DNA from: Neisseriaceae bacterium
GTDB taxonomy: Bacteria > Pseudomonadota > Gammaproteobacteria > Burkholderiales > Chromobacteriaceae
Assembly: GCA_027489245.1 (NCBI GenBank)
Contig: JAIYAC010000002.1
Location: 1 to 64,000 of the forward strand
Direction of reading: 5' to 3'
DNA: 64,000 nt
The translations under genes and the position numbers were made by a program. Each line of letters opens with the position of its first letter. Within the stretch, counting starts at the first letter, position 1. The notes under the pieces were generated by a model. The model saw only the letters and a list, made by a program, of their open reading frames with translations, made no database searches and was not told the DNA's origin. Below are positions 1 to 64,000 of the stretch, in pieces.

Positions 1-70
1 CGTTTCTCTAAATCTTTGCAGTGCAAGTATTTGGCTTAGCCAGACACTTACACCTATCGGTTATTTGGTC

Positions 71-81
71 TGTTAAAGAGC
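71..81 (-). promoter_or_regulatory. rRNA operon leader boxA (minus strand GCTCTTTAACA) followed by CCGATAGGTGTAAGTG-like leader
   Basis: Minus strand reads GCTCTTTAACAGACCAAATAACCGATAGGTGTAAGTGTCTGG, typical of beta/gammaproteobacterial 16S leaders. Confidence 0.8.
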
Positions 82-126
82 GGTGCTGACTGCTTGTTTC
101 GTTTGCGTCGTCAGCTGAGGAGGCGA

Positions 127-155
127 ACTATACCCAGACGAGCGAAGGGCGTCAA
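127..155 (-). promoter_or_regulatory. sigma70 promoter of rRNA operon (-35 TTGACG, 17-nt spacer, -10 TATAGT)
   Basis: Minus strand TTGACG-CCCTTCGCTCGTCTGGG-TATAGT with GC-rich discriminator downstream and AT-rich DNA upstream. Confidence 0.8.
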
Positions 156-223
156 CACTTTGTTAGCAGAAAACTGTAAATATATTGCCAAATATCGATA
201 AGTATTTGATTTGTATGATCGCG

Positions 224-250
224 AAAAAGCCGCCGTTTTCACGGCGGCTT
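224..250 (-). terminator. intrinsic terminator of carbonic anhydrase gene
   Basis: AAGCCGCCGT-loop-ACGGCGGCTT with T-run on minus strand. Confidence 0.75.
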
Positions 251-332
251 GCGGATAGGCGGCGGGGTCTCTGCCAAGGGTGGACGGTACGCCGCTTATT
301 GCCTGGCTAAACGCTCATAATGACGGCTCTGG

Positions 333-1376
333 CTAGTGGCCACCCGCCGGTGCGGCGCTCATGCCGGTGGCGGCATTAAAGAAGTTGCCGGCTTTGGTGA
401 GGGCCGCCAGTTTGGCCGGGTCGGTTTCACCGTTGATATTGGTGATGATGAGCTTGCCCTTGCCTTGCTTGTAGTCGTTGCGGAAATCATAGAAGGCGCC
501 GATGACGGCCAGCTTGCCGGATTCGACTTCACCGCCGAATTTCAGCATGGCGGATTCCACCTGGTTGTTCACGTTCATCAGTACGCCTTCGTTGACGTTG
601 ATGCCTTTGGGGATGTTGATGGTGAGCAGCTCTTTCTGGATCGGGCGTTCCAGTTTGCTGAAGTCACCGCTGGCGGCTGCCACGGCGCCGCAGACGGCGT
701 GGCCGATGAACATGAGCAGCGGTGTGTTCAGGTGGCGTACACCGTATTCGATGGAGCCTTCGGAGGTGGCCAGCTGGTTACCGATATTGCGCACCATAAA
801 CAGGTCGTTGACGGCGTCGGGGTGGAAGGCGTTGCTTTGCACGCGGGAGTCAGCGCAGGTAACCACGGTGGCGCGCGGGGTTTGCTTGCTGGCGAATTTG
901 TCGAAGTAGCTGCTGTTGTTGCGCTTCATGTAATTGCTGTTGGCCGCCAGCATGGCTTTTACCAGGTTTTGTACTTTGCCGGCTTCGCTGTCATGGCCGT
1001 GGCCATCGTCGTGTGCCTCCCCATGCCCTGCAGCGGCCGCAGTGTGGGCTTTGGCTTTGCCGTGGCTGGCGGCAGGCTTGTGGCTGCTGGCCGGTCGACC
1101 GTGGCCCGCGGCGGCAGGCTTGTGCACCGCGGTGGCGGTATGGATAGCCGGGCGACGCAGGGGGTGGATGGAGGGCGACAAGGCCTCTGGCGCTTTGCTG
1201 GCCTCTGGAGTGCCGTGGCCGGCGTCGGCTGGCTTGGCTGCCTCGGCGGGTGCCGCGTGGCTGGCCGCCGCTTTTGGCGCGGCCGCGGGGGCATGTGCGT
1301 CGTTTGCCATGGCAGCTGCTGTGCCAAGTGTGAGCAGCGCGCCAAGCAGCGCTTTAACCATCCCCTTGTATTCCAT
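333..1376 (-). CDS. beta-class carbonic anhydrase with signal peptide and His/Ala-rich N-terminal region
   Basis: CADSR and GHAVCG zinc-ligand motifs; start set at MEYKGMVKALLGALL signal-like sequence. Confidence 0.85.
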   Translation of the reverse strand: MEYKGMVKALLGALLTLGTAAAMANDAHAPAAAPKAAASHAAPAEAAKPADAGHGTPEASKAPEALSPSIHPLRRPAIHTATAVHKPAAAGHGRPASSHKPAASHGKAKAHTAAAAGHGEAHDDGHGHDSEAGKVQNLVKAMLAANSNYMKRNNSSYFDKFASKQTPRATVVTCADSRVQSNAFHPDAVNDLFMVRNIGNQLATSEGSIEYGVRHLNTPLLMFIGHAVCGAVAAASGDFSKLERPIQKELLTINIPKGINVNEGVLMNVNNQVESAMLKFGGEVESGKLAVIGAFYDFRNDYKQGKGKLIITNINGETDPAKLAALTKAGNFFNAATGMSAAPAGGH

Positions 1377-1448
1377 ATGGACACCTTGCAAATTAATGTG
1401 AGCTTTTAACAGTATCGGCACTGGCCGGGAAAACTCAATTGTCCGATA

Positions 1449-2342
1449 TCAGTCTTTTACGGTGCGCGGCCGCCACTGGCTAAGCAATACGCCGCCCAAC
1501 ACCATGACACAGGCCAGTGTCTGGGTGGCATTGAGTGTTTCGCCCAGGTACAGCCAGGCCAAGACCAAGGTGAACAGCGGGATGAGGTTGATAAACGCCC
1601 CGGCCAGGGCAACGGGGACTTTGCCTACCGCCCAGGTGTACATGCCATACGCGCCCAAGGTAATGCAGGCACCCAGGTACAGCACCCACAGCATGGCATC
1701 CAGCGGGTAGTGCTGCGGCCAACTTGCCCAGGGGGTGAGCAGCGAGGCGCCGAACCACACGCTGCCCATGAGGGTCTGGGTGGCGGTGATGACCAGGGCG
1801 GAATAGCGCGTGGAGAGCTTCTTGGCGATCAAGACATAGCCGGTAGCACAGAGCATGGCGAGAAATTCCAGCAGGTTGCCCAGTGCCGGGTTGGGGGCGC
1901 TGGCTTGTGCCTCGCTACCGCTAGTCAGCACCAGCACACCGGCCAACGATAACGCCAGGCCCAGCCAGACGCTGTGTGGCTGCCGGTCTTTCAGCAGAAA
2001 GTATGCCCCCACGGCCACCAGCAGCGGCAGGGTGGCGGTAATCATGCCGGCTTGCGATGCGCTGGTATGCAACAGCGCCTGGGCTTCGAACAAAAAATAC
2101 AGGCAGGGCTCGCACAGCCCCATCAGCAACAGCCAGCGCCAGTCGCCGGCCTGGTAGCGCCAGCGTTGGCCGCGGCGCAGCAGAAACGGCAGCAGGCAGA
2201 CGCTGGCGATGATCATGCGGCAGAACAACACGAACAGCGGGTCGAAGACGGCAAACACGGTCTTGAGCGCGATAAAGGAGCTGGACCACAGCAGCATGGC
2301 TGCGGTGAGGGCGATATAGGGCAACATGGGAGCAACTGTCAT
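1449..2342 (-). CDS. EamA/DMT family transporter
   Basis: Ten-TM hydrophobic pattern, EamA-like sequence. Confidence 0.85.
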   Translation of the reverse strand: MTVAPMLPYIALTAAMLLWSSSFIALKTVFAVFDPLFVLFCRMIIASVCLLPFLLRRGQRWRYQAGDWRWLLLMGLCEPCLYFLFEAQALLHTSASQAGMITATLPLLVAVGAYFLLKDRQPHSVWLGLALSLAGVLVLTSGSEAQASAPNPALGNLLEFLAMLCATGYVLIAKKLSTRYSALVITATQTLMGSVWFGASLLTPWASWPQHYPLDAMLWVLYLGACITLGAYGMYTWAVGKVPVALAGAFINLIPLFTLVLAWLYLGETLNATQTLACVMVLGGVLLSQWRPRTVKD

Positions 2343-2392
2343 GCGAGAAGCCGGCGAGTGTGACGCAGCGCCATGCCGCCGTCAAAGTGACG

Positions 2393-2416
2393 GCGGCCAA
2401 CCCTGGGGTTGGCCGC
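2393..2416. repeat. inverted pair of DUS-like motif (GCGGCCAACCC-TG-GGGTTGGCCGC)
   Basis: Perfect 11-bp stem read directly in the intergenic region. Confidence 0.85.
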
Positions 2417-2433
2417 ACGCGGGGTAAAGATGG

Positions 2434-4041
2434 CTACAGCTTGTAGGCCGATACGGTGTGCTGCATGCTGGCCGCCAGCTCGCGCAGGCGCTGTGCCTGG
2501 CTGGAGGCCTCGCCCGCCGCGATGGCGTTATCGGTAGCCAGGCTGGCCACCGCTTCTACCTGGTGCGCAATGCCGTTGGTGGCGGCGCCTTGCTCGCGAA
2601 TGGCCAGGGTAATTTCCCCCACCAGCTCACAGCTCTGGGTGGCACTACTCACGATATCGCCCATGACCTCGCTGGCGCGCCCGGCTTCGGCCACGCCGCC
2701 GTCCACCCGCTCCACCGCGGCCTGCATACGGGCAACGGCGCTACCGGATACGCTCTGGATGGCGCTGACACTGGCCTCGATTTCCTGGGTAGACAGCGCG
2801 GTACGTTCGGCCAGCTTGCGTACCTCGTCGGCCACCACGGCAAAGCCACGGCCCATCTCGCCGGCGCGCGCTGCCTCGATAGCGGCATTCAGCGCCAGCA
2901 GGTTGGTCTGGTCGGCCACATCGCGAATCACCGACACCACGCTGGCAATGTCGCGGCTGCGCTCGTCCAGCTGCGCCATATTGCCCGATGCCTCACCCAC
3001 GGCAGACGAGATGGCATGAATACTGCCTACGGTGCTGTCGATCACCTTGCGGCCGCCCCCGGCGCTGGCACCAGCGCTACGCACCAGCTGGTCAGCTTCC
3101 TGCGCGCGGTCGCCAACATGGTTGATGCTGACCGTGATTTCCTCCAGCGCTGCCGCCATGGCCGCAGCGGACTCCGATTGCACATCCGAGCCATGCGAGA
3201 CCTTGTGCGCGGCTCCCGCTACGGCTTCGGACGCTTCGTTAATCTGGCGGGCACCGTCCATGATCTGGCTCAGGCTGCCACGCAGGCTATCGATCAGCTG
3301 GTTCAGCGCTGTCAGCATCTGGGCGATTTCGTCTTTGCCCTGCACCTCGGCGCGGCGGGTAAAGTCCAGCTTACCGGCAATGTCCTGCATCAGCTGTCGT
3401 GCGCCACCCAGGCCACGGTCTACCTGGCGGTAAACGGTAAAGCCGATCAGGCCAACCAGCAGTGCACCCAGCGCCGTCAAGCCGATGGTAATTCCCAGCG
3501 ATTGGGCCTGAATGGCGGCGGAGCGGACCCGGTTTTCTTCTACATAGGTGTTGTTGTACTTGGCGTGTTTATCCAGCGCGGCTACCGCATCGTTAATGGA
3601 TGGCAGATTGCGTTCGTATAACACACGGGCTTCTTCCATGCGCTGCTGGCGCGACAGTTCAATAATGTTTCCATAGAAGCTCCACACACGCTGCAGCTTC
3701 TGGCGCTCGTCGTCCAGCAGGCGCTGGTCTTCCGCATCGGCCACCAGCGCTTCATACGACTTGAGCGAGGACTCGGTCAGGCTGCGCTGCTCTTTCATCT
3801 CGGCTTCAATGCCCTGCATGCGGGAAGCGTCGGTGTTGATGATGTGCAGCAACACCAGCCCGTTGTAATCCAGAAAATTGGCCCGCGCATCGGCCAGCAG
3901 CTGGATGCTGGCAATGGTGGTTTCCGAGTCGTCCAGCAGCGCCTGAAAGCGCTTGAGCTGCCAAATGGCGCCACTACCCAGTACCAGCATACCCAACACG
4001 GTAATCAGTACGAGCAAGCCCAGTTTATGCGCAATTTTCAT
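2434..4041 (-). CDS. methyl-accepting chemotaxis protein (4HB-type sensor)
   Basis: Signalling hairpin [41 protein letters not shown]. Confidence 0.93.
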
Positions 4042-4313
4042 CCCTTACCCCTATGTAGACTTTTATAGATTTACGTCTTGATTCTTTAGATAGTATGCGC
4101 ATTTACGGTGGGCAATGCTGAAATCTGTGCGTAGCGCCACAGCGGCTTCAACGCTGGCGACAAGGTGCCTTAAGGTAGCCACTGGCAGCACAAGGTTTTG
4201 CGGGCAATGCCCCAGGCTGGCCCCCCATCCGGCAGGCTTTGTAAAGCTGCAACAAAGACACGCATCATGGTGCTGCCGGGGCACGGTAACCGGCTGGCAA
4301 GGAGAGTAAACGG

Positions 4314-5405
4314 ATGGACACAATCGATACCGTCGTGATCGGCGCGGGGGTCGTCGGCCTGGCCTGCGCGCGCGCCCTGGCGCTGGGCGGGCGAGAAGTG
4401 ATGATCGTGGAACAGGAAAGCGCCATCGGCCAGCACACCAGCAGCCGCAATAGCGAAGTGATTCACGCCGGCATCTACTACGCCCCCGGCAGCCACAAGG
4501 CGCGGCTATGCGTGGCCGGGCGCCACATGCTGTACCGCTACTGTGCCGAGCGCGCCATCGCGCACCAGCGCATCGGCAAGCTGCTGCTAGCCGTAGACGC
4601 CGCCGACGCCGGCAGGTTGGCCGCACTGCAACAGCACGCTGCGGCCAACGGTGTGGCGCTGCACTGGCTGGACCACGCCGCGCTGCACGCGCGCGAACCG
4701 GCACTGCACGCCCACGCCGCCCTGCACTCGCCCGACACCGGCATTATCGACAGCCACGCCCTGATGCAAGCGCTGCTGGCCGATGCCGAACACGCGGGGG
4801 CCATGCTGGCGCTGGCGTCGCCAGTACACGGCGGCCGCGCCGGTGCCGACGGCATCGTGCTGCAACTGGGCGAGGGTTACGAAATACTGGCGCGCCAGGT
4901 GGTGAACGCCGCCGGGCTATGGGCACCCACGCTGGCGCAGCAGCTGGATGGCGTTCCACGTGAAACCATCCCCACGCCCTGCTACGCCCGTGGCGTGTAC
5001 TTTGCCCTGGCCGGGCGCAGCCCGTTCTCGCAGCTGATCTACCCGCTACCCGAGCCCGGCGGCCTGGGGACGCACCTGACGCTGGACCTGGGCGGCCAGG
5101 CGCGCTTTGGCCCGGACGTGGAATGGATAAACGGTGTGGATTACACGCTAGACCCGCAGCGGGCGCAGGGCTTTTACCACAGCATACGCCGCTGGTGGCC
5201 GGGGCTGGCCGACGGCGCGCTGGCGCCCGCGTATAGCGGTGTGCGGCCCAAGATCGTGCCGCAAGGCGCGGCCGACGGGGATTTTGTCATTCAGGGCCCG
5301 GCCGTGCATGGCGTACCCAGGCTGGTAAACCTGTACGGTATCGAGTCGCCCGGGCTAACCGCCAGCCTGGCGATCGCCGCCGAGGTGGCTGCCCTGCTGC
5401 GCTAG
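4314..5405 (+). CDS. FAD-dependent oxidoreductase, L-2-hydroxyglutarate oxidase (LhgO)-like
   Basis: N-terminal [40 protein letters not shown]. Confidence 0.85.
4616..4649. repeat. intragenic inverted pair of DUS-like motif
   Basis: GTTGGCCGCA 4616-4625 and TGCGGCCAAC 4640-4649. Confidence 0.85.
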
Positions 5406-5939
5406 GGCCAGCTGGGCTACCGCCCGCAAGCTACGCTGGCGGATCAGCCCGCTTACCGGCCGTATCAGGTACCAATATGGCCAGAAGCGGCGATAGCTAG
5501 CCACATCGGGGCAATGCACACGGGTAACCGTAGAGAGCAGCGTCTGGCCATCCGGCTGCGCGCTTACCGTAAAGCCCAATACCAGGCGCGGGCACGTCAG
5601 CGCGGCAAAGCTGGCCGCATCGGCAATGGGCTGCAGGCCGTAATCGCTACGCCAGAACTCGCCGGCCAGCCCCCATACCCGCTCGTGCTCGCCCTGCGCC
5701 AGCAGGGTGAATTCGTGCAGACCAAACGGCGGCTTGTGTGGCAAGGCATTGGTGTAGCCCAGCCGTGCGGCCAACCTGCCAGGCAGCTCGCGCAGGGCAA
5801 TAAAACGGTTTACCCACGGGTCTTGCCACTGCGGCAGCTGCGCCAATGCTTGCATCACCGCCTGCGGGCTGGCCGCCACCAGACGCTGGTGCCGCTCGGC
5901 AAACTGGTACTGCGGGAGCTGGCTGTGCAGCAGGCTCAT
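5355..5939 (-). CDS. hypothetical protein ([17 protein letters not shown]...)
   Basis: ORF in frame with 1-kb minus-strand cluster; overlaps 3' end of convergent LhgO-like gene. Confidence 0.65.
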
Positions 5940-6715
5940 GGCTGCGGTTCGGCGTCGTAGCGGCGGAAAATGGCGTTGTAGCGGCCGTCGTTTTTCATTT
6001 CGCGCAGGCGGTAATCCATGCGCTGACGCAGTATCGGGTCGCGCCACAGCACGGTGGCCTCACGCGGGGGCAGGATGGCAAAAAAGTCTACCGGCTGGCG
6101 CACATCCACCCCGGCCTCGCCGCGCAGGTGCTTGCGGTACCAGTCCAGCACCAGGCGGTCGGCCAAAATCACATCTACCCGGCCGGCGTACAGGCTTTTC
6201 ACCTGCTGGCGCTGGTCGCCGGTTTCGTTGTACTGGCCTTGCGATACCGCCTCCAGCCTGTCGAAGCTGTCCGGCATGTCATTCTGCGCACCGTCCCACG
6301 CCAGAATGTTCAGCCCCACCAGGTCGGCGGTGTTATCCAGCTTGAGGTTGCGCCGGTGCAGCGCCATGGCCAGGTTGTCGAAGGTGTGCAGCGGGCGGCC
6401 CAGCGTACCGGGCAGGTTGGCGTGCTTTTGTGCCAGGGGCGACACATCGTAGATGGCGTCGACCTCGTTGCGGCGGAACAGCGCCATGCGGCGCGCCACC
6501 GGGTAGTACACCGGGTGGAGTGCCAGCCCTTCGGCCTGCAGCGCTTCGCGCAGCAGCTCTACCGCAATACCGGGGCGCACCCCGGCATTGACCCAGGGCG
6601 GGCTGTTTTCGGGAAACGCCACTTTGATCACGGTGGCAGCCTGTACCGGCAAGGCCAGCAGCAGGGCCGCCAGCCAGCACCATGGCGTGTTCGTGGGGTG
6701 GGTGGTGCTAGTCAA
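5936..6715 (-). CDS. family 3 extracellular solute-binding protein
   Basis: Signal peptide, PENSPPWVNAGVRPGIAVELLREAL. Confidence 0.8.
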   Translation of the reverse strand: MTSTTHPTNTPWCWLAALLLALPVQAATVIKVAFPENSPPWVNAGVRPGIAVELLREALQAEGLALHPVYYPVARRMALFRRNEVDAIYDVSPLAQKHANLPGTLGRPLHTFDNLAMALHRRNLKLDNTADLVGLNILAWDGAQNDMPDSFDRLEAVSQGQYNETGDQRQQVKSLYAGRVDVILADRLVLDWYRKHLRGEAGVDVRQPVDFFAILPPREATVLWRDPILRQRMDYRLREMKNDGRYNAIFRRYDAEPQP

Positions 6716-7508
6716 AGGCCAGGGTGCTTTCCAGTACGGTCAGCGCATCGCCCAGCTGCACGATGCCGCTGTTGCGCGCGACCAGGTTCACGCCAAAACA
6801 CACGCCTTCGTCCAGCCGGCGGTAGCTTATCAGGGTAGCCAGCGGCTGCTTTTGCGGGTGGGGCTCGGCGGTATCCGGGTCGATGGTGGTAAAGATGCAG
6901 CGTGTGCAGCGGCTGACCACCTCGAACTCTACCTCGCCAATACGGATACGCTGCCACTCGTCTTCTTCAAAGGCAAAGGCATCGTCCACCACCAGGTTGG
7001 GGCGGAACTGGCGCATGGAAACCGGTGCGGCCAACCTTTGGTTCAGGTCGTCCAGCGAGGCCTGGCTGATCAGCAAAAACGGCGCACCGTCGGCAAACGA
7101 CAGCGGCGTCACACCATCCTGGAACACGCGGGTGGTCTGCCCCAGCCACAGCAGCTGCACCGGCTCGGCCAGCAGCTGGCTGAACCAGGCGTCGGCCGCC
7201 GCATCGCCGCATCGCGCGGTGAACTCGCTTTTCCATACCTGTGCGCGATGCGGCTGGGCAAAGCGCGTGGTATCGGTATGCAGCGCCTGCTGGCCTGGCG
7301 CAGTAAACTGCCATGCCCCCTCCCCCGCCCCTGCTGCCTCTACCTGTACCAGCGCCGGGTGCGTACGCGCGGTGATCTGGCTACCGTCGGGGCGTACGAC
7401 CAGCCACACGCGGTCGTTGGCCAGGCCCTGCAAGGTGACCGTGGCTTTTTCCACAGCCTGGCCGCGGCAGGATTTCAAAGGGTGGATAAACAGCTGAGTC
7501 AGGGCCAT
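6708..7508 (-). CDS. MOSC domain-containing protein
   Basis: N-terminal LFIHPLKSCRGQAV and CTRCIFTTIDPDT. Confidence 0.88.
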   Translation of the reverse strand: MALTQLFIHPLKSCRGQAVEKATVTLQGLANDRVWLVVRPDGSQITARTHPALVQVEAAGAGEGAWQFTAPGQQALHTDTTRFAQPHRAQVWKSEFTARCGDAAADAWFSQLLAEPVQLLWLGQTTRVFQDGVTPLSFADGAPFLLISQASLDDLNQRLAAPVSMRQFRPNLVVDDAFAFEEDEWQRIRIGEVEFEVVSRCTRCIFTTIDPDTAEPHPQKQPLATLISYRRLDEGVCFGVNLVARNSGIVQLGDALTVLESTLAFD

Positions 7509-7735
7509 GGCACATGCTCTATAGAAGGACGCACTAGGCTAGCGCCGGCAGGGGGTTTTAGCAATGCGTAGAAACGCCAGCGTGCCGGGCAAACTGGCCT
7601 GGCGTTAACGATGGAAACAACAAAGGTGGTTTAGATGGCGTACATTGCAATACAGCATAATCTTGACTTGAATAAAGCCGTCAACACTTACCATCGCTAT
7701 GCCGGCGCAGACTGGCTGGAAGGGCTCATTGCACC

Positions 7736-9052
7736 ATGTTCAACAAGCATCTGAAACAGGAAATTGCCGGGCTACAAGCACAAGTTAGCCAGCTACGCGC
7801 GGTGGAAGCCGCACTCGACCGCTCCATGGCCGTGATTCATTTCGACCTGAACGGCAACGTCACCACGGCCAATGCCAACTTTCTGCGCACCATGGGCTAC
7901 GACCGGCTAGAGCAGATACAGGGCAAGCCGCATAGCCAGCTGTGCGACCACGCCACCAGCAGCAGCCCGGACTACAAGCAGTTCTGGGAAAAACTCCGGC
8001 GCGGCGAGTTTTTCCGCGGCCGGGTACGCCGCCAGAATGCACAAGGCCAGCCGGTATGGCTGGAAGCCACCTACAACCCCATCCTGGACGAGCGTGGCCA
8101 GGTCTGTGGCTTCATCAAATTTGCTACCGATATCAGCGCCGAGATAAACCGTGCCCAGCACGACCACGCCGCACTGCGGGCACTGGACCGTGCCATGGCC
8201 ACCATCGAGTTCAGCATCGATGGCAGCATCCTCACCGCCAACCAGAACTTCCTGCAGACCATGGGCTACCGCCTGGACGATATACGCGGCCAACATCACC
8301 GCATGTTTTGCGATAGCGCATTTGCCGGCAGCAGCGAGTACGAGCAGCTCTGGCAAACCCTGCGCCGCGGCCAGTTTTTCAGCGGGCGGGTACAACGGGT
8401 GAACAAGCAGGGGCAGCAGGTATGGCTCAACGCCAACTACACCCCGGTGATGGATGAGCAAGGCAAGGTTAGCCGGGTCATCAAGTTTGCCAACGACATT
8501 ACCGAGCGCATCCTGCAGCAGCAGCGCGAGCTGGACAGTGCCATGTTTGCCTACCAGACCTCGAAAGACGCGCACGGCCAGGCGAATGAAGGCGTGCAGT
8601 ACATCCAGCAAAGCGTGGCCGAGATCCGCAATATGGCAGGCAGCATCGACTCCGCCAGCCGCAATATCCAGAACCTGGGCGAACGCTCGCAAGCCATTAC
8701 GTCGATTGTGCAAACCATCCACGATATTGCCGACCAGACCAACCTGCTGGCGCTGAACGCGGCCATCGAAGCCGCCCGTGCCGGTGAAATGGGCCGCGGC
8801 TTTGCCGTGGTAGCCGACGAGGTACGCAAGCTGGCAGAGCGCACGTCGGTATCCACCACCGAGATCACCCAGATGGTGAAAGATATCCAGGTACAAACAG
8901 GCACCGCCGTACAAAACATGGCGCAGATCATGGCGCAGGCTAATGACAGCGTGAGCAAGACACAAAGCGCCGGCGACAGCATGCTGCAGATACGCGAAGG
9001 CGCCGAAAAGGTAGTGGCCGCCATCGAGCAGCTCACCGCCAGCCGCCACTAA
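7736..9052 (+). CDS. PAS-PAS methyl-accepting chemotaxis protein
   Basis: Two PAS repeats ([32 protein letters not shown]) plus MCP signalling domain. Confidence 0.92.
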
Positions 9053-9073
9053 GCCACCGCAGTCAGCCACAAC

Positions 9074-9104
9074 CGGCCCGGTCAGCCCTGACCGGGCCGT
9101 TTTT
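9074..9104 (+). terminator. intrinsic terminator
   Basis: CGGCCCGGTCAG-CC-CTGACCGGGCCG-TTTTT. Confidence 0.85.
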
Positions 9105-9359
9105 ATCGATCGCTGCTAGGTAATCATCGCAGGTTGCCCCTGTATTGGTACAACGGGCTCGCACGGTAGCAGGCTGGCGAGTACGGGGTGAGTGGCACGG
9201 CCATGGCGACCCGGTTATGAAGCAAACCGTCGTATTTGCGTCATAACATATTTCCGACAAAATCAGTCAACAATTTTATCCCCAGCCTGCCATGGCGCCA
9301 GCAACCATGCGGCCAACCTTGTGGATAAGTTGGGCGCCCTGCCCTGCTGGCTGACCAGC

Positions 9360-10160
9360 TCAGCGCTCGCCGTCACCCGGCACCGGGTTGGCAAAAAAGG
9401 CGCTGGGCGCTACGCCAAACTGGCGGCGGAACATGGCGGTAAAGGCGCTGGGGCTGGCGTAGCCGGCAGACAGTGCCACGTCCAGCACGCGGGCGCCGGT
9501 GGCCAGCTGGGCCAGCGCGTGCATCAGCCGGGCCTGGCGCCGCCAGGCGCCAAAGTTCATGCCGGTGGCGCGTTGGAAGCGGCGCTGCAGCGTGCGCACG
9601 TCCACCCCCAGCCAGGCCGCCCAGTGTTCGCTGCTGCGTTCGTCGTCCGGCTGCGCCTGCAGCTGGCGGCACAGCGGCGCCAGCAAGTCGTCGTCCGGCG
9701 TGGGTAGCGCCAGCGGCAGCGTTTCCAGCACTTCGCATTCCTCCAGCAGCAAGGCCAGCAGGCGCGCGGCGCGGGTATCGGGCAACACCGGCGGCGGGAT
9801 GCGCACCGCGGCCAGCAGCAGCTCGCGCCACAGCGGCGTTACCGCCAGCACGCAGCACTGCTGCGGCATGCCGGCCAGCGCATGCGGCTGTACGTACACG
9901 CTGCGCACCTGCGCCGGGCTCAGCATGTGCACCTCGTGCCAGTGGCCGGGCGGAATATAAATGGCGCGGCAGGGCGGCACGATCCACCGCCCGCGCGGGG
10001 TGAGGATGCGCATCACGCCGGCCATGCCGTACAGCAGCTGGGCGGTGCTGTGGGTGTGGCGCACGGTGGCGTAGCCGGCCGGGTAGTCCTGGGTTTTGCC
10101 TATCATCAGCGTGGTGCTGGTGAGCAGCGGCGGGTTAATGTCTTCGACTGGGGCGTACAT
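9360..10160 (-). CDS. AraC family transcriptional regulator
   Basis: C-terminal HTH: TLQRRFQRATGMNFGAWRRQARLMHAL...VALSAGYASPSAFTAMFRRQFG. Confidence 0.88.
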   Translation of the reverse strand: MYAPVEDINPPLLTSTTLMIGKTQDYPAGYATVRHTHSTAQLLYGMAGVMRILTPRGRWIVPPCRAIYIPPGHWHEVHMLSPAQVRSVYVQPHALAGMPQQCCVLAVTPLWRELLLAAVRIPPPVLPDTRAARLLALLLEECEVLETLPLALPTPDDDLLAPLCRQLQAQPDDERSSEHWAAWLGVDVRTLQRRFQRATGMNFGAWRRQARLMHALAQLATGARVLDVALSAGYASPSAFTAMFRRQFGVAPSAFFANPVPGDGER

Positions 10161-10252
10161 GCCGTTTTCTCGATAGTTGATGCCCGTACGAAGCAAGACA
10201 GGCAGGAGCAGCCATTCTAGGATGGGCTACCTTCCCCCACAAGAAGCACACC

Positions 10253-11455
10253 ATGAATGCCAGCCCCGCCGCCGTTGCGGCCAACCCTGACACCGCCACA
10301 CCCCGCTGGCGCGTCATCGGCGCCGTCAGTGCGGCACACTTTCTGAACGACATGATGCAGTCGCTGATTCTGGCGCTGTACCCGCTGCTAAAGGGCAATT
10401 ACGCGCTGAGCTTTGCCCAGATCGGCCTGCTCACCCTGGTATACCAGTGCACCGCGTCGCTGCTGCAGCCCATGGTCGGCATGTTTACCGACCGCCGCCC
10501 CCAACCCTACGCCATGATGCTGGGCATGCTGTCCACGCTGGCCGGCCTGCTATTGCTATCGCAAGCCACGCAGTACGGCTGGCTGCTGGTCGCCGCCGCG
10601 CTGGTGGGCACCGGCTCGTCCATCTTCCACCCCGAATCGTCGCGCGTGGTGCGGCTGGCCTCGGCCGGGCACAAGGGCCTGGCGCAGTCGCTGTTTCAGG
10701 TGGGCGGCAATGGCGGCACCGCCACCGGCCCGCTGCTGGCCATGCTGCTGATCTTGCCCTACGGCCAGGGCAGCCTGGCGTGGGTAGCCATGCTCACCCT
10801 GCTGGCCATGCTGCTGCTGTGGCAGGTGGGTAACTGGTACCGCGCCCAGCTGGCACACACCGCACAGCGCCGGGCCAGCATGGCGGCCAACCCGCTGTCG
10901 CCAGCCGACACGCGCAAGACGCTGGCAGTGCTGATGGCGCTGGTGGCCACCAAGTACACCTATATGGCCAGCCTGCACAGCTACTTCACCTTTTACCTGA
11001 TCGAACGCTTTGCCCTGCCCACCGCCAGCGCGCAGCTATACCTGTTTGCCTTCCTGCTGGCCGTGGCAGTGGGCACTCTGCTGGGCGGGCCGCTGGGCGA
11101 CCGCATCGGCCGCCGCCGCGTGATCTGGTTTTCCATCTTCGGCAGCGCACCGTTTGCGCTGGCGCTGCCGCACGTGGGCCTCACTGCCACGCTGGCGCTG
11201 GTGGTGACCATCGGGCTGATTTTGTCGTCGGCGTTCTCGGCCATTCTGGTGTACGCGCAGGAGCTGCTGCCGCAGAAGGTGGGCACCATCTCCGGCCTGT
11301 TCTTCGGCCTGGCGTTTGGCGTAGCCGGCCTGGCCGCCGCCGCCCTGGGCCAGCTGGCCGACCACGCCGGCATCCAGGCCGTCTACCAGTGGTGCGCGTG
11401 GCTGCCGCTGGCCGGCATCATCGCCGCGCTGCTGCCGGAGCTGCGCCGCCGCTAG
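10253..11455 (+). CDS. fsr: MFS transporter, fosmidomycin-resistance (Fsr) type
   Basis: HFLNDMMQSLILALYPLLKGNYALSFAQIGLLTL. Confidence 0.85.
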   Translation: MNASPAAVAANPDTATPRWRVIGAVSAAHFLNDMMQSLILALYPLLKGNYALSFAQIGLLTLVYQCTASLLQPMVGMFTDRRPQPYAMMLGMLSTLAGLLLLSQATQYGWLLVAAALVGTGSSIFHPESSRVVRLASAGHKGLAQSLFQVGGNGGTATGPLLAMLLILPYGQGSLAWVAMLTLLAMLLLWQVGNWYRAQLAHTAQRRASMAANPLSPADTRKTLAVLMALVATKYTYMASLHSYFTFYLIERFALPTASAQLYLFAFLLAVAVGTLLGGPLGDRIGRRRVIWFSIFGSAPFALALPHVGLTATLALVVTIGLILSSAFSAILVYAQELLPQKVGTISGLFFGLAFGVAGLAAAALGQLADHAGIQAVYQWCAWLPLAGIIAALLPELRRR

Positions 11456-11477
11456 CCACACCGCTACCCAAAACGAC

Positions 11478-11510
11478 GTTGGCCGCACACCATCACGGCA
11501 TGCGGCCAAC
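11478..11510. repeat. inverted pair of DUS-like motif after Fsr gene
   Basis: GTTGGCCGCA / TGCGGCCAAC, 13-nt loop. Confidence 0.85.
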
Positions 11511-11538
11511 TACCCGCCGGGCGTGGCGGTTAAAAGGT

Positions 11539-11651
11539 GTAGCCCGGTTAATCCAGCGGCTCATCCGGGATGGTGGTGCGGTGTAAAAACGGCCAGCTCA
11601 TTGCGACTTTGGATTGCAACCCCGGATGCGGCTGTGCCTTATCCGGGCTAC
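11539..11651. repeat. REP-like palindromic element, copy 1 (113 bp)
   Basis: GTAGCCCGG...CATCCGGG...CCCGGATGCGGC...CCTTATCCGGGCTAC. Confidence 0.85.
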
Positions 11652-11811
11652 GGGCTGGCCGACGCCATCAGCGAAATGCACGACCGCATCGCCTACCGCG
11701 GCAAGTAAGCACCTGGCCTAGACCGCCACCGAACCGGCTGTGCAAGTAGGTGATATTTATCGAACCGGCGCCTTATACTGCAGTATCACAACCCGGCAAG
11801 GAGCAGGCGGC

Positions 11812-12618
11812 ATGAGTCTGGTGAGCTATCTGGGCAAACAGATCCTGGGGGTACTGGCCTGCTACAAGGCTGGCGGCACCGTCATCCACATCTGCGGCGT
11901 CTACCCGCAGCACGACAACCGCCTGCGGCTGTTCTTTCCGCGCGGCCACAGCCTGCAGCCGGGCGAGCTGGCCACCCTGCACCTGGACAACCGCAGCGGC
12001 GTGGACGAGTTCGACGCCGACATCCGCGTCTACCGCGCCTCGTACAAAGGCGTGGTGGAAGCCAGCGACGGTGACTGGGCCATCCTGGCGCCGCGCGAAT
12101 GCAAGCTGATGCACGGCATGCGCGTGGTGGAAGACATCACCGCCGACGGCTACCGCTTCCCCGACGACCCGCGCCCGCTGCAAGCAGTGCCGCCGTCGCC
12201 GCTACAGCAGCTGCCCGCCATCGCCGGCCGCGACCACCCCAACAAGGTGGGCATTCTGGTCACCCAGGCGCCGGAGCAACCGCACACCACGGTGCTGGCG
12301 TTTCTGTCCAGCAGCGACGACGACATCTTCCTCATCACTTTCCCGGAAACCTTCAAGTCGCAGCAACTGAAGCGCAACCCGCGCTGCCACTTCGTGATGG
12401 ACGAACGCGCGTCGTACACCTTCGAACGCGCCATCGAATGGAACTACACCATCATCGAAGGCGACGCCCACCGCATTGCCAACGGCAGCGCGCTGTTCGA
12501 AGACGTCCGCCAGGCCTTCATCGACAAAAACCCGTGGGAACTACCGTTCTTCATCCGCGAAGACCTGGAGATGTACCACATCCAGCGCCGCCGCCTGCTC
12601 TGCCCCGGCGCGGTATAA
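11812..12618 (+). CDS. pyridoxamine 5'-phosphate oxidase-like (FMN split-barrel) protein with extra N-terminal domain
   Basis: C-terminal KVGILVTQ...TTVLAFLSSSDDDIFLITFPETFKSQQLKRNPRCHFVMD; RBS GGAG upstream of ATG at 11812. Confidence 0.6.
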   Translation: MSLVSYLGKQILGVLACYKAGGTVIHICGVYPQHDNRLRLFFPRGHSLQPGELATLHLDNRSGVDEFDADIRVYRASYKGVVEASDGDWAILAPRECKLMHGMRVVEDITADGYRFPDDPRPLQAVPPSPLQQLPAIAGRDHPNKVGILVTQAPEQPHTTVLAFLSSSDDDIFLITFPETFKSQQLKRNPRCHFVMDERASYTFERAIEWNYTIIEGDAHRIANGSALFEDVRQAFIDKNPWELPFFIREDLEMYHIQRRRLLCPGAV

Positions 12619-12640
12619 AGCGGCCACCGGCAAAACTCGT

Positions 12641-12684
12641 CACAACGACAAGGGCAAGCCAACCGGCTTGCCCTTGTCGTTGTG
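12641..12684. terminator. 20-bp hairpin with GGGCAAGCC/GGCTTGCCC core
   Basis: CACAACGACAAGGGCAAGCC-AACC-GGCTTGCCCTTGTCGTTGTG. Confidence 0.8.
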
Positions 12685-12694
12685 CACGTCTGCG

Positions 12695-12714
12695 TGCGGC
12701 CAACCTTGGCCGCA
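12695..12714. repeat. DUS-like palindrome TGCGGCCAACCTTGGCCGCA
   Basis: Read directly. Confidence 0.85.
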
Positions 12715-12759
12715 AGGTGGCCAAGGTGGATATCACTGGCACCCGGTACAACGTCACCC

Positions 12760-12872
12760 GTAGCCCGGCTAAGCCAACGGCGCATCCGGGATGGTGGTGC
12801 GGCGTAAAAACGGCCAGCTCATTGCGACTTTGGATTGCAACCCCGGATGCGGCTACGCCTTATCCGGGCTAC
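12760..12872. repeat. REP-like palindromic element, copy 2 (113 bp)
   Basis: Same length and orientation as copy 1; 7 differences by hand alignment. Confidence 0.85.
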
Positions 12873-12930
12873 GGTCTGGTTTTTGAGCAATAGAACACGA
12901 GTGAAGCGACCCATCCCGTTGGCGCGAGCC

Positions 12931-13142
12931 GGTCAAAACGGTGCGCCCCAGGTTTTAAGGAGCCGATTTGTTTGAGTCCCGAGCCGTTAGCAAGGGACGA
13001 GTTCGGCGGCGCCTGGGGCGTGCCGTTTTGACCGGGGTTTCGAGCAGCCCCGGGGCGCGGGGGATTGGCAAGGGGGCGGCGACCCGCCCCCTTGCCACGC
13101 CTGCCGGGCGGAACCGGCATTCAAACATCGTCCGCGCAGCGG
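12931..13142. repeat. structured dispersed non-coding repeat, copy A
   Basis: 22-bp inverted repeat 12931-12952/13012-13033 and GC hairpin 13067-13096; block shared with 60607-60770 in inverse orientation. Confidence 0.7.
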
Positions 13143-13240
13143 ACACAAGCCCCGCCCAGTCTATAGTACTCAGTCAGGTAGGTTCGCTCAGCGCCAACCT
13201 ACACGACATGCCCATTCATCATACACATCACCCATGACAA

Positions 13241-13266
13241 AAGGGCAAGCCCGCAGGCTTGCCCTT
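13241..13266. terminator. hairpin AAGGGCAAGCC-CGCA-GGCTTGCCCTT
   Basis: Downstream end of hutH; followed by TGCGGCCAACCTTGGCCGC at 13278. Confidence 0.75.
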
Positions 13267-13310
13267 GATAATTGTCATGCGGCCAACCTTGGCCGCGTTC
13301 CGCTATCTGC

Positions 13311-14846
13311 TTACAGCGACGGCAGCAGGCCGGCGATGGCGAAGCGGTTGTACTCGGCGCGCTGGATCAGGGCGCAGGCTTTTTCGATGTCGGGCGCAAA
13401 GTAGCGGTCCTTGTCGTAGAAGCTGACCTGCTGGCGCAGCACGGCTTTGGCGTCTTCCAGCGCGTCGGCGGCTTTGTTCGGGGCGCGGAAGTCCACGCCC
13501 TGGCAGGCGGCCAGCAGCTCTACCGCCAGGATGCCGGCGGTGTTGTCGGCCATGTCGCGCAGGCGGCGGCCGGCGAAGGTGGCCATGGACACGTGGTCTT
13601 CCTGGTTGGCGCTGGTGGGCAGGCTGTCTACCGACGCCGGGTGGGCCAGCGACTTGTTCTCGGACGCCAGCGCGGCGCCGGTAACCTGGGCGATCATGAA
13701 GCCGGAATTCACGCCGCCGTTGTTCACCAGGAACGGGGGCAGCTTGGACAGGTTGCTGTCGATCAGCAGCGCCATGCGGCGTTCGGACAGCGAGCCGATT
13801 TCGGCAATGGCCAGCGCCAGGTTGTCGGCGGCAAAGGCTACCGGCTCGGCGTGGAAGTTGCCGCCGGACAGGATGTCGTTATCGTCGGCAAACACCAGCG
13901 GGTTGTCGGATACCGAGTTGGCTTCCACCAGCAGCACATCGGACGACTGGCGGATCTGCGTGAGGCAGGCGCCCATCACTTGTGGCTGGCAGCGCAGGCT
14001 GTACGGGTCTTGCACCTTGCCGCAGTTGGCGTGGCTGTCGGCGATTTGCGAGCCGGCGCCCAGCAGTGCGCGGTATTGCGCGGCGGCGTCGATCTGGCCT
14101 TGGTGGCCGCGTACCTGGTGGATGCGGTCGTCGAACGGGGTGCGGCTGCCCTGGGCGGCTTCTACCGACATGGCGCCGGCGACCGAGGCGGCCACGTACA
14201 GGTCTTCGGCGGCAAACAGGCCTTCCAGCGCAAAGGCGGTGGACGCCTGGGTGCCGTTCAGCAGGGCCAGGCCTTCTTTCGGGGCCAGGGTAATCGGGTC
14301 CAGGCCGGCACTGCGCATGGCCACATCGCCCGGTACGCGCACGCCGTCAACAAAGGCTTCGCCTTCGCCGATCAGCACGGCGCTCATGTGCGACAGCGGG
14401 GCCAGGTCGCCGGAGGCGCCCACGGAGCCCTTCTGCGGAATCACCGGGTAGATGCCCTTGTTGAACAGGGTGATCATGGCGTCCAGCACCACGCGGCGGA
14501 TGCCGGAAAAACCGCGCGACAGCGAGTTGATCTTCAGCGCCATCACCAGGCGCACGGTGCTGTCTTTCATCGGCTCGCCAATACCGGCGGCATGCGACAG
14601 CACGATGGAGCGCTGCAGCAGCTCCAGCTCGTCGGCGGCAATCTTGGTGTTGGCCAGCAGGCCAAAGCCGGTGTTGATGCCGTACACGGTGCGGTTTTCG
14701 GCCAGCACGCGGGCCACGGTGGCGGCGGAGGCGTCGATGCCGGCGTGGGCGGCGGGGTCCAGCGCCAGCTGGGTAGCCGGGTTGCGGGCGATCTGGCGCA
14801 GCTGGGCCAGGGTGAGCTTGCCCGGGGTGATGGTGATGGTGGTCAT
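13311..14846 (-). CDS. hutH: histidine ammonia-lyase
   Basis: MIO motif [15 protein letters not shown]; full-length 511 aa. Confidence 0.96.
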
Positions 14847-14866
14847 GGTGGTACCTTTTTCTGTCG

Positions 14867-15076
14867 GCCACGAAAACCACGAAACAACACGAAAAATCTT
14901 TTATTCGCCACGAAAACACGCGGTATACACGGAAAACCCAACGGCCAAACCGGGCCCTGGCTTCATTCAGCCAGCCCAGCGGTTTTCCGGCTGCCGGCCT
15001 TGGTTTTTCTTCCGTGCTTTTGGTGTGCTTGCGTGGCGAACAGATCCTGCTCGTGCCCTTTCGTGGTTTTCGTGGC
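14867..15076. repeat. nested inverted-repeat element between hutU and hutH
   Basis: GCCACGAAAACCACGAAA 14867-14884 / reverse complement 15059-15076, plus two inner inverted pairs. Confidence 0.75.
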
Positions 15077-15088
15077 AAAAAATCTGGC

Positions 15089-15114
15089 CCCTGCGGCCAA
15101 CGTTGGCCGCAGGG
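15089..15114. repeat. 26-bp perfect palindrome CCCTGCGGCCAACGTTGGCCGCAGGG (two DUS-like motifs)
   Basis: Read directly. Confidence 0.9.
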
Positions 15115-15121
15115 TACGGGT

Positions 15122-16810
15122 TTACTTGATCATCGGCAGCTTGAGGCCAAAGCGCTTGGCCGCGGCCACGGCTTGCTCGTAACCGGCGTCGGCGTGGCGC
15201 ATCACACCGCTGCCGCAGTCGTTCACCAGCACGCGGGCCAAGCGCTCGGCGGCGGCGTCGGTGCCGTCAGCCACGATCACCATGCCGGAGTGCTGCGAGT
15301 AGCCCATGCCTACGCCGCCACCGTGGTGCAGCGACACCCAGCTGGCGCCGCCGGCGGTGTTCAGCAGCGCGTTCAGCAGCGGCCAGTCGGATACCGCATC
15401 GGTGCCGTCTTTCATGGCTTCGGTTTCGCGGTTCGGGCTGGCGACCGAGCCGGTGTCCAGGTGATCGCGGCCAATCACGATCGGCGCTTTCAGCTCGCCG
15501 TTCTTCACCATTTCGTTGAACGCCAGGCCGGCCAGGTGGCGCTCGCCCAGGCCCAGCCAGCAGATGCGCGCTGGCAGGCCCTGGAAGGCAATGCGCTCGC
15601 GCGCCATGTCCAGCCAGCGGTGGGTGTGCTTGTTGTCGGGGAACAGTTCCTTGATCTTGGCGTCGGTCTTGTAGATGTCTTCCGGGTCGCCGGACAGCGC
15701 TACCCAGCGGAACGGGCCCTTGCCCTCACAGAACAGCGGGCGGATGTAGGCCGGTACAAAACCCGGGAAATCAAAGGCGTTGGCCACGCCCTGGTCAAAC
15801 GCTACCTGGCGGATATTGTTGCCGTAGTCCACGGTAGGGATGCCCATGGCCTGGAAGTCCAGCATGGCCTGTACGTGCACAGCGCAGCTCTGGGCGGCGG
15901 CGGCGGTCAGGCTGGCGTGCAGCTCGGGCTTGGTTTGCGCGTCTTTCCACTGCTCCACGGTCCAGCCGGCAGGCAGGTAGCCGTTGATCAGGTCGTGGGC
16001 GGAGGTCTGGTCGGTCACCAGATCAGGCTTGATGCTACCGGCCTGGGCGCGGCGTACCAGCTCTGGCAGTACCTCGGCGGCATTACCCAGCAGCGCGATG
16101 GACACGGCTTCTTTGCGGGCGGTGTGTTCTTTGATCAGCTCCAGCGCGTGGTCGATATCGCGCGCTTGCTTGTCCACGTAGCGGGTGCGCAGGCGGAAGT
16201 CGATGCTGCTTTGCTGGCATTCGATGTTCAGCGAGCAGGCACCGGCCAGCGTGGCGGCCAGCGGCTGCGCGCCGCCCATGCCGCCCAGGCCGGCGGTAAG
16301 GATCCAGCGGCCGGACAGGTCGTTGTTGTAGTGCTGGCGGCCGGCTTCGACGAAGGTCTCGAAGGTGCCTTGCACAATGCCCTGGCTGCCGATGTAGATC
16401 CAGCTGCCGGCGGTCATCTGGCCATACATGAACAGGCCTTTGCGATCCAGCTCGTTGAAGTGGTCCCAGTTGGCCCATTTCGGTACCAGGTTGCTGTTGG
16501 CAATCAGCACGCGCGGGGCGTTGGCGTGGGTCTTGAACACGCCTACCGGCTTGCCGGACTGCACCAGCAGGGTTTCGTCTTCGTTCAGCTCTTTGAGGCT
16601 GGCCAGGATCTGGTCGAAGCACTCCCAGTTACGTGCCGCACGGCCAATGCCGCCGTACACCACCAGGCCTTGCGGGTTTTCCGCCACGTCCGGGTCCAGG
16701 TTGTTTTGCACCATGCGGAAGGCCGCTTCGGCGATCCAGTTTTTGCAATGCAGGTCACTGCCGTGCGGGGCGCGGATAACACGGCTAGCATCAAAACGCG
16801 GGTCGTTCAT
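15122..16810 (-). CDS. hutU: urocanate hydratase
   Basis: [38 protein letters not shown]. Confidence 0.96.
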
Positions 16811-16857
16811 GGGAGTCTCTCCTCTAAAAATCGGTGTCGTGTGTGGCCAGACCCGCG

Positions 16858-17790
16858 CTAGCGGCGCAGCTGGCGGGTAATGCCCCAGGCCAGCCGGGCG
16901 GCGGCTTTGGCGCCGTGGCTGTCCTGGTCGAAAGCCGGGTTGAATTCCACCAGGTCGGCGCCGATCAGCTTGCCGCTGCGCGCCAGCTTGGCCACCAGCG
17001 CATCGACCACGGCGATATCCACGCCATAGCCGGCCGGGGCGGACACCGCCGGCATTTGCGCGGCGGGCAGTACGTCCAGATCGATGGTCAGGTACACGAC
17101 GTCTACGCTGTCGATAAACTCGGCCAGCTGCTGGCGTGCTTCGGCCAGCTGCCACGGTGCCATATCGCTATCCAGCCGCCACTCGGCGCCCAGCCGGGCG
17201 GCGGTGTCGAACAGCGCGCGGGTGTTGGCGGTTTCCGCCACGCCCAGGCACAGGTAGCGGAACGGCTGGCCGTGTGTGGCACAGGCGGCAGCGATCTGCG
17301 CAAACGGCGTGCCGCTGGTGGCGGTGTCGGCCTGGCGCAGGTCGAAATGGGCGTCGAAATTGACAATGCCGATGCGCTTGCCAGAGTGGGCGCGGGCCAG
17401 GCCCAGCCAGTGGCCGTAGGCGGTTTCGTGGCCGCCACCCAGCACCAGCGGCAGGTGGCCGGCGTGCACGATGGCGCTGACCGCTGCGGCCAACCTCTCG
17501 TGCGCGGCGTCCAGGTCGCCGTCGTCGCAGCACACGGTGCCGGCGTCGTACAGCGGCAGCGTGGGGTGCCAGGCCAGGTTGGCCAGCGCACGGCGCAGCG
17601 CCAGCGGGCCATCCACCGCGCCGGTACGGCCCTGGTTGCGGCGCACGCCTTCGTCGCAGGCAAAGCCGAGGATGGCAATGCCGGGGGCCGCGCCCGCGGC
17701 CAGCGGTTGTACGGCCTGGTGCCAGCGGCGGGCGGCGTCGCCTTCGGCAGCGTCGATGCGGCCGGTCCACATGCTCATGTCGATAGACAT
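16858..17790 (-). CDS. hutG: formimidoylglutamase (arginase family)
   Basis: [29 protein letters not shown]. Confidence 0.94.
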
Positions 17791-17865
17791 TTCGGATTCC
17801 TTTCAAACCGCCTTGCCGCTAGCGGCAGGCAAGACGTCAAAATCAGGGTTTGCCGTTACCGGCAT

Positions 17866-19101
17866 TCATTCGGTGCTTTGCGCCACCCCACGAAACACCC
17901 GCTGCTTCAGCGGGTTGGTGCCCAGGCCGTACACGATTTCCGCCGGGTGCTCGATGTCCCACAGCAGCAGGTCAGCCACGCAGCCTGCGGCCAACTTGCC
18001 GTGGCTGGCAGCACGGCCCAGCGCCTGCGCGGCGTGGCGGGTGGTGCCTAGCAGCGCTTCTTCCGGCGTCAGGCCGAACAGCACGCAGGCCTGGTTCATG
18101 GCCAGACGGATGGAGGCAAACGGGCTGGTGCCAGGGTTCAGGTCGGTGGATACCGCCATGGCCACGCCGGCGGCGCGCAGCTTGTCCACCGGCGGCTTTT
18201 GCGTTTCGCGCAAAAAGTAGTACGCACCGGGCAGCAGCACGGCCACGGTGCCGGCCTGCGCCATGGCGGCCACGCCGGCGTCGTCCAGGTATTCGATGTG
18301 GTCGGCGGACAGGCCGCCAAACTCGGCCACCAGCGCGGCGCCGTGCAGGTTGGACAGCTGCTCCACGTGGCCTTTCAGCTGCAGGCCGTGGGCGCGGGCG
18401 GCGTCGAATACGCGGCGGGTTTGCGCGGGGGAAAAGCCCACCCCTTCGCAAAACACGTCTACCGCTTCGGCCAGGCCTTCGGCAGCGGCGGCCGGTACGA
18501 TGGTGTGGCACACGTAATCGATGTAGGCATCGGCCTGGCCGGCGTATTCCGGCGGCAGCGCATGGGCAGAGAGCAGCGTGGTGGCGACCTCCACCGGCAG
18601 CGCAGCGGCCAGGCGGCGGGCGGCGCGCAGCTGTTTCAGCTCGTCGGCCAGCGTCAGGCCGTAGCCGGACTTGATCTCGACGGTGGTCACGCCTTCCTTC
18701 ATCAGCGCTTTCAGCCGCGGCAGGCTGGCCAGCGCCAGCTCGTCCTCGTCCAGGCTGCGGGTGGCACGCACGGTGGAGATAATGCCGCCGCCTTCGGCCG
18801 CGATTTGCTGGTAGGGCACGCCGGTGAGGCGTTTTTCCCATTCCGCCGCGCGGTTGCCGCCGTACACCAGGTGGGTGTGGCAGTCGATAAAGCCGGGCGT
18901 GATCCAGCGGCCTTGCGCGTCGATTACCTCACCTGCGCCAGCAAACGCCTGCAGTGCCTCGGCCTGCGGCAGCACGGCGTGGATGCGGCCATCCTGCAGC
19001 CACAGCGCGTGGCCTTCCAGCGCACCGTAGGGCGCAGGGTTGGCCGCATCGCAGGTGGCGAGTCGGGCGTTGATCCACAGGGTGTGGCGGGGCTGGTGCA
19101 T
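17866..19101 (-). CDS. hutI: imidazolonepropionase
   Basis: PGFIDCHTHLVYGGNRAAEWEKRLTGVPYQQIAAEGGGI. Confidence 0.95.
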   Translation of the reverse strand: MHQPRHTLWINARLATCDAANPAPYGALEGHALWLQDGRIHAVLPQAEALQAFAGAGEVIDAQGRWITPGFIDCHTHLVYGGNRAAEWEKRLTGVPYQQIAAEGGGIISTVRATRSLDEDELALASLPRLKALMKEGVTTVEIKSGYGLTLADELKQLRAARRLAAALPVEVATTLLSAHALPPEYAGQADAYIDYVCHTIVPAAAAEGLAEAVDVFCEGVGFSPAQTRRVFDAARAHGLQLKGHVEQLSNLHGAALVAEFGGLSADHIEYLDDAGVAAMAQAGTVAVLLPGAYYFLRETQKPPVDKLRAAGVAMAVSTDLNPGTSPFASIRLAMNQACVLFGLTPEEALLGTTRHAAQALGRAASHGKLAAGCVADLLLWDIEHPAEIVYGLGTNPLKQRVFRGVAQSTE

Positions 19102-19126
19102 GGCTGGGTCCGCTTGGCTGATTAAT

Positions 19127-19136
19127 TGTATATACA
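19127..19136. promoter_or_regulatory. putative HutC operator TGTATATACA (site 1)
   Basis: Palindrome 26 bp upstream of hutI start. Confidence 0.6.
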
Positions 19137-19272
19137 TTTAGACCATACACCGCCAGGCGTCAAGCAGTGTTTTATCCTGCACCGCAGCATGATGCATAAG
19201 GTAAACAGGAAAAAACCAATAAAAAACAGCAGGTCATGTGTGAACATGGCCTGCTGGCGGGTACGCTACAAA

Positions 19273-19282
19273 TGTATATACA
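19273..19282. promoter_or_regulatory. putative HutC operator TGTATATACA (site 2)
   Basis: Identical palindrome 146 bp from site 1. Confidence 0.55.
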
Positions 19283-19283
19283 T

Positions 19284-20207
19284 TTACGCCATTATGGCGC
19301 TGCCCTGCTGCCGGCGATACTGGCCGGGACTGTAGCCGGTGGTGCGCTTGAAGGCGCGGCTGAAGGCGACTTCGCTGTCGTAGCCGGTTTGCTCGGCAAT
19401 GCGCACCAACGGCAGCGGGCTATCGCGCAGCAGGCAGGCGGCCTGGTGCATGCGCCAGCGCGTCAGGTAGCTGGCCGGGCTATCGCCGACCACGGCGCGA
19501 AAATACAGGGCAAAACGCGAGCGCGACATACCGGCCAGGCTGGCCATGTCGGCCAGTAGCCAGCGCCTGGCCGGGGCTTGCTGGATAGCGTGCAGCAAGG
19601 GGGACAGGCGGGCGTCCGACAGCGCGGCCAGCCAGCCGGGGCGGTGGTCGCTGCCTTCGCAGTAGCGGCGTACCGCCTGGATAAACAGCACATCGGCCAG
19701 CCGACTGATGACCTGCCAGGCACCCGGGCGCGGCTGGCGGCTTTCCAGCATCATCAGCTGCAAGGTCGCGGCCAACAGTGGCGCGCGCTCTGTATCGTGG
19801 GGCAGTAGCATCAGGCCGGGCAGCTCGGCGAGCAGATGCGCCACCGACGGCTGCTCGAACACGAAACGCCCGGCCAGCACTAGCGACTGCGGGCCGCTGC
19901 CACCTAGCACCACATTGTGCTTGTGGCCCTCACCAAATAGCTCGCTGCAACGCTGGCAGGGGGTGTCCAGCGCATCCTGCAGTACGAAAGGCACGCCTTC
20001 ACGCACCAGAAAGCTGTCGCCAGCCTGCAGGCACACCGGGGCGCCCAGCGCTGGCGAGGACAGCCAGGCGCTGCCTTGCGCCAGCAGCACAAAACGGCTG
20101 TGGTGATCGTGATGAAAATCGATCCCCCAGGGCGCGCCGGCGTGCAGATGGGCATACAGCGCGCTTTGCAGTTTCAGGCTGTCCAGCAGGTGATCTAGCG
20201 GGCTCAT
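19284..20207 (-). CDS. AraC family regulator with cupin sensor domain
   Basis: GIDFHHDHHSRFVLLAQGSAWL; HTH SEVAFSRAFKRTTGYSPGQYRR. Confidence 0.88.
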   Translation of the reverse strand: MSPLDHLLDSLKLQSALYAHLHAGAPWGIDFHHDHHSRFVLLAQGSAWLSSPALGAPVCLQAGDSFLVREGVPFVLQDALDTPCQRCSELFGEGHKHNVVLGGSGPQSLVLAGRFVFEQPSVAHLLAELPGLMLLPHDTERAPLLAATLQLMMLESRQPRPGAWQVISRLADVLFIQAVRRYCEGSDHRPGWLAALSDARLSPLLHAIQQAPARRWLLADMASLAGMSRSRFALYFRAVVGDSPASYLTRWRMHQAACLLRDSPLPLVRIAEQTGYDSEVAFSRAFKRTTGYSPGQYRRQQGSAIMA

Positions 20208-20312
20208 AGGGCGTACTTTCGGGACGAATGGTGATGAAATCAGGCTAAACAGTCATTCATTGTATTGCCCGGCCCGCTTAAGGTGGGGGCTCAATTTGCC
20301 AAGGAGCACAAA

Positions 20313-21323
20313 ATGACTGCATACCGTTTGCGGGGCAGTGGCCAGGATGGCCGGTTTACCCGTGAGGATGACGTGCCGCACCCGCCGCGCCACGACGAGG
20401 TGCTGCTGAAGGTGCACGCCAGCGCGCTGAACTTTCGTGATGTGGCGCTGCTACAGGGCTGGTACCCGCTGCCACGGCAGGATGGCTTGATCCAGCTGAC
20501 CGACGCCGCGGCAGAGGTGCTGGAAACCGGCAGCGAAGTGAGCCGCTTTGTTACTGGCGACCGCGTGTGCAGCACCTTTTTCCCCGGCTGGTTTGGCGGC
20601 AGCTTTCCGGCCAGCAGTGCCAGCCGGCAATACGGCACCCAGCTGGACGGCTGGATGTGCCAGTACAAGACAGTCCGCGCGGAAGACCTGGTGCACCTGC
20701 CCGCGCACCTGAGTTACCGCGAAGGCGCCACCCTGCCCTGCGCCGCGCTCACGGCCTGGAACGCGCTGCATGGCCGCTACCCGGTGGGCCCCGGCGATGT
20801 GGTGCTTACCCAGGGCACCGGTGGGGTCGCCCTGTTTGCCCTGCAGTTTGCCCGCATGCTGGGCGCCAGCGTGATTGCCACCACCTCGGGCGACGCCAAG
20901 GCCGCGCTGCTGCACCAGCTGGGGGCCACGCACGTGATCAATTACCGCAGCACGCCCGACTGGGGGTTGGCCGCACGCGAGCTGACGGGCGGCGTGGGGG
21001 TAAACCGCATTGTGGAGATTGGTGGCCCGGGCACCCTGACGCAGTCACTGCAGGCGGTGGCCAACGAGGGCGACATCGCGCTGGTGGGCTTTGTAGCACC
21101 CGGCCAGCCGCAGGTGGACTTCATGCAGCTGTTCATGAGCGGTGCTGTGGTGCGTCGCATCAATGTGGGCAACCGGCTTGAGTTCGAGTGCATGAACGCG
21201 GCCATCAGCCAGCATGGCCTGCACCCGGTGCTGGACCAGGATTTCGCGCTGGATGACCACGCCCAGGCGTTTGAGCGGCTGATGTCGGGCGGCCATAGCG
21301 GCAAGGTGACCTTGCGGCACTAA
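20313..21323 (+). CDS. zinc-type alcohol dehydrogenase-like / quinone oxidoreductase family protein (NAD(P)-dependent)
   Basis: GDVVLTQGTGGVALFALQFARMLGASVIATTSG. Confidence 0.88.
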   Translation: MTAYRLRGSGQDGRFTREDDVPHPPRHDEVLLKVHASALNFRDVALLQGWYPLPRQDGLIQLTDAAAEVLETGSEVSRFVTGDRVCSTFFPGWFGGSFPASSASRQYGTQLDGWMCQYKTVRAEDLVHLPAHLSYREGATLPCAALTAWNALHGRYPVGPGDVVLTQGTGGVALFALQFARMLGASVIATTSGDAKAALLHQLGATHVINYRSTPDWGLAARELTGGVGVNRIVEIGGPGTLTQSLQAVANEGDIALVGFVAPGQPQVDFMQLFMSGAVVRRINVGNRLEFECMNAAISQHGLHPVLDQDFALDDHAQAFERLMSGGHSGKVTLRH

Positions 21324-21368
21324 ACATGGCAACACTAGGCCTGGCAGCGCTCAGCCCGCCGGCCAGGC

Positions 21369-22094
21369 TTACTTGCGTACCCGGGTCTGCGAACGCAGCT
21401 TGTACTTGCTGCCAGGGTGCAGCAGGCGGGCAAAACTGACCAGGTGCTTGCCGGACCAGGTACGGCGCAGCACGCGCAGGCAGGGCTCTGGCACGGCGAG
21501 CGCCAGCAGTTGCTGCTCGTCGGCGCCGGGCAGCACCGCCTCTACCGTGTGTTCCACGTCGGTGAGCGGGCAGGTGCGCATCAGGTAGGCGTTGGGGGTT
21601 TCCTGCTCGAAGGCCTGCGCCAGGTAGTCGGGCGCCCACTGCGGGTTCACGTAGCGGTCTTCGATCTGGATGGGGCTGTCGTCTTCGTGGTGCACGATCA
21701 GCGAATGGAACACTGCCGCACCGGCGGCCATGCCCAGGCGCAATGCCACTTCTTCGCTGGCCGGCTCGGCGCGGGCAAACAGCACCTGCGCACGGTAGAC
21801 GTGGCCGCGCAGGGCGATTTCCTCGGCGATATTGTTCACGTCCAGCAGCGGCGACTCGGCCTTGCGCTCGGCCACATAGGTGCCGTCGCCGGCGTAACGC
21901 AGCAGCACGCCGGCCTCGGCCAGGTCGCGGATGGCCTTGTTCACCGTCATGCGCGACACGCCAAACTGGCGCGCCAGCTCTACCTCGGGCGGGATCTTGG
22001 CGCCAGGCGCAAAGGTGCGCTGCTTGATGCCGTCGAGGATGTAATCGCGGATGCGCAGGAAATGGGGTTTGGCGGCGGGTTTGGGCGTGCTCAT
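21369..22094 (-). CDS. hutC: histidine utilization repressor, GntR/UTRA family
   Basis: wHTH PPEVELARQFGVSRMTVNKAIRDLAEAGVLLRYAGDGTYVAE, adjacent to hut cluster. Confidence 0.88.
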   Translation of the reverse strand: MSTPKPAAKPHFLRIRDYILDGIKQRTFAPGAKIPPEVELARQFGVSRMTVNKAIRDLAEAGVLLRYAGDGTYVAERKAESPLLDVNNIAEEIALRGHVYRAQVLFARAEPASEEVALRLGMAAGAAVFHSLIVHHEDDSPIQIEDRYVNPQWAPDYLAQAFEQETPNAYLMRTCPLTDVEHTVEAVLPGADEQQLLALAVPEPCLRVLRRTWSGKHLVSFARLLHPGSKYKLRSQTRVRK

Positions 22095-22226
22095 GCCGCG
22101 ATTGTAACGCGGCACTGGTCAAAGCGCTTGCCAGCGGTTAGCTTAATGCTGCATGACAAAGCATGCAGACAGGCATACCGCAGCAGCATGCCCTGCCCCA
22201 CCTCCACCTTTGCAGATGGAATTGCC

Positions 22227-23093
22227 ATGAGTCACCCCGTACACCCCGATCTGTTACCCGCTGGCGTACGCGCCATCGAGCTGGCCCCTGGCGTACCCGG
22301 CCTGGCATTTACCCACCCCGCGTTCACCGCCACCCTCAGCCTGTACGGTGGCCAGCTGCTGGGCTATACCCCGCACGGCGGCCAACCTTTGTTTTACCTG
22401 TCCCCCACGGCGCTACTGCAGCCGGGCAAGGCCATACGCGGCGGCGTGCCGCTGTGCTGGCCGTGGTTTGGCAAACATGGCAGCGACAGCAGCCAGCCGC
22501 AGCACGGCGTGGCCCGCACCGCGCTGTGGACGGTAAACGCCATTGCGCGCAGCGAGCTGGGGTTTCACGTGAAACTGAACGGCCCGCGCCACGGCGAGCT
22601 GTCGTCCAGCCTGAGCCTGGTACTGGGCGACAGCGTGGACATGGCGCTGACCACGCGTAACCACGGCAAGACCGTGGCCACCGTCAGCGCAGCACTGCAC
22701 AGCTATATTGCCGTGGGTGATATCCGCCAAATCAGCCTGGTCGGCCTGGAAAACACCCGCAGCCACGACAAGCTGACCGACAGCCACGGCACCCTGCCTG
22801 CCAGCCCGTGGCGCTTTGATGGCCCGACCGACGCTGTGGTGGCCAGCGGTGCCGCCACGGTGCTGCACGATGCTGCCTGGCAGCGCACGGTCAGCATCAA
22901 GCCCGGTGGCTCGGACAGCACCGTGGTATGGACCCCGTGGGCCGCCGGCGCTGCCGCGCTGGCCGACATGCCGGACGACAGCTGGCAGCACTTTGTGTGC
23001 GTAGAGGCCGCCAATGCCGGCGCGGATAGCCGCCAGATCGCGCCGGGGGACAGCCATACACTAAGCCAGCATTTGCACGTGGCGGGGGTATAA
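22227..23093 (+). CDS. D-hexose-6-phosphate mutarotase / aldose 1-epimerase family (YeaD-like)
   Basis: GGVPLCWPWFGKHG; HGVARTALW. Confidence 0.88.
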   Translation: MSHPVHPDLLPAGVRAIELAPGVPGLAFTHPAFTATLSLYGGQLLGYTPHGGQPLFYLSPTALLQPGKAIRGGVPLCWPWFGKHGSDSSQPQHGVARTALWTVNAIARSELGFHVKLNGPRHGELSSSLSLVLGDSVDMALTTRNHGKTVATVSAALHSYIAVGDIRQISLVGLENTRSHDKLTDSHGTLPASPWRFDGPTDAVVASGAATVLHDAAWQRTVSIKPGGSDSTVVWTPWAAGAAALADMPDDSWQHFVCVEAANAGADSRQIAPGDSHTLSQHLHVAGV

Positions 23094-23132
23094 TCAGCGT
23101 TTGCCTCACCGCCGCATACCACGAGTAACAGC

Positions 23133-23714
23133 ATGATCCAACCCGACCGCCTGGACCGTTTCTTTCCCATTACCTACCCCAATGGCACCACGGTAAGCCG
23201 TTTTGCCAAGCATTGCCCGCACTGCAAACAGCTGGTGAAAGCATCGGCAATGGAAGGCATGGCGCTGCTGCTGAAAGACAAGGTATTCGTGCTGGCCGAC
23301 GGCCACTGCCCGCACTGCCAGCATGGCTTTGTGGTGAAGTGCGTGATCGACGAATACAAGCAGGTACACGCCGTGGGCCTGCCGGTATTTTTGTACCGCA
23401 TGATGCTGCAGTGGGGCGCGCGCAAACACGTGCAGACTTTCCGCCAGCAAAGCGACTGGCGCATGGCCCAGCAAGAGGTGGAAACACCGGCCACCGAGCC
23501 TGCCGCGCCGCGTGGTACCCAGCTGGCTGACAGCGCCATGGTGCAGAAGTCGGAAGAAATCCTGGGCAACTTCATGGGCCAGCCCATTCACGCCTGGATC
23601 ATGAACAACGGCCAACGCCTGGTATACGAACGGGCGGTACCGCCGGGGGGCAGCTTTCAGCTAGCCGAACAGGAAGTGCTGTTTGAAAACCGCCTGATCT
23701 ACCGCCCGGCCTGA
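23133..23714 (+). CDS. hypothetical protein with two CPHC motifs
   Basis: HCPHCKQ and HCPHCQH; complete ORF with terminator. Confidence 0.7.
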   Translation: MIQPDRLDRFFPITYPNGTTVSRFAKHCPHCKQLVKASAMEGMALLLKDKVFVLADGHCPHCQHGFVVKCVIDEYKQVHAVGLPVFLYRMMLQWGARKHVQTFRQQSDWRMAQQEVETPATEPAAPRGTQLADSAMVQKSEEILGNFMGQPIHAWIMNNGQRLVYERAVPPGGSFQLAEQEVLFENRLIYRPA

Positions 23715-23732
23715 TACGGCCAGGCACCATGC

Positions 23733-23766
23733 AAAACCCCGTCAGCTTGCTGGCGGGGTTTTTTCT
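23733..23766 (+). terminator. intrinsic terminator
   Basis: AAAACCCCGTCAGC-TT-GCTGGCGGGGTTTTTT. Confidence 0.85.
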
Positions 23767-23799
23767 TGCGGGTAGGCAAAAGGGGCGGCTGGCAGGCGC

Positions 23800-24330
23800 T
23801 TAGTTCAGGCGTATCCGGTAGACGCAGCTGGCGTCATCCGGCCAGCTCTGCACCATGCCCAGGCGCTGGCACAGGCGCCGTGCGGCATGGTTGGCCGCAT
23901 CGGTACAGGCGTACACCTCCTGCGCGCCGTAGGGGCCAAACGCCAGCGCTAACATGCTGTCGGTGGCTTCGGTATACAGGCCCAGCCCCAGCCAGTCCGG
24001 GTGGCCCCAAAAGCCCAGCTCCCAGCACTGCGCGCTACGCAGGTGCAGCTCGCAACAGCCCACAATCTCGCCCCCCAGCCAGAGCAGGGCAATCTTGTCC
24101 TGTGCTTGCGGCCACACCAGCGCCACCTTGCGGCACCAGGCTTCGCAGGCCTCGGCGTGCTGCGGCGGCTGCGCCCACGGCAGGCTGTCCGGAAAACAGC
24201 GCAGCAGCGGCAAGCTGGCCTCGATGGCTGCCTGCAAGGCAGCGCCGTCGCCCGGCTGCGGTGCGGCCAGGCGCAGCCGGCTGGTATAGACCCCGTCCAG
24301 CAAGGGGTCGGCTAAGGGGTAATGCGCCAT
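23800..24330 (-). CDS. GNAT family N-acetyltransferase (RimJ/RimL type)
   Basis: TSRLRLAAPQPGDGAAL...GLGLYTEATDSMLALAF. Confidence 0.85.
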   Translation of the reverse strand: MAHYPLADPLLDGVYTSRLRLAAPQPGDGAALQAAIEASLPLLRCFPDSLPWAQPPQHAEACEAWCRKVALVWPQAQDKIALLWLGGEIVGCCELHLRSAQCWELGFWGHPDWLGLGLYTEATDSMLALAFGPYGAQEVYACTDAANHAARRLCQRLGMVQSWPDDASCVYRIRLN

Positions 24331-24404
24331 GCCACCTCCCATAGTCTGTGTCGCCGCGCGCTACACCACGGCCAGGCCAGCCTGTCATGGCCAGCCGCGT
24401 GGGC

Positions 24405-25652
24405 TTAGCCGAGTGTGTCTGCGATCAGGCTGGCGATACGTTCACTGGCGCCGCGGTGAGCGGCGGTAAAGGCCAGGCCAGCCTGGCGCATGTGCAGGCG
24501 GGCATCAGCATCGGCCAGCAGCTGCAGTGCCGTGGCCACCAGCTGGCTGGCGTCGTGCACCTGGCGCGCCGCGCCCGCCTGCAGGGCCAGCGCGCTGGCC
24601 TCGGCAAAATTATAGGTGGAGGGCCCCAGGAGTACAGGTACACCGACACTGGCCGGCTCGATCAGGTTCTGCGCGCCAAAATCCAGCAAGGAGCCGCCAA
24701 CAAACGCCACATCGGCGGCGGCGTAGTAGGCAAACAGCTCGCCCATGCTGTCGCCCACCCACACCTGGGTGTCGGCAGCCACGGCGGCCTGGTCGCTGCG
24801 GCGCTGCACGGCCAAGCCGCGGGCTGCGGCCAACTGTGCTACCTCGGCAAAACGCTCGGGGTGGCGCGGCACCAGCACCAGCAGGGCCCGCTGCGGGCCG
24901 GCGGCCTGCCAGGCGTCCAGAATCAGCGCTTCTTCGCCATCCCGCGTGCTGGCGCACACCCACACCGGGCGGGTGCCGATACGGGCACGGAAGGCCTCGC
25001 CCAGGGCCAGCTTGTCGGCGGGCGGGGTGAAATCGTACTTGGTGCTGCCGCACACCAGCGGCGCCGGCGTACCCAATGCGGCCAACCTGGCGGCATCGTC
25101 GGGGCTTTGCGCGGCCACGGCGTTCAGGCGCTGCAGGGCCGGGCGCACCAGGCGGCGTATGCGCTGGTAGCCGCGGGCGGATTTTTCCGACAGCCGGGCG
25201 TTCACCAGCAGCACCGGCACCTTGGCGTCGCGGCAGGCGTGGATCATGGCTGGCCAGATTTCGGTTTCCATCAGCAGCAGGCAGGCCGGCTGCGCGGCGG
25301 CGACGAAACGGCGCATCCAGCGCAGGTTGTCGTACGGCAGGTAATGCACCTGGGCGTCGGGGTACAGCTCCTGCGCGGTGGCCCGGCCGGTGGGCGTCAT
25401 CTGGGTAATCAGCAAGCTGGCCTGGGGATAACGTGCGCGCAGGGCTTTCACCAGCGGCAGCGCAGCGCGGGTTTCGCCTACCGACACCGCGTGCAGCCAG
25501 ATCTGCTGGCCGCGCGGCTGCGGCAGGCTGCGGCCGAAGCGTTCGTCCCAGTGTTCAAGATAAGCCGGCGCCTGGCGGGCACGCTTTTTCAGGTAACGCT
25601 TGATCAGCGGCGTGAGCAGCGGCCACAGCGCGGAATACAGCTGCAGCAGCAT
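24405..25652 (-). CDS. waaA: 3-deoxy-D-manno-octulosonic acid (Kdo) transferase
   Basis: IWLHAVSVGETRAALPLVKAL; METEIWPAMI; FVGGSLLDFGAQNLIEPA. Confidence 0.94.
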   Translation of the reverse strand: MLLQLYSALWPLLTPLIKRYLKKRARQAPAYLEHWDERFGRSLPQPRGQQIWLHAVSVGETRAALPLVKALRARYPQASLLITQMTPTGRATAQELYPDAQVHYLPYDNLRWMRRFVAAAQPACLLLMETEIWPAMIHACRDAKVPVLLVNARLSEKSARGYQRIRRLVRPALQRLNAVAAQSPDDAARLAALGTPAPLVCGSTKYDFTPPADKLALGEAFRARIGTRPVWVCASTRDGEEALILDAWQAAGPQRALLVLVPRHPERFAEVAQLAAARGLAVQRRSDQAAVAADTQVWVGDSMGELFAYYAAADVAFVGGSLLDFGAQNLIEPASVGVPVLLGPSTYNFAEASALALQAGAARQVHDASQLVATALQLLADADARLHMRQAGLAFTAAHRGASERIASLIADTLG

Positions 25653-26611
25653 CAGGCAGCCCCCCGCACGCGGGCCAGCAGCGCCAGCACCGCGTCCACT
25701 GGCGGTACCTGCCCTGCCCGGCCGATGTTGGCCGCACGGGCGGTTTCTACCACACCGGTCAGCGCCGGGTCGGTATCGGTATAGATCGCCACCAGGGGCA
25801 CATCCAGCGCATTGGCCAGATGCGTGAGGCCAGTATCCACACCCACGACGGCAGCAGCGTGGCCCAGCAGCGCGGCCGCGTCGCGCAGCGGCATGCGTGG
25901 CGCTACCACGGCGCCCGGCATGGCAGCGGCCAAGCGCGCTGCCCGCGCCTGCTCCACCGCATTCCCCCAAGGCAGTACCGCGTACAACCCTTGTGCGGCC
26001 AGCTCGGCTGCCAGGGCCAGCCAGTGCGGCTCTGGCCACAGCTTGCTGTCGCGGCTGGTGGCATGCAGCAGCACGGCGTAGTGGCCGGCCGGTAGCCAGC
26101 CCGGGCGGGCACCAGCGCGAATGCCGAACACCGGCGCACCGCTGACTTCATAACCGAACGCCGCGGCAAACAGGCGGCGGTTACGCTCGATGGCCGACAG
26201 CTGGCGGCTGACGGTGTAGTGGCGCTGATAAAAGCGTGCGGCCAACGGTTCGCGGATGCTGGTGGCGTCGTAGCCGGCCAGCGGGCCGTTGGCCAGCCAG
26301 CCCGGTAGCGCACTTTTCAACAGGCCTTGCGCGTCCAGCACCAGATCCCAGCGCGTGCTTTGTAATGATGCTTTCAGTGCCGCCATCTGCTGCCAGGTAT
26401 CGCGCGCCAGCAAATGCTTGCGCCAGCGGCGCCAGGCAATGGGCAGCGTGGCCTGTACCTGCGGGTGCAGGCCGGGGATATCCACAAAGGCTTCTTCCGC
26501 CAGCCAGGTGATGCGGGTATCGGGCTGGTGTCGTGCCAGGTCGGTAAGGGCCGGCCAGGTGTGGATAAGGTCGCCCATCGACGATGTGCGCAGCAGGAGG
26601 ACATTTTTCAT
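25652..26611 (-). CDS. waaC: lipopolysaccharide heptosyltransferase I
   Basis: MKNVLLLRTSSMGDLIHTWPALTDLARHQPDTRITWLAEEAF; stop overlaps waaA start (TGATG). Confidence 0.93.
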   Translation of the reverse strand: MKNVLLLRTSSMGDLIHTWPALTDLARHQPDTRITWLAEEAFVDIPGLHPQVQATLPIAWRRWRKHLLARDTWQQMAALKASLQSTRWDLVLDAQGLLKSALPGWLANGPLAGYDATSIREPLAARFYQRHYTVSRQLSAIERNRRLFAAAFGYEVSGAPVFGIRAGARPGWLPAGHYAVLLHATSRDSKLWPEPHWLALAAELAAQGLYAVLPWGNAVEQARAARLAAAMPGAVVAPRMPLRDAAALLGHAAAVVGVDTGLTHLANALDVPLVAIYTDTDPALTGVVETARAANIGRAGQVPPVDAVLALLARVRGAA

Positions 26612-28142
26612 GCGCGGAATTTTACGGCTGCCCCTGTGGTTAACCAAGTAAAATCGCGGCGACCCGAATGTGGATAAAGCGCTGTGGATAAGAAAGCCCA
26701 TAGTTATCCACAAAGGCTCCCACCGGCGCAGCCTGGGTTAATGGGGTAGCCACACACATGGCAACACCTTGAAAAACAGGTGTTTTTTATACTTACCCAC
26801 AGCAAAGTGCCTTGTATATCATTGTCTTCAAATAAGTAATGTGAAAACAATGAAAGCGTGAGGTGCGAAATTGTCTGGCAAAAGTTCAGCCAAAAACGGC
26901 GGTCTGCAAGACGTCCAAACAGGGGGACTAGCGCAATACGCTTCGCTGCAGACCAGACGTCATGGCACACTTGATGCACAGGCAGCGGGTAAAAGCAGGC
27001 TTAGGCGTGTGGACAAGCCGGGTTAATCACAAAACGGCAGATTTATCCACAAAGCTTGCACCACAAAACAGGCCAGACAGCCACAGCTGTTCATGCAGCA
27101 CAATCCATTGAAAAAAAACAGGAAAACTGGCTTACCCACAGCCAGTTAGCGCCTTCATCAGCCCTTATCAATTTAATTACTGGACAGTCTAGAAAGTATG
27201 TCTGAAGCGCTAAGCGTGGTGCTTATCACCAAAAATGCAGAAAACCAGCTGGAAAAATGTCTGCAAAGCTGTGCTTTTGCCGACGAGATCGTGGTAGTGG
27301 ATTCGGGGAGTACGGACAGGACATTGGCAATAGCTTCTGCCTATAAGGCGAAAGTTATCCACCAGGACTGGCTGGGTTTTGGCCCGCAGAAGCAGTTTGC
27401 CGTGGCGCAAGCTAGCCACGATTGGGTGTTATGCCTGGATGCAGATGAATGGCTGTCTGAAAAATTACGCCATGAAATCATGAGCTTGCTTAAAAACCCG
27501 CGCGGCTACGCCTGGCGTTTTGCCCGTAGCAACAAGTTCATGGGGCGTTTTTTGCAATTTGGCGAAGGCTATCCGGATTACAGCCTGCGTCTGTTTCACC
27601 GCCAGCACGCCCGCTGGTCGGACGATGCGGTGCACGAATATGTGCAGACAGATAGCCAGGTTGGCACCCTGGCAGGCGACCTGATGCACGAATCCGGTGA
27701 AGACATTGCCCTCTACCTGACAAAACAGAACCGCTACACCAGCTTGCAGGCCGATGCGCTGTACCAGCGTGGCAAAAAATGTGGTGTGGCCAAGCTGGTG
27801 TTCAGCCCGCTGACGCGATTTATCAAGTTTTATCTGGTACGCCAGGGCTTTCGCGATGGTTTGCCCGGCCTGGTGCACATCAGCATTGGCTGCTTTAACA
27901 GCTATATCAAATACGCCAAGCTGATCGAGCTGCACCGGCTGGGGAAAAGCCGCTAGATCTGCGGCGGGCTGTGGATAAACAGGCCAGTCAGCCCGTTTTT
28001 GCTGACCTGTGTGTGTAAAAGCAGCAGGTGCTCACCGTTTGATCATGCCGGTCAGCCTGTGGGTAAACGGCGTTTGCCCGCTAAGCTGCTGTTTTTGCAT
28101 GCATTCAGCGCAGGTAAAACCAATCAACACGGTTTATCCACA
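26560..28142. promoter_or_regulatory. DnaA-box cluster (seven perfect TTATCCACA boxes plus near matches)
   Basis: Perfect: 26560-26568(-), 26669-26677(-), 26683-26691(-), 26704-26712(+), 27043-27051(+), 27970-27978(-), 28134-28142(+). Confidence 0.75.
27198..27956 (+). CDS. glycosyltransferase family 2 (WaaE-like LPS core)
   Basis: LSVVLITKNAENQLEKCLQSCAFADEIVVVDSGSTDRT; LDADEWLS. Confidence 0.92.
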   Translation: MSEALSVVLITKNAENQLEKCLQSCAFADEIVVVDSGSTDRTLAIASAYKAKVIHQDWLGFGPQKQFAVAQASHDWVLCLDADEWLSEKLRHEIMSLLKNPRGYAWRFARSNKFMGRFLQFGEGYPDYSLRLFHRQHARWSDDAVHEYVQTDSQVGTLAGDLMHESGEDIALYLTKQNRYTSLQADALYQRGKKCGVAKLVFSPLTRFIKFYLVRQGFRDGLPGLVHISIGCFNSYIKYAKLIELHRLGKSR

Positions 28143-28287
28143 AGCGGCCAATAAGCCAGCCTGGCTGGCACGGCATGGCAAAGACCGCTGTTATCGCTGT
28201 TAGATTTCGATAAGCACTACACGCCAAGCTTTTGTCATGAATGAGAATTGCTGCTGTAATGGGGGGCCCTAACCCGCTGCCCCTGCC

Positions 28288-29304
28288 ATGAACTTGCGCT
28301 TTCCTGCCCCATTGCAGCCCGGTGACACGCTTGCGCTGTGCGCGGTGTCCTCCGGTGTCCCCGAAGTGATGCACGCACGCCTGGAGGCCTCTATTGCCGC
28401 CCTGCGTGCTGCTGGCTATCAGGTGGTGGAAGGCGATACCCTGCGCCGGCAACACAAAAACGCCAGCGCCAGCGCCGCCACCCGGCTGGCAGAGCTGAAC
28501 GGTTTTCTGTACGACCCGGCCATCAAGGCCATTTTGCCGCCCTGGGGTGGCGAGCTGGCCATGCAGCTGCTGGCCAGGCTGGACTGGCCAAGGTTGGCCG
28601 CATTGCCCCCCAAATGGCTGTGCGGCTTTTCCGATGTATCCACACTGGCGGTGCCGCTTACCCTGCGCGCCGGCTGGGCCACGCTGCACAGCCCGAACGT
28701 GTTTGATATCAGCCACCCGGCCCGCCAAAGCGAAATGCAGCCGCTGTGGCATAGCTGGCAACACGGTTTGCCGCCCCGCCAGCAGGCCTTTACGCACTTT
28801 TGGCCATTTGGCGACCCCGGTGTGACTAAAAACAGCCGCGTGCGTGTGGCGGGTGCTGCACAGGCCAGCATGGCCGGGCGGCTGATAGGCGGCTGCCTGG
28901 ATACGCTGTCGCGCTTGGTCGCCACGCCATACTTCGACCTGCAACCTTGGCGCGGCCAACCTGTGCTGCTGTACCTGGAAAACTGCGAGCTGGCCCCGTG
29001 CGAGCTCGCACGCGCCCTGACGGCCATGCGCCTGGCGGGGGCGTTCGATAGCCTGGCCGGGCTGATACTGGGGCGCAGCAGCGGCCCCGAGGCAGCGCAG
29101 CCGGGCGACCTGCACTACGACGAAGCCGTCATGCAAGCGCTGGACGGCCTGCCCTGCCCGCTGGTACTGGATGCCGACATCGGCCACGTACCACCGCAAT
29201 GGACCCTGATGAATGGCGCCTGGGCCACGCTGCACGTAACGCATGGCCACGCCACCCTGGAACAGCACCACCACCCCGCTACCACCGCAGGAGATACCCC
29301 ATGA
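28288..29304 (+). CDS. LD-carboxypeptidase (peptidase S66, MccF-like)
   Basis: [43 protein letters not shown]. Confidence 0.88.
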
Positions 29305-29741
29305 AGCCCCGCATCGCCCCGCCCTCTGCCGCCTTTGTCGGCGTGTCCTGGGTCGCCTTGTTTGCCGGTATGCTCACCTACCTCATCGGCCTGTGGAATG
29401 CCACCATGCCGTTGAACGAAAAGGGCTATTACTTCACCGTGCTGCTATACGGCCTGTTTGCCGCCGTCTCTTTGCAAAAAAGCGTGCGCGACCGGCTGGA
29501 AGGCATTGCCGTCAGCGGCATTTACTACGGCCTGTGCTGGTTGTCGGTGGGTATCAGCCTGTTATTGCTGGCGGTAGGCTTGTGGAATGCCACCCTGCTG
29601 GGCAGCGAAAAAGGCTTTTACGCCATGGCCTACCTGCTGAGCCTGTTTGCCGCCGTGGCGGTACAGAAAAATACCCGCGACCAGTTGGCCAGCCGCCCCG
29701 AGCCGGCCAGCTTTGCACCAGAAAACGAAGGAGAGCAGTAA
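29301..29741 (+). CDS. yiaA: YiaA/B family inner membrane protein
   Basis: Tandem GLWNATxxLxEKGYY repeats; ATGA overlap with upstream gene. Confidence 0.88.
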
Positions 29742-30244
29742 TGGCCATTTCGCTGCGTGATGCCACTGCATTCGACGCCGATAGCGTGCAAAGCCTGCTA
29801 TTCGACCATGGCCCCAATATGTGGAACTGGCTACCGCCCGAAGGCGTGGCGCGTACCATTCAGCAGCTGGTCGCCGGCCTGGCTGGCGGCATACTGGCCG
29901 AAGACGGCAGTATGCTGGTGGGGGCGGTACTGTACCGTCAGGCCGACCCCTACCCCAGCCTGCGCCCCGACGATATTGCCCCGCTGCAGTGCAGCTATAT
30001 CGTGGAAGCCGTCGTCCACCGCGACTACGCCGGCCAGGGCATTGGCGCGCGCTTGCTGAACAGTGTGTGCCAGAAGCTGGCTGCCCAGGGCCAGGCCTGG
30101 GTGGTGGCCGACCGCCACGAAGAAAACGGCCCGTCCGCCGGCATGATGCGCAAAGTCGGCCTGCAACAGCTGGGCGTGTACGACGACCCGGCGCGCCGCC
30201 CCAGCGGCAGCCGCCGCACCGCGGTATGCGGCAGGCGGCTGTAA
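29741..30244 (+). CDS. GNAT family N-acetyltransferase
   Basis: EAVVHRDYAGQGIGARLLNSVCQKL; TAATG overlap. Confidence 0.82.
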   Translation: MAISLRDATAFDADSVQSLLFDHGPNMWNWLPPEGVARTIQQLVAGLAGGILAEDGSMLVGAVLYRQADPYPSLRPDDIAPLQCSYIVEAVVHRDYAGQGIGARLLNSVCQKLAAQGQAWVVADRHEENGPSAGMMRKVGLQQLGVYDDPARRPSGSRRTAVCGRRL

Positions 30245-30260
30245 TACGCAGCAGATAAAA

Positions 30261-30298
30261 AAACGGCCAGGCTGTGATGCCTGGCCGCTGTTGTTTTC
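30261..30298. terminator. intrinsic terminator
   Basis: ACGGCCAGGC-loop-GCCTGGCCGC with A/T tracts. Confidence 0.75.
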
Positions 30299-30307
30299 AG
30301 GGTGTCG

Positions 30308-31036
30308 TTACACGCTGTAGTCGCCCCACACCGTCTGGATGGCGCCTACCGCCGCCAGCGCGGCTGTTTCGGTGCGCAGGATGCGCGGCCCCAGTTTCAG
30401 CGGCGTCCAGCCTGCGTTAATGGCCTGCTGCTCTTCGGCGCCAGACAGCCCGCCTTCCGGCCCGGCCATCAGCCACGCCTGCTGTGGCGCCCGGGCGATA
30501 TCCACCAGCTTTTGCGTGCCCAGCGGCGACAGCAGCAAGTGGGCATCGGCCGCTGGCAAGCTGGCCAGCCACTGTTTCAGCGTCAGGATGGGGCGCACCT
30601 CGGGTACGGTGTTGCGCCCGCTTTGCTCGCAGGCGGCGATCACGATTTCCTGCCAGCGCTGCACGCGTTTGTCGGCGCGGTCGCCGGCCAGCTTTACGAT
30701 GCTGCGCTCGGTGGCCAGCGGCTGGAAGGCGCTGACGCCCATTTCCACCCCTTTTTGCAGGGTGAACTCCATGCGGTCGCCGCTGGAAATCGCCTGCGCC
30801 AGCCCCAGCCATACCGGTGATTCGCGGCTGGTGTCGTCAAATGCCGTGATCGTGCAGCTAACGTCGCGTTTGGCGATGTCGGTCAGCGTTGCGTGGTACT
30901 CGCCACCACGGCCGTTAAACAGCGTGATGCCGTCACCGGCGCGCAGGCGCAAAACCTGCACATGGCGCACTACCGTATCCGGCAGTGCCAGGGTTTGCCC
31001 GGCAGCAAGGGCAATATCTATAAAAAACCTTGGCAT
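30308..31036 (-). CDS. rsmE: 16S rRNA (uracil1498-N3)-methyltransferase
   Basis: MPRFFIDIALAAG; GPEGGLSGAEEQQAINAGWTPLKLGPRILRTETAALAA. Confidence 0.95.
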   Translation of the reverse strand: MPRFFIDIALAAGQTLALPDTVVRHVQVLRLRAGDGITLFNGRGGEYHATLTDIAKRDVSCTITAFDDTSRESPVWLGLAQAISSGDRMEFTLQKGVEMGVSAFQPLATERSIVKLAGDRADKRVQRWQEIVIAACEQSGRNTVPEVRPILTLKQWLASLPAADAHLLLSPLGTQKLVDIARAPQQAWLMAGPEGGLSGAEEQQAINAGWTPLKLGPRILRTETAALAAVGAIQTVWGDYSV

Positions 31037-31151
31037 GGTGTGTTGATCGTTCGTGTTGATAACGGTATTTTGCTTGGTTTGCTGCACGTGCAACAACATA
31101 AACATTACACGGTGGTAAGCGGGTCTGCCCGCAGCGCGAGAGGAGAGATGG

Positions 31152-31943
31152 ATGCAAGTGGTCGATCAGGTAATACAGGTCGTACGCGACGTGGCCCGCT
31201 ACGAGGTCATGCCGCGCTTTTTGCGCGTGGGCAAGACGCGTAAAGAGGACGGCTCGCTGTTTACCGAAGCCGATCTTGCCTGCCAGCAGGTACTGCAGCA
31301 GCGCCTGCCTGCCATCCTGCCCTACCCGGTGCTGGGCGAAGAAATGACCATGGCCGAGCAGGATGCGCTGTGGGCGGCCAACCAGGCTGGCTTGTGGGTA
31401 GTGGACCCCATCGATGGCACCACCAACTTCGTTAACGGCCTGCCCTACTTTGCCGTGTCGGTGGCGCTGATGGTGAACGGCGTGAGCGAGCTGGGGGTGA
31501 TCTACAACCCGGTGTCCGACGAAATGTTCTACGCCCGCCGCGGCGGCGGAGCCTACCTGAACGGCCAGCCGCTGCCGCTGAAAACCGTGGCCAACAGCAT
31601 GGGTGACGCCATCGCCGCCGTGGAAATCAAATATCTGCGTTCCGGCAAACTGGCCGCACGCATGGGCAGCGTGGCGCCGTTTGGCAGCCAGCGCAGCATG
31701 GGTTCCAGCACACTGGACTGGTGCTTCCTGGCCGCCGGCCGCTATGACATCTATCTGCACGGTGGCCAACGGCTGTGGGACTACGCCGCCGGCGCGGTGA
31801 TCCTGGAAGAAGCCGGCGGGCGCATCGCCAGCCTGAACACCGACGACTACTGGGCCGACACCATCTGGAAGCGCTCCGCCATCGCCGCGCTGAACCCCGA
31901 GCTGTTCGCGCAGTGGCACAAGTGGGTGCGCGCCAACCAGTAA
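31152..31943 (+). CDS. inositol monophosphatase family protein
   Basis: WVVDPIDGTTNFVNGLPYFAVSVALM; WDYAAGAVILEEAGG. Confidence 0.93.
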   Translation: MQVVDQVIQVVRDVARYEVMPRFLRVGKTRKEDGSLFTEADLACQQVLQQRLPAILPYPVLGEEMTMAEQDALWAANQAGLWVVDPIDGTTNFVNGLPYFAVSVALMVNGVSELGVIYNPVSDEMFYARRGGGAYLNGQPLPLKTVANSMGDAIAAVEIKYLRSGKLAARMGSVAPFGSQRSMGSSTLDWCFLAAGRYDIYLHGGQRLWDYAAGAVILEEAGGRIASLNTDDYWADTIWKRSAIAALNPELFAQWHKWVRANQ

Positions 31944-31963
31944 GCAGCGGTTTTTGATAAAAG

Positions 31964-31995
31964 ATGCGGCCAACCTTGGGCAAGGTTGGCCGCAT
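31964..31995. repeat. inverted DUS-like pair forming 15-bp hairpin
   Basis: ATGCGGCCAACCTTG-GG-CAAGGTTGGCCGCAT. Confidence 0.9.
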
Positions 31996-32058
31996 TGTTT
32001 TGGGTGCAGGTTTTTATAGTGGCTCAGCCGCTTAACCAAGCCTGACGAAGATGTGTGT

Positions 32059-33855
32059 TCAAGGCTGATAACGCTTGGCGGCAGCCTTGGTAAACCAGAA
32101 ATCGGCGTCCTTGTCGCTCTGTGGTACGCCATTGCCGTCCAGATACAGCGTGCCCAGGCTGAACTGCGCCTCTTTCAGGCCTTGTTCGGCGGCCAGGCGG
32201 TACCAGCGTGCGGCTTCGGCAGCATCCTGCACCACCCCTTGGCCGTAGCGGTACAGATTACCTAGCCGGTTTTGCGCGGGGGCATAGCCTTGAGCGGCGG
32301 CTTGCTGGTAGTAATGGGCGGCTTGTGCCCAATCTACAGGCAGGCCTTTACCCTCGGCGTACAGGCGGCCCAGCTGGTATTGGGCACTGACATCACCTTG
32401 TGCTGCTGCTTTGTTGTACCAATGCGCGGCCTGGGCGATGTCGGCTGGCAAGCCTTTACCGGATTCGTAAATCAGCCCAAGCACCCGCTGCGCAGTGGCT
32501 TTGCCCTGTGCGGCATCGCGCTGGTGTGTGGCCAGCGCCCGGATATCTTCACGGCTCAGACCATAGGTATTGTTGTACAAGGTTTTCAGGCTGTTTGTTG
32601 CATCAGCCAGATCCTGTGAGGCTGCCAGGCGGTACCATTTTTCGGCCTCGCCGTAATTCATGCTGATGCCTTTGCCTGCCTGTAGCAGGCGGCCGAGATT
32701 GTGCTGGGCCTGGGCATTGCCCAGCCGTGCGGCCTGCAGGTACCAGTTGGCTGCCGCAGTAACATCCTGCGTGCCATACCTGCCCCACTCCAGTATTTCA
32801 CCTAGCCGGTTTTGTGCCAGCGCCATGCTTTGATCTGAAAGACCGTTACGGACAGGCAGTGTCTGGCCGCCAGCTTGTTGTGCCGCGGCCAGGTACCAGC
32901 GCACGGCCTGCTCGGGATCTGCGGCTAGCCCCAGGCCGACATCCTGCATCAGCGCTACTTTCAGCTGAGCCATGAGGTCCCCCGCCTTTGCCTGGCTCAG
33001 CAGTGCACCGGCCTGGCGCAGGTCATCACGGCTGAAGCCGTATCGATTGAAATACAGCCCGTTCAGAGCTTCGGCCGCCGTACTGTCGCCGTGCTTTGCC
33101 GCTTGCTGATACCACCGTTCTGCCACGGCATAGTCCATGGCCACATGCCAGCCTTCACGGTACAGCCTGGCCAGCCGCAGCATGGCCCGGGTATCGCCCT
33201 GGCTGGCATTCTGTTCGTAGCAGGCAATCAGCTCGGGGTTGGCTTGCCTGATGCCATTACCGGGATCACGTTGCTGGCAAAGCCAGTAATCCGCTTCGCG
33301 GTCCCCCTGTGCGACGGCGGCCTGCAGCCACTTGGCCGCTTGCTGCGGGTCTTGCTCTACGCCCATGCCGTACAGGTACAGCCTGCCCAGCGCGGTCATG
33401 GCCTGGGGGTGTTGCTGCTTGGCGGCTTTCTGCAGATACGTGGCTGCCGTAGGGTAATCGTGAGCCATAACCTGGCTCAGGCCGTACCAGTACTGTGCCG
33501 TGGCGTCGTGTTCTGCGCTGTGTTGCCAGTACGCCATCACTTCGTCAGCGTTGGCGGCCTTGCCGGCCTCGATAAGCGAATACATCTCGGCCATCAACGC
33601 AGCCGCCTCATTGTGCTGTTTTGCTTGTTGACGGTACCAGGCGAGCGCTTCCTGGTTGCTATGGAACACCAAGGGCCTGTTGGTGGCTGTGCGCGGGCCA
33701 AACGGGGTAACAGATTCTGGCTGACTACCCGGTAGGGTGAGTGCCGGGAAAGCAGGGGATGCCTGGATGGCCAGCGGGAAAGTCAGGCCGGCACAGAGCA
33801 GGATGGTGGCGAGGCGACGCAGCATGGCAGCAAACGCAGTAAATGAAAATTGCAT
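32059..33855 (-). CDS. Sel1-like repeat (SEL1/TPR) protein with signal peptide
   Basis: Many AAxWYxxAAxQGxxxAQxxLGxLY repeats. Confidence 0.9.
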   Translation of the reverse strand: MQFSFTAFAAMLRRLATILLCAGLTFPLAIQASPAFPALTLPGSQPESVTPFGPRTATNRPLVFHSNQEALAWYRQQAKQHNEAAALMAEMYSLIEAGKAANADEVMAYWQHSAEHDATAQYWYGLSQVMAHDYPTAATYLQKAAKQQHPQAMTALGRLYLYGMGVEQDPQQAAKWLQAAVAQGDREADYWLCQQRDPGNGIRQANPELIACYEQNASQGDTRAMLRLARLYREGWHVAMDYAVAERWYQQAAKHGDSTAAEALNGLYFNRYGFSRDDLRQAGALLSQAKAGDLMAQLKVALMQDVGLGLAADPEQAVRWYLAAAQQAGGQTLPVRNGLSDQSMALAQNRLGEILEWGRYGTQDVTAAANWYLQAARLGNAQAQHNLGRLLQAGKGISMNYGEAEKWYRLAASQDLADATNSLKTLYNNTYGLSREDIRALATHQRDAAQGKATAQRVLGLIYESGKGLPADIAQAAHWYNKAAAQGDVSAQYQLGRLYAEGKGLPVDWAQAAHYYQQAAAQGYAPAQNRLGNLYRYGQGVVQDAAEAARWYRLAAEQGLKEAQFSLGTLYLDGNGVPQSDKDADFWFTKAAAKRYQP

Positions 33856-33889
33856 GATAACCAAAGCGATGCGGTGCTGACAGCAATGC

Positions 33890-34780
33890 CTAACGCCCCA
33901 GCAACAGCACGGTGCCGGCCACGCTGATGGCGGCGCCCAGCCAGCCCAGCAGCGGCGGGGCCTGCCGCGTTACCGCCCACAGCATGGGCAGGATCAGTAC
34001 CGGGCTCAGCGCTGACAACATACCCACGGTAGCCACGTTGCCGCTTTGCAGTGCCACCATGATCAAGGTCATGCCCAGGCCCAGCGCGACCACACCGTTC
34101 AGCGCCAGCTGGCCCAGCATACGCGGCGTGGGCGGGTTGGCCATGCGTGCCAGGCGGCTGCCGCTGGCCCATAGCAGCCAGTTGGCCGCACAGCCTATCG
34201 CCATGCGCAAGGCGCTGGCGGTGAGCGGGTCCAGCCCGCTGGCCATGGCCGGTTTGGCAAAAAAGGTGCCGCATGCCTGGCACAGCGCGGCGGCCAGGCC
34301 CAGCGCCACGCCGGCTTTCAGGCCGTGGCTTTGTTCCCAGTGGTGGGTGCTGCCGTCACGGCGGCCAAAGGCCACGGCTACCAGCACGCCGCCAAACACC
34401 AGCACGCTGCCGGCCAATGCCTGCAGGCTGAGTGCCTCGCCCAGCAGCAGTACGCCCAGCGCCACCGAAAACACAGAATGGGTGGCAAACAGCAGGCCGG
34501 TACGGCGCGGGCCCAGGCGGTTCATGGCGGCGAACATCAGCGCATCGCCCAGAAAAATGCCGAACAGCGCCGATAGCGTCAGCGGCAGCAGCGCGGCGGC
34601 GTGTACTGTGGCCCAGCCACCCAGCACCAGGCTGGCACCGCCCAGCAGCACGGTGAGGAAGCTCAGCCGCAGCCGGCTGAAGGCAAACGGGCCGAAGTGC
34701 CGCGCCGGGGTGGCGCCGATAAGGCCGCCAGCGGCCCAGCAAGTGGCCGCGCCCACGGCGGCCAGGTCGTACAGCAGCAT
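33890..34780 (-). CDS. EamA/DMT family transporter
   Basis: EamA-like TM pattern; TGATG overlap with MarR gene. Confidence 0.88.
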   Translation of the reverse strand: MLLYDLAAVGAATCWAAGGLIGATPARHFGPFAFSRLRLSFLTVLLGGASLVLGGWATVHAAALLPLTLSALFGIFLGDALMFAAMNRLGPRRTGLLFATHSVFSVALGVLLLGEALSLQALAGSVLVFGGVLVAVAFGRRDGSTHHWEQSHGLKAGVALGLAAALCQACGTFFAKPAMASGLDPLTASALRMAIGCAANWLLWASGSRLARMANPPTPRMLGQLALNGVVALGLGMTLIMVALQSGNVATVGMLSALSPVLILPMLWAVTRQAPPLLGWLGAAISVAGTVLLLGR

Positions 34781-35301
34781 CAGCGCCCCGCTTTCGCGGC
34801 CGGTTCCAGCGTAGCCAGCAGCGTGCTCATCGACGCGTCCAGTGCGTCCAGCTGTGCGGCGTCCAGCGGTGCCAGGATGCGCGCCATGTTATCCACATGC
34901 GCACCTACTACCTCGTTGACCAGATCCAGCCCCTGCGGGGTGAGCTGTACCAGCAGGCTGCGCGCGTCGTCGGGGTTGGGCAGGCGGCATACCAGGCCGC
35001 GCTCGGCCAGCAGCTGCAGCTGGCGCGTCATGGTGCCGGACGACAGCATCAGGCTGGAAAACAGCGCGGTGGGCGCCAGGCAATACGGCGCGCCGCTGCG
35101 GCGCAGCGTGGCCAGCACGTCGAATTCCCAGTTGCTGATGCCGTACTGGCCGAAGGTGTCGTTCAGCCGTTTTTGCAGCTGGATGCTGCAGCGGCCCAGG
35201 CGGCCGATGATGGCCATGTGGCGGGTGTCCAGGTCGGGGCGTTCGCGCTGCCACTGTGCGCGGATGGCGTCCACGGCGTCGGGGGTGTTCGGGGTATCCA
35301 T
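34780..35301 (-). CDS. MarR family transcriptional regulator
   Basis: NWEFDVLATLRRSG...LSSGTMTRQLQLLAERGLVCRLPNPDDARSLLVQLTPQG. Confidence 0.92.
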   Translation of the reverse strand: MDTPNTPDAVDAIRAQWQRERPDLDTRHMAIIGRLGRCSIQLQKRLNDTFGQYGISNWEFDVLATLRRSGAPYCLAPTALFSSLMLSSGTMTRQLQLLAERGLVCRLPNPDDARSLLVQLTPQGLDLVNEVVGAHVDNMARILAPLDAAQLDALDASMSTLLATLEPAAKAGR

Positions 35302-35323
35302 GCCGGCTCCAGATAGCTCGTGT

Positions 35324-35341
35324 TCAAGATAAATATCTTGA
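35324..35341. promoter_or_regulatory. putative MarR operator TCAAGATA-AA-TATCTTGA
   Basis: Palindrome in divergent promoter region; further half-sites at 35343-35352 and 35371-35380. Confidence 0.65.
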
Positions 35342-35394
35342 GTTGAAGATAAATTATCGATACGCTGATTATATCTTGAATAGGAGATATCACT

Positions 35395-36267
35395 GTGACG
35401 ACCGCTTCCCGCCTGTGGCGCGACACCTTGCTCACCGCCGTGGTGCCGCTGATCTGGGGCTCCACTTACCTGGTAACCACACAATGGCTGCCCCCCGGCC
35501 TGCCGTTTAGCGCTGGCGTGTTGCGCGTGCTGCCGGCTGGCCTGCTATTGCTGCTGTGGACGCGCCATCTGCCACAACAGCAGGAATGGCCGCGCCTGCT
35601 GCTGCTGTCGCTGCTGAATATCGGTGCCTTCCAGGCGCTGCTGTTCATGGCGGCTTACCGTTTGCCCGGTGGCATCGCCGCCGTGCTGGGGGCGATTCAG
35701 CCGCTGCTGATGATGGGCTTGCTATGGCTGCTGGAGCAGCAAACGCCACGGCCGCTGGTGTTACTGGCGGCGTGCACAGGCCTGGCCGGCATGGCGGTGC
35801 TGCTGAATGCGGGTAATGAGCAGTGGGATACGCTGGGTGTGCTGGCGGCGGCGGGCGGTGCCATCGTGATGGCGCTGGGCATGTACCTGGCGCGGCGCTG
35901 GGGTAGCAGCCTGCCGCTGCTGGCGCTGACTGGCTGGCAGCTGACACTGGGCGGGCTGATGCTGCTACCGGCAGCGCTGTGGCTGGACCCGCCCATGCCC
36001 ACGCTGTCTGCGGCCAACGTGGCGGGCTACGCCTACTTATCATTGGTGGGCGCGCTGCTGGCTTATGGCCTGTGGTTTCGCGGCCTGCGCTTGCTGCCGC
36101 CGGTAGCGGTATCGGCGCTGGGCCTGCTTAGCCCGGTGGCGGCGGTCATCCTGGGCTGGGTGGCGCTGGGGCAAACTCTGCACGGCTGGACGCTGGCCGG
36201 CATGGCCACGGTGCTGCTGAGTGTGCTGTGCGTGCAGCTGGCCAGTAGCCGGCGCCCGGCGCGCTAA
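35395..36267 (+). CDS. EamA/DMT family transporter (GTG start)
   Basis: TAVVPLIWGSTYLVTTQWLPPGLPFSAGVLRVLPAGLLLL. Confidence 0.9.
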   Translation: MTTASRLWRDTLLTAVVPLIWGSTYLVTTQWLPPGLPFSAGVLRVLPAGLLLLLWTRHLPQQQEWPRLLLLSLLNIGAFQALLFMAAYRLPGGIAAVLGAIQPLLMMGLLWLLEQQTPRPLVLLAACTGLAGMAVLLNAGNEQWDTLGVLAAAGGAIVMALGMYLARRWGSSLPLLALTGWQLTLGGLMLLPAALWLDPPMPTLSAANVAGYAYLSLVGALLAYGLWFRGLRLLPPVAVSALGLLSPVAAVILGWVALGQTLHGWTLAGMATVLLSVLCVQLASSRRPAR

Positions 36268-36271
36268 AAAG

Positions 36272-36299
36272 AAAAAGCCACCTGCCAGGCAGGTGGCTT
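36272..36299 (-). terminator. intrinsic terminator
   Basis: AAGCCACCTGCC-A-GGCAGGTGGCTT with minus-strand T-run. Confidence 0.8.
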
Positions 36300-36383
36300 G
36301 CAGGTGGCCGACATGGGGTTTCGCGAAGGCTGCTTCACCCGAGCCGTTGAATCGGCTGCCTTGTTTTTTACAAATAAATCTGT

Positions 36384-37040
36384 TCAGGTAGTTTCCTGAT
36401 GGCCATCACGGAATACCCGGATAAATTCCACCTTGCTTTTAATCGATTCGGCGTATTTTTCAGCGTCGTTCAGTTTTTTCAATTCGTCCAGCTCGCCACT
36501 GTCGGTATAACGGAAATGCGTTATTTTGGCTTCTTTCGGATCAAAGCCGAATTTGGCGGAATAACGGCAGTGCATATCGCCGAGGAATATGTCTTTAAAC
36601 TGCATGAAATACACGGTATCAAACCATGCTACGTGCAGTATCACTTTCTGCTTGAACTTCATCGGTGCCTCCCACGACCAGGCTGGTTGCAGCCGGCTGC
36701 GTATCAGCATGTCTGACAGGCTGATTTCTTTCAGGCATTTTTCCACCTGTTCGTCGCTGGCAAATTGCATTTCCACGCGGGTAAGGTGGGTGGGCGCCAC
36801 GTCGAAATTGACCGGCGTGCCAATGCTGACCAGCTCGAACTTGGGGAAGTCTTTCTGCATCAGGCGCAGCAGCCTGGCCAGCGTGACGTCTTTGGTGACG
36901 CGGCGGGTCTTGCCATAGAGGTCGGTGAGGTATTGCGGCACGTAATCCACGCTGGCGCGTACCAGGATGTCTTCTGTGGCGATGCTGGCAACCGTGGTGA
37001 CGATACTGCCGTCAGGCTGAATGGTTTTACGGATTTCCAT
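36384..37040 (-). CDS. hypothetical protein, no recognised domain
   Basis: Complete 218-aa ORF, MEIRKTIQPDGSIVTTVASIATEDILV. Confidence 0.7.
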   Translation of the reverse strand: MEIRKTIQPDGSIVTTVASIATEDILVRASVDYVPQYLTDLYGKTRRVTKDVTLARLLRLMQKDFPKFELVSIGTPVNFDVAPTHLTRVEMQFASDEQVEKCLKEISLSDMLIRSRLQPAWSWEAPMKFKQKVILHVAWFDTVYFMQFKDIFLGDMHCRYSAKFGFDPKEAKITHFRYTDSGELDELKKLNDAEKYAESIKSKVEFIRVFRDGHQETT

Positions 37041-37272
37041 GTGGGTATTCCTTTATTGGCAAATGAGGTGAACGGTTTTCCCCTTTATTGCTGCCATAAA
37101 AGACATGGGTCCGGCCATGCGGTATGTTTTATTTAAATGCAGGTTTATTTAAGGCGTTGTGTTTTATATAAACTACCATTTTATGGTAGCGAGGTGCCGG
37201 TAAAAGGCACTGCCCGGATCATGACATGATTATCCGGGCAATACAAAAAATAAAACCGGCGAAATAACAGCT

Positions 37273-37641
37273 TTAATCGCGCTGGCACACGCGGATCACA
37301 TGCCCGTCCGGGTCGGCCAGTACAAAGGTGTGGCCGTAGGCTTCTTCGCGCAGCGGGCTGATGATGTTCAGGCTGCTGTCCTGCTGCCAGCGCGCATACA
37401 GCGCCGCCACGGCGCTGCCGTCTGGCAGCATGATGCCGATCTCGCCACGCGGTGCGGCGGCGGTATCGGGTGTGGTGCCAGCCCATAGCGCAAACAGCGC
37501 GTCGCCGCTGCCGGCAAAGGCCACGTACTGCGGGCTGATGAATACCGGCGCGGCGGCAAACAGCCGCTGGTAAAAGGCGGTGGATCGGGTGATGTCGCTC
37601 ACGTAGATCAGCTGCAGGTTGGGGACGATGGCGGTGGTCAT
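37273..37641 (-). CDS. VOC (glyoxalase/bleomycin resistance) family protein
   Basis: LQLIYVSDITRSTAFYQRLFAA; HTFVLADPDGHVIRV. Confidence 0.88.
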   Translation of the reverse strand: MTTAIVPNLQLIYVSDITRSTAFYQRLFAAAPVFISPQYVAFAGSGDALFALWAGTTPDTAAAPRGEIGIMLPDGSAVAALYARWQQDSSLNIISPLREEAYGHTFVLADPDGHVIRVCQRD

Positions 37642-37711
37642 GGCGGTGTTCCTTGCTGGAGGGAAACCGCAGCCTACGCCCCTCCTGCTGCCAGCCTGCT
37701 GTCAGCAGGGG

Positions 37712-38125
37712 TTAGTTTTTGTCGGCGTCCTGCCAGCCGGCAAACTGTGGCACGCCGTCGTGCGCCAGCCAGTGTGGGTGGTGGCTGGTCCAGATATGCG
37801 CCACCGGCAGGCTGTCGGGGCTATCGTCCAGTGTGGCCACACGCAGGATCACATGCGCTTGGCCAGGGCGCTCGGCCACGATGTGGCTGCCGCATACGCT
37901 GCAAAAGTGGCGCAGCTTGCCGGGGGACGATGCAAAACTGCGCAGCAGGTGTTCACCGGCCAGCCAGCGAAAGTGCTGACGCAGCACACCCGCGGTGCTG
38001 GTGTAGGGCGCAGCGTGTGCTTTGCGGCAGGTGTGGCAGTGGCAATGCACGATGGGCATGTCCAGCTGCTGGACCTGGTAGCGTACGCCGCCGCACAGGC
38101 AGCTGCCTTGCAGCGGTGTCGTCAT
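37712..38125 (-). CDS. GFA family protein
   Basis: GSCLCGGVRYQV...HCHCHTCRKAHAA...FCSVCGSHI. Confidence 0.92.
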   Translation of the reverse strand: MTTPLQGSCLCGGVRYQVQQLDMPIVHCHCHTCRKAHAAPYTSTAGVLRQHFRWLAGEHLLRSFASSPGKLRHFCSVCGSHIVAERPGQAHVILRVATLDDSPDSLPVAHIWTSHHPHWLAHDGVPQFAGWQDADKN

Positions 38126-38775
38126 GATGGCGTATCGTCCAGCAGGGTGATTTCCACCCGTTCCTTGCCGCGGCCAACGTTCTTGCGCTTCAGTGCGATG
38201 CGGCCAACCTCGCCGCTGTGGCGCAGGTGGGTACCGCCGCAGGGTACGCAGGCGATGCCGGGCAGCGCCCAGTAGCGGCGGCCGGCATCGGCGTCGGAAA
38301 ACGCGCTGGTGATGGCAAGGTTGGCCGCAATCAGTGCGTCGATGCGGGCTTGCAAGGCGGGCAGGTGCGGGGTGATGGCTTGCGGCAGCGCAAAGTCGAT
38401 GCGCGCCTTGTGCTCGGCAATGTGGGCGCCGATTTTTTCCACGTCCGGCAGGGTCTGGTAGATGGTTTCCAGCACCAGTTCGGCGGCAAAATGCAGCCGC
38501 ATCAGCCGGTAGCGCCGTGGCCAGTCCAGCTGTAGCGTTACTGCCGCGCCGGGCTGCAAGCCGTGTTGCGGTGGCAGCGTGTAGACGATGTCTTGCCCCT
38601 GCTGGCGGGCGGCCAGCACCGGCCAGCCGGCAATGCTGCCGTGGTCGCTTTCCTGGCCGCCGCTTTCGGCGTACAGGATGGTGGCGGCCAGCGTGACCTC
38701 ATCACCCGCCACGGTGGCTACCGTGGTATCCAGCGTGCACAGATAGGGGTCGTCCCAGAATACTTTGTGGGTCAT
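38122..38775 (-). CDS. alanyl-tRNA editing protein, AlaX type
   Basis: ILYAESGGQESDHG; RLMRLHFAAELV; CVPCGGTHLRHSGEVGRI. Confidence 0.9.
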   Translation of the reverse strand: MTHKVFWDDPYLCTLDTTVATVAGDEVTLAATILYAESGGQESDHGSIAGWPVLAARQQGQDIVYTLPPQHGLQPGAAVTLQLDWPRRYRLMRLHFAAELVLETIYQTLPDVEKIGAHIAEHKARIDFALPQAITPHLPALQARIDALIAANLAITSAFSDADAGRRYWALPGIACVPCGGTHLRHSGEVGRIALKRKNVGRGKERVEITLLDDTPS

Positions 38776-39647
38776 GCCTGCCCCCGCTCCGCGGCCAACC
38801 TTTGGTAAATGGCCGGTTCTACTTTTTCCATGATGCGTTCCGGCTTGCCCAGTGCGCCAAAGCCGAACTGCGCGTACAGGCCGTGGGCGTCGGCGGTGGC
38901 CAGCATGAAGCGGCGCAGGTTTTGCAGCCGCGGGTGCAGCTGCAGGTAGCGCATCAGCGCCTTGCCCGTGCCCTGGCCGCGCGCGCTGTCTACTACGAAT
39001 ACGTCGGCCAGGTAGCCGAAGGTGGCGTAGTCGGTAATCACGCGGGCAAAGGCCAGCTGCTGGCCGTCGGGGTGGTAGCCGCCGATTACCAGCGAGCCCT
39101 GCAGCGAGGCTTCGAAGATGTCGCGTGGCAGGCCGGCAGCCCAGTACGACTCGCGGCTCAGGTACTGGTACACCAGCTCGCGGTCCAGCCGGGCGCAGTC
39201 GGTGCTGAAGACGATGCTTGGTTGCGGCCCCTGCAGGCGTAGCCAGCGATGGCCGGCGGCGTCGACGCCCTCGCCTGCGGGCTGCCAGCCTTGTTGCCGG
39301 TAAAAGGCCAGCGCGCGCGGGTTGGCCGCAAAGCATTTCAGCGATGGCACCGCGGTAAAACGCAGCGCGGCGGCCTGCAGCAGGGCCTGGCCTATGCCCT
39401 GCCCTTGTGCGGCCGGTGCCACGTACAGGTGGTGCAGGAAGTTTTCTTTTTCGTATACCCCGGCAAAGCCCAGTACCTGGCCGTGGGTGTCCTGCGCGAC
39501 CAGCAGGCTTTCGTCGGCAGTGTCGCGGGCAAAGTCGGCCAGCTGCATGGCGTGGCCATCCAGCCAGGGAAAGCTGCTGCGGCGTGTGTCCAGGTAGAGC
39601 TGCGCCAGCGCGGCGTGCTGGTGTGGGGCGTAAGGCAGGATGGTCAT
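38772..39647 (-). CDS. tandem GNAT N-acetyltransferase
   Basis: LYVAPAAQGQGIGQALL and FVVDSARGQGTGKALM. Confidence 0.85.
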   Translation of the reverse strand: MTILPYAPHQHAALAQLYLDTRRSSFPWLDGHAMQLADFARDTADESLLVAQDTHGQVLGFAGVYEKENFLHHLYVAPAAQGQGIGQALLQAAALRFTAVPSLKCFAANPRALAFYRQQGWQPAGEGVDAAGHRWLRLQGPQPSIVFSTDCARLDRELVYQYLSRESYWAAGLPRDIFEASLQGSLVIGGYHPDGQQLAFARVITDYATFGYLADVFVVDSARGQGTGKALMRYLQLHPRLQNLRRFMLATADAHGLYAQFGFGALGKPERIMEKVEPAIYQRLAAERGQA

Positions 39648-40936
39648 GCAGGCTCCTTGTGGCGCGGCCACCAGCACAGCGAGGCTTCGCGGCTGGCGCT
39701 GACGAAACCCAGCTTACGATACAGATCGATGGCGTGGTAGTGGGCGTCGGCCACGATGACCAGGCGTGGTACGCGCGCCAGCCCCCATTCGGCCAGCGCA
39801 CTGACCAGGCCGCTGGCCAAACCCAGGCGGCGTGCCTGCGGGGCGGTGGCTACTTGCTGGTAGCGCCCCAGTGTCTGCCAGGTGTACAGCCCGGCGCAGG
39901 CTTGTAGTTGTGCGCCGGCAAAGACTCCCCACGTATGGCCGTGGCCAGCGTGTTCCAGTGCCTGGTAGCGGCGCTGGCTGCCGGCCAGAAAGCGGCGGTA
40001 GCCAGCTTCGTCGAAGGCCGGGTCGCGGCTGGCGGTCATCAGCTCGGCCCATTGCTGCCAGTCGTCGGTGCTGGCCAGCGGGCGCAGGGTGTAGCCGGCA
40101 GGCAGGGCAACCGGTTGCAGGGTGTCGCGGGTGAGCAAGAGTGCGCTGGCTTCCTGGTATTCGTAGCCGGCAGCCTGCCAGTGGGCGTAGCGTGCGGCGC
40201 AGTCTTCCTCGTCCATCGCCCATACCAGGGTGCGGTGCTGCACGCCGGGCTGGCTGGCAAAGGCGTTATCGAAGCGTGCTTCCCACGCGGCGCGGTCCAG
40301 CGGGGCCTGATCGGCCAGCAGCAGGTTGCCAAAGAAAAAATCCGGCTGCGCGGGGGTGGCCAGCTGCCAGTAGCCGGGGTGGCGGCTTAGTTGCGCCAGC
40401 GGCCCCAGCAACATGCGCTCGCTCAGTACACCGGGCAGGTCCAGTGCCAGCGCCAGGATGCGGCGCTCGCCCTCCTGGCGGCTGGGCACAAAGCCCAGTC
40501 TGGCAGCCAGCCGCTGCGCCGGCAGGTTGGCCGCATGGGTGTCGGCCTCTACGCGGTGCAGGCCCAGCGGGTTAAAACCGGCGTGCAGTAGCGCGCTGCC
40601 GGCTTCACGGCCGTAGCCCTGGCCCCAATAGGCCTGGGCCAGCTCGATGCCGAACTGTGCCTCGCCGGCCAGGCTGGTCTGGCGCAAGCCTACCGAGCCG
40701 ATGAGCGTGTCGCTATCGGCCAGGGTAATGGCCAGCTGCCAAGCGCGCCGTGGCGTGGCCTGCTGCTGGGCGATGAATTGCTGTAGCAGCGCAGCGCTGA
40801 AGGTGGGCGTGAGCTCGTGCGCAGCGTAGTGCTGGCCGAAGGCCGCGCCGCTGCGCAGCTGGCAGTAGGCGCTGGCATCGTTGGCGCAAAAGTCGCGCAG
40901 GCGCAGGCGTGGTGTGACAAGCGGCAGGGTCAGCAT
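39644..40936 (-). CDS. tandem GNAT N-acetyltransferase
   Basis: LTLPLVTPRLRLRDF...AYWGQGYGREAGSALL plus C-terminal GNAT APQARRLGLASGLV. Confidence 0.85.
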   Translation of the reverse strand: MLTLPLVTPRLRLRDFCANDASAYCQLRSGAAFGQHYAAHELTPTFSAALLQQFIAQQQATPRRAWQLAITLADSDTLIGSVGLRQTSLAGEAQFGIELAQAYWGQGYGREAGSALLHAGFNPLGLHRVEADTHAANLPAQRLAARLGFVPSRQEGERRILALALDLPGVLSERMLLGPLAQLSRHPGYWQLATPAQPDFFFGNLLLADQAPLDRAAWEARFDNAFASQPGVQHRTLVWAMDEEDCAARYAHWQAAGYEYQEASALLLTRDTLQPVALPAGYTLRPLASTDDWQQWAELMTASRDPAFDEAGYRRFLAGSQRRYQALEHAGHGHTWGVFAGAQLQACAGLYTWQTLGRYQQVATAPQARRLGLASGLVSALAEWGLARVPRLVIVADAHYHAIDLYRKLGFVSASREASLCWWPRHKEPA

Positions 40937-41136
40937 CGGTGCGGGCCTTTCTCCAGCAGCCAGCGTTGCTGTCGCTGCAGGGGGTGAGCGGGCAGTTCGG
41001 GGTGTGGGCGGGTGTGTAGCAGCATGGCAGCGTGGCTGCACAGGGTATGCCACAGGCTATGGTGCTGTTGCGGGGGGAGCTCGTCGGCGAGCACGTCGCG
41101 CACCAGGTGGCGCGACAGGGTAAAGAGCGATGCCAT
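40930..41136 (-). CDS. small hypothetical protein (68 aa)
   Basis: AAGGA RBS before ATG 41136; MASLFTLSRHLVRDVLADELPPQQHH; overlaps downstream GNAT start. Confidence 0.5.
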   Translation of the reverse strand: MASLFTLSRHLVRDVLADELPPQQHHSLWHTLCSHAAMLLHTRPHPELPAHPLQRQQRWLLEKGPHRC

Positions 41137-41329
41137 GATGGCGTTTCCTTGAAAAGAGCGTGGCCCGGTGCAAGCAGCACGGTGTAGGCCGGTATGAGTA
41201 AAGAGCAAATGCCGTCCGCGTGGCGGAGGACAGCGGCATTGTGGTGATGTGGCGTGGCGGCGTCAATGGCCAAACGGGCAGATCGCTGGTGTGTGCAGTG
41301 TGTTTGCCACTGCGCTGGCATTAAGAAAA

Positions 41330-41355
41330 CAGGGCAAGCCGTACGGCTTGCCCTG
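41330..41355. terminator. hairpin CAGGGCAAGCCG-TA-CGGCTTGCCCTG
   Basis: Followed by TGCGGCCAACC at 41363. Confidence 0.75.
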
Positions 41356-41378
41356 GCGGTATTGCGGCCAACCCTGGC

Positions 41379-42287
41379 TTACGCTGCGGCGGCGCGCCGT
41401 GCTTTCAGGTAGCCCAGCAGGCCGTGGCCGGAGTACAGCGCCAGCGCCGCCCAGATCAGGCCAAAGCCGATGGCGCGGCTGCTGCCGAATGGCTCGTGGT
41501 ACAGCCATACGCCCAGCAGCAGCTGGATGGTGGGGCCCAGATACTGGATCAGCCCTACCGTGGCCAGCTTCAGCCGGCGTGCGCCGCTGGCAAACAGCAG
41601 CAGCGGGATGGCGGTGACCACGCCGGCACCCATCAGCAGCGCGTCGGTGGCCAGGCCCAGCTGGCCAAAGGCACCGTCGCCGCGCACGGCAAACCATAGC
41701 AGCGCCGCCAGTGCCAGCGGCAGCATCAGGAAGGTTTCCAGCGCCAGCCCTTCCAGCGACGGCAGCGGCGCTTTTTTACGCAGCAGGCCGTATACGCCAA
41801 AGGTCGCTGCCAGGCTCAGCGCCACCCACGGCAGCGTACCCACCGACAGCGTGAGCCACGCCACACCCAGCGTGGCCAGGCCAATGGCAATGCCCTGCGT
41901 GCGCGTCAGGCGCTCGCCCAGAAACAAACGCCCCAGCAGCACGTTCACCAGCGGGTTGATGAAGTACCCCAGGCTGGCTTCCACCACGCGGTTTTCGTTG
42001 ACGGCCCAGATGTAGATCAGCCAGTTGAACGACAGCAGCAGCGACGACAGCGCAAATACGCGCAAGCGGGCGCCGTCGCGCAGGCTGTCGCCCAGCCAGC
42101 GCCAGTTGCGCTGCACCAGCAACAAGATGGCCACGAACAGCGCCGACCACACAATGCGGTGACACAAAATTTGCAGCGCCGGCACCGCGTGCAGCGGTTT
42201 CCAGTACAGCGGGAACAGGCCCCAGATAAAGAACGCCCCGGTGGCGTACAGCACGCCCTTGCCGGTTTCGTTGGGTGCAGATGACAT
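41379..42287 (-). CDS. rarD: EamA family transporter RarD
   Basis: GVLYATGAFFIWGLFPLYWKPLHAVPALQILCHRIVWSALFV. Confidence 0.92.
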   Translation of the reverse strand: MSSAPNETGKGVLYATGAFFIWGLFPLYWKPLHAVPALQILCHRIVWSALFVAILLLVQRNWRWLGDSLRDGARLRVFALSSLLLSFNWLIYIWAVNENRVVEASLGYFINPLVNVLLGRLFLGERLTRTQGIAIGLATLGVAWLTLSVGTLPWVALSLAATFGVYGLLRKKAPLPSLEGLALETFLMLPLALAALLWFAVRGDGAFGQLGLATDALLMGAGVVTAIPLLLFASGARRLKLATVGLIQYLGPTIQLLLGVWLYHEPFGSSRAIGFGLIWAALALYSGHGLLGYLKARRAAAA

Positions 42288-42488
42288 GGATACGTCTCGA
42301 AGGTTGGCCGCAGGCCGGCGGGTAGCCGGTGGCGACAATGGCTCAAGGCTGCACTGTAGCGGTGCGGTGATGGCGCGCTCAACCACGGCAGCAGAACGCA
42401 GTGTTTTGTCTGGCGCAGGGTGGTTTTGCTGCACTGGCACATTTGCCGCACTTGCCCGCGCGCGAAGGAGAAAAAAACGACAAAGCTT

Positions 42489-42510
42489 TTGACGTTTACG
42501 TTTACGTCAA
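42489..42510. promoter_or_regulatory. putative operator TTGACGT-N8-ACGTCAA upstream of indolepyruvate oxidoreductase
   Basis: TTGACGTTTACGTTTACGTCAA. Confidence 0.5.
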
Positions 42511-42670
42511 CTAGTGTTCGCACAAAGCGGTAGCACAGCTGCCGACACACTATAAAGAGACAGAGACAACGCCCTGCTGCCTACCGCCGCCGGGTCACAT
42601 CACCAGGACGGGATAGCCCACAAGGCTTCACCCGACCCGCTGCGACAAGCACACAGATGGAGGAGACACC

Positions 42671-45600
42671 ATGTCGATTCGCCACGTCGAACTGGAAGAC
42701 AAATACACGGCACCTACCGGCCAGGTACTGCTGAACGGCATCCAGGCGCTGGTGCGCCTGCCCATGATGCAACAGGCGCGCGACCGCGCCGCCGGGCTGA
42801 ATACCGCCGGCTACGTCACCGGCTACCGCGGCTCGCCGCTGGGCAATGTGGACCAGGTGATGCAAAAAGCCAGCAAACACCTGGCGGCCAACAATGTGGT
42901 ATTCCACCCCGGCCTGAACGAAGACCTGGCCGCGACCGCCGTGTGGGGCACGCAGCAGGTCAACCTGTTCGAGGGGGCCAAGTACGACGGTGTGTACTCC
43001 ATGTGGTACGGCAAGGGCCCGGGTGTCGACCGCTCCGGTGACGTGATCAAGCACGGCAACGTGGCCGGCACCAGCCAGTTTGGCGGTGTGCTGCTGATCT
43101 GCGGCGACGACCACGCCGCCAAGTCGTCCACCTTCCCGCACCAGTCCGACCACATCCTGGCCGCCAGCATGATACCGGTGCTCAGCCCGTCCGGCGTGCA
43201 AGAGGTCATCGACTACGGCCTGCACGCCTGGGCCATGAGCCGTTATTCCGGCTGCTGGGTGTCGATCAAGGCCATCTCCGACACCATCGAAAGCGCCGCC
43301 GTGGTGGATATCAGCCCCGAGCGCGTGCAAACGCTGATCCCCGAAGACTTCCCGCTGCCGCCCGATGGCCTGTCCATCCGCTGGCCGGACACCCCGCTGG
43401 CGCAGGAAAAGCGCGTGCTGCACCACCGCCTGTACGCCGCGCTGGCCTACGCCCGTGTGAACAAGCTGAACCACGTGACGCTGGATTCGCCCAAGGCGCG
43501 GCTGGGCATCATTACCTGTGGCAAGAGCTACCTGGACGTGATGCAGGCGCTGGACGACCTGGGCATCGACGAGCAGCTGGCCGCCGACATCGGCCTGCGT
43601 ATCTTCAAGGTAGGCATGGTGTGGCCGCTGGAGCCGGAAGGCGTGCGCGAGTTTGCCCAAGGCCTGGAAGAGATCATGGTGATCGAGGAAAAACGCCAGA
43701 TCATCGAATACCAGCTGAAAGAACAGCTGTACAACTGGCGCGACGACGTGCGCCCGCGCGTGGTGGGCAAGTTTGCCGAAAAAGGCGAATGGGCGCTGCC
43801 GCACGGTGACTGGCTGCTGCCGGCCGCCGGCGAGCTGACCCCGGCCATGATCGCCCGCGCCATCGCCAAGCGCCTGGCCAACCTGTACGACAGCCCGGTG
43901 ATTCACGACCGCCTGAAGTTCTACGACGACAAAGAAGCGCAGCTGGTGAAACCGCGCGAAGCCATCGCGCGCATTCCGCACTACTGCAGTGGCTGCCCGC
44001 ACAACACCAGCACCAAAGTACCGGAAGGTAGCCGCGCCGTAGCCGGTATCGGCTGCCACTACATGGCGCACTGGATTGAAGGCGACAGCACCAAGACCTT
44101 TACCCAGATGGGCGGCGAAGGCATTACCTGGCTGGGCCAGGCGCCGTTTACCAGCACCAAGCACATCTTTACCAACCTGGGGGATGGCACCTACTTCCAT
44201 TCCGGCCTGCTGGCCATCCGTGCAGCGGTGGCCGGCAAGGTGAACATCACCTACAAGATTCTGTACAACGACGCGGTCGCGATGACCGGTGGCCAGAACG
44301 TGGACGGCTACCTGGACGTGCCGATGATTACCCGCCAGGTACACGCCGAAGGGGTTGGCCGCATCGTGATCACCAGCGACGACCCGGACAAATACCGCAC
44401 CGCGCACGGCCTGAAAGAAGGCCTGGCACCGGGGGTGGAAGTGTTCCACCGCCGCGAGCTGGACCGCCTGCAAAAAGAGCTGCGCGAGCTGCCTGGCGTC
44501 ACCATCCTGATTCACGACCAGACCTGTGCCGCTGAAAAACGCCGCCGCCGTAAACGCAAGGAATTCCCCGACCCGGACCGTCGCGCCTTCATCAACGAGC
44601 GCGTGTGCGAGGGCTGCGGCGACTGCGGCAAGAAATCCGGCTGCTTGTCGGTACTGCCGGTGGAAACCGCGCTGGGCCGCAAGCGCAAGATCGACCAGAG
44701 CAGCTGCAACAAGGACTTTTCCTGCGTGGAAGGCTTCTGCCCCAGCTTTGTGTCGGTCGCCGGCGCCAGCGTGAAAAAACCGGGCGGTGCCGCTGCCAGC
44801 CTGGACAGTATGGGTGCCCTGCCGCAGCCGCAGCTGCCTGGCCTGCACGAGCCGTTCGGCATCATGGTGACCGGCGTGGGCGGTACCGGCGTAGTCACCA
44901 TCGGCCAGGTGCTGGCCATGGCGGCGCACCTGGATAACAAGGGTGTGACCGTACTGGACATGGCCGGCCTGGCGCAAAAAGGCGGCTCGGTGTGGTCGCA
45001 CGTGCGCATTGCCGACAGCCAGGAAAAACTGCACGCGGTACGCATTGCCGCTGGCGACGCCAACTTGGTACTGGGCTGCGACCTGGTGGTAACCGCCGCC
45101 GAGGAAGCGCTGGCCAAGATGCGCGAGGGCTTCAGCCACGTGGTGGTGAACAACTATGAATCACCCACCAGTGCTTTCCTGAAAAACCCGGACGTGCGCT
45201 TCCCGGCCAAGGCCATGAAGGAAGCCATTATCGAGTCGGTAGGCAGCAGCCGCTTTGCCGAGGTGAACGCCACGCGCATCGCCACCGCCCTGATGGGCGA
45301 TGCCATTGCGGCCAACATGTTCATGCTGGGTTACGCCTGGCAAAAGGGCCTGGTGCCGGTATCGCTGGAAGCCATCATGAAAGCGGTAGAGCTGAACGGC
45401 GCGGCGGTGAAGTTCAACCAGCAAGCCTTTGTCTGGGGCCGCCACGCCGCGCACGACCCGGCGCGCATCGAGACCCTGGTCAGCCCGTCGGCCGTGGTGC
45501 AGTTTGTGCCGCGTGACACGGTAGAAGGCGTGCTGCACCACCGCAGCAAAGAGCTGGTGGCCTACCAGGACGACAAGTTGGCCGCACGCTACAAGGCGCT

Positions 45601-46162
45601 GGTGGAGCAGGTAAAAGCCGCCGAAGAGCGGGTGAAACCTGGCAGCAGCGCGCTGACGCTGGTGGTAGCCCGCGCCTACTACCACGTGCTGGCTTACAAG
45701 GACGAGTACGAGGTAGCGCGCCTGTACAGCGATGGCGAGTTCCAGCGTGCGCTGCATGAACAGTTCGATGGTGACCTCAAGCTCACCTTCCATTTCGGCG
45801 CCAGCTGGATGACCGGCCAGCAGCCGAAAAAGGTGAATCTGGGCCCGTGGGCGCTGAAGGCGCTGGGGATGATTGCCCGCTTTAAAGGCCTGCGCGGCAG
45901 CGCGCTGGACCCGTTTGGCTGGCAGGCCGACCGCCGGCTGGAGCGCGCCATGATCGTCGAGTTCGAGGCGTTGGTTAGCCAGCTGCTGGGCGCGCTGTCT
46001 GCGGCCAACCTGGGCACTGCCAGCGAAATGGTAAAACTGTACGAGGGGATTCGCGGCTTTGGCCACGTGAAGGAAGCCGGCTACCAGGCCGCGCAGACCA
46101 AACTGGCCGCGCTGCGCAAAGCGTTCGACACGCCGCCAGCCCATAAGGGTGCGGCGGCGTAA
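42671..46162 (+). CDS. indolepyruvate ferredoxin oxidoreductase (fused alpha/beta)
   Basis: 1163 aa; GYRGSPLGNVDQ, CSGCPHNTST, CEGCGDCGKKSGC, VTGVGGTGVVTIGQVLA. Confidence 0.95.
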   Translation: MSIRHVELEDKYTAPTGQVLLNGIQALVRLPMMQQARDRAAGLNTAGYVTGYRGSPLGNVDQVMQKASKHLAANNVVFHPGLNEDLAATAVWGTQQVNLFEGAKYDGVYSMWYGKGPGVDRSGDVIKHGNVAGTSQFGGVLLICGDDHAAKSSTFPHQSDHILAASMIPVLSPSGVQEVIDYGLHAWAMSRYSGCWVSIKAISDTIESAAVVDISPERVQTLIPEDFPLPPDGLSIRWPDTPLAQEKRVLHHRLYAALAYARVNKLNHVTLDSPKARLGIITCGKSYLDVMQALDDLGIDEQLAADIGLRIFKVGMVWPLEPEGVREFAQGLEEIMVIEEKRQIIEYQLKEQLYNWRDDVRPRVVGKFAEKGEWALPHGDWLLPAAGELTPAMIARAIAKRLANLYDSPVIHDRLKFYDDKEAQLVKPREAIARIPHYCSGCPHNTSTKVPEGSRAVAGIGCHYMAHWIEGDSTKTFTQMGGEGITWLGQAPFTSTKHIFTNLGDGTYFHSGLLAIRAAVAGKVNITYKILYNDAVAMTGGQNVDGYLDVPMITRQVHAEGVGRIVITSDDPDKYRTAHGLKEGLAPGVEVFHRRELDRLQKELRELPGVTILIHDQTCAAEKRRRRKRKEFPDPDRRAFINERVCEGCGDCGKKSGCLSVLPVETALGRKRKIDQSSCNKDFSCVEGFCPSFVSVAGASVKKPGGAAASLDSMGALPQPQLPGLHEPFGIMVTGVGGTGVVTIGQVLAMAAHLDNKGVTVLDMAGLAQKGGSVWSHVRIADSQEKLHAVRIAAGDANLVLGCDLVVTAAEEALAKMREGFSHVVVNNYESPTSAFLKNPDVRFPAKAMKEAIIESVGSSRFAEVNATRIATALMGDAIAANMFMLGYAWQKGLVPVSLEAIMKAVELNGAAVKFNQQAFVWGRHAAHDPARIETLVSPSAVVQFVPRDTVEGVLHHRSKELVAYQDDKLAARYKALVEQVKAAEERVKPGSSALTLVVARAYYHVLAYKDEYEVARLYSDGEFQRALHEQFDGDLKLTFHFGASWMTGQQPKKVNLGPWALKALGMIARFKGLRGSALDPFGWQADRRLERAMIVEFEALVSQLLGALSAANLGTASEMVKLYEGIRGFGHVKEAGYQAAQTKLAALRKAFDTPPAHKGAAA

Positions 46163-46185
46163 CGGGCATTGTTTGAGGGTGTTTA

Positions 46186-46210
46186 ACGGGCCGCAAGGCC
46201 CGTTTTTTTA
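46186..46210 (+). terminator. intrinsic terminator
   Basis: ACGGGCC-GCAA-GGCCCGTTTTTTT. Confidence 0.88.
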
Positions 46211-46341
46211 TGGCTAGCCCGCGCAGTGGGCGCGTATCTGCCTGTATTAATGCTGCTGTGCTGTTTGTAAGCTGAAAGAAATAATTAATGAAAAAATGAG
46301 AAATTAATAAGTTATTCCCGTACTACAGGCGTTGCCAGCCG

Positions 46342-47961
46342 ATGAACCGTGTCAGAAAGCATATAGGTGTCTTTGCCACCAGCTACGGTATCGCCAGCGG
46401 CGTGCTGGCAGCCTTGCTCTGCCTGTTGCTGGCCATGCTGCTGTTTGTGGTGGTAGAAAGCCGCAAGCTGTACGCCACCCACCAGCGCCTGGCGGCACAG
46501 ATCAGCGGTATCACCCGCGAGCAGGAAGACATGCTGGCCAACCTCAACCAGCGTATCAGCCCGGTATGCGACGAGCCCACCCTGGTGCGGCTGCGCACCC
46601 AGATCTTTGCCAGCCGCCATATACGCGATGTGGGCATTTTTGACCCGCAAAACCGTTTGCTGTGCACCACCAGCGAAGGCCTGCTGGCATCCCCTTTATT
46701 ACCGCTTAGCCCTGCGCTGCGCGAAATCCGCAACGGTGTCGACCAGTCCATCTGGTTCAATGCGCCCATCCTGCTGGGGCAGTGGCGCTACCGGGCCATG
46801 GTCATGCAGCAGGGGCGTTTCAATGTGGTGGTCAATCAGGACAGCCTCTCTGCCTTGCTGCGCGATGTGGACGTACTGGGGCTGCAGCTGGCCGATGCCC
46901 TGCCCGGGCGCGTCTTTGTCAGCGGCAGGCTTACCCCGTACTGGTCGCGCTATTTTGATGAACAAGCAGCACTGAAGCGTCCGCTGAAAGGTTTTGACTG
47001 GCAGGCACAGGCCCTGGTACGTACCGACTATATTCCGGGCACGCCCTGGGTGGTGCAGTCTTACCTTACCCTGCCGGAAATCTTGCAGCGCCAGGGCTTG
47101 ATCCTGCTGCTGGTTGCCGTGGGAGCCTCGCTGATCGGCTTGCTGGTTACCGGTTTCATCACCCCTATCCTGGCCAGGCAAAAGCACATTGGTGCGCGTA
47201 TCCGCAACCTGCTGGAAGAAGGCTGCGTGCAGTGCTATTACCAGCCGATTGTCGAGCTGGCCACGCGGCGCTGGGTGGGCTGCGAGGTGCTGATGCGCAT
47301 CCGCGATGGCGACGAGCTGATTTCCCCGCTGCTGGCCCTGCCGCAAATCGAAAAGCAGGGCCTGGGGTGGGTGCTGGATAGTTTTGTGCTGCAGCAAAGC
47401 CTGCGCGAGCTGGCGCAGGCGCTGCCACCCACCGGTGGTTTCAAGGTGGCGGTGAACCTGTTTCCCGACAATATCCAGTTCCGCCGCCTGGACGCGCTGA
47501 TTTCCCCGCTGCAAGTCATGCTGGGCCGGCCCGACCTGCAACTGGGGCTGGAAATCGTGGAGCAAAGCTACGCTGACACCGTGGTGCACGAGATCGCGGC
47601 CCTGCGCCAGGCGGGCTACCAGGTATCGGTAGATGACTTTGGTACCGGCTACTCCAACCTGGGCCGCGTCAAGCGCATGGCGCCAGACGTGTTGAAGATA
47701 GACCGCTCTTTCGTGTACGAGATGGAAGACCTGTCGCTGCGTTCCAGCCTGATACCGGAAATCGTCAGCATTGCCCGCGCCATCGGTTCCAGCCTGGTGG
47801 CCGAAGGCATAGAAAACGAGCTACAGGCGGAGCAGCTGGCCAGCATGGGGGTCGAGTACGGGCAGGGTTACCTGTTTGCCCGGCCCCTGCCCATTGATGC
47901 CTTTGCTGCTGCGTTTGTCGCCCAGCTGCGCTGGCAGCAGGGTACCGTTTGCGGGGCTTAA
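46342..47961 (+). CDS. EAL-domain c-di-GMP phosphodiesterase with N-terminal CSS-motif-like sensor
   Basis: YYQPIVELATRRWVGCEVLMRI; VDDFGTGYSNL; two TM segments. Confidence 0.9.
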   Translation: MNRVRKHIGVFATSYGIASGVLAALLCLLLAMLLFVVVESRKLYATHQRLAAQISGITREQEDMLANLNQRISPVCDEPTLVRLRTQIFASRHIRDVGIFDPQNRLLCTTSEGLLASPLLPLSPALREIRNGVDQSIWFNAPILLGQWRYRAMVMQQGRFNVVVNQDSLSALLRDVDVLGLQLADALPGRVFVSGRLTPYWSRYFDEQAALKRPLKGFDWQAQALVRTDYIPGTPWVVQSYLTLPEILQRQGLILLLVAVGASLIGLLVTGFITPILARQKHIGARIRNLLEEGCVQCYYQPIVELATRRWVGCEVLMRIRDGDELISPLLALPQIEKQGLGWVLDSFVLQQSLRELAQALPPTGGFKVAVNLFPDNIQFRRLDALISPLQVMLGRPDLQLGLEIVEQSYADTVVHEIAALRQAGYQVSVDDFGTGYSNLGRVKRMAPDVLKIDRSFVYEMEDLSLRSSLIPEIVSIARAIGSSLVAEGIENELQAEQLASMGVEYGQGYLFARPLPIDAFAAAFVAQLRWQQGTVCGA

Positions 47962-48001
47962 GTGGTATGAATGAGGTTTGTCATCGCCACAGCGAACCGC
48001 C

Positions 48002-48466
48002 ATGCCCGCCGATATTCTGGTCAAGCTTTACCAGCTGCCGCCCTGCCCCGCCGTACCCGATGGCGTAGTATTGCGCCACCCTTTGCCGCACGAGCGCAGT
48101 GCAATGCGCATGTGGATAAGCCGTGAGTTTTCTGATGGCTGGGCCGATGAATTCGATACGGCATTTCGCAGTATGCCGCCTACCGCCTGGATCGTGCAGC
48201 GGGGTAGCGAGCTGCTGGGGTTTGCCTGCTATGACGTTACTGCACGGGGGTTTTTCGGGCCGACAGGCGTGAAGAAAAACCAGCAGGGCCAAGGGTTTGG
48301 CCGTTTACTGCTACTGGCCAGCCTGCATGCGCTGCACCAGCGTGGCTACGCTTACGCCATCATCGGTAGTGCCGGGCCGATAGACTTTTACCTGAGCCAG
48401 CTACCAGCCATGCTGATACCCGATAGCCATCCCGGTATTTATCCACAGCCTGTTGATAACTACTGA
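48002..48466 (+). CDS. GNAT family N-acetyltransferase
   Basis: VKKNQQGQGFGRLLLLASLHAL. Confidence 0.78.
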   Translation: MPADILVKLYQLPPCPAVPDGVVLRHPLPHERSAMRMWISREFSDGWADEFDTAFRSMPPTAWIVQRGSELLGFACYDVTARGFFGPTGVKKNQQGQGFGRLLLLASLHALHQRGYAYAIIGSAGPIDFYLSQLPAMLIPDSHPGIYPQPVDNY

Positions 48467-48563
48467 AAGCCAGGTGTGCTGCGCCGTGTGTGGCACGCTA
48501 GCCGCGACATGCGGCCAAGGTGTTGCCGTGCTGCCATCGCGTAGCAAACCAGATTGATACCAA

Positions 48564-48803
48564 CTAGGCCACGCGTACGCCAGGAAACAGGCTGAGCCGG
48601 CGTGCATCATCGACGGCCTGTTCCATATCGCTGGTTTCCTGCTGCCATACCCATACCTTGTGCAGCGGGTCGAAGGTTTCTACCAGCCACAGCTTTTTGC
48701 CGGTGCCCAGTGCCACCAGGCGGGCGCGGGCGGGCTGCTGGTAGTTGAAAATGACAGCATCGCTGGTAACGGGGGAAGCAGGTTTGGCAAGCTGGGCGCG
48801 CAT
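48564..48803 (-). CDS. small hypothetical protein (79 aa)
   Basis: Complete ORF in an otherwise empty interval. Confidence 0.5.
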   Translation of the reverse strand: MRAQLAKPASPVTSDAVIFNYQQPARARLVALGTGKKLWLVETFDPLHKVWVWQQETSDMEQAVDDARRLSLFPGVRVA

Positions 48804-48964
48804 GATGGTGTCCGTGTGGTGTAGGCCACGCTTAGTGCAAATGGTATGCCAGCCTGAAACGGTGGCCAGCGCGGCTGCGGCGACTGCCGTGTAGCGGCGG
48901 TGGTGCAGCGCTGTGCGCTAACGGTGCAGTACGGTACTGGAACGGGGCAAGGTTGGCCGCAACA

Positions 48965-49008
48965 TAAAAAAACGCCAGCAGGACTGATGACGAGTCCGCT
49001 GGCGTGTG
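48965..49008 (-). terminator. terminator downstream of tct operon
   Basis: ACGCCAGCAGGACT...AGTCCGCTGGCGT with minus-strand T-run. Confidence 0.75.
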
Positions 49009-49081
49009 AGAAGTACAACATCGCTTGTACCGGGAGTACGGGGTGAGTGGCCGCTTCTGGCGGCGGCCATCAGCAGGCGGC

Positions 49082-50584
49082 TCAGGCTTGCAGCATTTTC
49101 TGGCGGCGTTTCATCAGCGGCGGCACGATCAGGATGGCCGCGGTTACGGTCAGGATGGCCAGCGAGATCGGGTGCGTCAGGAAGACGGTCAGGTCGCCCT
49201 GGTGGATGGACATGGCGCGGCGGAAGTGTTTTTCTGCCATCGGCCCTACGATCAGGCCCACGACCAGTGGCACCACCGGGAAGTCGAAGCGGCGCATCAT
49301 GAAGCCCAGTACACCAATGATGTACAGCAGCATCAGGTCGAACCAGCTCTGGCGCAGCGCGTAGGCACCCATGGTGGCCAGGACCACGATGCCGCCGTAC
49401 AGCAGCGGGCGCGGTACTTTCAGGAACTGTACCCACAGGCCGACCAGCGGCAGGTTCAACACCAGCAGCATCACGTTACCGATGTACAGCGAGGCGATCA
49501 GGCCCCACACCAGCTCGGGGTTGGTATCAAACAGCAGCGGGCCGGGCACGATGTTGTACTGCTGGAAGGCAGAGAGCATGATGGCAGCGGTAGCCGAGGT
49601 CGGGATACCCAGCGTCAGCAGCGGTACCAAGGTGCCGGTTACCGCGGCATTGTTGGCCGCTTCCGGGCCGGCTACGCCTTCGATCGCGCCTTTGCCGAAC
49701 TCTTTTTTCGCTTCCGGGCTGGCCAGCTTGCGCTCGGCCGAGTACGACAGGAAGGTCGGCATTTCGGTGCCGCCGGCTGGCAGGGTGCCAAACGGGAAGC
49801 CGATGGCGGTACCGCGCAGCCACGGTTTCCACGAGCGCTTCCAGTCGTCCTTGCTCATCCAGAAACTGCCTTTGAGCGACTCGATGCGGCCGGCGATTTT
49901 GTTTTCGTAGGTAGCGGTGTACAGCGTTTCACCGATGGCAAACAGGCCCATGGCCACCACCACGATGTCGATACCGTCGATCAGTGGCATCAGGCCAAAG
50001 GTAAAGCGGCTCTGGCCAGACTGCGACTCGATACCGATCAGGCCCATGGACAGGCCCAGCATCAAGGCAATAAAGCCTTTCAGCGGCGAGTTACCCAGCA
50101 CCGCCGACACGGCAGCGAAGGTGAGCATCATCAGGGCAAAGGTTTCTACCGGGCCCAGCTGCAGGGCAAAGCCGGCAATCACCGGGGCCAGCAGGGTAAG
50201 CAGCACGGTGGCAATGCTGCCGGCCACAAACGAACCGATGGCGGCGGTAGACAGCGCCGGGCCGGCGCGGCCGGCCTTGGCCATCTTGTTGCCTTCCAGC
50301 GCCGATACGATGGAGCCGGCTTCGCCCGGGGTATTCAGCAGGATGGAGGTGGTAGAGCCGCCAAACATGGCGCCGTAGTACACGCCGGCCAGCATGATCA
50401 GCGCGCCGGTTGGGTCTACGCTTTGCGTTACCGGCAGCAGCAGGGCCACGGTGACAGCCGGGCCGACGCCGGGCAGCACGCCAATAGCCGTACCCAGAGT
50501 ACAGCCCAGCAGCGCCCATAGCAGGTTGGCCGGGGTCAGTGCGGTAGCAAAGCCCAGACTGAACAGGGCATTCAACGATTCCAT
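49082..50584 (-). CDS. tctA: tripartite tricarboxylate transporter, large membrane subunit
   Basis: [36 protein letters not shown]. Confidence 0.95.
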
Positions 50585-51099
50585 TACAGTACTCCCCCCG
50601 GGATCAGCGCTGGCAGGTTAAGGCCCAGCGTCTTGAACAGGTGAAACAGGCCCAGGGCCAGAACAAAAGACAACACCAGGTCCAGTGTTGGGCGGCGGGT
50701 GTCCAGTGCACGACAAATACCGAAGCACAGCAAGGTGCCAGCCAGGGTGAAACCCACCAGGCCAATGAGCGCCATATGGGCAATCAGGCTGCCGCTGGCA
50801 ATGGCAAACATGCGCCAGTCGGCGTCGCCACGGGCAAATTCGTCTTCGGCTTCTACTTCTGCCGCGTCGTTCTCGCCATCGCTGAGAATGGTATCCGGCC
50901 CGTTACTGTGGCGACGCTGCATCAGCAACGCGCCACCGGCAACGATCAGACCGGTTACCACCAGCGAAGGAAAGAAGCGCGGCCCGATGCCGGCATAGCC
51001 GGCATCGTTCGGGATGTCCTGCAGCTGCCAGGCCATGAACAGGCCCAGCAGGATGATCCCGAAGGCGAGCCATTGCTCGCCGGATACGCGCTTGATCAT
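50584..51099 (-). CDS. tctB: tripartite tricarboxylate transporter, small membrane subunit
   Basis: Position and four-TM pattern. Confidence 0.9.
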
Positions 51100-51102
51100 G
51101 GC

Positions 51103-52056
51103 TTAGTTACCCAGCTTCAGTTTCTTGACAGTCACAGCGGTACGCTTGATGTCTTCGTTCAGGAAGGTCTGGAAGCTGTCGCCGCTTTGCAGCATGTCCA
51201 GCCACTCGAATTTCTCGGCCTTGGCTTTCCAGGCTGGCGATTTCACGGCGGTTTCCACCATCTTGATCAGCTGGGTTTTCTGTGCGGCGTTGATGCCTGG
51301 GGGCGCAAACACACCACGCCAGTTGTACACCACCACGTCGGTGCCCTGCTCGCGGATGGTTGGTACCGGGATGTCCGGGTTACGGGTAGCGGCGGAAATG
51401 CCCAGCGCACGTACTTTACCGGCCTTGATCAGGTCGGCCAGTTCGCCGTAGCCGCTGATGTAGGCGGCAATCTGGTTACCCAGCACGGCAGCCTTGCCCT
51501 CGCCACCGCCGGCAAACGGGATGTAGTTCAGCTTGTCCGGGTCAACGCCGGCTTTTTCGGACATCAGGCTGGCCATGATGTGGTCAATGCCACCGGCCGA
51601 GCCGCCGCCGATGCTCACGGCACCCGGGTTGGCTTTGTAGGCAGCCATCAGGTCCTTGATGGATTTGTACGGCGAGGCGGTTGGTACCACGATCACGTTG
51701 AACTCGCCCATCAGGCGCGAAATCGGCGTCACCATGCCGAAGTTCACCGGCGATTTGTTGGTTTCCAGCGCGCCCACGGTCACGGCACCGGCTACCAGCA
51801 GGGCGTTAGGGTTGCCCTTTTCGTTGTTGACGAACTGCGCCATGCCGATGGCACCACCGGCACCGGCTTTGTTTTCTACGACCACGCTTTTTACCTGGCC
51901 CGACGCTTGCAGCGCTTCGCCCAGGGTGCGGGCGATGGTGTCAAAGCCGCCGCCCGGGTTGGCCGGGGCCATGATCTTGAATTGTTCAACTTGGGCCTGG
52001 GCAGCCATCGGGGCCAGGGCTACCAGGCAGGAAACCAGTAGGGTTTTCAGTTTCAT
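51103..52056 (-). CDS. tctC: tripartite tricarboxylate transporter substrate-binding protein (Bug family)
   Basis: MAPANPGGGFDTIARTLGEAL; VVENKAGAGGAIG. Confidence 0.94.
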   Translation of the reverse strand: MKLKTLLVSCLVALAPMAAQAQVEQFKIMAPANPGGGFDTIARTLGEALQASGQVKSVVVENKAGAGGAIGMAQFVNNEKGNPNALLVAGAVTVGALETNKSPVNFGMVTPISRLMGEFNVIVVPTASPYKSIKDLMAAYKANPGAVSIGGGSAGGIDHIMASLMSEKAGVDPDKLNYIPFAGGGEGKAAVLGNQIAAYISGYGELADLIKAGKVRALGISAATRNPDIPVPTIREQGTDVVVYNWRGVFAPPGINAAQKTQLIKMVETAVKSPAWKAKAEKFEWLDMLQSGDSFQTFLNEDIKRTAVTVKKLKLGN

Positions 52057-52122
52057 GAGTCTCTCCAGTGTTGTGGTACAGCGAGTAATACGTCCTCGGG
52101 GCGGGACGATGTTTAACGTTAT

Positions 52123-53184
52123 TCAGTGTGTCGGACGCGTGGCCACCGGCAGCTGTTCGCGCCAGCGTTTCAGGAACAGGCTCTTTTTGGCCGTATCCAG
52201 ATACACCAGTAGCCCGCTACCTACCTGAATCGGCCGCAAGTTGGCCGCATTGCGTTTCAGGTCGATATGGCCCAGCTGCCGTGGCAGGTCTTCGCGTATG
52301 GGCGGCAGCCCGCTGCCTTGCGACAGCACCTGCTGGCCATCGCGCGACAGGACAAAATCCGTCCATAACTTCGCCGCTGCCGTATGGCGGGCGGCCTTGT
52401 GTATCAGCATCAGCCGGGTCACCACCAGCGCATAGTCTTGTGGCAATACCCAGCTCACCTGTGGCTGGTGGCGGGTAAAACTCACCGCGTACGGCCCCAG
52501 CACGTTATAGGCAATATCGGCCTCGCCTTGCGACAGCCGGCGCAGCAGGGTCAGGCTGTTGCCTTCCTGAAAGCGCACGCTTCGCCCCAGGGCGGCGGCC
52601 AGGTCCCAGAACTCGGCGTTATGCCGCGAGTCCTGGCTAAAAAACAGGTAGCCCGCGCCAGAGGCTTCCACGTCGTAAGTGGCCACCCGCAGCTGGCTGG
52701 GCTGCGCCCGCAGCATGCGGCGCAGGTCGGCATGCGTATGCGGCATCTGACCCACGCGCTGGCGGTGGTAGGCAAATACCACCGGCTCGAAGGTGGTGCC
52801 GTACACTTCGTCCCGCCACGAGGCCCAGTCGGGCAGCGCGTCTTTTTGCGGCGAGCGGTAGCGCAGGGCGTAGCCGTCGTTGACCAGCTTGATCTGCAGG
52901 TCCATGGCCGAGCTCCACAGGACGTCGCCGCTGGCGGCGTTATTGCCCAGTGCACGACGGTAGATATCGGCGCTGTTCAGCTCCTGGTACTGCACGCGGA
53001 TAAACGGGTAACGCTGCTGAAAGGCTTGTAACAGCGGGGCCACTTGCTCGCGGTCTATGGTGGCGTGCACCAGCAAGGTGCCTTCGTGTCGTGCCGCTTC
53101 GGTCAGCCCGCTTTGCATGCCATTGCCCGCCAGTAATAGCGGGCTGGTGGCCAGGCAAAGCCAGGTGAGCAGAAAACGGCGCAT
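52123..53184 (-). CDS. periplasmic ABC-type substrate-binding protein (Fe3+/spermidine-like fold)
   Basis: Signal peptide; EGTLLVHATIDREQVAPLLQAFQQRYPFIRVQYQELNSADIYRR. Confidence 0.82.
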   Translation of the reverse strand: MRRFLLTWLCLATSPLLLAGNGMQSGLTEAARHEGTLLVHATIDREQVAPLLQAFQQRYPFIRVQYQELNSADIYRRALGNNAASGDVLWSSAMDLQIKLVNDGYALRYRSPQKDALPDWASWRDEVYGTTFEPVVFAYHRQRVGQMPHTHADLRRMLRAQPSQLRVATYDVEASGAGYLFFSQDSRHNAEFWDLAAALGRSVRFQEGNSLTLLRRLSQGEADIAYNVLGPYAVSFTRHQPQVSWVLPQDYALVVTRLMLIHKAARHTAAAKLWTDFVLSRDGQQVLSQGSGLPPIREDLPRQLGHIDLKRNAANLRPIQVGSGLLVYLDTAKKSLFLKRWREQLPVATRPTH

Positions 53185-53410
53185 TCACAACTCCTTACAG
53201 TTGCACCAAGTCTAGGCAGGGCTAGCTTTCATTTCCCTTTCACTGTCTGACAGCCGGGCAGCCGTGGTGCAAGAAAGCCGCAATCTGCCCCTGACAGGTG
53301 CTTGGCAGGCCGCGATCGGGTGATACGATGAAAAGACAACACAGCAATAAATGCGGCCAACCCCGGGCCGGCACCGCGGGTAGGGCCACAGCCCACAGAC
53401 AGAGAGCACG

Positions 53411-54079
53411 ATGAGACTGCTGCTAGTAGAAGATAACCACGACATTGCCACCTGGCTGCAAAAGGCGCTGAGCGCTGCCGGCCATGCGGTGGATATTGCC
53501 CCGGATGGCGTGCAGGCCGACCAGCTGCTGGCGTACGAGCCCTATTCGCTGGTGATTCTGGACATTGGCTTGCCGCGCATGGACGGCTTCGAGGTGCTCA
53601 AGCGCCTGCGCCGCCGTGGCAACCGCGTGCCGGTGCTGGTGCTCACCGCGCAGTCCGGCATCGACGCCCGCGTCCACGGCCTGGACCTGGGCGCCGACGA
53701 CTACCTGGGCAAGCCCTTCGAGCTGGCCGAGCTGGAAGCCCGCGTGCGTGCCCTGCTGCGCCGCGCCCAGGGCAGCGAAGGTGGCGTGCTGCAGTGTGGC
53801 GAGCTGGCTTTCGAGCCGGCGCACAAGCGTTTTACCGTTTGCGGCCAACCTTTGGCGCTCACCCCGCGCGAGATGGCCGTGCTGGAGGTGCTGCTGTACC
53901 GCCAGGGCAAGCCGGTGAGCAAAGAGGTGCTGGCCGACCAGATCGTGCGGCTGGACCAGGACCTGAGCCCGGACGCCATGGAAATCTACGTGCACCGCCT
54001 GCGCAAGAAGCTGGCCGGTAGCGGCGTGGCCATCCTCACCCTGCGCGGGCTGGGCTATATGCTGGACGTCGCCAAATGA
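53411..54079 (+). CDS. tctD: OmpR-family response regulator
   Basis: MRLLLVEDNHDIATWLQKALSAAGH; LGADDYLGKPFELAELEAR. Confidence 0.9.
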   Translation: MRLLLVEDNHDIATWLQKALSAAGHAVDIAPDGVQADQLLAYEPYSLVILDIGLPRMDGFEVLKRLRRRGNRVPVLVLTAQSGIDARVHGLDLGADDYLGKPFELAELEARVRALLRRAQGSEGGVLQCGELAFEPAHKRFTVCGQPLALTPREMAVLEVLLYRQGKPVSKEVLADQIVRLDQDLSPDAMEIYVHRLRKKLAGSGVAILTLRGLGYMLDVAK

Positions 54080-55485
54080 CACTCTCGCTGCGGCGCCAGC
54101 TGGTGCAATGGGTGGTGATTCCGCTGATCCCGCTGGCGGCCGCTACCGCCTGGCTGGCGCAAGACAATGCACGCGAGGCGGCCAACGCCGCCTTCGACCG
54201 TACCTTGCAAGCCTCGGCCCGCAGCATTGCCGAGCGCATCGTGGTGCAGGACGGCGAGCTGGTGGTGGATATCCCGGTGGCCGCGCTGGAAATGTTCGAC
54301 CCGCATTTCCAGGACCGCGTGTTTTACCGCATCGGCTTTGCCGGCGGCTCCACCATTACCGGCGACGCCGACCTGCCGCTGCCCGCCACCTTGCCCGGCG
54401 CCGGCGAGCTGCGCTTTTACGATGCCAGCTTTCGCGATGAAGCCATCCGCAGCGTGGCGCTGGCGGTACCGCTGTACTACGCCGGCAGCCAGCGCTTGCT
54501 GCTGGTGCAGGTAGGCGAAACCACGCTGTCGCGTGCCTCGCTGGCGCGGCGGCTGTTTACCGAATCGCTGGCACAGCAATGGCTGATTGGCGCCGTGGCG
54601 GCGCTGTTGGTGGCCATTGGCATCAACCGCGCCCTGCGCCCGCTGGGCCGCCTGCGCAGCACGCTGAAAGCTCGCGCGGGCGACCCCTCGCTACAGCTGG
54701 ATGTCGGCAGCGTGCAAAAAGAGCTACAGCCGCTGGTGATGGCGCTGAACACGGCGCTGTCCGAGCTGGAAAACCAGCTGTCCATCCGCCAGCGTTTTAT
54801 TGCCGATGCCGCCCACCAGCTACGCACGCCGCTTACCCTGCTGAAAACCCAGGCCGAGTACACCCAGCGCCAGCCCGACCCTGCCGAACAGCAAGCCGGC
54901 CTAGCCGCCCTGGTGCACTCTACCGACCAGGTGATTCGCCTGGCCAACCAGCTGCTGGCGCTGTCGCGTGCCGAGCCCGGCCCCGCGCAGCATGAAACGC
55001 GTGAGCTGGACGTGGCCGAGCTGGCCCGCGAAGTGACCATGGACTTTGTCATGGTGGCGCTGGATAAGGCGCTGGATCTGGGCTACGAGGGCGACGACAG
55101 CGCCCTGCTGTGCGGCCAACCTTTGCTGCTGCGCGAAATGCTGTCCAACCTGATCGACAACGCCGTGCGCTACACCCCGGCCGGGGGCGAAATCACCGTC
55201 TCGGCCTGGCAGCGCGGTAGCGAGGTCGAGCTGGTGATTTGCGACAGCGGCCCGGGTATCCCGCCAGAAGAACAATCGCTGGTGTTCGAGCGTTTTTACC
55301 GTGGCCAGCAGGCCGGTGGCGACGGTTGTGGCCTGGGCCTGGCTATCGTGCGGGAAATCGTGCGCGGCCATGCCGGGCACATCACGCTGGAGTCTGGCAG
55401 CGTCGGGGGTTTGCGCATCGTCATTACCTTGCCACGCCAGCCGCCGCCGCTACCCGGTGACGCGTTACACTCGGGGCTGCATTGA
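54076..55485 (+). CDS. tctE: sensor histidine kinase
   Basis: FIADAAHQLRTPLTLLKTQAEY; ATGA overlap with response regulator. Confidence 0.9.
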   Translation: MTLSLRRQLVQWVVIPLIPLAAATAWLAQDNAREAANAAFDRTLQASARSIAERIVVQDGELVVDIPVAALEMFDPHFQDRVFYRIGFAGGSTITGDADLPLPATLPGAGELRFYDASFRDEAIRSVALAVPLYYAGSQRLLLVQVGETTLSRASLARRLFTESLAQQWLIGAVAALLVAIGINRALRPLGRLRSTLKARAGDPSLQLDVGSVQKELQPLVMALNTALSELENQLSIRQRFIADAAHQLRTPLTLLKTQAEYTQRQPDPAEQQAGLAALVHSTDQVIRLANQLLALSRAEPGPAQHETRELDVAELAREVTMDFVMVALDKALDLGYEGDDSALLCGQPLLLREMLSNLIDNAVRYTPAGGEITVSAWQRGSEVELVICDSGPGIPPEEQSLVFERFYRGQQAGGDGCGLGLAIVREIVRGHAGHITLESGSVGGLRIVITLPRQPPPLPGDALHSGLH

Positions 55486-55506
55486 CTCACGGAACACGTT
55501 TACACC

Positions 55507-58500
55507 ATGCCCCTGCGCCCACGAAACCTGCTTGCCACCCTGCCCTTGCTGGCACGCCCCGGTCTGGCGGCAGAGGCCGGGGCGCCCCTGCCGGGCCCAT
55601 GGCTGCTTAGCGCCGCGCTGGCGGTACTGGCGGGGGGCTTGCTGTGGCTGGCCTGGCGCCGCCACCGCCATGCCCAAGCCCTGCAAGCCCAGCACCGGCG
55701 CATGCAAAACCAGCAGGCTACTTTGCTGCAAAGCCTGGGTGAGGGCGTATGGGGGTCGGATATGGATGGGCACTGCATCTTTGTGAACGATGCCGCGCTG
55801 GCCATGCTGGGCTATACCCGCCAGGAGCTGGCACAGCGTACCGCCCACGAGCTGGTACATCATCATTACCCGGATGGCCGCCTGTACCCGGTGGCCGACT
55901 GCCCGGTAACGCAAACCATGCAGGACGGCCAGCCGCGCTCTTGCGACGAGTACCTGATCTGCAAGGATGGCAGCTTCCTGCCGGTATGGCTCACAGTCAC
56001 CGCGCTGTGTGAGGACGGCCGGCAAACCGGCGTGGTGACCACGTTCAAGAACATCCGCGCCCAGAAAGCCGCCACCCAGCAGATACACCGCCTGAACCAG
56101 GCCTACGCGGCGCTATCGTTTACCAACCAGACCATTGTGCGCGAGCAAGACCCGCAGCGCCTGTTCGAGCGTATCTGCGAGATTGCCGTACAGCATGGCG
56201 GCCAGCGCATGGCATGGATAGGCCGGCACGATGCCGACGGGCAATACCTGCAGCCGCTGGCGGTATACGGCAGCGGTGCCGACTACCTGGACGAAATCAC
56301 CGTCTGGACGCGGCCAGATAAAACCGAAAGCCACGGCGCGGCTTCGCGGGCGGTGATCGAGCAGCAGCCGGTCGTCATCCCCAGCTTTCGCGAGTTGGCG
56401 CGCCAGCTGCTGGTCGGGCAGCCGGCATTGGCCGAACAGTGGGTGCAGCGCATCGGGCGCTTTGGCTGGGGCGCTACCGCGGCCTTTCCTATCCGTCACG
56501 CTGGCGACACGCAGCTGGTGCTGGCGGTGTACTACGGTGCCGATTTCGAGTTTGACCAGCAGCTGGTGGACCTGTTCAGCGAAATGGCCAGCGATATCGG
56601 CTATGCACTGGACCGCATCGCCATGCAGCAGGAACAGGTACGCAGCCGGCGGCTGGAAGATACCCGTGCCTTTTTGCTGGAATGCATGAACAGCGACCCG
56701 CCGCTGGCGCAAGGCCTGCAGCGGGTGGCCAGCTATCTGCAAGACCTGCTGCAGCGCCGCTGCACCTTCAGCCTGCCGGACGATACTGCCCCGCCACCGG
56801 CTGGCTGCTTATGCCTGCCGATCCCTGCGCTGGATGGCCATGTACTGGCCGAGCTGTATATCGAGGGCCAGGCCGACGAAGCGCTGGACCCGCACGACGA
56901 GCACCTGTTGCAAAGCGTGCGCCACCTGGTGGCACTGGCCATCGAGCGCAAGCAAGCCGTGACGCACCTGCAGTTGGCCGCCAGCGTGTTCAGCCACTCC
57001 AGCGAAGGCATCATGCTCACCACGCCACAGGGCCTGATCGTGGAGGTGAACCCGGCGTTCTCGCGTATTACCGGCTACCCGCGGGAAGAAGTGCTGGGCC
57101 ATAACCCGAGCATGCTGTCATCCGGCCGGCAGGAGGCCAGCTTTTACCAGGAAATGTGGCAGACCCTGCGCCAGCAGGGCTTGTGGCAAGGGGAGATCTG
57201 GAACCGCCGCCGCGATGGCAACAGCTACCCCGAGCTGCTGACCATTTCCGCCGTCTACGACAGCAGCGGCCAACTGAGCCATTACCTGGGCGTGTTTTCC
57301 GATATCTCCTTGCTGAAACAGCAAGAAGCCCGCCTGCAACGCATGGCCTACTACGACGCCTTGACCGAGCTGCCCAACCGCGTGCTGCTGGCCGACCGCA
57401 TGCAGCAGGCGCTGGCGCACACCCGGCGCAGCCAGCGTTTGCTGGGTGTCTGTTATATGGATCTGGATGGTTTCAAGCCGATCAACGACCGCTACGGCCA
57501 CCAGGTGGGCGACCAGGTACTGGTGGCGCTGGCCGAACGCTTGCGCCAGCTGGTACACGGCGGCGATACCGTGGCGCGGCTGGGCGGGGACGAGTTCGTG
57601 ATTTTGCTTACCCAGCTGGCCAGCCCGGCGCAATGCGAGCACGTACTGCAAAGCCTGCTGCATGACATCGCCCGCCCGCTACAGCTGGGCGATCTGCGGC
57701 TGCAGCTGACTGCCAGCATCGGGGCGACGCTGTTTCCCTACGACGACTGCGACGCCGATACCCTCCTGCGCCACGCCGACCAGGCCATGTACCAGGCCAA
57801 GCAGGACGGGCGGCACCGTTACCAGCTATTCGACAGCCAGCAGGCACGCCAGCAGCGCAACCACAGCGAGCAGCAAGCCCGCGTGGCCGATGCCCTGGCT
57901 GCCGGCGAGCTATGCCTGTACTACCAGCCCAAGGTAAACATGCAAGATGGCCACATGGTGGGGGCCGAGGCGCTGCTGCGCTGGCAGCATCCTGCCCTGG
58001 GCCTGCTGTTGCCGGCGGCTTTTTTGCCCCTGATCGAAGACAGCCCCCTGATAAGCCGTGTCGGGCAGTGGGTGATCGATACCGCGCTGGCCCAGCTGGA
58101 GATGTGGCAACGTGAGGGTTTGCAGCTGACGGTGAGTGTGAATGTGGCGGCCAGCCAGCTGCAGCAGCCCGACTTTGTCAGCCAGCTGGCGCAGAGCCTG
58201 GCGCGCTACCCGGCACTGTCGCCGCAGTATCTGGAGCTGGAGATTCTGGAAAGTGCCGCCTTGCACGATATGGGCCAGGTGTCGGACGTGATGCAGGCCT
58301 GCCAGGCGCTGGGCGTGAGCTTTGCGCTGGATGACTTCGGTACCGGCTATTCCTCGCTGACCTACTGCAAACGCTTGCCGGCATCGCTGCTGAAGATCGA
58401 CCAATCCTTTGTGCGCGATATGCTGGAAAACAGCGAAGACCGCGCCATCGTGGCCGGGGTCATCAGCCTGGCGCGCGCGTTTGGCCGCGACGTGATTGCC

Positions 58501-58662
58501 GAGGGGGTGGAAACCATCGCCCACGCGCACGCGCTGCGCGGCCTGGGCTGTCAACTGGGCCAGGGCTATGGCATAGCCCGGCCCATGCCCGCCAGCGAGT
58601 TGCCGGGCTGGGTGGCCGCGTGGCCGGCATCGGCGCCGTGCCACGCCATGCTGCAAGACTGA
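55507..58662 (+). CDS. PAS/GAF-GGDEF-EAL protein
   Basis: LGGDEFVILL; YYQPKVNMQDGHMVGAEALLRW; DDFGTGYSSL. Confidence 0.93.
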   Translation: MPLRPRNLLATLPLLARPGLAAEAGAPLPGPWLLSAALAVLAGGLLWLAWRRHRHAQALQAQHRRMQNQQATLLQSLGEGVWGSDMDGHCIFVNDAALAMLGYTRQELAQRTAHELVHHHYPDGRLYPVADCPVTQTMQDGQPRSCDEYLICKDGSFLPVWLTVTALCEDGRQTGVVTTFKNIRAQKAATQQIHRLNQAYAALSFTNQTIVREQDPQRLFERICEIAVQHGGQRMAWIGRHDADGQYLQPLAVYGSGADYLDEITVWTRPDKTESHGAASRAVIEQQPVVIPSFRELARQLLVGQPALAEQWVQRIGRFGWGATAAFPIRHAGDTQLVLAVYYGADFEFDQQLVDLFSEMASDIGYALDRIAMQQEQVRSRRLEDTRAFLLECMNSDPPLAQGLQRVASYLQDLLQRRCTFSLPDDTAPPPAGCLCLPIPALDGHVLAELYIEGQADEALDPHDEHLLQSVRHLVALAIERKQAVTHLQLAASVFSHSSEGIMLTTPQGLIVEVNPAFSRITGYPREEVLGHNPSMLSSGRQEASFYQEMWQTLRQQGLWQGEIWNRRRDGNSYPELLTISAVYDSSGQLSHYLGVFSDISLLKQQEARLQRMAYYDALTELPNRVLLADRMQQALAHTRRSQRLLGVCYMDLDGFKPINDRYGHQVGDQVLVALAERLRQLVHGGDTVARLGGDEFVILLTQLASPAQCEHVLQSLLHDIARPLQLGDLRLQLTASIGATLFPYDDCDADTLLRHADQAMYQAKQDGRHRYQLFDSQQARQQRNHSEQQARVADALAAGELCLYYQPKVNMQDGHMVGAEALLRWQHPALGLLLPAAFLPLIEDSPLISRVGQWVIDTALAQLEMWQREGLQLTVSVNVAASQLQQPDFVSQLAQSLARYPALSPQYLELEILESAALHDMGQVSDVMQACQALGVSFALDDFGTGYSSLTYCKRLPASLLKIDQSFVRDMLENSEDRAIVAGVISLARAFGRDVIAEGVETIAHAHALRGLGCQLGQGYGIARPMPASELPGWVAAWPASAPCHAMLQD

Positions 58663-58684
58663 AGGAACGTTGGCCGCAAAACAA

Positions 58685-58712
58685 AACGCCACTGCCGACA
58701 GGCAGTGGCGTT
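58685..58712. terminator. hairpin AACGCCACTGCC-GACA-GGCAGTGGCGTT
   Basis: Immediately after DUS-like GTTGGCCGCA at 58669. Confidence 0.75.
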
Positions 58713-58775
58713 CGTCATGTTGTCACCGCTAGCGCATCGTGGCGCTAGCTGGTTATCTATTTCCCTCTGTACGAC

Positions 58776-59243
58776 TTAGCGCACGGCAACAACAATATCC
58801 TTGCTGAACACCTTTTCGCAATACTTGCACTTCATTTTGGTGTCGTGCTCGGTCACGCGCACGCTGAAATGGCTCTGTACCGGCTCCACATGCGATACGC
58901 AGTTGGAGTTGGGGCAGGCAAACAGGTCGGTGACTTCGGCCGGTATCGCCAGCTTCTGCTTGCGTACCACCTCGAAGTTTTCGATCACGCTGACGGTGCA
59001 CTTGGGCGCCAGCAGCGCCAGCTCGTTGGCCTGGCCTTCGGTGAGCACCAGGTTTTCCACCTTGATCAGGTCTTTGTTGCCCATGTGGCCGCTGGACAGG
59101 TTCAAGCCCACGGTGACGCGCTCACCGTAGCTGGTCAGCTCGAACAGGTCCAGAATGCGCAGGCCCAGGCCGGCGGGGATATGGTCGATCACGGTGCCGT
59201 TTTTCAGCGCCTCGACATTACGGGCGTAGACTTTTTCGCTCAT
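58776..59243 (-). CDS. pyrI: aspartate carbamoyltransferase regulatory chain
   Basis: VEALKNGTVIDHIPAGLGLRIL; zinc motifs CPNSNC, CKYC. Confidence 0.95.
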   Translation of the reverse strand: MSEKVYARNVEALKNGTVIDHIPAGLGLRILDLFELTSYGERVTVGLNLSSGHMGNKDLIKVENLVLTEGQANELALLAPKCTVSVIENFEVVRKQKLAIPAEVTDLFACPNSNCVSHVEPVQSHFSVRVTEHDTKMKCKYCEKVFSKDIVVAVR

Positions 59244-59254
59244 GGTTTTTCCTT

Positions 59255-60175
59255 TCACACCGTTTCGTTCAGTACCAGCGACAGCAGCGCCTGGCGCGCG
59301 TACACGCCGTTTTTCGCCTGCTCGAAATAGTAGGCGTGCGGGGTGGCGTCCACGTCGGTGGCGATTTCATCCACGCGGGGCAGCGGGTGCAGGATCTTCA
59401 TATTGGGGCGGGCGTTGCGCAGCATGTCGGCGCGCAGCACGAACTGGCCTTGTATCTTCTGGTACTCCGCCTCGTCGAAGCGCTCGCGCTGTACACGGGT
59501 CATGTACAGGATATCGATGTGCGGAATCACTTCTTCGATGGTGCTGGCAATGGTGTAGCTGATGCCGCGCTCGTCCAGCTCTTCGCACAGATAGTCCGGC
59601 ATCGCCAGCGCCTCGGGGCCGACAAAGTAGAACTTGGCGCCGAATAGCGACAGCGCCTGCGCCAGCGAGTGCACGGTGCGGCCGTATTTCAGGTCGCCGA
59701 CAAAGGCCACGGTCAGGTTATCCAGCCGGCCCTGGGTTTCGCGCAGGGTAAACAGGTCCAGCAGGGTTTGCGACGGGTGCTGGTTGGCGCCGTCGCCGCC
59801 GTTGATGATGGGCACGGCGGAGAATTCGCTGGCCACGCGGGCGGCGCCCTCTTTCGGGTGGCGCATCACGATGGCATCGGTGTAGCTGCTGATGATGCGC
59901 ACGGTGTCGGCCAGGGTTTCACCTTTTTTGGTGGAGGTGCTGGCGGCGTCGGAGAAACCGATCACGGTACCGCCCAGGCGCTGGACGGCGGTTTCGAACG
60001 ACAGGCGGGTGCGGGTAGACGGCTCGAAGAAGCAGGTGGCGATCAGGCGGCCCTGCAGCAGGTCGGCGCGCGGGTTGGCTTTCAGGCGCGCGGCGGTTTC
60101 TACCACCAGCTCCATTTCAGCCCGGCTGAAGTCCGGGATGGAGAGGATGTGCTTGCGATAAAGCGGGTTGGGCAT
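59255..60175 (-). CDS. pyrB: aspartate carbamoyltransferase catalytic chain
   Basis: [47 protein letters not shown]. Confidence 0.96.
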
Positions 60176-60211
60176 GGCGGGGCGCTCCGGCAGATGACAA
60201 AAACAAGGCTG

Positions 60212-60240
60212 AAAAAAAAGCCCCTGAGCAATCAGGAGCT
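60212..60240 (-). promoter_or_regulatory. pyrBI attenuator (intrinsic terminator in leader)
   Basis: Minus strand AGCTCCTGA-TTGC-TCAGGGGCT-TTTTTTT upstream of pyrB start. Confidence 0.75.
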
Positions 60241-60408
60241 TTTTTTGCAAAAACGGTCGGGCCCGGCAGCATGTCGATCACGGCCGGCAACGGCAACGCC
60301 TCGCGCCAGGGCGACAAAAGCGGCAGTGCGTGGGCGGGAAGGAATCATGGTGCGGCTCGCGAACAAAACTGCGGGATTATACGAAATCCGGCGCGGCGTG
60401 GGTAGGGG

Positions 60409-60606
60409 CTAGCCTGCTATCAGGCGCCACGCCAGCAAGACGAAACCCGATGCCAGCCATGGGCGCCAGCGTGGACCCATTAGCTGGGCGGGGGCGCCGA
60501 GCAGTAATAGCAGTAGCCCTTGGCCGTGGGCTGCTACGGTGGCGGGTACCGCTTGCCATTGCGGCCAACCATAGCGGGTAATGAGCTGTCGTTTTGAAAA
60601 ACACAT
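60409..60606 (-). CDS. short hydrophobic ORF, possible membrane-protein fragment
   Basis: ITRYGWPQWQAVPATVAAHGQGLLLLLLGAPAQLM; 65 aa. Confidence 0.3.
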   Translation of the reverse strand: MCFSKRQLITRYGWPQWQAVPATVAAHGQGLLLLLLGAPAQLMGPRWRPWLASGFVLLAWRLIAG

Positions 60607-60770
60607 TCATCTACCGAATCCGCTACGCGGATGATGTTTGAAGATGCCGGTTCCGCCCGGCAAACGGGAAAGGGGGCGGATTGCCGCCCCCTTTTCTATC
60701 GCTGAGCGAATCAAAGATTCGCACGCAGACCCCACAACCTGGGGCTGCTTGAAACCCCGGACAAAACGGG
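60607..60770. repeat. structured dispersed non-coding repeat, copy B (inverse of copy A)
   Basis: Shares GTTTTGnCCGGGGTTTCnAGCAGCCCC, GC hairpin, and GCCGGGCGGAACCGGCAT...CAAACATC.TCCGCG.AGCGGA. Confidence 0.7.
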
Positions 60771-60859
60771 ACCGGGTGATCGACTGGCCTTTCAGCGGCT
60801 GACCAGGTTGTCTGCGCCGATTCAGTGCTGTCCCGTGGCTTTCGATCCCGGGTCTGCCC

Positions 60860-62938
60860 TTACAGCCGGAAATTGCTCACCAGCCGCTCCAGGTTGCCAG
60901 ACAGCTCGCGCAGCTGCTCTACCTCGCTGCGTACCTCGCGCGCGATGTCGCTGTTGGTGTGCGCCATATTGCTGATGCGCTCCACGTTCTGCGCGATCTC
61001 GGTGGTGGCGCTGGATTGCTCGCGGGTGGACGACGCAATGTCGCCAATCGATAGCACCAGGGTATGGCTCTTTTCCTGCACGGTTTGCATGGCCTGGTTG
61101 GCCGCATGGGCGATGTCCACGCTCACCGCTACCAGGTCGCGGCTGTGTTTCACGTCTGCCACCGCATCGCTGGTTTCGCTGCCGATGGCGTTGACGATGC
61201 GGCTGATCTGCACCGTGGCTTCGGCGGTGCGCCCGGCCAGGTTACGCACCTCGTCGGCCACCACGGCAAAGCCCCTGCCCTGCTCGCCGGCCCGTGCTGC
61301 CTCGATGGCGGCGTTCAGCGCCAGCAGATTGGTCTGGTCGGCAATGTCCTTGATCACGTTGACGATGGTGTTCACCTCTTGCGAGCGCTCGCCCAGCGCC
61401 CCCATGCGGTCGGCCAGCGCCTGCATGCTGCTGGTCATGCGCTGGATTTCGTCCGTGACCTGGCCTACGGTGGCCACGCTTTTCTCGGTAAGCTGGCCGG
61501 TTTCGCGCACGATGCTTTCGGCGTCGCTGGCCGAGTTGGCAATGTGCTGCACGCTGACGGTGACCTCTTCTACCCCGGCCGCGGTGGCGCTGGCCGCGTC
61601 GGACTGCTGCGCCGAGGCCTGTTCTACCTTGATGGCGCTGTCGGCCAGCTGCCCGGCGCTGCGGCTTACCGCCAGGCTTTGCTCGCGTACGTCGATGAAC
61701 ATCTCGCGCAGGCTGTCGATGAAGCGGTTGAAGGCATCGGCGGTATGGCCGATTTCGTCACGGTTGCTGACATGGATGCGTACAGTCAGGTCGCCTTTGC
61801 CGCTGGCCAGCTGCTCCATGGTGTTCGCCAGGGTGTTCAGCGGGCGGGTGAGTGCACGCACGACGATAGCCAGTACCAGCAGTATGATGACCAGTGCCAC
61901 CACGCCTATGAGGATGGCCATATTGCGCTGGCTCACGGCCGACTCGGTAATGGCTGCGGTAGGAATGGCGACCCCGGCCGCCCAGAACTGGCCGGTGTTG
62001 CCGACTTTGATCGGGTAGAAGAAGTGGGTGAAGCCGCCGTCTTCAAACACGAAGTCCTCGCCTTTGCGGATTTTGTCCTGATAGCCGGCCAGCGCATCTT
62101 CTTTGGCTAGCGGCTTGCCTACCAGTGCCGGGTCGGGGTTCACCACGTACAGGCCGCCTTCCGACACCATACGAACAAAGCCGGTTTCGTACAGTTTCAC
62201 GCTGCCGTACTTTTTCTGCAGGGTATCCAGTGCCAGGTCGGCTGCGGCGATGCCCAGAAATTTGCCGCTGGGGTCCTTGATGGCCACGGCCAGTGAGCTT
62301 TCCAGTACCTGTTTGCCCTGTACTTCGTAGAAAAACGGCTCGGTAATGGTGTCACGGCCACGGGTTTTCGGTACGTAGTAGAAGTCACCCCAGCCGGGCT
62401 TGTCGTAGTCGGGTACGTATTCGGTCAGTTTGTCCTTCCACTCGGGAAACTTCTCTACCCTGTCCTTGGACATCATCACGTCTTGCGCCGCTTTGCCGTC
62501 ACCGCCGCGGGTCATGTAGGGGCTATAACGGCCTGTCGGGTCGTGTCGTGGCCAGTCCAGCCGGAACTGGTCATCCTTGCCATCCAGCGCATTGGGTTCG
62601 TACAGCATCCACATGCCGATGATCTGGGGGTCGGCATCCAGTATGTTGAGGATGGTGTTGTCGATGACTTTACGGTCTACCGCGCCAGCGCGTTGCATGC
62701 CACCCACGGCATCGGCCAGGTGTTTGGGTACGCTGAAACCATGTGCCAGGTCGGCAGTCACGGCGTCGGCAAAGCGGCCGGCTTGTTCCGAGGCCAGCTG
62801 ATAGCCCTGCGCTTCTGCCGACTGGTAACTCTGGCGGGCAATCAGCGCGATCATGCTGCTAAAACCTACCGCGATAGCCACCCCGGCTACCAGGATAATG
62901 CGGTTGCCCAGGTGTCCCCATTTGGCTGTTTTTCCCAT
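60860..62938 (-). CDS. methyl-accepting chemotaxis protein with Cache-type sensor
   Basis: [38 protein letters not shown]; large periplasmic domain. Confidence 0.93.
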
Positions 62939-63290
62939 ATTGCATTCCTTGTGCTGAGTCAGGGCGGTGCTTGGCTTGAAGAATAGAAGCCCACCGTAGG
63001 TATTTCTACGTATTCTTTTAGAAAGACATTACGCTCGACTGCTACGATTAGATAGAAAATAATCAACACTGCGCGGGGCTGGCTGGGGCATGCACAGGAA
63101 ATACAACAGGCTTTGTCAGGTGTACGTGTGCACTGGTCTGCGCTGGGGCATAAATGGGGCTTGGCATTGAGTACGGATGGCTTCGATAATGAACTACTGC
63201 AATACGGGTATCCATTTCGGTTTAATGCCTGTAGCCTTGGCGGTCCGTTTGGTGCGCCGCCTCACTCTTTATATAGCTGCCAGTAATTAA

Positions 63291-64000
63291 ATGATTAAGT
63301 GTATAGACGTCTCAGATCTGAAAGTCGGCATGTTCGTGCATGACCTGAACTGCGACTGGGCTTCTCACCCGTTTTTTCGCAAAAGTTTTTTGCTGAAGCA
63401 AGACAGTGAGATAGCCAAGATTATCGAAGCCGGTATTCATGAGGTGTATATCGACACACTGAAGGGGCTGGACGTTCGGCACGCCCGTACCGAACAGGAA
63501 GTCAAAGAGACACTGCAGCAAGAGATGCTGGAAATCGCCAGCAAAGAGCCCTCCCCTATCATCCAGGTATCCTTTGCCGACGAAATGGGCCGAGCCGCCC
63601 GCATCAAGACACAGGCGCAGACCCTGGTGAAAACGGTGATGCAGGATGTGCGCCTGGGCAAAGCGGTGGAGCTGGAGCAAGTGGACCCGATGATCGAGTC
63701 CATTACCGAGTCGGTACTGCGTAACGGCGGTGCGCTCACCACCCTGCTGCGCATCAAGAACAAGGACGACTACACCTTTTTGCATTCGGTCAGTGTGGGT
63801 ACGCTGATGATTGCCTTTTGCCGCTCGGTAGGCATGGACCGCGAGGCCATTCGCCAGGCGGGCCTGGGCGGCCTGCTGCACGATACCGGCAAGGCGCTGG
63901 TGCCGGACGAGGTGCTGAACAAGCCTGGCCGGCTAACCGACGAAGAATTCGATATCATCCGCCGCCACCCCGGCGACGGCCATGCCATTTTGCTGAAGAC
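63291..64000 (+). CDS. HD-GYP (DUF3391-like N-terminus) phosphodiesterase, truncated at window edge
   Basis: Own translation: MIKCIDVSDLKVGMFVHDLNCDW...GLGGLLHDTGKALVPDEVLNKPGRLTDEEFDIIRRHPGDGHAILLK; not in ORF track. Confidence 0.88.
   Translation, partial: MIKCIDVSDLKVGMFVHDLNCDWASHPFFRKSFLLKQDSEIAKIIEAGIHEVYIDTLKGLDVRHARTEQEVKETLQQEMLEIASKEPSPIIQVSFADEMGRAARIKTQAQTLVKTVMQDVRLGKAVELEQVDPMIESITESVLRNGGALTTLLRIKNKDDYTFLHSVSVGTLMIAFCRSVGMDREAIRQAGLGGLLHDTGKALVPDEVLNKPGRLTDEEFDIIRRHPGDGHAILLK

Follow-up and report, generated by a model that had tools for sequence, protein, structure and literature searches.

Bacterial replication origins usually sit at dnaA, and many genomes are numbered from that gene with the origin assumed to be there. 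The oriC of E. coli lies apart from dnaA and contains, besides its DnaA boxes, an IHF site and an AT-rich element for unwinding. In the oriC of Bacillus subtilis, the basal unwinding system (BUS) consists of co-oriented DnaA boxes followed by an AT-rich stretch of DnaA-trios (PMC6669920, PMC10721633), the consensus of which is 3'-GAT-5' (PMC10721633). For Laribacter hongkongensis, a relative within the Neisseriales, Ori-Finder predicted an oriC with eight DnaA boxes (PMC3135505). E. coli further contains DnaA box clusters at datA, DARS1 and DARS2, with IHF sites also at datA and DARS2 (PMC4585315). Here we analysed a stretch of 64,000 nucleotides (the window) and describe a DnaA box cluster between waaC and a glycosyltransferase gene, whose region at about 26,620–27,200, with outer boxes to 28,142, is very probably the chromosomal replication origin of a Vogesella-like betaproteobacterium. 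This reading is based on the position of the GC-skew minimum, a dif-like site opposite, clustering of parS, a conserved box anatomy and adjoining stretches of low stability.

The original prediction had placed seven perfect TTATCCACA boxes in 1.6 kb, and we recover all of them at the same coordinates (26560, 26669, 26683 and 27970 on the minus strand; 26704, 27043 and 28134 on the plus strand), together with its near matches at 26793, 27008, 27132 and 28058 and the only four other perfect boxes of the window (9320, 34889, 48111 and 48439). Further near boxes, absent from that prediction, lie at 26635 (conserved, minus strand), 26478, 27355 and 28636. Its remark that part of the interval is AT-rich holds as well, with the 60-mers at 26780 and 27153 being within the window's twelve least stable separated 60-mers (z values in Table 1). 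Dinucleotide shuffles of the window contain 0.09 perfect boxes on average and at most 2. The window's own genome (3.51 Mb) has 32 perfect boxes, 7 of them in the cluster, and when 32 boxes were placed randomly 20,000 times, no 1583-bp stretch received more than 3. Among the matches listed for the genomes searched, including complete relatives, the cluster is the densest of all. Since the box at 26560 occupies the codons of a conserved motif, and near-boxes (TCATCCACA and similar) are found close to the waaC start in relatives without any cluster, this box probably reflects in part a coding constraint.

Table 1. Features of the waaC-side locus (window coordinates).
Feature	Position	Strand	Remarks
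parS-like palindrome	4953..4966	.	one mismatch
parS palindrome GTTTCACGTGAAAC	22562..22575	.	perfect; 4 kb from cluster
waaC-type heptosyltransferase gene (glycosyltransferase family 9)	25652..26611	-	Pfam PF01075, E=2.5e-50; left border of the predicted origin
Perfect DnaA box	26560..26568	-	within waaC coding sequence, codons of conserved LIHT motif
Near-match box TTAACCACA	26635..26643	-	kept in nearly all relatives
Module A	26669..26801	+	minus box 26669, extra minus box 26683, plus box 26704, plus box TTACCCACA 26793; spacing exact in 30/30
IHF-like site CAACACCTTGAAA	26762..26774	+	31 bp ahead of module A's last box
DUE-like stretch A (TATATCATTGTCTTCAAATAA)	26802..26860	+	low helix stability, 60-mer from 26780 z=+4.1; conserved
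Module B	27008..27140	+	minus box TTGTCCACA 27008, plus box 27043, plus box TTACCCACA 27132; spacing as in module A, 30/30
IHF-like site CAATCCATTGAAA	27101..27113	+	31 bp ahead of module B's last box
DUE-like stretch B	27141..27197	+	12 nt past box, CTTCATC...CTTATCAATTTAATTA; 60-mer from 27153 z=+3.5; conserved in 30 relatives
Family 2 glycosyltransferase gene	27198..27956	+	Pfam PF00535, E=2.2e-20; right border of the predicted origin core
Outer group	27970..28142		perfect boxes 27970 (-), 28134 (+), near match 28058 (-); counterparts in nearest relatives

The core boxes follow a plan of a minus box, 26 nt, a plus box, 80–81 nt and another plus box, as in module A, where the plus box at 26704 sits 26 nt past the minus box at 26669. 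Conservation of the boxes in related genomes, the lack of which would by the original prediction have counted against it, is found throughout: in an alignment of the waaC-to-glycosyltransferase spacer, two tandem modules with this spacing, each box with at most two mismatches, are present in 30 of 30 relatives, a figure that counts genomes rather than events, as the relatives are not independent. Individual assemblies of relatives may contain errors. An IHF-like site that departs from the consensus taken from PMC4585315 at no more than one position occurs in 37 of the 60 modules, compared to 2.4% of mononucleotide-shuffled spacers, and in these 37 it always lies 31–32 bp ahead of the last box. 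Each module is followed by a stretch of low stability, as computed from the sequence. In module B, a conserved CTTC(T/A)(A/T)C starts about 12 nt past the last plus box, with the second plus box 89–90 bp upstream; this motif resembles DnaA-trios, a likeness that we regard as a lead. Over the 50 nt past the last box, modules A and B have an average of 23.4 identical positions, compared to 16.2 ± 2.4 for random pairs from the same spacers, which is consistent with the two modules being related by duplication.

Judged by its glycosyltransferase protein, the window is closest to a Neisseriaceae MAG (98%) and Vogesella mureinivorans (97%), followed by other Vogesella, Gulbenkiania, Aquitalea, Pseudogulbenkiania, Chromobacterium and Paludibacterium; from this one protein we infer a genome of Vogesella or close to it. 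The original prediction was also right that no dnaA lies near the cluster: the gene is absent from the window and, in the window's own genome, is found on another contig (C9:33348). In relatives with both loci placed on one contig, dnaA is 15–236 kb from the cluster, and the dnaA loci (2.4–3.5 kb) hold one perfect box or none, one being found in most genomes.

A skew change, the lack of which was likewise to count against the original prediction, was found in four of the five relatives (G031, G036, G004, G001 and G025) in which we read 400 kb around the cluster. In G031 the cumulative GC-skew minimum and the cluster centre are 34 bp apart, and in G036 1.3 kb, with dnaA 132 and 238 kb from the minimum, respectively. 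In the two Vogesella genomes, G004 and G001, the minimum is 12 and 13.8 kb from the cluster, and dnaA is 62–69 kb away. In 20-kb samples of G001 (4.15 Mb), the skew is negative to the left of the locus and positive to the right; its second change of sign falls in the interval 3.05–3.25 Mb, roughly half a chromosome away. G025 is ambiguous, as its weak skew forms a plateau with the minimum 88 kb from the cluster and 14 kb from dnaA; parS and the dif-like site nonetheless favour the cluster in this genome. The window's own skew, read over only 64 kb of a fragmentary genome, is too short to decide and shows the same sideways shift as the two Vogesella. At 13–26.6 kb of the window, left of the cluster, GC skew is positive despite more minus- than plus-strand coding in a rough ORF tally. 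Gene orientation as the cause of the 12–14 kb offset in Vogesella is not supported when this tally is set against the skew.

The other chromosome-scale marks point to the same place. A search pattern similar to the proteobacterial dif motif (PMC2731167) found a dif-like site once in five of six genomes, and in all five it lies at 0.477–0.499 of the chromosome from the cluster compared to 0.446–0.468 from dnaA, hence more nearly antipodal to the cluster. In each of the nine genomes searched, palindromes of the parS type lie around the cluster. Six of these genomes are complete, and there the distance between the cluster and the closest palindrome is 4.6–8 kb, with all palindromes at least 55 kb from dnaA.

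The original prediction had left three readings side by side, a datA- or DARS-like locus, DnaA-controlled transcription and an unusual origin. The last is strongly supported, whereas the other two leave the chromosome-scale signals unexplained. In the first reading, the cluster would act by DnaA titration or by promoting ATP hydrolysis or nucleotide exchange, and replication would start at dnaA. Clustered boxes and an IHF-like site would fit this, as both are also features of datA and DARS2 (PMC4585315). However, datA and the DARS loci of E. coli are regulatory clusters away from the origin, while the site described here falls on the skew minimum in two genomes, faces the dif-like site across the chromosome and sits inside the parS domain; dnaA, with at most one box, has none of these marks, and no better oriC candidate than the waaC-side cluster was seen among the box matches of the genomes searched. 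We thus consider such a regulatory role in place of an origin very unlikely. Control of the waaC and glycosyltransferase promoters by DnaA, with no part in replication, would suit a cluster that occupies the space between two divergent genes, and DnaA does regulate genes in other bacteria. Yet this gene pair is controlled in Rhodocyclales with no perfect boxes present, two exactly spaced modules with low-stability stretches exceed what promoters need, and skew, dif-like site and parS position would be left unaccounted for, so that we give this reading hardly any weight. On the evidence of skew, dif-like site and parS, both readings were rejected; an origin at this place may well bring the two flanking promoters under DnaA control as a by-product.

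It is similarly improbable in the extreme that the cluster acts as a second origin alongside one at dnaA. The perfect box retained at dnaA in most genomes and the skew minimum near dnaA in G025 would agree with it, but a single box is typical of dnaA autoregulation and not of an origin, and the minimum lies away from dnaA in four genomes.

Boxes elsewhere in these genomes gave some separate observations. In the window, 48111 (minus strand) and 48439 (plus strand), with 48451 (minus strand, TTATCAACA) next to the latter, form a pair about 330 bp apart that is matched by a pair at the corresponding offset in the syntenic G004 (2658205/2658533) and may be a secondary DnaA site. Two genera have, far from the origin, an opposed pair of boxes separated by 27 bp (G031 C1:3960936/3960963; G036 C1:3645337/3645364), which is a candidate datA/DARS-like site. 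In G036 C1, same-strand TTATCCACA pairs 29 bp apart recur along the chromosome (e.g. 138185/138214, 180929/180958, 206649/206678, 885668/885697 and 4450591/4450620), as if they belonged to a dispersed repeat.

The divergent pairing of waaC and the glycosyltransferase gene is kept in all 30 relatives analysed, and in members of the window's family the two genes are about 490–590 nt apart, with the modules present; the whole family has apparently kept the origin beside waaC. Rhodocyclales and other betaproteobacteria have the same divergent pair at an estimated distance of mostly 46–48 nt (from 37 nt up to a few hundred, seldom beyond), and no perfect boxes were found there within 750 nt upstream of the glycosyltransferase gene; outside the Neisseriales, only a Methylococcales MAG departs from this, with one box. 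Since Rhodocyclales possess the pair without perfect boxes, the simplest inference is that the origin arose inside, or was inserted into, an older gene pair in the Neisseriales line. The 26-nt box pair by itself is unspecific, as an order-wide search found it in other families too, in none of the examined loci beside waaC.

There is partial evidence that the same origin extends to a second family and to Neisseria. In the second family (f51), all six genomes examined have boxes gathered beside waaC, to varying degree, and the four parS sites of one complete genome are located at waaC. Four complete Neisseria-like genomes of family f44 (G079, G163, G233 and G320) contain only two parS-like palindromes each, about 2.7–3 kb apart and both at waaC, one of them within about 35 bp of the waaC start. 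In G079, 10 of 26 perfect boxes fall within about 12 kb around waaC, and the uptake sequence ATGCCGTCTGAA is present in 1437 copies in the one f44 genome tested. Two further f44 genomes, G200 and G123, have few boxes beside waaC, and G123 is without a parS match; thus, the extension does not cover all of f44. Neisseria perhaps has its origin beside waaC as well.

Based on the anatomy, the position and known origins, we propose the following mechanism. DnaA would bind the high-affinity boxes of the two tandem modules, and IHF or a similar bending protein would bind 31 bp ahead of the last box and fold the module. A DnaA-ATP oligomer would then grow from the last plus box into the adjoining low-stability, trio-like CTTC(T/A)(A/T)C stretch, which would open and permit helicase loading; either stretch might be the one that melts, and both modules might fire. 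ParB at the surrounding parS sites would subsequently segregate the duplicated origins. As to history, we lean slightly towards a scenario in which an ancestor of the Neisseriales acquired its working origin in the short gap separating waaC from the glycosyltransferase gene, either by formation on the spot or by a move away from dnaA; this origin would have a tandem two-module form with two potential unwinding sites, and in Neisseria it would still be in use in the waaC region.

If the locus is the origin, numbering from dnaA is probably off by 15–240 kb in the window's family, an error that affects replication-timing and gene-dosage estimates as well as growth rates estimated from metagenomes. 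Rhodocyclales, where the gap usually measures about 46 nt and perfect boxes are missing, and Neisseriales, with the origin in that gap, would provide a before-and-after pair for studying the birth of an origin. The repeated module of fixed spacing is a testable model for asking which module opens and whether both are needed and, should the extension to Neisseria be true, the genus would gain a specific candidate origin.

Location and two-module plan together are an oriC variant for which we found no description; literature searches, with subscription papers and DoriC outside their reach, returned no paper on the waaC-side locus, and DoriC may already list a waaC-side origin. Like E. coli oriC, the locus lies apart from dnaA and joins boxes to an IHF-like site and a predicted AT-rich unwinding element, but its flanking genes are different, its modules are two and repeated, and its boxes are stronger, i.e. 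consensus boxes. Furthermore, GATC is absent from 26611–27197, where 1.6 copies are expected, so that, unlike in E. coli, there is no sign of Dam/SeqA-type control. With the BUS of B. subtilis it shares the order of a plus box and a trio-like AT-rich stretch, whereas it is located away from dnaA, comprises two complete tandem modules and has one, not two, co-oriented boxes directly ahead of the putative trio-like stretch.
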